Positions 1 through 35,016 of a stretch of DNA of 35,016 bases are shown here, piece after piece (the first letter of the stretch is position 1; each line of letters begins with the position of its first letter). The notes beneath the pieces are model-generated. The model was not told the DNA's origin, made no database searches, and saw nothing but the letters and a program-made list of their open reading frames with translations. A program made the translations under genes and the position numbers. Origin of the DNA: a virus; the IMG/VR virus record IMGVR_UViG_3300013307_000035, positions 1-35,016 of that record; one strand, written 5' to 3'.

Positions 1-76
1 ACAAGAAACGTTTTTTTAACGGTCGTTTCGGTGCCGTTTTTGTCTTTTGCCTTGTAAAGCAGTGATAAAGAACTCA
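1..76 (-). CDS. Partial early gene, N-terminal 25 residues only
   Basis: The first 25 codons of a minus-strand gene run off the left edge. It starts at the ATG complementary to 74-76, preceded by a good Shine-Dalgarno (CAGGAG, 7 bases upstream). The visible protein begins MSSLSLLYKAKDKNGTE and is not recognised. It lies directly after cII on the rightward early transcript, where lambdoid phages keep replication genes, so a replication-region protein is a positional guess only. Confidence 0.55.
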
Positions 77-111
77 TAATTACTCCTGTGAATTGATCCA
101 GTCTTTTCGCA

Positions 112-390
112 TCAGGCCTCGAAACTGTTCCAGCAGTTCGGGGCTTTTTCTTTTGTCAGAAGCAGCGCCACCTGTTTAGCCAGGCTCGCCAGTTCCTCGT
201 CCTCTACGCCCCATTCCAGAACAGCCAGAAGCATGCTCATCTTTGGTATGAAGCTGTCCTTCCACCGCGTGATCTGCGATTCGTTGATACCCAGCTCAGA
301 CGCTACGTTACGCTGTCCTCTCATCGCTATACGGTTGAGAATGTTGCTTGTAATTGCGTTGGCTTTCTTGCGGGTACTTGTGATTTCCAT
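112..390 (-). CDS. cII: CII-family transcriptional activator
   Basis: A 92-residue DNA-binding activator that in lambdoid phages switches on repressor establishment (PRE) and integrase promoters and so favours lysogeny. The sequence follows lambda CII and P22 C1 closely. It has a helix-turn-helix around residues 20-45 (VASELGINESQITRWK), then IPKMSMLLAVLEWGVED, nearly the same as the lambda segment IPKFSMLLAVLEWGV. The length is typical (lambda 97, P22 92). It is the second gene of the rightward (minus-strand) operon after cro. A TTGC-N6-TTGC recognition site lies within its own first codons, as in lambda PRE. Confidence 0.93.
   Translation of the reverse strand: MEITSTRKKANAITSNILNRIAMRGQRNVASELGINESQITRWKDSFIPKMSMLLAVLEWGVEDEELASLAKQVALLLTKEKAPNCWNSFEA
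344..376 (+). promoter_or_regulatory. PRE, CII-dependent repressor-establishment promoter
   Basis: The plus strand has TTGC-TTGTAA-TTGC at 344-357, an exact TTGC-N6-TTGC CII site. The six bases between the repeats (TTGTAA) would serve as the -35 element. No good -10 hexamer follows 17 bp later, as expected for a CII-dependent promoter. It lies in the 5' end of cII and points through cro (antisense) towards cI, as in lambda. Confidence 0.7.
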
Positions 391-421
391 CTTGGATAAT
401 GTCCGTGTTGATTAATTAGTT

Positions 422-448
422 ACGTGCGAAGACCGTAAGCCTTCACGT
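422..448 (-). other. Hairpin between cro and cII, possible weak terminator
   Basis: On the minus strand ACGT-GAAG at 448-441 pairs with CTTC-(GC)-ACGT at 431-422, giving an 8-bp stem with a two-base bulge and a 9-base loop. It lies just downstream of the put-like element, in the position of lambda tR1. There is no long U tract, so terminator function is uncertain. Confidence 0.35.
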
Positions 449-458
449 TAAATAGTGT

Positions 459-529
459 TGGGTTTTGCCACTTCACCAATTGACGGACTCCTGTCCACGC
501 CTGGTGCCCGACCATATACCGGGTCGTTC
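459..529 (-). promoter_or_regulatory. Put-like antiterminator RNA element, right operon copy
   Basis: This 71-nt segment of the PR transcript, just after cro, has a homologue in the PL transcript (1718-1784). Stem 1 is CGACC (526-522) with GGTCG (513-509) around an 8-base loop ending ATAT. Two Gs follow. Stem 2 has an outer helix CACCA (506-502)/TGGTG (478-474) and an inner helix GGAC (496-493)/GTCC (488-485) closed by an AGGA tetraloop. It ends with AAGTGGCAAAACCCA (473-459). The left copy keeps the same helices through compensatory changes and has the same tail with one difference. Two stem-loops close together, present in both early leaders, match the layout of HK022 put sites. Antitermination is inferred. 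Confidence 0.65.
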
Positions 530-544
530 GGAACTAAAAGTACA
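530..544. promoter_or_regulatory. Extra repressor operator downstream of cro
   Basis: GGAACTAAAAGTACA differs at one base from the operator at 821-835 (GGAACTGAAAGTACA). It sits 6 bp beyond the cro stop codon and directly abuts the put-like element, about 290 bp from the main OR cluster. It could be a distal operator for CI or Cro, used for looping or as a roadblock on PR transcription. Confidence 0.6.
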
Positions 545-550
545 AATTAA

Positions 551-781
551 TTACGCAGCAATTTGCTGCTTACTGATACGTCGAATCTCTGCTGCTGAAT
601 ACTTGCCGCCGGATGCTTTGGCGATCTTTCCTGCATAGTCCGTTTCACCGGTGAACTCTGTGCGTGGGAGTGAACCGCGCTCAAGCCACTTGTAAACAGC
701 CTTTGGAGTCAGGCCGCAAACATCAGCCACAACAGAAACACGAACTGCTTTCAGAACGTCTCCCAACGTAATCGCGTTCAT
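551..781 (-). CDS. cro: Cro-family repressor
   Basis: A 76-residue DNA-binding protein with a helix-turn-helix near residues 15-35 (VVADVCGLTPKAVYKWLERG), divergent from cI and first gene of the PR operon. Its job would be to repress PRM and later damp early transcription during lytic growth. The start ATG (complement of 779-781) has GGGAG seven bases upstream and lies about 25 bp after the predicted PR start. Its strand, size and position next to cI operators support the call; the sequence is only distantly like lambda Cro, as is usual. Confidence 0.85.
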   Translation of the reverse strand: MNAITLGDVLKAVRVSVVADVCGLTPKAVYKWLERGSLPRTEFTGETDYAGKIAKASGGKYSAAEIRRISKQQIAA

Positions 782-796
782 GGTTATCTCCCGTGG

Positions 797-835
797 TGAA
801 CTTAGAGTACATATTATGACGGAACTGAAAGTACA
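797..835. promoter_or_regulatory. OR: two repressor operators in PR
   Basis: Two related 15-bp sites, TGAACTTAGAGTACA (797-811) and GGAACTGAAAGTACA (821-835), have centres 24 bp apart. They fit the partial palindrome TGWACTnnnAGTACA also found at OL with the same 24-bp spacing. One covers the PR start point and the other the PR spacer. Confidence 0.78.
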
Positions 836-840
836 GTCAA
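813..840 (-). promoter_or_regulatory. PR promoter
   Basis: Minus-strand TTGACT (840-835) and CATAAT (818-813) are separated by 16 bp, with the start expected near 806. The promoter drives cro, cII and the genes beyond the left edge. Both hexamers overlap or adjoin the OR operators, so bound CI or Cro would block it. Confidence 0.72.
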
Positions 841-848
841 TAGGTATT

Positions 849-1568
849 ATGATTGAACCTATGGTTCAGGACAAAGAGCGTGATGGATTTCCGCAAAGGC
901 TAGCGCTGGCCTGTGATAAGGCGGGGATTGCTGTGTATGGGAGGCAGGCTGAGATAGCTGTCAGGATAAAGAAAACACCTAAGGCGGTAAGTAAATGGTT
1001 CAACGGGGAGGCGGTGCCGCGACGTGACGTTACGGAAAAATTAGCTAAGCTTCTTGGTACGACTGCATCATACCTGTATGGATATACAGAAGAGGATGGC
1101 ATTGTGCCTGGTCATATCGCAACCGCTTCTGACTCATATCGTGTTGATGTTCTTGATGTACAAGCGAGCGCAGGGCCGGGGGTGATGGTGACAAATGAAT
1201 TTGTTGAAAGAATAAGGGCGATCGAATACACCTCTGATCAGGCACGTTCTCTCTTTAATGGCCGTGCGCAAGATAACGTTAAAATGATTACCGTAAGCGG
1301 CGACAGCATGGAAGGAACCATTAATCCCGGTGACGAAATTTTTGTCGATACTGCGGTAAATAGCTTTGATGGAGACGGAGTTTACGTTTTCGTTTTTGGC
1401 CGGGCGCTGCATGTTAAGCGGCTCCAAATGCAAAAGGATAAGATTGCTGTAATCTCAGACAATCCTGTCTATGACAAGTGGTTCATTGAAAATCACGAAG
1501 AAGAACAGTTACATATAATGGCAAAAGTCCTCCTACGGCAATCCATTGACTACCGCAGATTCAGCTAA
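849..1568 (+). CDS. cI: CI repressor, HTH plus S24 self-cleaving domain
   Basis: The prophage repressor, a 239-residue dimeric DNA-binding protein that keeps PR and PL off and is inactivated by RecA-stimulated self-cleavage. The N-terminal third has an HTH (around residues 32-50, QAEIAVRIKKTPKAVSKW). The C-terminal S24 (LexA/UmuD) domain shows the Ala108-Gly109 cleavage site in ASAGPG, the serine in SGDSM (Ser153) and the general-base lysine in LHVKRL (Lys190). The frame is open from 780, but an ATG there would overlap the cro start and the operators. The ATG at 849 has AGG just upstream and gives a normal family length. The ATG at 861 is the alternative. Confidence 0.92.
   Translation: MIEPMVQDKERDGFPQRLALACDKAGIAVYGRQAEIAVRIKKTPKAVSKWFNGEAVPRRDVTEKLAKLLGTTASYLYGYTEEDGIVPGHIATASDSYRVDVLDVQASAGPGVMVTNEFVERIRAIEYTSDQARSLFNGRAQDNVKMITVSGDSMEGTINPGDEIFVDTAVNSFDGDGVYVFVFGRALHVKRLQMQKDKIAVISDNPVYDKWFIENHEEEQLHIMAKVLLRQSIDYRRFS
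854..868. promoter_or_regulatory. Possible third operator at the cI start
   Basis: TGAACCTATGGTTCA is a perfect 15-bp palindrome with the same TGAAC-start geometry as the other operators, lying over the first codons of cI. Its half-sites differ at the sixth base (C for T), so binding is less certain. If real it would allow repression of cI itself. Confidence 0.4.
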
Positions 1569-1594
1569 TTAAAAAATTCAAAATATTTTCCCTT

Positions 1595-1626
1595 AAAGTT
1601 CATTGAGATAGCAATCAATGAACTTT
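1595..1626. repeat. Perfect 12-bp inverted repeat after cI
   Basis: AAAGTTCATTGA (1595-1606) and TCAATGAACTTT (1615-1626) are exact inverted copies around an 8-base loop, 27 bp past the cI stop. No U tract follows on the plus strand. It may be the 3' end structure of the cI mRNA, or a protein-binding site; each arm contains the AGTTCA/TGAACT operator half-site. Confidence 0.6.
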
Positions 1627-1640
1627 CTACACCTCTTTTG

Positions 1641-1679
1641 TGTACTTTAAGTACTTTACTTTCGTGAACTGTGAGTACA
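1641..1679. promoter_or_regulatory. OL: two repressor operators in PL
   Basis: TGTACTTTAAGTACT (1641-1655) and TGAACTGTGAGTACA (1665-1679) have centres 24 bp apart, the same spacing and consensus as the OR pair. They overlap the predicted PL promoter. Confidence 0.78.
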
Positions 1680-1683
1680 TTAT
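1655..1683 (+). promoter_or_regulatory. PL promoter
   Basis: TTTACT (1655-1660) and CATTAT (1678-1683) are 17 bp apart, each matching four of six consensus bases, with a start near 1690. It would drive the whole left early operon and is covered by both OL operators. Confidence 0.6.
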
Positions 1684-1717
1684 AGGCCCATCGACACGGA
1701 ACAACGTCGATATCGCT

Positions 1718-1784
1718 GAACGGCACAGCATATTGTCGGGCGGGAGGAGAGCTGGAGCTCAATATCCCGAAGAGGCAAAACCCA
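1718..1784 (+). promoter_or_regulatory. Put-like antiterminator RNA element, left operon copy
   Basis: Homologue of the element at 459-529, lying about 30 nt into the PL transcript. Stem 1 is CGGCA (1721-1725) with TGTCG (1734-1738) and an 8-base loop ending ATAT. After GG, stem 2 has an outer helix CGGGA (1741-1745)/TCCCG (1765-1769) and an inner helix GAGC (1749-1752)/GCTC (1757-1760) with a TGGA tetraloop. The tail AAGAGGCAAAACCCA (1770-1784) follows. Against the right copy, one pair in stem 1, three outer pairs and two inner pairs of stem 2 change on both sides and still pair. An intrinsic terminator follows only 16 nt later, which an antiterminator would be expected to override. Confidence 0.68.
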
Positions 1785-1800
1785 CTACACAACAAACGAT

Positions 1801-1830
1801 GTGGCATTTGAGAGTGCCACTCCTTTTGTT
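1801..1830 (+). terminator. Intrinsic terminator in PL leader (tL-like)
   Basis: GTGGCA (1801-1806) and TGCCAC (1815-1820) form a 6-bp stem with an 8-base loop, followed by TCCTTTTGTT. It lies before the first gene of the left operon. Confidence 0.65.
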
Positions 1831-1843
1831 AATCGGAGGTTTT

Positions 1844-2089
1844 ATGAAGAAGAACAGCGTTAAGTGCCCGGTATGCGGTCAGCAGTTCGACCCACGCACC
1901 CCGTTTATGCACATTCAGAAGCACCACAGTGACGCGAAAGAAAGCGAGCTGGCAAAGATCAGAGATGCCCGCCGCAAATGCTTCGGCAGCCCTAAGCCAG
2001 TTAAGCAGAAGACGCTAAGCATTTTACCCCAGGTCGCGCAATTTGCCGCCGGGTTCCGCAAGCCAACAGAGACAGTAACAGCGAGGTGA
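1844..2089 (+). CDS. Small C2H2-like zinc-finger protein
   Basis: First gene of the left operon, 81 residues, starting at the ATG preceded by CGGAGGT (1834-1840). Near the N-terminus a CPVC pair and then HIQKHH about 17 residues on make a C2H2-type zinc finger. The rest is basic (RDARRKC and several lysines). It occupies the position of N in lambda or nun in HK022 but shows no arginine-rich N motif. Its function is unknown; nucleic-acid or RNA-polymerase binding is a reasonable guess from the finger and position. Its stop overlaps an alternative GTG start of the next gene. Confidence 0.72.
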   Translation: MKKNSVKCPVCGQQFDPRTPFMHIQKHHSDAKESELAKIRDARRKCFGSPKPVKQKTLSILPQVAQFAAGFRKPTETVTAR

Positions 2090-2091
2090 GC

Positions 2092-2403
2092 ATGGACCTT
2101 GACCACGGAATACTAAACCTGCCGCTGGAGAAGCGCGGAAATTTCCATAAGGAATTGGATGACCATCTGGTAGCGGAAAAGCGCAGGAAAGAAGATGCGT
2201 TGTTCGTGCGCAAAACAGCCTTCAACGACGCCAAATCACAGGCGCAGCATCTTTATCTCCGGATGGACAATGACCTCATTAAGGCGGAGGCAAAGCGTCG
2301 TGGAATGAAGCTGAGCGAGTTCCGTGAGGTGCTGAAAGACATTCGCGACCTCAAGCCGAAGTTGGCGCCCATCGCATTTGCACCTTTCATACAGGCCGCA
2401 TAA
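2092..2403 (+). CDS. Unknown early protein, charged and helical
   Basis: Encodes 103 residues from the ATG at 2092, which has AGGTG at good spacing. A GTG at 2086 overlapping the previous stop is an alternative. The protein is highly charged (KRGNFHKELDDHLVAEKRRK near the start) and mostly predicted helical by eye; no family is recognised. It is tightly linked to the zinc-finger gene before it. The stop codon lies inside the loop of an intrinsic terminator. Confidence 0.7.
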   Translation: MDLDHGILNLPLEKRGNFHKELDDHLVAEKRRKEDALFVRKTAFNDAKSQAQHLYLRMDNDLIKAEAKRRGMKLSEFREVLKDIRDLKPKLAPIAFAPFIQAA

Positions 2404-2415
2404 GCGGCTTTTTTT
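2395..2415 (+). terminator. Intrinsic terminator within left operon
   Basis: GCCGC-ATAA-GCGGC followed by seven Ts. The loop contains the stop codon of the preceding gene. Downstream early genes would need read-through or antitermination. Confidence 0.75.
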
Positions 2416-2454
2416 ACGCCTTCATTCAGGGAAATCAACATAACTGGAGGGTTT

Positions 2455-2622
2455 GTGGCCAATAAGAAAGAGAAAAAAGAAAAGCCCGCGCAGCTCGCTG
2501 ACGGCGCAAAGAACTGGCAGGAAGCATGTGGTAACTGTGGGCAAAAACCTACGGTTCATCCTACCGGACTTTGCGGGCCATGCTGTTTCGGAGAGTCTGA
2601 GACAGCTGGCGGCAACTGGTAG
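2455..2622 (+). CDS. 55-residue zinc-ribbon protein with GTG start
   Basis: A short gene starting at GTG (2455) after a strong GGAGGG ribosome site (2446-2451), ending TAG at 2620-2622. The N-terminus is lysine and glutamate rich. It then shows a four-cysteine ribbon: CGNC, then CGPC 16 residues on, followed by another Cys. Small zinc-ribbon proteins of this sort are common in phage early regions; the function is not known. It is bracketed by intrinsic terminators on both sides. Confidence 0.72.
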   Translation: MANKKEKKEKPAQLADGAKNWQEACGNCGQKPTVHPTGLCGPCCFGESETAGGNW

Positions 2623-2683
2623 CAACCCAATGGCTTGTTGCGGCAGGCCATGACGATGTTACCCATCATCCACTGCCATATTT

Positions 2684-2706
2684 GCCCTCTTCGCGAGGGC
2701 TTTTTT
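2684..2706 (+). terminator. Intrinsic terminator within left operon
   Basis: GCCCTC-TTCGC-GAGGGC followed by six Ts, just before the ribosome site of the coiled-coil gene. It is the third intrinsic terminator after PL. Confidence 0.75.
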
Positions 2707-2725
2707 ATGCCCACAGGAGAGGAAA

Positions 2726-3727
2726 ATGAGCGAAACAACGGATATTGCAGTACTCGAAATCAAACCAGAGCAGGCTCCGGCGCTGTATGTGCCGAACGGA
2801 CTCGACAATTACCTTGCGCAGATTCGCCAGCAGGTGAATGAGGTGCCTGACCTGACCACGGCTAAAGGTCGGGCGCGGGTAGCATCACTGGCGGCGCTGG
2901 TATCTCGTAGTAAAACGGCGGTAGAGAAACCGGGGCGCGACTACCTCCGGCATTTGAAAGAAGCGGTAAAGCCCGCTGAAGCGGAATTACGCCGCTGGGT
3001 TGCTGAATGTGATGCGCTGCGTGACGAAACGCGCCGCCCGCTCACCGAGTGGGAAGCAGAGCAGGATCGCATCAAGGCCGAAAACCAAATGAACGAATGG
3101 CATGCTGAAGCGCTGGAGATGAATGAGGCTCGAGACAAAGCGCTGGCGGAGCGCATCGAATCGGATCATGAAATCGCCCTGCTGTTGAATGACAAATTCA
3201 ACCGGGAAGCCGCTGAGGCAAAAGCTGAAGCTGAGCGCCAGCGCATTGCTCAGGAAGAAGAGTTAAAGCGTCAGGCAGATGAGCGGGTACGTGTTGAAGC
3301 AGAGGCAGCAGCGCAGCGTGAACGTGATGAGGCAGCCCGCCGGGAAGCTGCACTGAAAGCCCAAGCTGAGCAGGCTGAACGTGACCGCCTGGCTGCGCAG
3401 GAGAAGGCAGAGCGCGAAGCCAAAGAAGCGGCTGAGCATGCCGAGCGCCAGCGTATCGAAGCTGAACAACGCGCAGAACGCGAAAAGCAGGAAGCCATTG
3501 CCGCAGAGCGCCGCCGTGCCGAACAGGCTGAAGCCGCACGCCTAGCTGAAGAAAAGCGGATCGCCGATGAGGCCGCCGCCCGTGCCGCAGATGTGCAGCA
3601 CCGCAAAACCGTTAATAACAAAGCGCTGGCTGACCTTGTGTCTGCCGGTCTTACCGAAGAACTGGCCCGCGTCGTTATCACTGCGATTGCAAAGGGCGAA
3701 GTAACCGCAGTCCGAATCACCTACTAA
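2726..3727 (+). CDS. Long coiled-coil (TolA-like) early protein
   Basis: Encodes 333 residues with GGAGAGGAAA before the ATG. Residues about 1-110 look folded. Residues about 140-290 are an uninterrupted Ala/Glu/Arg/Lys coiled coil (AEAERQRIAQEEEL-type repeats). The last 40 residues (TVNNKALADLVSAGLTEELA onwards) form a small C-terminal domain. Such proteins are often named TolA-like because of the coil alone; there is no signal peptide or membrane segment, so real TolA function is unlikely. Proteins of this layout sit upstream of RecE/RecT-type genes in several enterobacterial prophages, which suggests a role in phage recombination or replication (inference). Confidence 0.8.
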   Translation: MSETTDIAVLEIKPEQAPALYVPNGLDNYLAQIRQQVNEVPDLTTAKGRARVASLAALVSRSKTAVEKPGRDYLRHLKEAVKPAEAELRRWVAECDALRDETRRPLTEWEAEQDRIKAENQMNEWHAEALEMNEARDKALAERIESDHEIALLLNDKFNREAAEAKAEAERQRIAQEEELKRQADERVRVEAEAAAQRERDEAARREAALKAQAEQAERDRLAAQEKAEREAKEAAEHAERQRIEAEQRAEREKQEAIAAERRRAEQAEAARLAEEKRIADEAAARAADVQHRKTVNNKALADLVSAGLTEELARVVITAIAKGEVTAVRITY

Positions 3728-3759
3728 CCAAAACATAAAAATAATCCCAGGAGTCCGCG

Positions 3760-3930
3760 ATGACATTAGCCATCACGGGCGGTGCCGTCGCGCCCCGCCC
3801 TTTTCACCCTATCCACAGCATTCAGTTTAATCGTTCTAACATCCTGACCAGCGCCAGCTTCACCCCGCCGCCGCGCAAAAGCTGGCTGCAGCGCCTTTGG
3901 GAAATTCTTCGCGCGGAGGGTCGCCCATGA
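3760..3930 (+). CDS. Unknown 56-residue early protein
   Basis: ATG at 3760 follows CCCAGGAG at ideal spacing, and the TGA overlaps the next ATG (ATGA at 3927). The protein is Pro/Ser/Arg rich with a C-terminal amphipathic segment (KSWLQRLWEILRAEG). No family is recognised. Position and translational coupling support it as a real gene of the recombination operon. Confidence 0.65.
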   Translation: MTLAITGGAVAPRPFHPIHSIQFNRSNILTSASFTPPPRKSWLQRLWEILRAEGRP

Positions 3931-4217
3931 ATGCTTACCTTGCTCAGGATCGCCTGAAAGACCAGCAGGACGCAGCAGAGCAGCAGGAGGCCAAGCGCGT
4001 CTCACGCATTGACGTTATCGCGGCAAGCCTTGCAAACCAGTATCCGGAAGACATTACTGATTTTGCCGCAATGCTGAATATGCCTGTTGAGGTGCGCATG
4101 TTCCTCCGTGGAGCAGCAGCCCAGGACTTGTACGCGGAATTTGTCGACAGGCTGGCTCGCCTGCAGGCTGAAGAGCACGACCAGCTGATAGAGATCGGTT
4201 TCATGGAGGAGCACTGA
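3927..4217 (+). CDS. Unknown 96-residue protein upstream of recE
   Basis: Starts at the ATG overlapping the previous stop, with GGAGGG upstream; the frame is open further upstream but the coupled ATG is preferred. It is helical, with a Gln/Glu/Ala-rich N-terminus and a folded stretch around PEDITDFAAMLNMPVEVRMF. Its TGA overlaps the ATG of the exonuclease gene (TGATG), indicating translational coupling. Its function is unknown; the setting suggests a helper of the RecE/RecT pathway. Confidence 0.7.
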   Translation: MNAYLAQDRLKDQQDAAEQQEAKRVSRIDVIAASLANQYPEDITDFAAMLNMPVEVRMFLRGAAAQDLYAEFVDRLARLQAEEHDQLIEIGFMEEH

Positions 4218-5035
4218 TGGAGCCGGGCCTCTACCTCGATATCAGCAACGAGGACTATCACGCCGGGGCTGGCGTCAGCAAATCGCAGCTGGACGATATC
4301 CTGATTAACCCTGCGATCTTCAAATGGCGTCAGAGTGCGCCGGTCGATACCGAAAAGCTGAAAGCCCTGGACATGGGCACCGCCCTGCACTGCCTGTTGC
4401 TGGAGCCGGACGAATTCGATAAGCGCTTCATCGTGGCGCCAGATTTTAACCGACGCACCACTGCCGGAAAGGAAGAGGAAAAGCAGTTTTTAAGGGGCTG
4501 CGAGCGTAGCGGTATGACGGTTATGGATGCCGAACAGGGCCGGAAATTAAAGCTGATGCGTGAGAGCGCGCTGGCACACCCGGCGGCACGCTGGCTGCTG
4601 GAGGCTGACGGCCACTGTGAAGCGTCGATTTACTGGAGCGACGAGGAGACTGGCGAGCTGTGCCGGTTCCGGCCGGACAAATTCCTCAACGGGCAGCCGG
4701 TCGTTGTCGATGTGAAGAAAGTCGCGGATATGGATCGGTTCCCGCGCCACGTCGAAGAGTTCCGCTACCACATGCAGGATGCCATGTACCGCGAGGGCTT
4801 TTACCGGCACTTCAGCGAATACCCCATGTTTATCTTCATCGCCGTCAGCGAAACCATCGACTGTGGCCGCTATCCCACGCGCGTTTTCCAGCTTGCCGAA
4901 GAAGACACCGCCGCCGGATTTGAGTTGTTCCGCCGCAGCCTGGATACCTATCACGAATGCCGCACGACAAACAGCTGGGGCGGCATTGAAGAAATCACCC
5001 GCCCGGCCTGGGCGAAGAAAAAGGACAATGTATGA
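4217..5035 (+). CDS. recE: RecE-like 5'-3' exonuclease (exonuclease VIII domain)
   Basis: A 272-residue nuclease that would resect duplex DNA ends 5'-3' to give single strands for RecT. The sequence matches the C-terminal catalytic domain of RecE: a TALHCLLLEP motif (residues 55-64), RFRPDKF (150-156, Asp154), the PDDEXK core DVKK (165-168), then YRYHMQDAMY-type residues near 183-192 and CGRYP. It lacks the long N-terminal part of chromosomal RecE, as is usual in phages. It overlaps recT by four bases. Confidence 0.92.
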   Translation: MEPGLYLDISNEDYHAGAGVSKSQLDDILINPAIFKWRQSAPVDTEKLKALDMGTALHCLLLEPDEFDKRFIVAPDFNRRTTAGKEEEKQFLRGCERSGMTVMDAEQGRKLKLMRESALAHPAARWLLEADGHCEASIYWSDEETGELCRFRPDKFLNGQPVVVDVKKVADMDRFPRHVEEFRYHMQDAMYREGFYRHFSEYPMFIFIAVSETIDCGRYPTRVFQLAEEDTAAGFELFRRSLDTYHECRTTNSWGGIEEITRPAWAKKKDNV

Positions 5036-5913
5036 GCAACGAAATCATCCACGCCCCGGTTAACGAGGCTGACACCAAAGCAGCCATTTTCAGCCCGTCG
5101 GGCCTGCAGAAGCTGCAGGCGTTCGCATCGGTCATGGCAGAGGGCAAATCGACGGTTCCGGCCCATCTGGCCGGCAAGCCTGCCGACTGTCTGGCTGTGG
5201 CGCTGCAGGCGGCACAGTGGGGAATGAACCCGTTCGCCGTAGCGCAGAAAACGCACCTGGTAAACGGCACGCTGGGCTATGAAGCGCAGCTGGTTAACGC
5301 CGTAGTGACCAGCTCCACCGCCGTTCAGGGGCGCTTTAAATATGAATACGGCGGCAACTGGGAAAACTTCCGCCCTGGCCCGGCCAACGCGGCGAACGAG
5401 AAAGGCCTGTGTGTTCGTGTAGGTGCCGTGCTGCGCGGCGAAACGGAAATCACGTGGGGCGAACCGCTCTATATGGAGTTCGTCACCACCCGCAACTCCC
5501 CGCTCTGGAAGACGGCGCCAAAGCAGCAGCTGGCATATCTGGCCGTGAAGTACTGGGCGCGCCTCTACTGCCCGGACGTTATCCTGGGCGTTTATACGCC
5601 GGACGAGTTTGAGCAGAAAGAGCGCGTTGAGCGTGACGTCACCCCAGCGCGCACCCGGCAGGATTTGAACAACCTGATCAACCAGAAGCCAGCCGATGCG
5701 GCACCGCAGGAAACCAGTCAGGCACCGGACCGAACGCCGGAAGAGCTGCTGAAGGACTTCACCGAAGCGGCCAGCAAAGCCGCGAGCGTTGAAGAGCTGG
5801 ACAAATTTTACAAATACGCCGCCCGCAAGCTGGCCGCCGATACCGAAAAGCTCGACATGGCGACCGACGTTTACAGCATCCGCCGCGACGAACTGGACGG
5901 ATCCGCGCAATAA
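5032..5913 (+). CDS. recT: RecT-family single-strand annealing protein
   Basis: A 293-residue annealase that coats the single strands made by RecE and pairs them with homologous DNA. The core is recognisable: QAAQWGMNPFAVAQKTHLV, then the EYGGNWE region, a SPLWKTAPKQQLAYLAVKYW motif and ARLYCPDVILGVYTPDE. The C-terminal 90 residues are charged and less ordered. ATGA overlap with recE shows co-translation. Confidence 0.94.
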   Translation: MSNEIIHAPVNEADTKAAIFSPSGLQKLQAFASVMAEGKSTVPAHLAGKPADCLAVALQAAQWGMNPFAVAQKTHLVNGTLGYEAQLVNAVVTSSTAVQGRFKYEYGGNWENFRPGPANAANEKGLCVRVGAVLRGETEITWGEPLYMEFVTTRNSPLWKTAPKQQLAYLAVKYWARLYCPDVILGVYTPDEFEQKERVERDVTPARTRQDLNNLINQKPADAAPQETSQAPDRTPEELLKDFTEAASKAASVEELDKFYKYAARKLAADTEKLDMATDVYSIRRDELDGSAQ

Positions 5914-5922
5914 TTACGCTAC

Positions 5923-5951
5923 TTGAATGTATCAAGAATAGTAGGTAAATA
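5923..5951 (+). promoter_or_regulatory. Possible promoter of the HEPN-like accessory gene
   Basis: TTGAAT (5923-5928), 17 bp, TAAATA (5946-5951), in an AT-rich 80-bp gap after recT. The -35 is good and the -10 weak. An independent promoter would fit the moron-like layout of the next gene. Confidence 0.35.
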
Positions 5952-5993
5952 TATAACCAGTCTAATGACCTGCTGACCCTTTAAGGTGGTTAT

Positions 5994-6647
5994 ATGCGGA
6001 TAGAGATAAAAGAAGGAAAGGTAGAAATATATGGCATAGAGGATGCAGATAAAATTGTAAATCTACCAAAAGAGATTGCTGGGGATTTAGCAGACTATGC
6101 GTTACACCTCACAGATTTAGAGATTTCCTTAAGTAGTTTAAATGCAATAAACAAGGTGGCAATTTTAGGAGAAGCCGAAATCCAAGAATCACTTTGGCGA
6201 TCTGCTATAATTCATTTCATAAAGTGCTTCTCAAATCAAGTATCCAGAGGAAAGCTCGACCCCGAGTTAGTATTTAAAGACGAGCCACCAGAAGCTTTAG
6301 AAGCATTTAGATACTTCAAAAACTTGAGAAACAAAAATATAGCTCATGATGAAAACGCATATCTTCAATGCTTAAACGGAATTGTACTTAACAAAGGCAA
6401 TAAGCATTACAAAGTAGAAAAGATAATATGCACAAGCTTTATGGCTGTCACATTAGAAGATGGGACATTCTCAAACTTACTTTTACTGGTTAATCGAAGC
6501 ATTGAGTATGTTAAAGAATCTCATGAAAAATTGTGCAAAATGATAACAGAAATATTGGAAATGAAAGAATACTCGGAGCTAACTAACTATGGAGACGTCA
6601 TTTATAACCTTCCTGACGTAAAAAAAATACACAAACCTCGACGATAA
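5994..6647 (+). CDS. HEPN-like accessory protein, possible anti-phage RNase
   Basis: A 217-residue, mostly helical soluble protein. Residues 112-118 read RNKNIAH, in the context FRYFKNLRNKNIAHDE. This is the R-x4-6-H catalytic signature of HEPN domains, many of which are RNases in abortive infection and toxin systems. No nucleotidyltransferase or other partner is adjacent. The gene is much more AT-rich than recT before it and the genes after it. It has AAGGTGG before the ATG, a possible promoter of its own and an intrinsic terminator behind it, the classic form of a moron. A role in blocking other phages is inferred from family knowledge, not shown here. Confidence 0.72.
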   Translation: MRIEIKEGKVEIYGIEDADKIVNLPKEIAGDLADYALHLTDLEISLSSLNAINKVAILGEAEIQESLWRSAIIHFIKCFSNQVSRGKLDPELVFKDEPPEALEAFRYFKNLRNKNIAHDENAYLQCLNGIVLNKGNKHYKVEKIICTSFMAVTLEDGTFSNLLLLVNRSIEYVKESHEKLCKMITEILEMKEYSELTNYGDVIYNLPDVKKIHKPRR

Positions 6648-6656
6648 AATGGAGAG

Positions 6657-6679
6657 CCGCCCACTGAGGCGGTTTTTTT
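6657..6679 (+). terminator. Intrinsic terminator after the HEPN-like gene
   Basis: CCGCC-CACTGA-GGCGG followed by seven Ts, ten bases after the stop codon. Confidence 0.75.
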
Positions 6680-6703
6680 ACGCCCAAATTTCAGGAGTTA
6701 CCC

Positions 6704-6916
6704 ATGTGTGATATCGCAGGTGAAGCCTTTGAACGTGAAGAATGGGAGCGCACGCTGGCGCTGAAGAATCGCAAGCTGCCGGATCCGCCATCGCCGTTAT
6801 GTCGCAATGGTGACTGTGGCGAGAAGTCGCAGCCAGGCACCAGCTATTGCTCGCCGGAATGCCGGGAAGATGCAGAACGGCTGGCGCGGGCAGAGAGGCA
6901 GCGGAGGGTTGCTTAA
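6704..6916 (+). CDS. Small zinc-ribbon protein
   Basis: Encodes 70 residues with GGAG before the ATG. The C-terminal half carries a four-cysteine ribbon (C-x4-C, then C-x3-C in YCSPECRED) followed by a basic/acidic helix, resembling the zinc-ribbon proteins common in lambdoid early regions. The function is unknown. The stop overlaps the next start (TAATG). Confidence 0.75.
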   Translation: MCDIAGEAFEREEWERTLALKNRKLPDPPSPLCRNGDCGEKSQPGTSYCSPECREDAERLARAERQRRVA

Positions 6917-7146
6917 TGGACGCGCCGACTGAAAACGCCCTGCGGTCAGTCGCCCGAAGTTGCAGAAAGGAAATCATCAGCGCCAAAAAAGGCAAACCTA
7001 AATCAGAGCACGACCGCATTACCACCATCCTGTTAGACAAATACACCAAACTAATCACCGCGCTGCCGCCTGGCAAATACCCGGCCAGACAATGGCTGGT
7101 CTACTTCGTGCGCGTGGTGGATAAGGAGATAAAGAATGTCAGTTGA
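6916..7146 (+). CDS. Unknown 76-residue early protein
   Basis: Starts at the ATG overlapping the preceding stop, with GGAGGG about ten bases upstream. The protein is basic (KGKPKSEHDR, then LLDKYTKLITALPPGKYPARQW). It is not recognised. It overlaps the next gene by 11 bases, indicating a compact, co-translated early cluster. Confidence 0.7.
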   Translation: MDAPTENALRSVARSCRKEIISAKKGKPKSEHDRITTILLDKYTKLITALPPGKYPARQWLVYFVRVVDKEIKNVS

Positions 7147-7324
7147 ATTGATCGACAAGCGCCGTGCTGGCGAGCGCATTTGCGGTCTTGGCCTACCTAA
7201 TGGAACCTGGTTCAAAGTCCTCTCTATCCCCGGCATGGAAAAGTTGGTTGATACCCAGCACACCAACGATCCGCTTATCGTGACAGCAGCAAAAGCAAAA
7301 AAAAAAAATGGCTGCACTTATTGA
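7136..7324 (+). CDS. Unknown protein ending at an A12 tract, upstream half of a split gene
   Basis: Encodes 62 residues with AAGGAG before the ATG. The protein runs MSVELIDKRRAGERICGLGL and continues to TAAKAK, then enters a run of twelve As (7297-7308) and stops seven codons later after an unrelated tail (NGCTY). The A-run ends at the ATG of the next frame, whose product (MAALIETWTPPDGW) would continue the upstream helix smoothly. I read the two as one ancestral gene of about 100 codons, split or kept as a slippage pair by a change in A-tract length. Confidence 0.55.
   Translation: MSVELIDKRRAGERICGLGLPNGTWFKVLSIPGMEKLVDTQHTNDPLIVTAAKAKKKNGCTY
7297..7308. repeat. A12 homopolymer, slippage site
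   Basis: Twelve consecutive As. Loss of one A (or gain of two) would place the upstream frame in register with the downstream frame starting at 7308. Confidence 0.85.
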
Positions 7325-7439
7325 AACATGGACGCCGCCTGATGGTTGGATAAACGGCAATGACCACAGATCGCATGCCAACATGAAAGCCTATCTCATT
7401 GAATTCTTGCTGGGCTGCAACGGCTTCCGCACCCTGTAA
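7308..7439 (+). CDS. Downstream half of the split gene, 43 residues
   Basis: Opens at the ATG made by the last A of the A12 tract and ends TAA at 7437-7439. The product has MAALIETWTPPDGWINGND and ends CNGFRTL. There is no Shine-Dalgarno other than the A tract, so independent initiation is doubtful. Expression as the C-terminal part of a fusion with 7136-7296 is more likely. Confidence 0.5.
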   Translation: MAALIETWTPPDGWINGNDHRSHANMKAYLIEFLLGCNGFRTL

Positions 7440-7482
7440 TCACCCTCCCCTGTATCATCACAATCAAATAATCGAGGTCACT

Positions 7483-7671
7483 ATGGCAGATACAACTCTT
7501 ATTAAAGAAGATGAAGTCATGGAAAAACTCCATGTTTCATCTCGCACCACTATGTGGAAATACTGCAAATTACACAATTTTCCGCAGCCAGTCCGTACTC
7601 GCCCAAAAGCTTACCTGCGCTCAGCGTTTGAGGACTGGCTAATCAACGGGGGTGTAAATCAAAAGCGATAA
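7483..7671 (+). CDS. AlpA-like excisionase/regulator
   Basis: A 62-residue winged-helix DNA-binding protein of the AlpA/excisionase type: LIKEDEVMEKLHVSSRTTMW, then FPQPVRTRPKAYLRSAFEDW, matching the AlpA order (HTH, then FPKPV, then a W-containing recognition helix). Start chosen at 7483 after GAGGT; the longer open frame has no ribosome site. It is the last plus-strand gene of the left operon and close to a P4-type integrase, which AlpA-like proteins usually accompany, so the likely role is directing excision. It converges on and overlaps the next gene by 13 bp. Confidence 0.82.
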   Translation: MADTTLIKEDEVMEKLHVSSRTTMWKYCKLHNFPQPVRTRPKAYLRSAFEDWLINGGVNQKR

Positions 7672-8504
7672 CTGCTTGCAGCCCTGTTTTTCAGTGAACT
7701 TTCGATATCATTTGCAAAGCTTATGTATTTTACAACGTCATCCTCTGACACTTCAAAATCAATTTCATGCGCAACACGGTTTCTAATTGCCATCAAATCT
7801 TTTATTAGGGCGGTATCTTCAGTAGATAAGGCCCCAATCCTAATTAAATCATTAACCATTCTGCTTGGCGATACATGAGCCCGTCTAGGAGAACCATTCG
7901 GAGAAACGCCTTTATCTAGGTTATAGAATTGATAAAGCTTGTAAATTTCAGCCTCTAAATTTAACCATGCAGAAATAATACTACCCCTTGGGTCAAGGGT
8001 AGCCTTAACCTGCTGCTCAGGACTGACATTTTCTAGTTGTTCATCAAGTGCGACTTCAGGCAAATCGCTCATTTCAACCTCACTTCCTGCAACAGAAACC
8101 TTTTTAATCCTGCTCATTAAATGAGACACTTCTTTTTTAAACTTAATTAGAGCAAGAAAAATGGCTAGAGGCCATGCGACATTTGAAATAAGCTTAACAA
8201 TTAAATCTAGTAAAAACCTCCCAAACTCGTCATTGGTTTCATTTTTCCCTTCCGCAGCATCCTTATTATTTTCACAGTTGCTGGTTGGGTATTGAATTAC
8301 CAACTGGGTAATTTGAGAGTTAGCATTTTCATTTACATCTGACTTAATATTTTCCGCATGGTTATCATGTGCTTTACTATTTTTTTGGGGGGGGAGGATA
8401 ATACTTGACTTTTTAGGTGCATAACAAACCACACCTTCAGCAGAATAGGCTGAAGAAAAGGTTACACTTAAAAATGCTATTATTAATGCGTATCCTTTTT
8501 TCAT
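7659..8504 (-). CDS. Membrane-anchored HEPN-like protein
   Basis: Encodes 281 residues with a probable signal peptide (1-22), a low-complexity polar periplasmic stretch, a transmembrane segment near 98-121 (VAWPLAIFLALI), then a cytoplasmic helical domain. Near the C-terminus, residues 238-247 read MAIRNRVAHE, an R-x4-H HEPN-type motif (Arg241, His246) similar to those in DUF4145/Abi-like proteins. The start follows AAAGGA one base after the integrase stop, so it is co-transcribed with int. It is AT-rich, unlike the phage core genes. A moron role such as superinfection exclusion is inferred. The C8-A7 tract at 8380-8394 lies in its 5' part. Confidence 0.68.
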   Translation of the reverse strand: MKKGYALIIAFLSVTFSSAYSAEGVVCYAPKKSSIILPPQKNSKAHDNHAENIKSDVNENANSQITQLVIQYPTSNCENNKDAAEGKNETNDEFGRFLLDLIVKLISNVAWPLAIFLALIKFKKEVSHLMSRIKKVSVAGSEVEMSDLPEVALDEQLENVSPEQQVKATLDPRGSIISAWLNLEAEIYKLYQFYNLDKGVSPNGSPRRAHVSPSRMVNDLIRIGALSTEDTALIKDLMAIRNRVAHEIDFEVSEDDVVKYISFANDIESSLKNRAASSYRF

Positions 8505-8505
8505 A

Positions 8506-9687
8506 TTATCCTTTAAATTTTTTTATATGCCAAAATAGCTTATCGGCATGAATTTCGTAAGCTTTACGCTGATCATCCAACCAGTCATGCTTGTTATAAA
8601 CCGCCATTACTCCGCCAAGCTCATGCCCCAGCATCCTTTCAGTTACATGCGGGGCAATGCCTTCCTCAGATAAGCGCGTGACAAGGGTTCGCCTGAAGTC
8701 ATGCGCGCGCCAGTAATTTAAATCCATTCCTTCTCTGACTCGCTGAATGTATCGGTTCGCCGCCGCTATGGTGATTGGCTTTTTTATATCAGCACCAGGG
8801 AAAATTATCGTGTCATAGGTCAGCATCGCTTTTTCTAACAGTGGCTCTATTTGCTCGAAGATAGGCCGCCTGATGATGTTCCCCATTTTGCTGTGTTCCT
8901 TGGGTACGCTCCAGACGAGTTCGTTCATATCAAACTCAGAACGCTCAGCCAGGCGAAGCTCAGAGACACGCGCTCCCCAAAGCATCAACATTTGGTGGAG
9001 AAGCTTGTTCGAGGTGGCGGCTCGGCTTCTTTCTATCGCGATCCAGATATGAGCCAGCTCTGTATAAGTAAGCACCCTGCTCCCTGTCTCAGCTCGCACG
9101 CCAACATCCTTAGGCGAGATACGCATAATGGAGCAGTTATCGATAACTTGGCGACGGATACACCAGCTTATAGCCGATCGCATTTGTGCCAACAGTTGCC
9201 GTGCACGACGGGGGTTTTCCCTTTCCTGCTTCGCGAACAGATCAACCCACTGCTTTACTGAGATGTCTGATATGGGACGACCGGGGAAAGTCCCATGTAA
9301 GTTTTTCAGCAGAGTTGATTCATACAGGGCTTGCGTCTTAGGCCTGAGGGCCACCTTAACGTAATTATCGTGCCAGTAATCCAGGCAGTCGGCCACGGTC
9401 ATGCTTTTGTCGCCGGACTCCGTCTCAAAGAAGAAACGCGGGTCTTTCCCGCTGTCGTACATAACGCGCAGATCGGCAGTAATTGCCCTGGCATCTTTCA
9501 GGCTTACTGCTGGGTATCGACCTAATCCAAGACGCTGAGCTTTGCCGTTCCATCTGTAACGGTATTGAAAGGTGATCACGCCTTTTGGCGAGATGCGTGC
9601 GCCAAGTCCATCGGCGTCTGCCACTTCTGGACTTCCTGAATATGGTTTACCATGTAAGGAACGGAGTTTAGTATCGCTGAGGGCCAT
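8506..9687 (-). CDS. int: P4-type tyrosine integrase
   Basis: Encodes 393 residues that recombine attP with attB. The N-terminal DUF4102-type arm-binding domain (MALSDTKLRSLHGKPYSG, DGLGARI, then LGLGRYPAVSLKDAR) is typical of P4-family integrases. The catalytic set is complete: Arg240 (WGARVSEL), a Lys near 267, His329 and Arg332 (HDFRRT), His355 (GHE) and Tyr364 (AVYNKHDW). The frame is open 29 codons further upstream, but the family start is MALSD. Its 5' end faces the attP region. Confidence 0.95.
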   Translation of the reverse strand: MALSDTKLRSLHGKPYSGSPEVADADGLGARISPKGVITFQYRYRWNGKAQRLGLGRYPAVSLKDARAITADLRVMYDSGKDPRFFFETESGDKSMTVADCLDYWHDNYVKVALRPKTQALYESTLLKNLHGTFPGRPISDISVKQWVDLFAKQERENPRRARQLLAQMRSAISWCIRRQVIDNCSIMRISPKDVGVRAETGSRVLTYTELAHIWIAIERSRAATSNKLLHQMLMLWGARVSELRLAERSEFDMNELVWSVPKEHSKMGNIIRRPIFEQIEPLLEKAMLTYDTIIFPGADIKKPITIAAANRYIQRVREGMDLNYWRAHDFRRTLVTRLSEEGIAPHVTERMLGHELGGVMAVYNKHDWLDDQRKAYEIHADKLFWHIKKFKG

Positions 9688-9750
9688 AATAATATTCTGT
9701 ACGCGTGGTTTCAGGAATTCTGTACCAACTTTGTACGCAATATTGCATGG

Positions 9751-9857
9751 ACTAAAGCGAACATCAATAATCAAAAGTGAACACTAGCGAACGTAGAAGG
9801 TCGAAGCAATAAGGTTTCATACTGCGTTTTCAGGAAGTTAACGAACAGAAGTGGACA
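9751..9857. repeat. Short direct repeats beside int, possible arm-type sites
   Basis: ACTAAAGCGAAC (9751-9762) and ACTAGCGAAC (9783-9792) recur, with TTAACGAAC near 9838-9846. AAGTGAACA and AAGTGGACA also recur near 9775 and 9849. They lie between int and the attP core, where integrase arm sites are expected. Assignment is tentative. Confidence 0.35.
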
Positions 9858-9867
9858 GAGATAAACA

Positions 9868-9945
9868 GTGAAAAACGAAAGCAATCAACCTACGTTCCTT
9901 TTCCACGACTACGAAACGCTACTCTTCAAGCCGCGCCAGGACTGA
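9868..9945 (+). other. attP: attP core region resembling the 5' end of host sbcB
   Basis: A GTG-started frame reads VKNESNQPTFLFHDYET and then, after 9918, diverges to a stop at 9943-9945. The run TFLFHDYET is the start of exonuclease I (SbcB; E. coli has STFLFHDYETFG). Only these first codons are present, so this is the phage attachment core, most likely around 9885-9918, not a gene. After integration the phage side would supply a new start and first residues for host sbcB. sbcB is a known integration site for some enterobacterial phages. The 312-bp gap 9688-9999 otherwise holds only possible arm sites and an inverted repeat. Confidence 0.75.
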
Positions 9946-9968
9946 CCTCGAAGGACATAAAACCTAAT

Positions 9969-9990
9969 TATGTACACACTTTTGTACATA
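9969..9990. repeat. Inverted repeat at the 3' end of the UmuD'-like gene
   Basis: TATGTACA (9969-9976) and TGTACATA (9983-9990) are perfect inverted arms around a 6-base loop, ten bases beyond the minus-strand stop. It may be a weak terminator or an integrase/excisionase site on the other side of the core. Confidence 0.45.
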
Positions 9991-9999
9991 GCTTAGTAA

Positions 10000-10320
10000 T
10001 TAATACGACGGCCGGTCATCCCACACCTTCATTACCTGGACGATGACAACGCCACGGATCAGCAGATCGTCCAGCACCGCTCCTTCTATCGCTTCACCGT
10101 CCGGCGTGATTATCGCCCGCCCCATCATCTTGCCGATCCCCTGATCGCCGAACAGCTCATAGCAAACCTGGTCGCCTGGCACCGGCTTCAGAGACGAGTC
10201 CACGACGTAACTCATATTGCCGCGCTCAACGAGGAAGGTCGCGGATGGGTGCAGGATGAACAGATTGTTCAAATCGATGCGCGCTTCTACATAGTCAGCT
10301 GCTGGTGAGGGGAAGCCCAT
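10000..10320 (-). CDS. UmuD'-like SOS protein lacking self-cleavage residues
   Basis: A 106-residue protein that begins MGFPSPAADYVEARIDLNNL. E. coli UmuD reads CGFPSPAADYVEQRIDLN across its cleavage bond Cys24-Gly25, so this gene starts exactly where mature UmuD' starts. HPSAT also matches, and the C-terminus (RGVVIVQVMKVWD) parallels UmuD FGVVIHVVKAMR. The serine motif SGDSM is replaced by RGNMS and no catalytic lysine motif is seen, so it cannot self-process and would not need to. It has AAAGGAG before the ATG and a LexA box upstream. Phage P1 HumD is a known precedent for a phage UmuD' homologue. No umuC is nearby, so host UmuC is the likely partner (inference). Confidence 0.82.
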   Translation of the reverse strand: MGFPSPAADYVEARIDLNNLFILHPSATFLVERGNMSYVVDSSLKPVPGDQVCYELFGDQGIGKMMGRAIITPDGEAIEGAVLDDLLIRGVVIVQVMKVWDDRPSY

Positions 10321-10335
10321 GTTTGCAACTCCTTT

Positions 10336-10355
10336 AACTGTTTTTATATACAGTA
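10336..10355. promoter_or_regulatory. LexA (SOS) box
   Basis: AACTGTTTTTATATACAGTA contains CTGT-N8-ACAG with an AT-rich centre, close to the LexA consensus TACTGTATATATATACAGTA. It lies 16 bp upstream of the UmuD'-like ATG and covers its probable -10 region, so expression should rise with DNA damage. Confidence 0.85.
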
Positions 10356-10386
10356 GTTTGGCGTTAGTGAACTGGCAACTGCATTT

Positions 10387-10395
10387 TGGTATAGT
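10387..10395 (+). promoter_or_regulatory. Probable gtr promoter (extended -10)
   Basis: TGG-TATAGT is an extended -10 element about 50 bp upstream of gtrA; no good -35 is present. The intergenic region has no GATC sites, unlike the Dam/OxyR phase-variable gtr operons of P22-type phages. Confidence 0.45.
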
Positions 10396-10447
10396 ACTGC
10401 CCCATTGAAAACTCGCATCAGCTAAAGACGCTCATAACGGATAAGCA

Positions 10448-10801
10448 ATGATAAAATTATTCTCCCGGTATATGTCTGTTGGGATTTTAAATACGGCTAT
10501 ACACTGGGCTGTCTTCGCCCTTTTGATGCATGAAGGCAATAATCAATCCCTGTCAAATTTCTCAGCATTCTGCGTTGCTGTAACGTTTTCCTTCTTTGTT
10601 AACGCGAAGTGGACTTTTAACTCAGAAGCCACAGCGATCCGCTATGTGCTTTATGTATTTTTCATGGGTTCGGTAGCAGCTTTAACCGGTTATTTAGCTG
10701 ACGTGGTGGGCCTACCTCCTGTTTTGACGCTATGTCTTTTCTCAGGCATAAGCCTTGTCGCTGGTTTCGTATATTCAAAATTTTTCGTTTTCAGGAATTA
10801 G
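10448..10801 (+). CDS. gtrA: GtrA, bactoprenol-linked glucose flippase
   Basis: A 117-residue inner-membrane protein with four predicted membrane segments, the GtrA family size and layout. It moves undecaprenyl-phosphate-glucose made by GtrB to the periplasmic face. Typical features are the N-terminal RYMSVGILNTAIHWAVF, a middle FFVNAKWTF, and the C-terminal FVYSKFFVFRN. First gene of the three-gene O-antigen glucosylation operon beside attP, the usual place in P22- and SfV-like phages. Confidence 0.93.
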   Translation: MIKLFSRYMSVGILNTAIHWAVFALLMHEGNNQSLSNFSAFCVAVTFSFFVNAKWTFNSEATAIRYVLYVFFMGSVAALTGYLADVVGLPPVLTLCLFSGISLVAGFVYSKFFVFRN

Positions 10802-10804
10802 ACT

Positions 10805-11737
10805 ATGAGAATATCCCTGGTGGTTCCGGTATATAACGAGGAAGAGTCTATAAAGCTTTTCTGTGAAAGCGCGTTCAGGAATCTTTCTGATTACAAAGTG
10901 GAAATAGTTTTCGTTAATGACGGAAGCACCGATTCTACAGAATCAATCATAGACGGCTATGCAAGAGACTATGACTTTATTAAAGCAATATCTTTCACAA
11001 GAAACTTTGGTAAGGAACCGGCTCTTTTCGCCGGAATTGAACACGCCACCGGGGATGCGATAATTCCAATTGATGTTGATTTGCAAGATCCTATATCCCT
11101 TATCCCTGACATGATAAAAGCCTGGCAGGATGGCGCTGACGTGGTTCTGGCGAAAAGGTCTGATCGAAGCTCTGATAGCCATATGAAAAGCAAAAGCGCA
11201 CAGCTTTTCTATCGACTACACAATAAAATAAGTAAGCCAAAGATAGAAGAGAACGTAGGTGACTTTAGATTAATGTCTCGAGAAGTTGTCGAAAATGTGA
11301 AACTGATGGGCGAAAAAAACCTTTTCATGAAGGGCGTGCTGAGCTGGGTAGGCGGAAAAACAGTAATCATCGAATACAAAAGAGCTGAAAGACACGCCGG
11401 TAAAACAAAGTTTAATGGCTGGAAACTGTGGAATCTTGCTCTTGAGGGAATTACATCGTTCTCAACATTCCCTCTAAGGATTTGGACATATATTGGTTTT
11501 GTTGTTGCATTAATATCTTTTCTATATGGCTCCTGGATGATTATAGATAAAATGATATGGGGTAATCCTGTTCCTGGCTATTCATCAATTTTCGTATCAA
11601 TACTATTTTTAGGCGGCGTTCAGCTTATTGGTATTGGCGTTCTGGGTGAATATATAGGAAGGATTTACATTGAGACTAAAGGCAGGCCGCGTTACATAAT
11701 TAAGGGTAAGGCAAAAGGGGATGATTCGCATGATTAA
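10805..11737 (+). CDS. gtrB: GtrB, bactoprenol glucosyltransferase
   Basis: A 310-residue GT2-family enzyme transferring glucose from UDP-glucose to undecaprenyl phosphate at the cytoplasmic face. It has an N-terminal [13 protein letters not shown] nucleotide-binding start, [10 protein letters not shown], the metal-binding DVDLQDP (Asp-x-Asp), then two C-terminal membrane segments (around 235-255 and 270-295) and [15 protein letters not shown]. Four bases separate it from gtrA and its end overlaps the third gene. Confidence 0.96.
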
Positions 11738-12974
11738 TACAAAGGGAAATATCAAATGGATATTGATTTTCTGTGGGATTTTTTTGGCTATAATGTCAAG
11801 AAGGCCTGACATAATCCTTTCAGCACAACCGTGGGCTGAGGATGGTAAAATATGGATGGAAGGAATATATAACAAAGGATTTTGGAATACAGTACTTTTG
11901 CCACAGAATGGTTATTATCAGACCATATCAATACTGACATATGGCATAGGTCTTTTCTTTGGGGTTGAGCACGCTTCATTTACAGCAAATGTTATTGCTA
12001 TCTCTATAAGATGCTTCTTCCTGATGTTTATCTTATCAAGCAGATTCGATTTCATTAAGATGAGATATAGAGTTGCGGCTGCACTCTATTTCCTTTTGAT
12101 GCCTAACCTTGTAGAGGGTTACGTCAATATAACGAATGCTCACTGGTATCTGTCGATGTACCTTATGGCTATCGTAATGACAGATGATGCTAAAACTAAA
12201 GCGTGGAAAGCACACGATTACGCTTTGATTATCCTTAGCGGACTCAGCGGCCCATTCATAGCTTTCATTGCTCCAGGGTTGCTAATTAAACGACTTTATC
12301 AAAGGAAAGGAATACTAAACACACTGAAAGGGATTAATACTTTTGATGTGCTGTTTACGCTTTGCTTCTTAATTCAGGTTGTGGCAATTATACACTCGTC
12401 AGGCGCTGACAGGTCATCTGCTCCACTTGGTGCGACCTTCCCATTACTTGCTGATATAATTAGCTTTAGGGTTGTTGGTGGCTCATTTTTCACCAATGAT
12501 TTAATATCTGCATTGAGAGAGAAGACGGCAATAAACATCGTTATATTCCTGATCCTTTCCTCTTTGATAATTTACAACTTTATTCGCTCTGACTGGAGAT
12601 TTAAGGCGGCCTGCCTACTGCCTATCCTGATGATAGGTTTTGCGCTGGCTAAGCCAATGATGAGTCCTACCGAACCGCAATGGCCAGTCTTCCTGATGGG
12701 TGGCGCAGGGGAACGCTATTTCTTTGTAACTAACTTTTCTTTGTTCTGCTTTATCTTATTCATGCTGAGCAAAGTCGATAAGTACTCAAAGTTAATTTTA
12801 CCTATACTGGCCGTCATCGTCTTGCCAATATTGATATCTAGCTTCAAGATAAAGCCATTAGATGAAGTCGGCTATATGAAGGATATCGAAAAGTTTAAAA
12901 CCATTCCTGCCGGTCAGGAAATGGAGATTCAGATAAACCCTCCAGGATGGGCGATGAATCTGATTAAGAAGTAA
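11730..12974 (+). CDS. GtrC-type serotype-specific glucosyltransferase
   Basis: A 414-residue multi-membrane-span protein (about 9-11 hydrophobic helices) in the third gtr position. Proteins here attach the glucose to a particular O-antigen sugar in the periplasm and are very divergent, which fits the low recognisable similarity. The motif [13 protein letters not shown] shortly after the first membrane segment matches the acidic loop common in periplasmic GT-C enzymes. The start at 11730 fits GGGG nine bases upstream; the ATG at 11721 sits directly on that ribosome site. It overlaps gtrB. More AT-rich than the virion genes, suggesting recent exchange. The modified O antigen should exclude superinfecting phages that use it. 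Confidence 0.85.
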
Positions 12975-12977
12975 AAG

Positions 12978-12999
12978 AAAAGGGGCGAAAGCCCCTTTT
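12978..12999. terminator. Bidirectional terminator between gtr and tailspike
   Basis: AAAAGGGGC-GAAA-GCCCCTTTT: a 9-bp stem with a GAAA loop, with T runs on both strands, between convergent genes. Confidence 0.9.
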
Positions 13000-13006
13000 A
13001 TACAAA

Positions 13007-14572
13007 TCACATTCCTGTAGCTTCGTAATCCACCCTCGCATTTACCCCGCTTGAGCCATTCACAAAGAAACCAGTAAACCCTGAAGCCGTCCGAGAAGTT
13101 ATGATTACCGGAGCCTGACTTGATCCTGAGTCCCCGTTAACAGCAACAATGCTTACAATAGTATTAGGGAATGGGGCGCCAAAGCTGATGGAGAAGGAAC
13201 CTCCTGTCCCAAGCGCCGCAGTCTTGGATCCAGACTTCTTGATGTATTTTCCGACGCTGTATGATGACTCTCCATTCAAGTCATAGCCGCTGGCCGTGTT
13301 TGTTGCGGAGTTGCTTGACGTATTAGCGTACTCGCTACCGCCCAGCACGATATTGTCTTTTTGCTTACAGTATGACGATGTTCCGGCAAAAACGACGCCG
13401 TAGGCGCCAGCAGGCACTTTGATATAGTTGTTATGCACATCCACATATGAGCTTGAACCAACCACAGACACGCCATTAATCGAGGTGTGGATCGGACGTG
13501 ATTCCATAAAGTTGTCGGAAACAACTGCATGGTTCACATCTGTGATTGTTACGTGATTAATTGCAGAGTCGGCCGTTGCGTCAGCATAAAAAAGGCTGTT
13601 AGTAATGCTGAGCATCGCAAGATGGTTTGCAGAAACCCCGCGCTGAATATATTCAAACTGGCTTTTGTCAATGAAGAGCTGCGGAGGATAATAGCTGGAA
13701 TTGCCAGTATCAGATGCAAGCGCCTGAGCATTAACACCGATATTTGTGCTGTTCATGTTGCATTCAGAGATTATTGCACCCTCAATGCCTGGAGTTCCGC
13801 TCGATCGAAGCCAGATGCCGTTATTTACATTATTAGCGAAGCAGTTCCTGAAGTTTGCGAAGAATACACCCTGCTTGGCATCAATCCTGAATCCGGAGTT
13901 GATCAGGTTGCTTTTGGCTACCGATGTCGCTCCGCCAATGCCAAAGAAATAGCAATTTTCAATTACCGGATAAACAGGGTTGACCAAAACCGCCAATCCG
14001 TCGCCCCAGTAGCCAGCTGATGCTGTCCCGCCGACAGCGCTTCCAAATGCGTTAATCTCTTTGAGAATAATGCTTTTAGGCGATCCGCTGTTGCATGTCA
14101 CTTTGATTGCCGGGGCAGTAGTAACGATATTTGCTACCAGCGTCAGGCCTTCTGCAAAAAACTGCGCAACTGGAGTGGACGAACCTCCTTCAAGACCTGC
14201 GCTGACGGCCTTTGTTGTCCATTGCATTACGCTCGCACCAGAACCGGCGCCCAGCAGATATATCTGGCTTGATGCTCCATCCCAAACAATCTTTTTCGTC
14301 AGGTTATATGAGCCAGGGTTGCACCACAATACAGCGCCACGAGGTTGTGATGCTGCCCAGTCGAAAGCTGCCTGAATAGCCGCGGTGTCATCTGTGGAGC
14401 CATCAGCTTTTGCACCAAAGCTTTTAAGTGACCGGTACTGCCCTACCCAATCTCCTAAGCTTAATTTAGAAAACTGGCTAAGATCTATGGCGGATGCTTT
14501 GTTAATATCTTCTACATTTACAGTGTTTTTATCATCGGTTGTAGAAATTTGGTCGACACGTAATTTACTCAT
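13007..14572 (-). CDS. Tailspike with pectate-lyase-type beta-helix
   Basis: A 521-residue receptor-binding protein. A short N-terminal attachment segment (1-45, MSKLRVDQISTTDDKNTVNV) precedes the FGAKADGSTDDTAAIQAAFD motif that opens phage right-handed beta-helix (pectate lyase 3) domains. The middle, about 55-430, is rich in Asn/Ser/Gly repeats, followed by a C-terminal domain (PFPNTIVSIVAVNGD) that probably aids trimerisation. It likely binds or cuts host O antigen or capsule; catalytic residues cannot be named from sequence alone. Last gene of the late operon, with AGAGGA before the ATG. Confidence 0.87.
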   Translation of the reverse strand: MSKLRVDQISTTDDKNTVNVEDINKASAIDLSQFSKLSLGDWVGQYRSLKSFGAKADGSTDDTAAIQAAFDWAASQPRGAVLWCNPGSYNLTKKIVWDGASSQIYLLGAGSGASVMQWTTKAVSAGLEGGSSTPVAQFFAEGLTLVANIVTTAPAIKVTCNSGSPKSIILKEINAFGSAVGGTASAGYWGDGLAVLVNPVYPVIENCYFFGIGGATSVAKSNLINSGFRIDAKQGVFFANFRNCFANNVNNGIWLRSSGTPGIEGAIISECNMNSTNIGVNAQALASDTGNSSYYPPQLFIDKSQFEYIQRGVSANHLAMLSITNSLFYADATADSAINHVTITDVNHAVVSDNFMESRPIHTSINGVSVVGSSSYVDVHNNYIKVPAGAYGVVFAGTSSYCKQKDNIVLGGSEYANTSSNSATNTASGYDLNGESSYSVGKYIKKSGSKTAALGTGGSFSISFGAPFPNTIVSIVAVNGDSGSSQAPVIITSRTASGFTGFFVNGSSGVNARVDYEATGM

Positions 14573-14589
14573 AAATCCTCTCTTATTAA

Positions 14590-16080
14590 TTAGCGCGCCC
14601 TGCGAGCACGAATATAACCCGTTCCATTTACCGTGCCGGAGGTTCCAAAATTAACGAACGTCGTCAGATAAAAAGTTGTGTTTGCAGAAATATTAATTCT
14701 TCTTTGCGGTACTACTACGGAGTTATAACCCGTTATCGATACTGACTGATGCACCCTGTTTGGAAAATCAGCTACTGCTGCAGCGTTGTTATTAATGCTT
14801 CCCACCCAGGTGGATATGGTTGCTCCTGATGGCTCGTGGAGCATCGTAGCGGACACATCCCAGTCGCCAGGCGTAAGGCTTATTGAGACCAGAGATTTTG
14901 CAGTGCCCGATGTTAAGGCCGTGGCCGTTCCGGTAACCTCAATAACTTCGCCTATGCTACCGGCGGCAGCCGAAGAGCCATCCTTAACGCCGGCTATTGA
15001 AGTGACTTTTTGAAGTCCTGTGATGTCGCTGTTTGAACCAGAGGCGGCAGCACCAAGGCTTGTCCTTGCGCCGTCTTTCGTACTGGCACCAGTGCCGCCA
15101 TGTGCGATGTCATTGACCTTGCTTTCCTCGGTCGTCACTCGATCGCCAAGAGCATCAACCTGAGCCTGCAAGCTTGTTATTTCACTTTCAGATGCCAGAC
15201 TTGCCACCTGCACCACTTTACTTCCGTCCGACGTGGTTATCTGGTCAGCAATAACGTTATGCAGATCGGCGTCTTCAACTGCTCGGCCGTTGGCTACAGT
15301 CCATGATGAGTTTTCACCAATGGTCACCACCTGCCCCGGCGAGATGCCCAACTGCTCCCCGAAAGACCAGGCGTTTTTATTGGCCGGGATTTCAATACTG
15401 CTGTCAACCGTTTGGTCGTGCCAGCTGATTACCGAGAACGCGCTGGCTTCGAGCGGCACTTCGCCTGTAAGCTGCCGCTGAATATTAGCGTCAGCCTCAG
15501 CTCGCGCGTTGGTTTCAAGTTTATCCGCCGCCTCTCTGATTTGCGCTTCTTTTGCCAGCTGCTGATCGGTGTATGAACTGGCACCAGAACCTATAGCGTC
15601 CGCATAGTTTTTGTTGATAGCGTCAGCACCGTCTTCAGGCGGTGCAACATTGGCGATCCGATTCTGTTCAGAATCGTAATATGATGCGAACACATTGGGC
15701 CGCTTTAATGCCAGCGAGTCGAATTTCCAGCCGCGCTCCTGAATGAGCATCGTTAGCTTGTCCAGGGCCGCTTCATGTGACGCGGCCGGAAACTTACCGT
15801 TCTCGTAATATTTAGTTTCCTGTGTTGCTGGCGGGTCGCGGTACAGGAGGATGTTATATCCTGAGGGGTATGCTGTGTTGAATGTAACTACCCCACCATC
15901 GCCCCCGGCACCTGATACGCTAAAGTCGGCGCCGTTAGTTGGTGTGGCAATGTTGCCATCAGAATCAGCAACCATTGCCGAGATATCGCCGTTCTGCAGG
16001 AACCTGAACGGGATGGAGAAAACTTTCGTGCTGCCGTCTCCGGCATACTCTATATGGCTTTGGGTTGATGATACGGTCAT
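14590..16080 (-). CDS. Tail fibre/adaptor with T7-fibre N-terminal domain
   Basis: A 496-residue protein. Residues about 1-140 match the T7 gp17-type N-terminal domain (TQSHIEYAGDGSTKVFSIPF, then LLYRDPPATQETKYYENGKF and HEAALDKL), which attaches fibres to the tail. A helical stalk follows (ADKLETNARAEADANIQRQL), then a GGTGASTKDGARTSLGAA fibre repeat and a C-terminal beta domain ending GYIRARRAR. The start at 16080 has GGAG nine bases upstream; the ATG at 16098 lies in the T run of a terminator. It probably serves as adaptor for the tailspike encoded next. Confidence 0.87.
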   Translation of the reverse strand: MTVSSTQSHIEYAGDGSTKVFSIPFRFLQNGDISAMVADSDGNIATPTNGADFSVSGAGGDGGVVTFNTAYPSGYNILLYRDPPATQETKYYENGKFPAASHEAALDKLTMLIQERGWKFDSLALKRPNVFASYYDSEQNRIANVAPPEDGADAINKNYADAIGSGASSYTDQQLAKEAQIREAADKLETNARAEADANIQRQLTGEVPLEASAFSVISWHDQTVDSSIEIPANKNAWSFGEQLGISPGQVVTIGENSSWTVANGRAVEDADLHNVIADQITTSDGSKVVQVASLASESEITSLQAQVDALGDRVTTEESKVNDIAHGGTGASTKDGARTSLGAAASGSNSDITGLQKVTSIAGVKDGSSAAAGSIGEVIEVTGTATALTSGTAKSLVSISLTPGDWDVSATMLHEPSGATISTWVGSINNNAAAVADFPNRVHQSVSITGYNSVVVPQRRINISANTTFYLTTFVNFGTSGTVNGTGYIRARRAR

Positions 16081-16098
16081 CGGGTTTTCTCCGGACAT

Positions 16099-16121
16099 AA
16101 AAAAACCCGCCGAAGCGGGTT
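16099..16121 (-). terminator. Intrinsic terminator upstream of tail fibre gene
   Basis: On the minus strand AACCCGC-TTCG-GCGGGTT followed by seven Ts, between the large ejection protein and the tail fibre, inside the late operon. Confidence 0.8.
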
Positions 16122-16138
16122 GTGTGATTTATCGTTTG

Positions 16139-18631
16139 TTATTGGCCTAACGGCTTGGTGTATTCGCCAACGCCGGGCGCGCTCAGGCTGCCGGATGGGT
16201 CGTAAAAATACTGCTGCCCTTTCTGATCTGCGTATTTCCTCAGGCGGCGCTGATAGCCTGGGTTTAATGCTTCGGCCGCATCGTTAAAGAAGAGATGATC
16301 TACCGCGGCTTTCGTATACCAGTAATTTAGCGGGGCAATCTGCTGCCGGCCAAAACGAATAGCCATGTATCCGGCCTTACTGGGGTCTGTTGGTGCCGTA
16401 AATGCAATCTTGCCAAGCGTGCCGAGGTCGCCGAATATCGGAACCGCGCTGGAGCTGTGGCCGCTGTTGTCCCCGCTCACCGCGTCATACATGCTGGTGA
16501 TCAAGTCCTGAACCATTGCAAAACCACCAGCCACCGCCATCGCCCGGCCTACGGTGCGCCAGTCATCCAGTGGCGGAGGATTCTGACCATTGGTAAGCGC
16601 CTGCGCCGCGAGCGCCATATAACCGAAGCCGAGCGAGGTTGCGGCTGTGGCGGCCACATAACCAACGCGCGTGCTTCCTGATTTCCTGCTCAGGCGATCG
16701 AGCATGTGCGCTGTTTGGATGGCTCCGGCGTTTTTAAACAGCATGACCTGCTTCGTCAGCGCGTTTGTCCGCCCGCCAGCGCTCATGATGGTCTGCGCGG
16801 TCAGGTTATGCTCGGACGTCACGATATCACCGCCCATGCGCACAAAGCCCATAATGCGGGATTGCAGGCGCATGGTGTCATCCGGGCTGAGTCCCAGCGC
16901 CGAAACATCTGAAACGTCGTGAATGTCATGCCCACGCAGGGACTGGCGCGGCAAGTTAACGATGTGCGCCCAGTCCTGCTCCGTAATACCAGCATTGTTT
17001 AGAAGCGCTCGCTGGCTGTCGTCAAGCTTAACCCAGCCGCGCTTAGACCAGTCAGCCAGGGCGAAAGCATGCGAAGTTTGCCCGGCCCTGCGCGCGGCGT
17101 TCGTCCATGTGTCCAGCAGCGTATATTTCATCGTTGCCTGGGCGTAGCGGCTCATGGCATTACCGATATTAAAACGTCCCTGCGTCATGATCCTCTCTGC
17201 GCCCTGCCGTGCGGCCAGCGTGGCCACCTCAGCACCAATACCAAATTGTGCCGCCTCTTTCGGGCTGAAGGCCGTCCGAAGTATTGTGCCGATATTCCCG
17301 AGCTGGCCAACATCAGCCATGTTCAGCAGGATACCCGGCGTATCCTGGAATGGTGCTCGCAAAGCCGTGCTGGTCAACTTCGTTGCCGCCTGGTACGCGG
17401 TCAGTGCGCTACTGATCCGGTCAAACGTGGTGAAGTCGTTATTGTTGTTAGCCATCTGCCGGAAATAGGCGTCAGGGCTGAACGCGCCACGTGTCGCGCC
17501 CTTCACACTGCCATCACCATCAAACACAGCGCCCGGCATCTGACTATCGCGCTTTAACGCCGTATCGCGCAGGGTAGCAAACGTCATGCCGGGGTTGGGC
17601 CCCAGCTCGTTGATCATTGCCGAGTCGCGCGCTGCGCGGTTGAGATGTGAGAAGAACGAGGAACCCAGAGAGCGATCGCTGAACTGCCGGTTGTACTCAA
17701 CCACGGCGTCAGCATCACGAAGGTGAATCTCGCGATGGCTTGCATTAAGCGATCTGGCTATGTTCGAGCTGCCGAAGCCAGCAGATGCATCCTGCGCCAG
17801 CCCTTGCTCATCCACCGATATTTTGTTAACCCCATCGGTAACCAGCGTGTCATACATTTTATCGACCACACCTTGCAAAGACACGTCATCCAGCTGCTGA
17901 CCTGCATCGCTGAGATACTGCTTACGGTCGAGATTCTTCATCATGAAGCTGACCCATGAGCCTTTGCCGATCCGCTGCATAACGGTCGGGTCGTGGGCCT
18001 GCGGGGCGTAATTGTCCAGCTTGCCTACCGTCCCGCCGGCGCGGTTGCGTGCCTGCCGGTATCCTTCCATAGAGTCCGACCACTTTTGCGCAAAAGCTCT
18101 GGCACCAGCGTTACCGGTATTCTGGCCGTAAATCTCCTTTACCACGTCGCTGAAGTACGCATCGCTGCGGCGGTTGCCGAAATCCACACCCAGCCCGCCT
18201 ACCTTTGCCTCTTTCAGCATGTCACCGAAGCCGCGCACTGCTACCTGCTCAGCGCCTCGCAGCGTGTTATCCACACCTTCCAGCATGTCGATCAGCGCGT
18301 TGCTCCATTTTCCGGGCTTGTCCTTACGAGCTGCCGCCAGGTCATTCATCCGGTTAGCCGCATCGGAGATTGCCGCAATCTGCCGGAGCTTGCTGCGCGC
18401 TACGCTGTCGGCCTGAATCTGCTCCTGGTCCCGAACCCAGTTTCCGATCGCAATCGTGCGCTCGTCCGGCGACATGCCTTGCCACGCCGCGCGGTCGCGA
18501 CGGGCCAGAACCTTGGCGCCCTCATACATCCGGGAGTCGATGCGGTCAATAGCCGCCTTCGTCAGCTTTTCCGGCTTTCCGCTCAGTTTTGACAGGTGCT
18601 CTTCAACGGCCTGTATGCACTGTGGTTTCAT
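16139..18631 (-). CDS. Large internal virion (ejection) protein
   Basis: An 830-residue protein, largely helical, with hydrophobic segments near residues 655-700 (VGYVAATAATSLGFGYMALA and AVAGGFAMVQDL). Its place between the other ejection proteins and the tail fibre, and its size, parallel T7 gp16 and the corresponding epsilon15 virion protein, which leave the capsid and line the DNA channel through the envelope. No transglycosylase motif is seen here; that domain appears in the 801-residue protein. GGGAAT precedes the ATG, two bases after the preceding gene ends. Confidence 0.75.
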   Translation of the reverse strand: MKPQCIQAVEEHLSKLSGKPEKLTKAAIDRIDSRMYEGAKVLARRDRAAWQGMSPDERTIAIGNWVRDQEQIQADSVARSKLRQIAAISDAANRMNDLAAARKDKPGKWSNALIDMLEGVDNTLRGAEQVAVRGFGDMLKEAKVGGLGVDFGNRRSDAYFSDVVKEIYGQNTGNAGARAFAQKWSDSMEGYRQARNRAGGTVGKLDNYAPQAHDPTVMQRIGKGSWVSFMMKNLDRKQYLSDAGQQLDDVSLQGVVDKMYDTLVTDGVNKISVDEQGLAQDASAGFGSSNIARSLNASHREIHLRDADAVVEYNRQFSDRSLGSSFFSHLNRAARDSAMINELGPNPGMTFATLRDTALKRDSQMPGAVFDGDGSVKGATRGAFSPDAYFRQMANNNNDFTTFDRISSALTAYQAATKLTSTALRAPFQDTPGILLNMADVGQLGNIGTILRTAFSPKEAAQFGIGAEVATLAARQGAERIMTQGRFNIGNAMSRYAQATMKYTLLDTWTNAARRAGQTSHAFALADWSKRGWVKLDDSQRALLNNAGITEQDWAHIVNLPRQSLRGHDIHDVSDVSALGLSPDDTMRLQSRIMGFVRMGGDIVTSEHNLTAQTIMSAGGRTNALTKQVMLFKNAGAIQTAHMLDRLSRKSGSTRVGYVAATAATSLGFGYMALAAQALTNGQNPPPLDDWRTVGRAMAVAGGFAMVQDLITSMYDAVSGDNSGHSSSAVPIFGDLGTLGKIAFTAPTDPSKAGYMAIRFGRQQIAPLNYWYTKAAVDHLFFNDAAEALNPGYQRRLRKYADQKGQQYFYDPSGSLSAPGVGEYTKPLGQ

Positions 18632-18632
18632 A

Positions 18633-20459
18633 TTAATTCCCGTACTTCAGCGCGCACGTGGCGGCCACATCGTAAACCTGTGAGTTTTGATGCGCTGCTG
18701 TGTGCTCTGCTTCGATAGATTCAAGGTGTGGCTCGATAGTGTCAGCCAGCTCCGGGTGCGTTTCTCGCAGCGCCTGAATCTGCTCACGCACGGTATCGAA
18801 CGGCCTTTCGTTGAACTCACTGATTACGCCAGAGCGCGATTCAGTACTCTGCGGTTGCGGGATTGCCTGCTCATCGGATGCCTGGGCGATGCGGTCAATT
18901 CGCTGTGTAGCGTTGTCGCTCAGTTGGCCGCGTTCAATGTTTCCCGTGTCGATATCTCTGTTGGCAAGGAAGGTTCGATCTTCATTGATATGTTCCGAGA
19001 CATCGACGGCTTTACCTGCATGGATAGACTCGCTGGCGGAATCCATAGCCCTGACATGCCCGGCTTCGGCTGATGCGTCTGTAGCCAGTCCCGGCGCAGA
19101 CTCAGTGACGTAATTGTCATGGATAAGGTGAGCTGTCGCGGCATCCTCATGTACGCTGGTAACTGAGTTGGCATGCTCTTCGCGCAAACGTTGATCAATC
19201 CTCGATAACTCGGCTTTTGCCTCGAAGAGGCTACCACCCGGTGAGTGCTCCGCCAGAGTATCTCTGGCATCACTCAGGCGTGAATTTGCCTGAGCTATCT
19301 GTCGATCGATATCAGATAATTGCGCTGACCTTGCCGCTCTTGCTTGCGAAAGTGACTTACCAGACCCTTTTATCTCAGCGTTTGCGACCTGATTCCTCTG
19401 CTGAGAAAGCCTGTCAATTATCCTTTGGCTGTTTGCGACTTCGGACTGCCAGACCTTGCGATCGCCTCGCGATAAAAGCTGTGATGCTCTTTCCTGCAGG
19501 CTATCGACATACGCGCTATATGAAGGCTGGTCATTCAGTGCGGGAGGCTGATTAGCTTGAGTCGCCGGTGTATCCATTCCCCCGCTTTCAGAGCGCGGCG
19601 AAACGCTTTGGCTTTCAGGATCAACAGCGTCCCTTGCAGGCATTCTAATCTCAGCAACCTCGGGCGAGTTTGGTGGAGCGACCACATCATCGTGATGCCG
19701 GCTGCGCCACCCAATCAAGCCAAAAGCACCACCTAGCGCAAATTCGGTTACGCGGCTGGCCGCATCCGCCTGGCGCATCTGTCTGGCCTGATCGTGAAAA
19801 CCAGCCTCATCCAGAATTGCAGCGCGCCCCCAGCGGTCTACCTCACCGGTCGCGCTGTTAGCCAGGCCGCCGAGCAAAAATCGCGATCCGTATAAAACAG
19901 CCCCCCTTCCGAAACCAGCGAAGCCAGGGATAGCCGCGCCAGCACCTGCGGTAAGGCCGCCGACCGCGCCATAGGTTTCGAGTTCTTCACCGGTCAGGCC
20001 GATTTTAGCGCCTTCAGCGTGCGCCTCTGTTTGCCCCTGAGCTGCTGCTAACACAATGCCTGCGGCCGGGTTCACAACCATAGCCGCCAGTGACGGAGCC
20101 TGCTGAGCCAATCCGCCGAGTATTGTGCCTACTGTCCCGACCTGCTCGCTGTCGAAGTTTTTATATTGCGGTAGCTGTGCTTCCGTTGGTGGCGCGGCTT
20201 CGGCTGATTCACGACCGGCACGTTCGGTTTCTTCGCTGCCTGTAATAGCTGCGCCCGCCAGCATCTGTGCGCCAGACAGACGCATCTGCGCATTGCCCGT
20301 ATTAGCCGCAATGCGTTCCAGCGAAGTACCAGCGTTGCTTAGCCCGGTAGACAAACCGATGCCGATCCCCTGCAGGGCGCCAGCATCGATTTTCTTCAGG
20401 CTTTCCCCGCCGTTCTGCGCCAGCGTGTCGTCAAGCTGCTTGTCGTATAACAGGCTCAT
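18633..20459 (-). CDS. Internal virion (ejection) protein, Gly/Ala rich
   Basis: A 608-residue protein. Residues about 30-260 are Gly/Ala rich with hydrophobic stretches (MVVNPAAGIVLAAAQG, GGLTAGAGAAIPGFAGFGRG) that could insert in membranes. Residues about 320-420 form a coiled coil (QRIIDRLSQQRNQVANAEIK). It overlaps the previous gene by four bases (ATGA). No enzyme motif is seen. The role as an ejected channel component is inferred from composition and position. Confidence 0.72.
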   Translation of the reverse strand: MSLLYDKQLDDTLAQNGGESLKKIDAGALQGIGIGLSTGLSNAGTSLERIAANTGNAQMRLSGAQMLAGAAITGSEETERAGRESAEAAPPTEAQLPQYKNFDSEQVGTVGTILGGLAQQAPSLAAMVVNPAAGIVLAAAQGQTEAHAEGAKIGLTGEELETYGAVGGLTAGAGAAIPGFAGFGRGAVLYGSRFLLGGLANSATGEVDRWGRAAILDEAGFHDQARQMRQADAASRVTEFALGGAFGLIGWRSRHHDDVVAPPNSPEVAEIRMPARDAVDPESQSVSPRSESGGMDTPATQANQPPALNDQPSYSAYVDSLQERASQLLSRGDRKVWQSEVANSQRIIDRLSQQRNQVANAEIKGSGKSLSQARAARSAQLSDIDRQIAQANSRLSDARDTLAEHSPGGSLFEAKAELSRIDQRLREEHANSVTSVHEDAATAHLIHDNYVTESAPGLATDASAEAGHVRAMDSASESIHAGKAVDVSEHINEDRTFLANRDIDTGNIERGQLSDNATQRIDRIAQASDEQAIPQPQSTESRSGVISEFNERPFDTVREQIQALRETHPELADTIEPHLESIEAEHTAAHQNSQVYDVAATCALKYGN

Positions 20460-22861
20460 TTGCTTACCTCAATGACTACCGGGCGCCCATCACTGCCGAC
20501 TACCTTTCGCTGAGAAGCGGCATTTATCAGCACCTGATTGCCGTCTACGTCAGGGGTAAAGGTGTAGGTGCCATTGCGAAGTCCGTTGTTAACGCTTTGC
20601 GCATATTCACCCAGGCGCTTTATTCCGTTATTGATGCTGTCCTTGAAGGTGTTTTCGCTGATGCCTGGCGGCGCGATGATAGCTGCGCTTCCGATCTTCA
20701 CAGGTGTACCGATGATTTTATGCAGCGCATCGCCATCCGGTGCCCGATTAAGGTCGCCGCCGCTTCCCGCGTGGTATGACTTAACCACTGGCAGCAGCTG
20801 CTGGATTTGCGACACACTCATGCCAGGGTATTCTCTTTTGATTTTGGACATCGTGTCCTCTTCAAACCCTGCGCCAAAATTCACTTTTGCCGCGCCATCG
20901 ACTGGGTTAATCAGGCGATTACCCCGATCCACTGCCAGCGCTGCGGCATACCCTGCAGGCGTGTTTGCCAGACTGGCTACCGCAGAAACCTGAAGGGAGT
21001 CGCCGCCAACCTCGCGCGCCAGACGTGTTGCTATCGCCGGTGAGCTGCTGGCCTGTGTGTTGCGCCAGAACTGGATACGCTGATCCGGCGTCATACGGGC
21101 ATATGCGTCCTGTGTGTTGTGAAGTTCGTCAGGCGTCATCAGGTTTTTACCGGCTGTAGGGCCATACTTCTGCGCGATTGAGTCAGCATTAACCTGTCGC
21201 TGCAGTAGCTGCTGTCCCCACGCGCCAGGCTGGTCAATGGCATCACCGGCATTCAGCGGCTGTAGAGGCTGCCCGGAATCGAGCGCGCCGACAGCCTGCG
21301 GGTTCTGTTGAATGTCGGTACGGCGCTTGTCGACACCGCGCTGCACAGCTTCAAGCACTTTGTACTCGGTTTCAGATCCGCCATTCTGCTTAAGGTCAAG
21401 ACGCATGGTATCCAGCTGCTGCTGAGCCTGCGCCGGTGGCAGAGTCATGAGCTGCTGAGTTTTAACCATGGCGCCACGGAGTACATCGGCTGCGCCGTCA
21501 TACTGCGTACCCTGGACTGTGGTGGTGTAATTCTGCCAGTCTGTTTGTGAAGGGATTTCACCGCTGGCGATCCGGTTCTGCATGATGTCACTGGCGTGTG
21601 ATGCAGCTGTTTCGCGTTTAGCTGCCAGCGCGGCCTGTTGCGTCTGCTGAGCGATCTGGAAAGCAATAGCCCTGTCATTGTTGGCCTGCGCCATGCGATA
21701 CAGTGACTGGGTTTGCTCCATCGACAAATGCCCGGTATTGACCCCAGGAGCTAATGCTGCGGGGTTGTCTACCGCATTCCATGCCCTGCTTGCCTGGCCG
21801 TCGTCAATTTCTCCGCCGTAGCCTTCCTGCTTTGCCATCGCCTTTGCGACGCTGGTCAGCTGCTTCGCATCGCTCGGGTTGAGCTTAGCGTCAACCGGGA
21901 TGCCTGTTGCGCTGCTAACAGCCTGGGCGTACTGAGTAGGATTGTTGTTATCTGACTGTGGCGCCCAGCGGTTAATCAGGGATGTCAGCGTGTCGTCGCC
22001 GTTGTTGATATGGTTGCGGATCAGCTTAAGGCCAGCGCGCAGACCATGCTCCGGTGTATCAAACTGCTCGAACCCTGTGCCGTTGTCGCCACCTTTTCCC
22101 AGCCAGCTGTTGCTGGTGGAATAGCGAAGGTTTAGCGGGTTGTTGTTGCGCGTGGCCAGCGTGCCGGAAGAACCTTTTGCCGCAGCGTTATCAAGCTTCT
22201 GCGCCTGTATCTGACTCATCAGGTGCTCAGATGCGTTATTGGCCGCCCACAGGCCTTTGGCATATTCCCATGAGTTAAGGCCTTTTTGCTGCATCTGTGC
22301 TTTCACTGCCGGAGGCAGGTCGCTATCGTTAACACTTTGAAGCCAGCTTTGCTGTAGCGCCTGCGAACCATTCGGATTCTGAAGGATTTGCGATCCGATC
22401 TGCGATGCAGTGTCTTCAAAGTTACTGAGCTTTATCTGCGTCGCCTGGCCCTGCCCCCAGTTAATGGCCTGATTTTCTACCTGCCCGCGAGCCTGCGCCC
22501 AGCGAAGGGTGTAATCCTGCTTTTCCGATTCGCTCAGCTCGGGATGGTTTGAAAAGAAATCCTGCTCATGCTGCTTTGCGATCTGCTGCGCTGCGGGTAT
22601 GTAGTCGATGCCGGTCTGCGACTCCTGCTGCGCATCATTCAGGGACTGGCTCAGGGCGGACTGTGAATTAACAAAGTCCGTCATGTACTGCGTATTCTTT
22701 ACGGCTGCCTGCTGCTGTCCAAGCCTCACCGCGGCATCTGCGAAAGAGTTAACGCCCTGTAAAACCATCTGGCTATCGGTTGATTGCGTTGGCGTGTTGA
22801 TGGTGGACGGGCCAGCCGCGCGAATGCCAACCTGCTGCTGATAAACCGGGATTCTCGCCAT
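20456..22861 (-). CDS. Internal virion protein with peptidoglycan-hydrolase-like domain
   Basis: An 801-residue protein. Residues about 230-370 contain the pattern RNNNPLNLRY, FEQFDTPEHGLRAGLKLI, SLINRWAP and NPTQYAQAVSSATGI. This pattern is known from virion-associated lytic (P5-type) structural proteins, which open the cell wall during DNA injection. The remainder is long helical Gln/Ala-rich sequence typical of ejected proteins. AAGG precedes the ATG. It would be the T7 gp15/gp16 functional counterpart here. Confidence 0.78.
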   Translation of the reverse strand: MARIPVYQQQVGIRAAGPSTINTPTQSTDSQMVLQGVNSFADAAVRLGQQQAAVKNTQYMTDFVNSQSALSQSLNDAQQESQTGIDYIPAAQQIAKQHEQDFFSNHPELSESEKQDYTLRWAQARGQVENQAINWGQGQATQIKLSNFEDTASQIGSQILQNPNGSQALQQSWLQSVNDSDLPPAVKAQMQQKGLNSWEYAKGLWAANNASEHLMSQIQAQKLDNAAAKGSSGTLATRNNNPLNLRYSTSNSWLGKGGDNGTGFEQFDTPEHGLRAGLKLIRNHINNGDDTLTSLINRWAPQSDNNNPTQYAQAVSSATGIPVDAKLNPSDAKQLTSVAKAMAKQEGYGGEIDDGQASRAWNAVDNPAALAPGVNTGHLSMEQTQSLYRMAQANNDRAIAFQIAQQTQQAALAAKRETAASHASDIMQNRIASGEIPSQTDWQNYTTTVQGTQYDGAADVLRGAMVKTQQLMTLPPAQAQQQLDTMRLDLKQNGGSETEYKVLEAVQRGVDKRRTDIQQNPQAVGALDSGQPLQPLNAGDAIDQPGAWGQQLLQRQVNADSIAQKYGPTAGKNLMTPDELHNTQDAYARMTPDQRIQFWRNTQASSSPAIATRLAREVGGDSLQVSAVASLANTPAGYAAALAVDRGNRLINPVDGAAKVNFGAGFEEDTMSKIKREYPGMSVSQIQQLLPVVKSYHAGSGGDLNRAPDGDALHKIIGTPVKIGSAAIIAPPGISENTFKDSINNGIKRLGEYAQSVNNGLRNGTYTFTPDVDGNQVLINAASQRKVVGSDGRPVVIEVSK

Positions 22862-22870
22862 CGTTCAACC

Positions 22871-23332
22871 TTATTTTTTAAACAGTGATCGGGTGCTGTA
22901 GAAAGAGCCGGCAGTGGATGCCGCGCCGCCGAGCAGGCTTAGTAACCCTGCCTGCTGGGATTTGGCAGAAGTTCGCAGCGCGCTGGCCTGATTGTTCAGG
23001 TTGGCAATTTGCGAACGGCCGTTGTAATCAGCGTTAGCCGCGTCCATCTCGGTATCGATGGCAGTAGATCGCTGGATCAGGGCATTGGTGCCGCCGGCGC
23101 CGGTTCCATTATCAGCAAATGCAGCCGACTGACCGGCAAGAACCTGATCGCCCTGCCTGCGAACCTGTGAAACCTGCGACCCGGTTTGCAGCGCAACGTT
23201 GCCAGCCTGTTGGTCGAGAAGATTGGCGTTGAGTCTGCTTTGCGATGCGGCACTGTTCGCGCCGCTTATATTGCTCAAAGCACTTAATCCTGCCGCGCCA
23301 CCGGCAATCCAGGGTGCTGCCGCTGCTGCCAT
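22871..23332 (-). CDS. Small internal virion protein (T7 gp14-like)
   Basis: A 153-residue protein with an Ala/Gly-rich hydrophobic N-terminus (WIAGGAAGLSALSNISG), a helical Gln/Asn/Ala-rich centre and a hydrophobic C-terminal segment (LLSLLGGAASTAG). Composition and position match T7 gp14-like ejection proteins. Start overlaps the previous stop (TAATG). Confidence 0.72.
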   Translation of the reverse strand: MAAAAAPWIAGGAAGLSALSNISGANSAASQSRLNANLLDQQAGNVALQTGSQVSQVRRQGDQVLAGQSAAFADNGTGAGGTNALIQRSTAIDTEMDAANADYNGRSQIANLNNQASALRTSAKSQQAGLLSLLGGAASTAGSFYSTRSLFKK

Positions 23333-23748
23333 TATTGCCTCACTATGCTGTAAGATTTGGCATCCGTGCCGCCTGGCATAACCCGGCGCAACGTGCCTTC
23401 ATATTCGAATCCGAGCATTTCCAGCCAGCGGTCAGCCTCTGGCGTGGTGCTCAGCGTTTCAATGCGATCGTAATCATCGCGAACAGCGCCAATCAGTCGG
23501 GACGCCGCGCGATAGAGTTTCGTCCACTGGTGCGGCATCCCTTCCGAAACAATCATGTGCAGGTAGGCCCGGCCATCACTGACCGGTAACAGCCCGCCTA
23601 TTGCAACCACTTCGCCAGCGTGAATACCGGTAAAGCAGTTGCCGGTCATCAGGTATTCGCCATAGGCGATGGTCAGATCGAGGTACTGCTGGCAAGCCTG
23701 CGGCCTGATGCTCAGCACATGCTCTGGCGTGAAGTCGATTATTTTCAT
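23332..23748 (-). CDS. GNAT-like protein of the tail/ejection cluster
   Basis: Encodes 138 residues from the ATG that overlaps the tail-tube stop (ATGA) with AGG upstream; an upstream ATG inside the previous gene is less likely. The fold pattern is that of a GNAT acetyltransferase: MKIIDFTPEH, VVAIGGLLPV, AYLHMIVSEG, and the C-terminal WLEMLGFEYEGTLRRV. T7-like phages carry a related gene (gp13) here that is needed for virion assembly. Whether this one acetylates anything is unknown. Confidence 0.77.
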   Translation of the reverse strand: MKIIDFTPEHVLSIRPQACQQYLDLTIAYGEYLMTGNCFTGIHAGEVVAIGGLLPVSDGRAYLHMIVSEGMPHQWTKLYRAASRLIGAVRDDYDRIETLSTTPEADRWLEMLGFEYEGTLRRVMPGGTDAKSYSIVRQ

Positions 23749-26012
23749 TCGCCTGATGTCCATGCGCGCGGGTATACCGCACAGATTGTCATTGGCAGCG
23801 GTTGAGCCTGAGATATTTTCAGGCATCCGCTGAGGTTGTAGTCGCCTGGCCAGTCGATGGTTTTTATCTCCGAGTACGCACCGGGAGCCTTGTCCATCTT
23901 GTCGCTGTAGTCGCGGGTTTCGATGATGTCAGCATGCCGTCCATCCTCATCAGAAACCTTGCCGCCCAGAGAATTTACGAACAGGATCGCCGCCTTATTG
24001 ACGCGCTTAATTTTGGAGTCCTGGAAAGGAAGCGTTACCAGCTCGGAGGTAAAAGGCAGGCCAGCATTTACGATGGATGACGGCCACTGTAGCGAGATAG
24101 CACCTTTCGTAACGACCACGTCCGGGTGCGCTGCGCCGTCGGTAGTAACCGTGACCGTTTCGCCTTCAAGGTGTGACAGCCCGCTAACAGAACTCACTGC
24201 GGCGCCCTTATAGGTAAGCCCGCAGTCCACGTAAAACGACTCGGCCAGCGACTGGGTATAGACGTCCCATGCTGGCTTCATGAATTCCACGTAGCGCCGC
24301 GACACGCCGTTAATAGTGCGCCGCACGACCAGCCAGAGGTCATCGCGGTTACCGTCCGGATCCGGGATTGTCGTGACCGACTCAACCACGCCACCAACGT
24401 TATGCCTGTGCCAGCCGATAACTTCCTGTTCGGCATTGTATGTCAGCGCCACCAGCTCGCCGTTGGTTAACACGACCCATACGACATTGTCAGGCTCCTG
24501 CTGCCAGGCGAAGTCGACAATGCCGGTTGACGTGATGTGCTCAGCCAGGACAGACAGGTCGGTCGAGCTGTACGATCCGCTCTGGTAATCAGCAGTAACT
24601 GCTCGCACTTTCCTGCCAGCGCGCTGCACGAACAAAACTGTATTGCCCACCACGATAGCGTTAATGCCTTTAGATCCGTATTTTGACTCCTGGACGATCT
24701 GGATATTGTCAGGGCCAAAGGCGCTGGTAGTCGTAGAAGGCGAGCACGTAAGCTCACTGCTGGCCGTGCCGATAATTAATGAGCTACCGGAGGCCATCCA
24801 CTGAATGGTGCTTGTCGAATCTGCCTCGATCTGCACGTTAATGCCGTCATCTGATTGAACTTCGAAGCCATTACTCATCGCCGTGAAATTTTCAAAATCA
24901 GAGGCCACAGAGAACCAAAGTTTATTGCTGCCCGCAAACACAAGGCGGCTTTTGTAAAACGTAACCTTCGTTGGGAAGCCGTTAGATTCTGACCAGTCTG
25001 ATGCAGCCCAGCGTGATGTTGCAAAACCAGAGTTCGCGACCGATGCCGGTAGCTCCTGAATTATTTTGCCTACCGCAGTGCTTGCACTGGTGACAGAAGT
25101 TATAAGCACCGTCCCCCAGCCGCCGGTAGCATATCGCCATGGCACGCCGCCTCGACCATCGTAATGAACACCAGACGTCCAGGTGGGTTGCGTTGAGCCT
25201 GTGCTCCCACCCTTCATGCACTCATAATATTTCCCATCTGAGCGGCAATAGTCACCAGTGGCAAAGCTTTTCCCCTGCTCCCACGCATCAATCAATTGCG
25301 GAACTGAAGCGCTGTAATCAACGCTGGCCTCGATATAGAAAAGCGATCCAACCATGCCGCTGCTAAAAATACTGCTGTTGGCGGTTATTGTGCAGAGCTG
25401 GCTGGTTGTAGGCGTGCCGTCAGGACTGGTTGCTCCAGTGGGTGACCACGGGCGCCATGCATTCGTGTAGACAGTGATGTTTCTGGATGGGTTTACATTT
25501 GCAAAAGGGCCTCCCGATGCGCCGTAATCTAACGGCGTCAGGCGCCAGTCGGTGTTGCTGTAACGGCTAAGCTTGTATGGAGGTATCTGCCCCGTGTAAC
25601 AGCAGATATAAATCACGTCTCCGCTTTGCACCATTGACAGGCCAAAGCCGCCATCGTCGTTTGTCAGATCGTCCGCGCTATACGGAGAGACTATCTCCAT
25701 CACGCCACCAGAGCCGTTAAGCGCTATGCCGTGGTCTGAATAAAAGCGGACATACCCTGGCCCGAATTCCATCACAAATGCCTGGGTTGTGTTGTATTCA
25801 AACCGCGCAAGCCACGCCCTTTGCCCTGAGTTCTTCAGCTCGCTGACAAAGTACGTTCCGCCGCGGCGCTCGGCCGGGCCTTGAGAGCGAGGGATAAAGT
25901 TCAGCAGCTTTTTGCAGCCGTTCTTCCACTTCTGAAAGTCGGTCTGTGCAAGCATGAGGGGAGAAAACTCACCAGCGTTAAAGCTGTTTATTGCAGGGGT
26001 GGCTGATGGCAT
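23745..26012 (-). CDS. Tail tubular protein B (T7 gp12-like nozzle)
   Basis: A 755-residue beta-rich protein forming the distal tail tube. The N-terminus NSFNAGEFSPLMLAQTDFQK, with NFIPRSQGPAERRGGT soon after, is the signature of podovirus tubular protein B homologues. Start at ATG 26012 with AGG upstream, overlapping the preceding stop; GTG at 26015 is possible. Adjacent to the gp11-like gene, as in T7. Confidence 0.9.
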   Translation of the reverse strand: MPSATPAINSFNAGEFSPLMLAQTDFQKWKNGCKKLLNFIPRSQGPAERRGGTYFVSELKNSGQRAWLARFEYNTTQAFVMEFGPGYVRFYSDHGIALNGSGGVMEIVSPYSADDLTNDDGGFGLSMVQSGDVIYICCYTGQIPPYKLSRYSNTDWRLTPLDYGASGGPFANVNPSRNITVYTNAWRPWSPTGATSPDGTPTTSQLCTITANSSIFSSGMVGSLFYIEASVDYSASVPQLIDAWEQGKSFATGDYCRSDGKYYECMKGGSTGSTQPTWTSGVHYDGRGGVPWRYATGGWGTVLITSVTSASTAVGKIIQELPASVANSGFATSRWAASDWSESNGFPTKVTFYKSRLVFAGSNKLWFSVASDFENFTAMSNGFEVQSDDGINVQIEADSTSTIQWMASGSSLIIGTASSELTCSPSTTTSAFGPDNIQIVQESKYGSKGINAIVVGNTVLFVQRAGRKVRAVTADYQSGSYSSTDLSVLAEHITSTGIVDFAWQQEPDNVVWVVLTNGELVALTYNAEQEVIGWHRHNVGGVVESVTTIPDPDGNRDDLWLVVRRTINGVSRRYVEFMKPAWDVYTQSLAESFYVDCGLTYKGAAVSSVSGLSHLEGETVTVTTDGAAHPDVVVTKGAISLQWPSSIVNAGLPFTSELVTLPFQDSKIKRVNKAAILFVNSLGGKVSDEDGRHADIIETRDYSDKMDKAPGAYSEIKTIDWPGDYNLSGCLKISQAQPLPMTICAVYPRAWTSGE

Positions 26013-26608
26013 CACAACCTCGCTGTATACCAGGACGTTTCCTGTTGCTGAATGGGTGGGCGTTCAATGGCGCTAACCTGACGAGCCTGGCGGATCGCCA
26101 TATCGTAGCCCTGTAACGCGGCCTGCTTTTTGGTGGAGGATTGCGTTATCGCTTCGCAAATTTCTACCGCCAGCGCGCAGGCAAAGGCTTCTGCGAATGC
26201 CGAATCGTAGATTGATGGGTCAGTCATGCGCGCGCCGTAGCGCAGGTAAAGCGGCGCTTCCATATCAGCGAGTATCTTGCGCCCTTCAATCTGATAGCGC
26301 GGAGTTGGCATATGCCAGTCGCATCGCCAGTCCTGGCGGATCGCATCAGATACCATATCGATGCGCAGGCAGTCAGCCGGCAGCTGATACTGGAATGCGT
26401 ACCCATATGCAGGCTTGTCGGTCAGCGCTGGGAGTTCGGCGCGCTTAATTGCGAACGACCATCGATACACGCGGAGCAGGTTATCAAGGACGCCATCATA
26501 AACAGCCTCAATCGCGCGCGAGGCCGCATTGTTGTCCGTCTCGCTCATTAGCCTTTCGCTACCCAGTTTGGTCAAAGCCCGATTTATGATGATTATCTTT
26601 GTCGTCAT
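26012..26608 (-). CDS. Tail tubular protein A (T7 gp11-like gatekeeper)
   Basis: A 198-residue adaptor that joins the portal to the nozzle. It begins IIIINRALTKLGSERL and contains VYDGVLDNLLRVYRWSFAIKRA and QYQLPADCLRIDMVS, the family pattern for T7 gp11 homologues. A terminator lies just upstream, separating it from the head genes. Confidence 0.89.
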   Translation of the reverse strand: MTTKIIIINRALTKLGSERLMSETDNNAASRAIEAVYDGVLDNLLRVYRWSFAIKRAELPALTDKPAYGYAFQYQLPADCLRIDMVSDAIRQDWRCDWHMPTPRYQIEGRKILADMEAPLYLRYGARMTDPSIYDSAFAEAFACALAVEICEAITQSSTKKQAALQGYDMAIRQARQVSAIERPPIQQQETSWYTARL

Positions 26609-26620
26609 ATCCCACCAAAG

Positions 26621-26640
26621 AAAAAGGGGCCGAAGCCCCT
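26621..26640 (-). terminator. Intrinsic terminator between head and tail genes
   Basis: On the minus strand AGGGGC-TTCG-GCCCCT runs straight into a T run. It may lower tail-gene expression relative to coat protein. Confidence 0.82.
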
Positions 26641-26658
26641 GTGATTCAACGCAACAAC

Positions 26659-27105
26659 TTAAACGGTGTAGTTGCGGTTATAGGCGCGCCATGCCGCGAT
26701 ATCTTTCACCAGAAACGCGGAGAAAGCGCCGGCGGTCAGCGGGCCGGTCGATACGTTGTAACGCACGCCGAGGTAGCGCAGGTACGTACCGGATGGCAGC
26801 TTAACCATGGTTAGAGTCTTGCCTGCGGTCAGGTCTGCCAGCTGCCAGGTTGGGCTGGTGTAGTGAACGGTAGAGCTGGTCAGGCCTGCTGCCGCTGAAG
26901 ATTCCAGCGTAACGGATACGGTGGCCGCGCCTGCGGCGGTGGCGGCAACGTCAGTCTGGATCACCAGATAAACGTCTTCGCCGGTGCCGATATCGACGCC
27001 AGAGTTGTAGTTAAACGCCGGATTCAGATCGGCGACGTTTGTTGAGATGGCGGACGCGGTGACCGCCTGGCTGTCGGAAAATTCGAGTTGCTTATCAACG
27101 TACAT
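26659..27105 (-). CDS. Capsid decoration/staple protein
   Basis: A 148-residue beta-rich, Thr/Ala-rich protein right after the coat gene, with AAGGAG before the ATG. It contains DKQLEFSDSQAVTASAISTN and ends in AFLVKDIAAWRAYNRNYTV. Epsilon15 has a staple protein (gp10) downstream of its coat gene, so this is the likely counterpart; identity is inferred from position and composition. Confidence 0.72.
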   Translation of the reverse strand: MYVDKQLEFSDSQAVTASAISTNVADLNPAFNYNSGVDIGTGEDVYLVIQTDVAATAAGAATVSVTLESSAAAGLTSSTVHYTSPTWQLADLTAGKTLTMVKLPSGTYLRYLGVRYNVSTGPLTAGAFSAFLVKDIAAWRAYNRNYTV

Positions 27106-27114
27106 GGTCGCTCC

Positions 27115-28104
27115 TTAAACGATGCGGGTTTCAGTGGTGTTCAGAGCGTCAATGCGACGGTATGGAATGCCACTGAATAAGGTTGCCGGGCGACCACCAA
27201 CGTCTTCATAGGTCAGCGTGCCGGATGCCACTTTGTTGACCGTCTGACGGCGCAGGAAGGAGCCGATAGTGCGGTTGCCGTAGTAAACAGGCGTAACTCC
27301 GCTCAGGCTGTGGATCTTCTCGGCAGCCTGCGTCATCAGGTCGATGATGTCGGCGCCTGCGGAGGCGTTTTTGCTCAGCGTGGCGGTGTCGATGTTCGCG
27401 ATTCGAACAACGTAGCGCCAGTCGTGCAGCGCGATGCCGCATTTCCATTGGTACTGATCCATATAGGCTCGGTAGCGGTTTCCGTTTACATCAAACGCGT
27501 CGCCCTCGCCAAGGTCGTTATGAACCAAGCCAGCCTGTGAACCTTTAGGGTAAATGCCGTGAATGGTGTTCGCGCCCCAGCCAACCAGCCAGATAGACGT
27601 CAGGTTAGAACCGGTACCGCCAGCATCAATGATGTTAGCGCTGTTGGCGCCAGACTTAACACCGAAGCGCGGGCCAAGGCCGGTAAAAGCTTCAGGGACG
27701 CTATCAACGTTGCCGTAAAGAACGGTCTGCTGCATGCGCTGATTCATTGCTTCGAGGAACGAGGTAGCCTGAAGAAGACGGAAAGAACCGGTATTGCCAT
27801 TCAGCATTGCCAGATCTTTATCGATTTCAGAGCGCGCTTCGAGGATGCCGCATGACTCATCGATCTGCGCAGTTGTCGCTTTGCTTGGCGGCACACCGCC
27901 GTTGATTTTACGGAATACCACATCAGGCAAACCGGTTCGAGTGGTGATGCGGTGGCCGGTAGGCAGGTTGCCCTCATACCACGGCATATCGCTAAGCATT
28001 TCGTTTGACTGGTTCAGTAGCTCTGCAACTGCCGCCGTACCGCCATTCGGATCCAGTGTCTTTGCCACATCGAGCAAAGTGTACTTTCCGGATAGTGTAG
28101 CCAT
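27115..28104 (-). CDS. Major capsid (coat) protein
   Basis: A 329-residue protein, close to the size of the epsilon15 coat (gp7, about 335). The N-terminus LLDVAKTLDPNGGTAAVAEL, then LPTGHRITTRTGLPDVVFRK and ATSFLEAMNQRMQQTVLYGN, is characteristic of this podovirus coat family (HK97 fold). No protease gene is nearby and the N-terminus has no long delta domain; a separate scaffold gene precedes it. GGAGAATT lies before the ATG. Confidence 0.9.
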   Translation of the reverse strand: MATLSGKYTLLDVAKTLDPNGGTAAVAELLNQSNEMLSDMPWYEGNLPTGHRITTRTGLPDVVFRKINGGVPPSKATTAQIDESCGILEARSEIDKDLAMLNGNTGSFRLLQATSFLEAMNQRMQQTVLYGNVDSVPEAFTGLGPRFGVKSGANSANIIDAGGTGSNLTSIWLVGWGANTIHGIYPKGSQAGLVHNDLGEGDAFDVNGNRYRAYMDQYQWKCGIALHDWRYVVRIANIDTATLSKNASAGADIIDLMTQAAEKIHSLSGVTPVYYGNRTIGSFLRRQTVNKVASGTLTYEDVGGRPATLFSGIPYRRIDALNTTETRIV

Positions 28105-28124
28105 TAATAATTCTCCAATTTTCG

Positions 28125-28826
28125 TTATTGCATGTCAGGCCAAAGGCGCTGAGCGAGGGAAATCTCACCGCCTTGCGGGGAGCTTTTTGCTGCTACTGAT
28201 TTGTCTTCGTTAATGGCCGCGCCGATCTTCAGGAACATCTTTGCGATAACGGGACTGTTGATGAGGCCGGACTTATCCAGCATCTCAATGAATTCAGGCG
28301 GGGCGAACGTGTTAACGGCTTTCGCCATTACCGCTTTGTTCTCGTCGAACTGCGAGCCCCATTCCTGCTTAATCGTCGTCAGGTCGGTTTCGGCCTGCTT
28401 TGTGATAGCTGTCTGCTGTGCTTCAGCCTGCTGCGCCTGGTGTGCATTCCACTTTTCTGCCAGGCCCTGCGCCTGCTGCTTATTGAGGCCAAGCTCATGC
28501 ATCCAGCCAGAGGTCTGTTTAGCAAACGCACCATCCTGACCTTCAGGCACTGGCAGTTCATAGCCTTCTGCGCTCTCAGGGCGGCCCAGCTTGGCGTAAA
28601 GCGCTGACCATGCCTCGTTATCACCCTCTTTCGGTAACTCTTTCAGGAATGGCTCTGGTGCAGCTTGTGCGGGTGGTGCTTCGGTAGCTGGTGGTTGGCC
28701 ACCAAGCAGGGATGCCTGTTGCGCTGCTGGTGGTGTTGATTCTGCCGCCGGTGCCTCTCCGGCAGGTGCTGACTCTGCGCCAGCCAGATCGCATTTAACG
28801 TTGAAGAAGTCTGATAGCTTAAACAT
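28125..28826 (-). CDS. Capsid scaffold protein
   Basis: A 233-residue protein with a Pro/Ala-rich N-terminal third (EAPAAESTPPAAQQASLLGG), a segment LPKEGDNEAWSALYAKLGRP, and a long helical Gln/Ala/Glu-rich C-terminal half. This is the usual build of podovirus scaffolding proteins that guide coat assembly, and it lies directly upstream of the coat gene. Overlaps the preceding gene by eight bases. Confidence 0.83.
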   Translation of the reverse strand: MFKLSDFFNVKCDLAGAESAPAGEAPAAESTPPAAQQASLLGGQPPATEAPPAQAAPEPFLKELPKEGDNEAWSALYAKLGRPESAEGYELPVPEGQDGAFAKQTSGWMHELGLNKQQAQGLAEKWNAHQAQQAEAQQTAITKQAETDLTTIKQEWGSQFDENKAVMAKAVNTFAPPEFIEMLDKSGLINSPVIAKMFLKIGAAINEDKSVAAKSSPQGGEISLAQRLWPDMQ

Positions 28827-29136
28827 TCTCGTTCAGTGCCTCGTTCAGTGCCTGGATGGCAGCGAGCAGCTGCGCGTCGTCCAGCGTTGTGAAGTTAATG
28901 ATTCGGTGCGCCACCTCGCGCCGCCCCTCGGCCAGCATTGTTGCCAGCGGGTCTACGCTGCCGGACACCTTCGAGATAGCGACAGAGCTGGCCAGAAGTT
29001 TGCTGAAGTTCATCAGGTCAGCGATGACCAGTTCCTGCTCTTTCGTTCGCTTGCCCTGCTCGCCGAAAACTTTCCGGTAGGAGCCGGACAGCAACAGGTC
29101 TCGCCGATGTGAGAACAGGCGATCTTTAATGGACAT
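28819..29136 (-). CDS. Unknown head-region protein
   Basis: A 105-residue protein, charged N-terminus (MSIKDRLFSHRRDLLLSGSY) and a helical remainder ending AIQALNEALNENV. Located between portal and scaffold, where epsilon15-like phages keep a small conserved gene. The role is unknown; structural or assembly function is a positional inference. Confidence 0.68.
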   Translation of the reverse strand: MSIKDRLFSHRRDLLLSGSYRKVFGEQGKRTKEQELVIADLMNFSKLLASSVAISKVSGSVDPLATMLAEGRREVAHRIINFTTLDDAQLLAAIQALNEALNENV

Positions 29137-29146
29137 GGGTTATCTC

Positions 29147-30799
29147 TTACTGAGGGGCGGGGAGTGGTGAGTTAAATTTCTGCTGTGCTGATGCCAGGCT
29201 ATCTGCTGCCTGAGCCAACGGCTGCGCTGATTGCAAGACGTTTTGCAGCTGCTGCTGCTGGATCTGCTGCGCCTGCATCTGAGCTTCTTCGTTGGCATCC
29301 ATGATGAGCGACTTAGGCATACCGTTGATGTCGCCAAACTCGCGCAGGATGTCACCCATCTTAAACAAGCCCATGATTTTAGGGTCTGACTGAGCCAGCG
29401 ATGCGGCCACCTGCAACGTCTGAGCAATACCGGTGCCTTCGTCAGCTCGCTGCATACGAATGAGCGGCGACTTATAGTCGATGTCGAACTCAGCGCCCGC
29501 GTCAATCAGCTGCTGCGGCGGATCCGGGAAAAGGCCCATGCGCGCACAGATATCCACTTCACGCTCAATCATCGGCCCGAGCTGCTCTGACATAATGCGC
29601 CCCATCGTCGGGGCCAGAAGCTGCCCCTTCTCCTGAGCGCGCAGCATTGCCTCGGTAGCGGTCATCTCTGTGTTCTGTACCAGAATCTGGAACAGTGTCA
29701 CCAGAAACACGTCGTTAATCAGCTGGCGCTTCTGCTCCATCATTTCCATGCCGAGCTGCGGCTGCGCGCCGACATTGAACGGAATGGCCAGCGCATTACC
29801 CTGAGCGCTCACAGCACCGGAGTTAATGCTGCCGGGCACCAGAGAGAAAGCATCAAGCGCCCCATCGTCAGCCACCAGCACCGGCGGCCGGTTGGCGAGC
29901 TGCGCGCCGATCAGCGTCTCTTTATTCATCTCGTTCAGGACTTTGATGTCAGGGAGCGCCGTCATGCCCGGCCCGCGCCCATAGGTTTCGCCTGGCGATT
30001 TGTAGTAGCGTCCAATGCAGTACGGCATGGTGTGATAGCCACCCTTGCGCACGATCTTATTGCCGGACACGCTGATGTAGAGTGACGACCACGGCATGCC
30101 ATCGGGGCCAGGAACCGGCTCACCGTTGACGTAGCGCACGTTGTCGTTAGGGCCGACGCGATGCAGGAAGTCGTAACGCTCCATCGGGGTATTTTCAGCG
30201 GCGCGCTGAATGTTGTCCGGCAGAGCATCCTTGCCAAACTGCTGTACTGCCTGTCTTGCGGTCAGTGTGAATTTTCGATGAACGAGATCGACAATCCCCT
30301 GATAGTTTTCTTCGAAATAGATTTCCTGAAGCGGGTAGCAGATGTAGCGCGTGCCTTTGCCAGGTAACTCGTCAACGAAGATGCAGCCGTTACCGAACGC
30401 GCCCTGCGACACGTAGTTCTCGCTCATCTGGTTTGCAAAGTTTGCCGCCGGTGAATAGCGAACGCGAAACAGGATTCGGGTGCATTCTTCGAAATACTCC
30501 TGCACCTCGTTGTCATCAGCAAAGCGCTCGTTCTGCAGGCCGTGCCACATCTGCGTGCGTGGCGTTACGACTGACTCCACAGCAGCGGCAAACCGCTCCA
30601 GGGCGAGGATCGGCGTTGAGTCGATGGCTTTCTCTGAACGCTTGGCGCCGTCCTGTTTCTTCTTGCTGAAGCCAGACGCACGGGGCAGGCAACGCTCGGC
30701 AACCTCTTCCCAGTGCTGCTCCCAGGTCTTGCGCGACTGCTCCATCGAGTGCTGATCGCGCATCACCTGTTTGATGAGTTCTTCCTGGCTTTTATCCAT
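29147..30799 (-). CDS. Portal protein
   Basis: A 550-residue head-tail connector that forms the dodecameric DNA gate. The T7-type portal pattern is clear: RKTWEQHWEEVAERCLPRAS, an AAVESVVTPRTQMWHGL region, SPGETYGRGPGMTALPDIKV, ATEAMLRAQEKGQLLAPTMG and a Gln-rich C-terminal tail. Start at 30799 after AGGTGGG; the GTG at 30808 overlaps that ribosome site. Epsilon15 portal is of similar length. Confidence 0.93.
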   Translation of the reverse strand: MDKSQEELIKQVMRDQHSMEQSRKTWEQHWEEVAERCLPRASGFSKKKQDGAKRSEKAIDSTPILALERFAAAVESVVTPRTQMWHGLQNERFADDNEVQEYFEECTRILFRVRYSPAANFANQMSENYVSQGAFGNGCIFVDELPGKGTRYICYPLQEIYFEENYQGIVDLVHRKFTLTARQAVQQFGKDALPDNIQRAAENTPMERYDFLHRVGPNDNVRYVNGEPVPGPDGMPWSSLYISVSGNKIVRKGGYHTMPYCIGRYYKSPGETYGRGPGMTALPDIKVLNEMNKETLIGAQLANRPPVLVADDGALDAFSLVPGSINSGAVSAQGNALAIPFNVGAQPQLGMEMMEQKRQLINDVFLVTLFQILVQNTEMTATEAMLRAQEKGQLLAPTMGRIMSEQLGPMIEREVDICARMGLFPDPPQQLIDAGAEFDIDYKSPLIRMQRADEGTGIAQTLQVAASLAQSDPKIMGLFKMGDILREFGDINGMPKSLIMDANEEAQMQAQQIQQQQLQNVLQSAQPLAQAADSLASAQQKFNSPLPAPQ

Positions 30800-30800
30800 G

Positions 30801-31055
30801 TTACCCACCTAAAAGTGATTTCTGTCCTGACGAGCTGGCTGATACCGAACTGTCGCCACCGGCACCGGTCAGCAAGTTAGCGTTAACGCCTTTTCGCTGG
30901 CGGCGACGGAGAAGCTCATCAGCCTGGCTTAGTGCGGAATCGGTATTGACCGGATCCGCTGTTGTGATAGTTGTTGAGCCTGCGTTGCTGCCCAGGCCAA
31001 TAGCTGAAGTGACTCCGCCGATGACGGAGCCGATTGCTTTAACTGCTTCACCCAT
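30801..31055 (-). CDS. Small protein between terminase and portal
   Basis: Encodes 84 residues, Gly/Ser/Ala rich, with a hydrophobic start (AVKAIGSVIGGVTSAIGLGS) and a middle basic helix (DELLRRRQRKGV). A gene of this size is found at the same place in epsilon15-like phages. The function is unknown; the composition resembles small membrane-active or ejected virion proteins. The stop overlaps the portal ribosome site. Confidence 0.65.
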   Translation of the reverse strand: MGEAVKAIGSVIGGVTSAIGLGSNAGSTTITTADPVNTDSALSQADELLRRRQRKGVNANLLTGAGGDSSVSASSSGQKSLLGG

Positions 31056-31058
31056 AAG

Positions 31059-32384
31059 TCACCCAAAGAGGTTGTAGTCAGTGTTTGCCATGCGCTGCCG
31101 GGCTGATGCGCGACGCTCAGGGCGGTATTTGTCGGTGCCTACAGCGAGGTAGCGGAAGGCGTCAGATGCGTGGGACGTCCAGTCATGCAAAGGCCGGGGC
31201 TTATAGGCTTTCGCCTTGTCATCCCATTCACGCTGGTATTGCGCCAGCGCGTTCAGGCCTTTCTCGCATTTGGACTTATCGAACCAGCAGCGCGGCAGCA
31301 TCATGCGCACGGCGTTAATGCCGTCATCTACACGACTGGCTGGGAGCGCTTCGACCTTCACGCCAAGCTTACGTAGCGTCTCAAATCGCGTTGTGCCGGT
31401 GCCAAGCTCTGAAGCCATGACATCATGTGGCAGAATGTGGCGCTCGTAGCTGTATGGTTTGTCTTTGATGACCTTGGCGTAGTGATCGAGGCCAACACCT
31501 GACGCTTCGTAGAAGTCGATGATGCGGATTTCTTTGCCGATAAGCTGGGCGAACCAGATAGCGGTTGAGTCGCCGATCCCCAAATCCCATGCGGTGTAAA
31601 CGGGGAACGCCGGGTCATAGGGTACGTTGGTAACCCTGCCGTCTTTAGTGGCATCGGCCAGCATGCGCGAGTAGTAGGCGCCGGGAATTGCAGCATCCCA
31701 CGAACAGAGGTACTCCTGCTCATATAACGCCTTCCCCTCTTCCTGTCCGCGCTCGTCAATCATCTCTGCCAGCTCGTTCGCCAGCACCTCGGCTTTAATG
31801 TGGCCGGTGGTTTCAGCTGAAAGATGCTCAGCAAACCAGCCATCGCTTTTCTCTGCGCCAAGGAATAGCTTGTGAAAATGGTTTCGACCGCGCGGTGTCG
31901 AGATGAATAAAGCCCATCCGCCGTTTTCTGCCAGTATTGGACGGAGGAAGGCATAAGCATTGGGGTTGCTCAGGGCATACTCCGAGAACACAACGCCGAG
32001 ATAAGCAGAGCCGATCAGCGATGAGTAGTTATCAGAGCCGACCACCTGCCACGTTGAACCGTTGATGAAGGTGATCTTCATTTCATCGGTGCGGACAGAT
32101 GCGCGGATAGCTTCCGGGAATGCTTCGTCAATGCGTCGGCGGCCGGTGTGCGGGTTCACTGCATCCCATATTGCGCGGCGCGCCTGGTTAGCTTGTGGCA
32201 GGCAGTGGATATAGTTTCCCACCTTTGTCATGCACTGAATGGCTGACCAGTGAAGGCACAAGTCATCTTTGCCCGCACGTCGCGGCCAGCAGACCACAGC
32301 GCGCTTAATGCCGGATTCGAGAGCGCCCCAAAGCGGCAACTGATACGAACGAGGCGACCAGTTATTAGGAAGGTTTATCTCCAT
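31059..32384 (-). CDS. terL: Terminase large subunit
   Basis: A 441-residue packaging motor and nuclease. Walker A-like CWPRRAGKD lies at residues 32-40, a Walker B-type stretch LGVVFSEY near 128-135, and a C-terminal RNase H-like nuclease begins YTAWDLGIGDSTAIWFAQ with later HDWTSHASDAFRYLA. Overlaps the small subunit gene by 20 bases. Confidence 0.93.
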   Translation of the reverse strand: MEINLPNNWSPRSYQLPLWGALESGIKRAVVCWPRRAGKDDLCLHWSAIQCMTKVGNYIHCLPQANQARRAIWDAVNPHTGRRRIDEAFPEAIRASVRTDEMKITFINGSTWQVVGSDNYSSLIGSAYLGVVFSEYALSNPNAYAFLRPILAENGGWALFISTPRGRNHFHKLFLGAEKSDGWFAEHLSAETTGHIKAEVLANELAEMIDERGQEEGKALYEQEYLCSWDAAIPGAYYSRMLADATKDGRVTNVPYDPAFPVYTAWDLGIGDSTAIWFAQLIGKEIRIIDFYEASGVGLDHYAKVIKDKPYSYERHILPHDVMASELGTGTTRFETLRKLGVKVEALPASRVDDGINAVRMMLPRCWFDKSKCEKGLNALAQYQREWDDKAKAYKPRPLHDWTSHASDAFRYLAVGTDKYRPERRASARQRMANTDYNLFG

Positions 32385-32898
32385 CTGGCGTGAACCTCTT
32401 AATGTTGACCGTCAGGCCCATTTCGCCGGATTGCTCGACCTTATCTTTGAATGCCTGAACGGTGACGTGCTTACCGAGCAATTCGAGGTTTTTAACCTTG
32501 TCCGGCCACTTAATCTTTTTGAGCATGTTTTCGATTGTGGTCTCGTCGAAGTTAGTGATGCTCGTATTAATATCGAAGCCGCTTAGCGTGGTACGCCACA
32601 CCTTAGGCCACTCGCTAATGGCTTTTATGCCGCCGTCGTCCTTCAGAATGTCGAGCACGTCCATCTGGTCGATTTCCAGCAAGCGGCGTAACACATAAGA
32701 AGCATCAATATTTATTTGGTCGCACCGTTGCGCTTTGAGATCTGCGATACGGTTTTGGATGTCAGGTTTTGTTAGGTTTTCACAGCCAGCTGCGCGGGCG
32801 GTCTTTTCGCTATACCCCGCCCGAATGGCCGCTTGCGTGGCGTTCAAATCGATGAGGTACTCGCGACAGAACATTTCTTGTTTGTCGGTGAGTGCCAT
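32365..32898 (-). CDS. terS: Terminase small subunit
   Basis: A 177-residue DNA-recognition subunit of the Terminase_2 family: MALTDKQEMFCREYLIDLNA, TQAAIRAGYSEKTARAAGCE, then NRIADLKAQR. The N-terminal HTH binds the packaging site and the C-terminal part interacts with the large subunit. First gene of the packaging/head cluster, divergent from a plus-strand gene. Confidence 0.92.
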   Translation of the reverse strand: MALTDKQEMFCREYLIDLNATQAAIRAGYSEKTARAAGCENLTKPDIQNRIADLKAQRCDQINIDASYVLRRLLEIDQMDVLDILKDDGGIKAISEWPKVWRTTLSGFDINTSITNFDETTIENMLKKIKWPDKVKNLELLGKHVTVQAFKDKVEQSGEMGLTVNIKRFTPDGDKPS

Positions 32899-32922
32899 AT
32901 TTATACCTAAGGAGAGGAATTC

Positions 32923-33183
32923 ATGATTACATCTGGTGATCTAGATGCAGTTCTTAATCAGCTTTTAACTGACAACCTTTCGCTTAAGCTTTTGCTTTTA
33001 GCAGTGCTCAGGGATAAGTCAGTTGAGGAGTTAAACGCCTATATCATGCAAACTGAACTTCGAACTAATCACGCCGTTAATACTCATCAAGATCCTGAAG
33101 GAGCCAAAAATGTTCAGGCTGCTGGCAATTCAGCAATCGACATGCTCAGGACATTGATAGCCGAGAAGAGCGCTAGCCTCTAA
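32923..33183 (+). CDS. Unknown small plus-strand protein
   Basis: Encodes 86 residues with TAAGGAGAGG before the ATG. A Leu-rich first half (VLNQLLTDNLSLKLLLLAVL) is followed by a polar C-terminal half; no family is recognised. It runs against the late operon, 24 bp from terS, followed by another small plus-strand gene and an intrinsic terminator, so the two probably form a separately expressed accessory unit. Confidence 0.65.
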   Translation: MITSGDLDAVLNQLLTDNLSLKLLLLAVLRDKSVEELNAYIMQTELRTNHAVNTHQDPEGAKNVQAAGNSAIDMLRTLIAEKSASL

Positions 33184-33226
33184 AGTTGTCCTGTATCACT
33201 ATTCATTCGTCAAAAAGGAGTTAGTA

Positions 33227-33397
33227 ATGCAATGGCTCGTTGAAGTAAATGAACTGATCGCAAATTCCCGTTACGAAGTCATCTTCTATGATGAAGAAGG
33301 AATCCAAATTGGCGGATTTGATTTCGAAGCTTCTTCAATGGATGAAGCGGAGCAATTAATAAGAGAGGCAAACGTCCAAGCCAAAAAATATCAGTGA
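33227..33397 (+). CDS. Unknown 56-residue acidic protein
   Basis: ATG with AAAGGAG at good spacing and TGA at 33395-33397. The product (MQWLVEVNELIANSRYEVIF, then acidic DEEGIQIGGFDFEASSMDEA) looks like a small alpha/beta fold; no family is recognised. It follows the 86-residue gene on the same strand and is closed by a terminator eight bases downstream. Confidence 0.68.
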   Translation: MQWLVEVNELIANSRYEVIFYDEEGIQIGGFDFEASSMDEAEQLIREANVQAKKYQ

Positions 33398-33404
33398 ACA
33401 GTTG

Positions 33405-33426
33405 CCGCATAGAAATATGCGGTTTT
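33405..33426 (+). terminator. Intrinsic terminator of the small plus-strand pair
   Basis: CCGCAT-AGAAAT-ATGCGG followed by four Ts, just after the 56-residue gene. Confidence 0.78.
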
Positions 33427-33432
33427 CTCAGA

Positions 33433-33594
33433 TTATCTCAGACACTGCTCGCGCGCATACGCTTGTAGGCCAGTCAGTTGTTTGGTGACGATTTCGATTC
33501 GCTCTCTGAGGGTGAAATAGCCCTGTTGGGTGGTGTCAGTAAGCCCGGAGCTGGCTGCATCATCAGGCGCACTCGCAAATGCGCCTTGTGATGC
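33433..33594 (-). pseudogene. Relic of a lambda-type Rz spanin (C-terminal end only)
   Basis: The minus frame ending TAA at 33435-33433 reads DDAASSGLTDTTQQGYFTLR and then ERIEIVTKQLTG, ending EQCLR. This parallels the C-terminus of lambda Rz (NAASPRLADTAERDYFTLRE, ending EQCR). Upstream the frame stops at 33597-33595, so about 50 codons of an Rz of roughly 150 remain, with no start or membrane anchor. The intact and unrelated Rz/Rz1 pair lies 0.6 kb away, so this is a leftover from lysis-cassette exchange. Confidence 0.78.
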
Positions 33595-33704
33595 TCATTT
33601 CAGCAGTCAGGATATCGTCATTTTTCCATCTATAAAAATCACTTACCTTTAGCTCAACATTTCTCCATACTTTGAGCGCAACATCTTCAATAAATGTAGG
33701 TTTT

Positions 33705-34031
33705 ATGAATAAAATCATTATTTCAACGCTTTTATTAACGAGTTTTATCGCGTCTGCCGATTACAGAGAATGTGATATTGTTAATGGTAAAGCTTTCGGC
33801 TGCGGCCCTCCGACACAGTCAGACTCACTCCCTGTGAAACAATCTGATGATTCTTATCATGACTGCTCAATTGCCAATGGCTCTGTTTTTTCATGCGGGT
33901 CATGGACACAGGCTGAAAACGTACCAGTCTTACAATCTGATGGATACTACTATAGTTGCTCTATTTATAACGGGAGTGTCTTTTCTTGTGCTTCGGTGTA
34001 TCAGGGAAAGGCAATAATTCCCCATGATTAG
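33705..34031 (+). CDS. Secreted protein of three 31-residue Cys repeats
   Basis: Encodes 108 residues from the ATG at 33705 (TAGG upstream), with a clear signal peptide (MNKIIISTLLLTSFIASA). The mature part has three repeats of pattern Y-x2-C-x-I-x-N-G-x2-F-x-C, each Cys pair spaced 31 residues from the next (CDIVNGKAFGC, CSIANGSVFSC, CSIYNGSVFSC). Six cysteines suggest three disulphides and a periplasmic or extracellular location. No family is recognised. It is AT-rich, on the strand opposite the late genes, inserted beside the Rz relic: a probable lysogenic-conversion moron. The stretch 33595-33704 before it holds its leader; no convincing promoter was picked. Confidence 0.75.
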   Translation: MNKIIISTLLLTSFIASADYRECDIVNGKAFGCGPPTQSDSLPVKQSDDSYHDCSIANGSVFSCGSWTQAENVPVLQSDGYYYSCSIYNGSVFSCASVYQGKAIIPHD

Positions 34032-34057
34032 ATAGTGAAGCCCCGCAGATGCGAAGG

Positions 34058-34363
34058 TTAGTTCTTCGTGCGGGTTGTCTGTGATGATTCGATTTGCCGA
34101 ATTGCCGCTCTGTCGATGTTGGCCTGACCCAGCAATCCGTACAGCTCTGCCGATAACTCTACCGCCTGGCCGAACGTCATATTGTCCGGCACCGGCGGTA
34201 CGTCAATCGGGCTGGTTAGCTCAGCGGGGATCGGCAGGCTTGGCTGGCTGACTGTTCGATACTCCACCAGCGGTTTTTGCTGCGTCTCGCAGCCGGTCAG
34301 CAGCGCCAGCGGGAACAGGAGCAACAGCGCACTTGTCCGCCGCAAGGTAACGTTTAATTTCAC
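34058..34363 (-). CDS. Rz1: Rz1-like outer-membrane spanin lipoprotein
   Basis: Encodes 101 residues from a GTG. An N-terminal signal ends in the lipobox LLTGC, and a Pro-rich stretch follows (PSLPIPAELTSPIDVPPVPD), as in Rz1 proteins. It overlaps the 3' end of Rz in another frame and extends beyond it, the usual overlapping spanin arrangement. With Rz it fuses inner and outer membranes at the last step of lysis. It is longer than lambda Rz1 (60 residues). Confidence 0.85.
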   Translation of the reverse strand: MKLNVTLRRTSALLLLFPLALLTGCETQQKPLVEYRTVSQPSLPIPAELTSPIDVPPVPDNMTFGQAVELSAELYGLLGQANIDRAAIRQIESSQTTRTKN

Positions 34364-34655
34364 TCTGAAGCTTCCTGTTTTGCTGGGCGGTAACGGCCCG
34401 CTGCTCTGTGACCTGACTCATCACTACGTTTTGCTGCTTAACTGCTGCTACCAGCTCAGTGACGCTTGATGCCAGGCCATCGTTTTTAGAGCGCAGATCG
34501 TTAATCTGATCGTCTTTGCTGTTTGCCAGCTTTTCGAGCCTTTCATTTGTGGCCGTCAGCTGTGAGTTGCGGGCATTCAGCCCCCACAGGCAGACGCAGA
34601 TGAGGCCGATCACGATGAGATGCGAATAATTCCGGATAAAGCCGATAATTTTCAT
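34221..34655 (-). CDS. Rz: Rz-like inner-membrane spanin
   Basis: Encodes 144 residues starting at the ATG that overlaps the endolysin stop (ATGA at 34655-34652). One N-terminal membrane helix (HLIVIGLICVCLWGL, near 12-26) is followed by a long periplasmic coiled coil (NSQLTATNERLEKLANSKDD onward) and a C-terminal Pro/Ala tail. Topology and the embedded Rz1 support the spanin call. Confidence 0.85.
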   Translation of the reverse strand: MKIIGFIRNYSHLIVIGLICVCLWGLNARNSQLTATNERLEKLANSKDDQINDLRSKNDGLASSVTELVAAVKQQNVVMSQVTEQRAVTAQQNRKLQSEIKRYLAADKCAVAPVPAGAADRLRDAAKTAGGVSNSQPAKPADPR

Positions 34656-35016
34656 GTGATGAACAGCTCCCTCTCTCGCTTGCGGCGCGGCAGAAGCAGA
34701 TCCGCGATTTTGCCAGCCCGCTTCCACTGTAAGAGCTGGTCAGCAGCGCCTTTATAGTCCTTCGCGTTGAGCTTTTTCAGCAGCGTGGAATTAACGAAGG
34801 CTGTCCGGCCAATGTTGAAAACGAAGCTGCACAGCGCGTCGTACTGGTTCTGCTTCAGCGGGACTTTTACATTGCCGTTGATTGCTGACTCTACCCAGGC
34901 CAGATCGCTTAACAGCAGGCTGGTGGACTGAGCGGGCGTGATGGTCATCCCTTTTGCGATCGGCTTACCATCCACCGTGCCGGTGTGCCCGACGCCAATA
35001 GTCCAGACGCCAACCG
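34652..35016 (-). CDS. Phage lysozyme (GH24 endolysin), 5' end missing
   Basis: The visible 120 residues enter from the right edge. VWTIGVGHTG is the GH24 (T4/P22-type muramidase) catalytic-region motif; the general-acid Glu would lie just beyond the edge. CSFVFNIG and LLKKLNAKDYKGAADQLLQW, then a C-terminal RRKRERELF (the usual GL..RR..E), complete the family pattern. It cleaves peptidoglycan once a holin or SAR signal releases it; neither is visible here. Confidence 0.92.
   Translation of the reverse strand, partial: VGVWTIGVGHTGTVDGKPIAKGMTITPAQSTSLLLSDLAWVESAINGNVKVPLKQNQYDALCSFVFNIGRTAFVNSTLLKKLNAKDYKGAADQLLQWKRAGKIADLLLPRRKRERELFIT

Follow-up and report, generated by a model that had tools for sequence, protein, structure and literature searches.

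Two RNA elements in the early region of this DNA, one on each strand, are very probably genuine put-type RNA antiterminators, putR and putL, of a temperate phage with an HK022-related immunity region (probability roughly 0.9); their antitermination activity we infer from homology. HK022 put RNA lets bacterial RNA polymerase pass terminators without a phage protein and is the best-studied RNA that does so. The window analyzed here is the whole of a linear IMG/VR virus record, IMGVR_UViG_3300013307_000035 (35,016 bases). A preliminary description had placed paired-stem elements at 459–529 (minus) and 1718–1784 (plus), early in the PR and PL transcripts, and had read them as put-type. Both were found there, element R between a Cro-like gene and cII and element L directly after PL. 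The put-type reading now draws on homology to HK75 putR, an independent covariance model, covariation, placement and the lack of matches in lambda and P22. The features of the early region are as follows.

112..390, minus: cII (Pfam Phage_CII, E 1.1e-40)
459..533, minus: putR-type RNA element (R), whole, from 5′ pseudoknot strand to tail end (R1 model; HK75 putR homology)
551..781, minus: Cro-like gene (PHROG 35 transcriptional repressor, E 1.9e-13)
780..1568, plus: CI-type repressor (S24 peptidase), about 70% identical to HK022 CI
813..840, minus: PR promoter, TTGACT, 16-nt spacer, CATAAT, start near 806 (consensus scan)
1655..1683, plus: PL promoter, TTTACT, 17 nt, CATTAT, start near 1690 (homology to annotated HK75 pL)
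1690..1711, plus: 5′ leader hairpin AUCGAC...GUCGAU at the start of the PL transcript (folding)
1715..1784, plus: left put RNA element (L), whole (R1 model)
1791..1830, plus: conserved long hairpin AACAAACGAUGUGGCA...UGCCACUCCUUUUGUU, first terminator-like or processing site 3′ of L
1801–1820, plus: terminator-like site (terminator scan of the left operon)
1844..2089, plus: small zinc-finger protein gene at the N/Nun position, first gene after L
2393..2410, plus: intrinsic terminator-like site (same scan)
2684..2700, plus: intrinsic terminator-like site upstream of RecE/RecT-type genes (same scan)

The PL assignment is a by-eye alignment with HK75 pL; the consensus scan did not pick this promoter. 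The Cro-like product is 84% identical to that of the gene at the HK022 cro position. In HK022, putR lies about 270 nt below PR and putL right after PL (PMC9378689). The window is arranged likewise, with L following PL and R about 270 nt downstream of the PR start. In the left operon, the terminator-like sites stand between PL and the RecE/RecT-type genes. Many putL leaders carry a hairpin, CATCGAAAC...GTTTCGG, analogous to the one at 1690–1711 in the window, whereas HK022 has no such hairpin. Further along the plus strand, O-antigen modification genes occupy 10448–12974, with GtrB (PHROG E 6.6e-150) flanked by small and large membrane-protein-like ORFs that are probably gtrA and a type-specific gene.

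Each element consists of a pseudoknotted stem I, a GG junction, an adjacent stem II and a tail.

517..533, minus: putR pseudoknot duplex, 529–533 UUCCG with 517–521 CGGUA, 4 of 5 pairs; covaries in the family
509..526, minus: putR stem I, 522–526 CGACC with 509–513 GGUCG; GG at 507–508
474..506, minus: putR stem II, lower helix 502–506 CACCA with 474–478 UGGUG
within 474..506, minus: putR stem II, upper helix 493–496 GGAC with 485–488 GUCC; loop AGGA
459..473, minus: putR tail box AAGTGGCAAAACCCA, common to L and to relatives from tail-free searches
1715..1729, plus: L pseudoknot duplex, 1715–1718 GCUG with 1726–1729 CAGC, 4 of 4 pairs
1721..1740, plus: L stem I, 1721–1725 CGGCA with 1734–1738 UGUCG, then GG
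1741..1769, plus: L stem II, lower helix 1741–1745 CGGGA with 1765–1769 UCCCG
within 1741..1769, plus: L stem II, upper helix 1749–1752 GAGC with 1757–1760 GCUC; loop UGGA
1770..1784, plus: L tail box AAGAGGCAAAACCCA, which recurs in relatives

The shared motifs GAACG, GG between the stems, the tail AAG[T/A]GGCAAAACCCA and a tetraloop of the form [A/T]GGA, reported earlier, are present in both elements. So are the six double-sided pair changes between R and L: one in stem I (C-G to A-U) and five in stem II, three of them in the lower helix (A-U to G-C once, C-G to G-C twice) and two in the upper. The two stem-loops of the preliminary description hold, but its simple 8-base loop does not, as the 5′ strand pairs with that loop and makes stem I a pseudoknot. 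Its coordinates likewise hold except at the 5′ ends: this pairing strand belongs to the element, which moves the starts to about 533 (R) and 1715 (L).

The best blastn match of R is the annotated putR of HK75 (80.9% identity over 92 nt, E 5e-12); the aligned HK75 stretch carries the annotation ‘similar to Bacteriophage HK022 putR’. The same query also matches Lederbergvirus genomes in which the element is unannotated. Salmonella phage S9-5 (Lederbergvirus) has an unannotated putR/putL pair (L003 253–318 and L005 3684–3755). At these places its relative P22 has nut sites and an N-like gene.

The put sequences used to build a covariance model, R1 (HK022 putL and putR, HK75 putR and further putR sequences), included none from the window. 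Run on the window with filters off, it recovers R with 56.1 bits (E 3.6e-10, over 473–535) and L with 24.9 bits (E 9.6e-4, over 1712–1770); the next-best match in the window has E 0.37. R1 also recovers both put sites of HK022 and has no match up to E 10 in the immunity regions of lambda and P22.

The preliminary description had named loss of pairing in homologues as a result that would speak against its reading. Pairing is kept in the 17 homologues aligned: 90.3% of cells in the three helices hold standard pairs, and sliding the partner strand by 1–3 columns lowers pairing to 25–41%. Double-sided changes fill 38 cells, compared with 11.5 in shuffles, and the covariation score was matched by 0 of 500 shuffles, a count that is not a probability since the shuffles do not keep relatedness. 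An earlier 15-sequence alignment gave the same covariation picture. Among 26 distinct stem I sequences, one position of the pseudoknot duplex occurs as G-C, C-G, A-U and U-A. In the cryo-EM structure of HK022 putL, the 5′ strand A3–G7 pairs with C15–U19 in the stem I loop (PMC9378689), and the covariation among homologues, as evidence from sequence, independently supports that pseudoknot. Folding energy is no evidence by itself: compared with its shuffles, R is no more stable (z 0.24), and L has a slight advantage (z −1.68). The case therefore rests on comparison.

The residues known to be essential in HK022 are A9, G35, G45 and A64 (PMC9378689), and the alignment places counterparts of all four in both window elements. 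Both also have the GG that joins the two adjacent stem-loops (G35 G36 of HK022), and both form four pseudoknot pairs. R resembles HK022 and HK75 putR in lying some 270 nt from PR between cro and cII, and in its 5′ pseudoknot duplex, its GG junction, a nearly identical stem I and the GGCG/CAAU core of stem II. It differs in that the stem II sequence is swapped, with compensating changes, a one-nucleotide bulge is lost, and the tail reads AAGTGGCAAAACCCA rather than GATAAAAACCCA. L shares with HK022 putL the position right after PL, a pseudoknotted stem I with the G12·U32 wobble, the GG junction, a non-canonical stem II core and the four essential residues. Unlike HK022 putL, it has a short stem I of the putR class (8 nt between strands) that lacks the U21–C25 third strand and AACCAT, and it has the extra 5′ hairpin, the tail box and then a zinc-finger gene instead of nun.

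Not every HK022 feature has a counterpart. U28 has no clear equivalent in the putR-class stem I of either window element. The −10-like AACCAT of putL is missing from both; since published putR sequences also lack this motif (PMC9378689), it does not define put elements overall. The CAGCAT in L, a NANNAT −10-like match considered as a putL signature, was rejected: it is misaligned with HK022 AACCAT and also occurs in Morganella elements at the putR position. Deleting U68 from HK022 putL abolishes termination suppression and leaves anti-pausing intact (PMC9378689). Stem II of R has no bulge matching U68, and the lack of a base needed for termination suppression in HK022 putL counts against the put reading. 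L has an extra A on the 3′ side of stem II. Natural elements with and without an unpaired base at position 68 exist, and the putL elements L037, L047 and L073 also look bulge-free as read from the alignment. Together, the window and its relatives suggest that natural put elements can do without the U68 bulge and the putL-specific motif.

If the elements work as in HK022, transcription of either one would let the nascent RNA fold into a pseudoknotted stem I, GG and an adjacent stem II. By homology, the folded RNA would dock on the β′ zinc-binding domain and β flap tip at the RNA exit channel. It would then stay bound to polymerase and enable it to resist pausing as well as any intrinsic or Rho-dependent terminators farther along. 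On the right, cII and the replication genes would be expressed without an N protein; on the left, read-through past the sites at 1801, 2393 and 2684 would reach the RecE/RecT-type genes, again without N. Polymerase binding and antitermination by the window elements are inferred from this homology. The β′ zinc-binding sequence CLCGKYKRLKHRGVICEKC is identical in the checked hosts of related elements, which is consistent with the same docking site and is not proof of it.

At least four intrinsic terminators had been reported for the left operon; our scan gives three clear terminator-like sites. The first lies within the 1791–1830 hairpin, whose folding is better than expected (z −3.82; 0 of 200 shuffles as good) and which may serve either as the first terminator or as a site for RNase III. 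Its layout between putL and the zinc-finger gene recurs in the Erwinia and Pantoea relatives. The protein encoded at 1844–2089 has the motif CPVCGxxFDPR...HIxxHH...IRDARR and is predicted to fold as a zinc finger with a helix after it (mean pLDDT 72.9); a structure search with this model gave no significant match (best E 2.5). Homologues lie downstream of putL in many put loci, and in every relative with a recognised element the start codon falls 124–137 nt after the GAACG of that element. In our locus survey, where the same contig can be counted more than once, every locus with a tail-bearing left element has the gene, as do 12 of 75 loci with a tail-less, HK022-class putL, and it never occurs together with Nun.

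Most HK022-class putL loci have neither this gene nor Nun within the stretches examined, which argues against an N/nut-type system in which the elements would be boxA/boxB-like sites for a phage N-like protein. We consider such a system very improbable. A small basic protein gene does stand at the N position, at 1844–2089, and is conserved beside putL in many relatives, but the elements are put homologues in sequence and structure, and neither leader has a boxA-like site (matches were at chance level). The left operon has no match to the N or Nun families, in agreement with the earlier observation that an N-like gene is lacking; the right operon past cII is not part of the record, and an N-like gene could lie elsewhere in the phage. 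The zinc-finger protein shows no similarity to Nun and was rejected as a relative of it; that it is a Nun analogue or partner is possible. Lambda nutL and nutR with N occupy the same two early-operon positions for the same purpose, but the window lacks boxA and N, the RNA is unrelated, and R1 misses both lambda and P22. There is also scant probability that the elements serve in the 5′ leaders to stabilize the mRNA or to direct RNase III processing, with no effect on termination. Structured 5′ ends and the conserved 1791–1830 hairpin could be processing sites, but the nucleotides held fixed are those that HK022 needs at RNA polymerase (A9, G35, G45, A64), a constraint that a role in stability would not by itself impose, and both operons carry the element at the put position, above terminator-like sites.

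An extra conserved tail marks these put elements. In both, stem II is followed directly, at a fixed distance, by the terminal 15-nt sequence AAGWGGCAAAACCCA, which is also present in prophages of Erwinia, Pantoea and Morganella; HK022 putR has only its last part, AAAACCCA. A tail-free pattern search returned 16 stretches, all of which carry the tail (for one, cut by a locus end, further search results were consulted), and putR partners found by a tail-free R1 search (L093, L095, L098, L102 and L108) have the tail or a close variant. Evidence for the tail therefore extends beyond tail-seeded searches. The minimum-energy fold of L pairs the tail GGCAA with the 3′ side of stem I, but relatives such as L098R and L096L cannot do so, and the pairing was not accepted as conserved. 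The tail probably works together with the element. One guess is that it still lies inside polymerase as stem II completes its folding. That it is a new functional put module, holding polymerase during folding or recruiting a phage factor such as the zinc-finger protein, and so defining a second put class, is a tentative proposal that we consider unlikely. A put RNA whose conserved tail is acted on by the 1844–2089 protein is an improbable hybrid. The fixed spacing and the gene just 3′ of every tail-bearing left element would fit it, but the gene also stands beside tail-less putL (the 12 of 75 loci above), HK022 needs no phage protein, and the link between tail and zinc finger may reflect shared ancestry only.

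In Morganella prophages (L082, L087), and likewise in IMG/VR contigs of that type (L076–L080), stem I is identical to that of L and the tail is the same, but the element stands at the putR position; wherever the stretch examined extends far enough, a tail-less putL of the HK022 class lies opposite. Two other loci, L081 and L085, from Erwinia sp. S63 and Pantoea anthophila, have the L-type stem I just 3′ of apparent operator repeats and 5′ of the zinc-finger gene. As far as checked, in a comparison without the sequences of King et al. (2011), the tail, the putR-type left element and the zinc-finger gene appear to form a new put variant. Put itself is already known and rarely described; new here are the tail, the putR-class stem I on the left and the zinc-finger neighbour. 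The 2022 structural paper aligned ten sequences only (PMC9378689), and the window with its relatives gives a broader put set with real covariation. The conserved tail is a directly testable put feature.

The core pattern of R occurs in 70 IMG/VR contigs, 58 of which have a second put match on the opposite strand (manual count, within the stretches examined). Among E. coli genomes, R matches 10 of 5426 and L has no match. R2, a model made for the tail class, had matches in 11 of 392 genomes from the family to which Erwinia sp. S63 belongs and in 5 of 395 from its order; several of these matches are weak and probably chance hits. The tail itself was found in three genomes across both sweeps (G001, G484 and G704) and is therefore uncommon. 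Neither the window elements nor HK022 put match Rfam 15, so such elements escape routine annotation.

Two further loci came up in these searches. A 2.3 Mb genome from the same order has a lone put-like element (L148 3215–3284, R1 E 7e-7) in a phage-like region, after a LexA/CI-like repressor gene and with no second element or window-like CI nearby. The contig IMGVR_UViG_2744054871_000055 (L089, L095) carries two complete put pairs about 22 kb apart, which suggests two adjacent prophages in one record.
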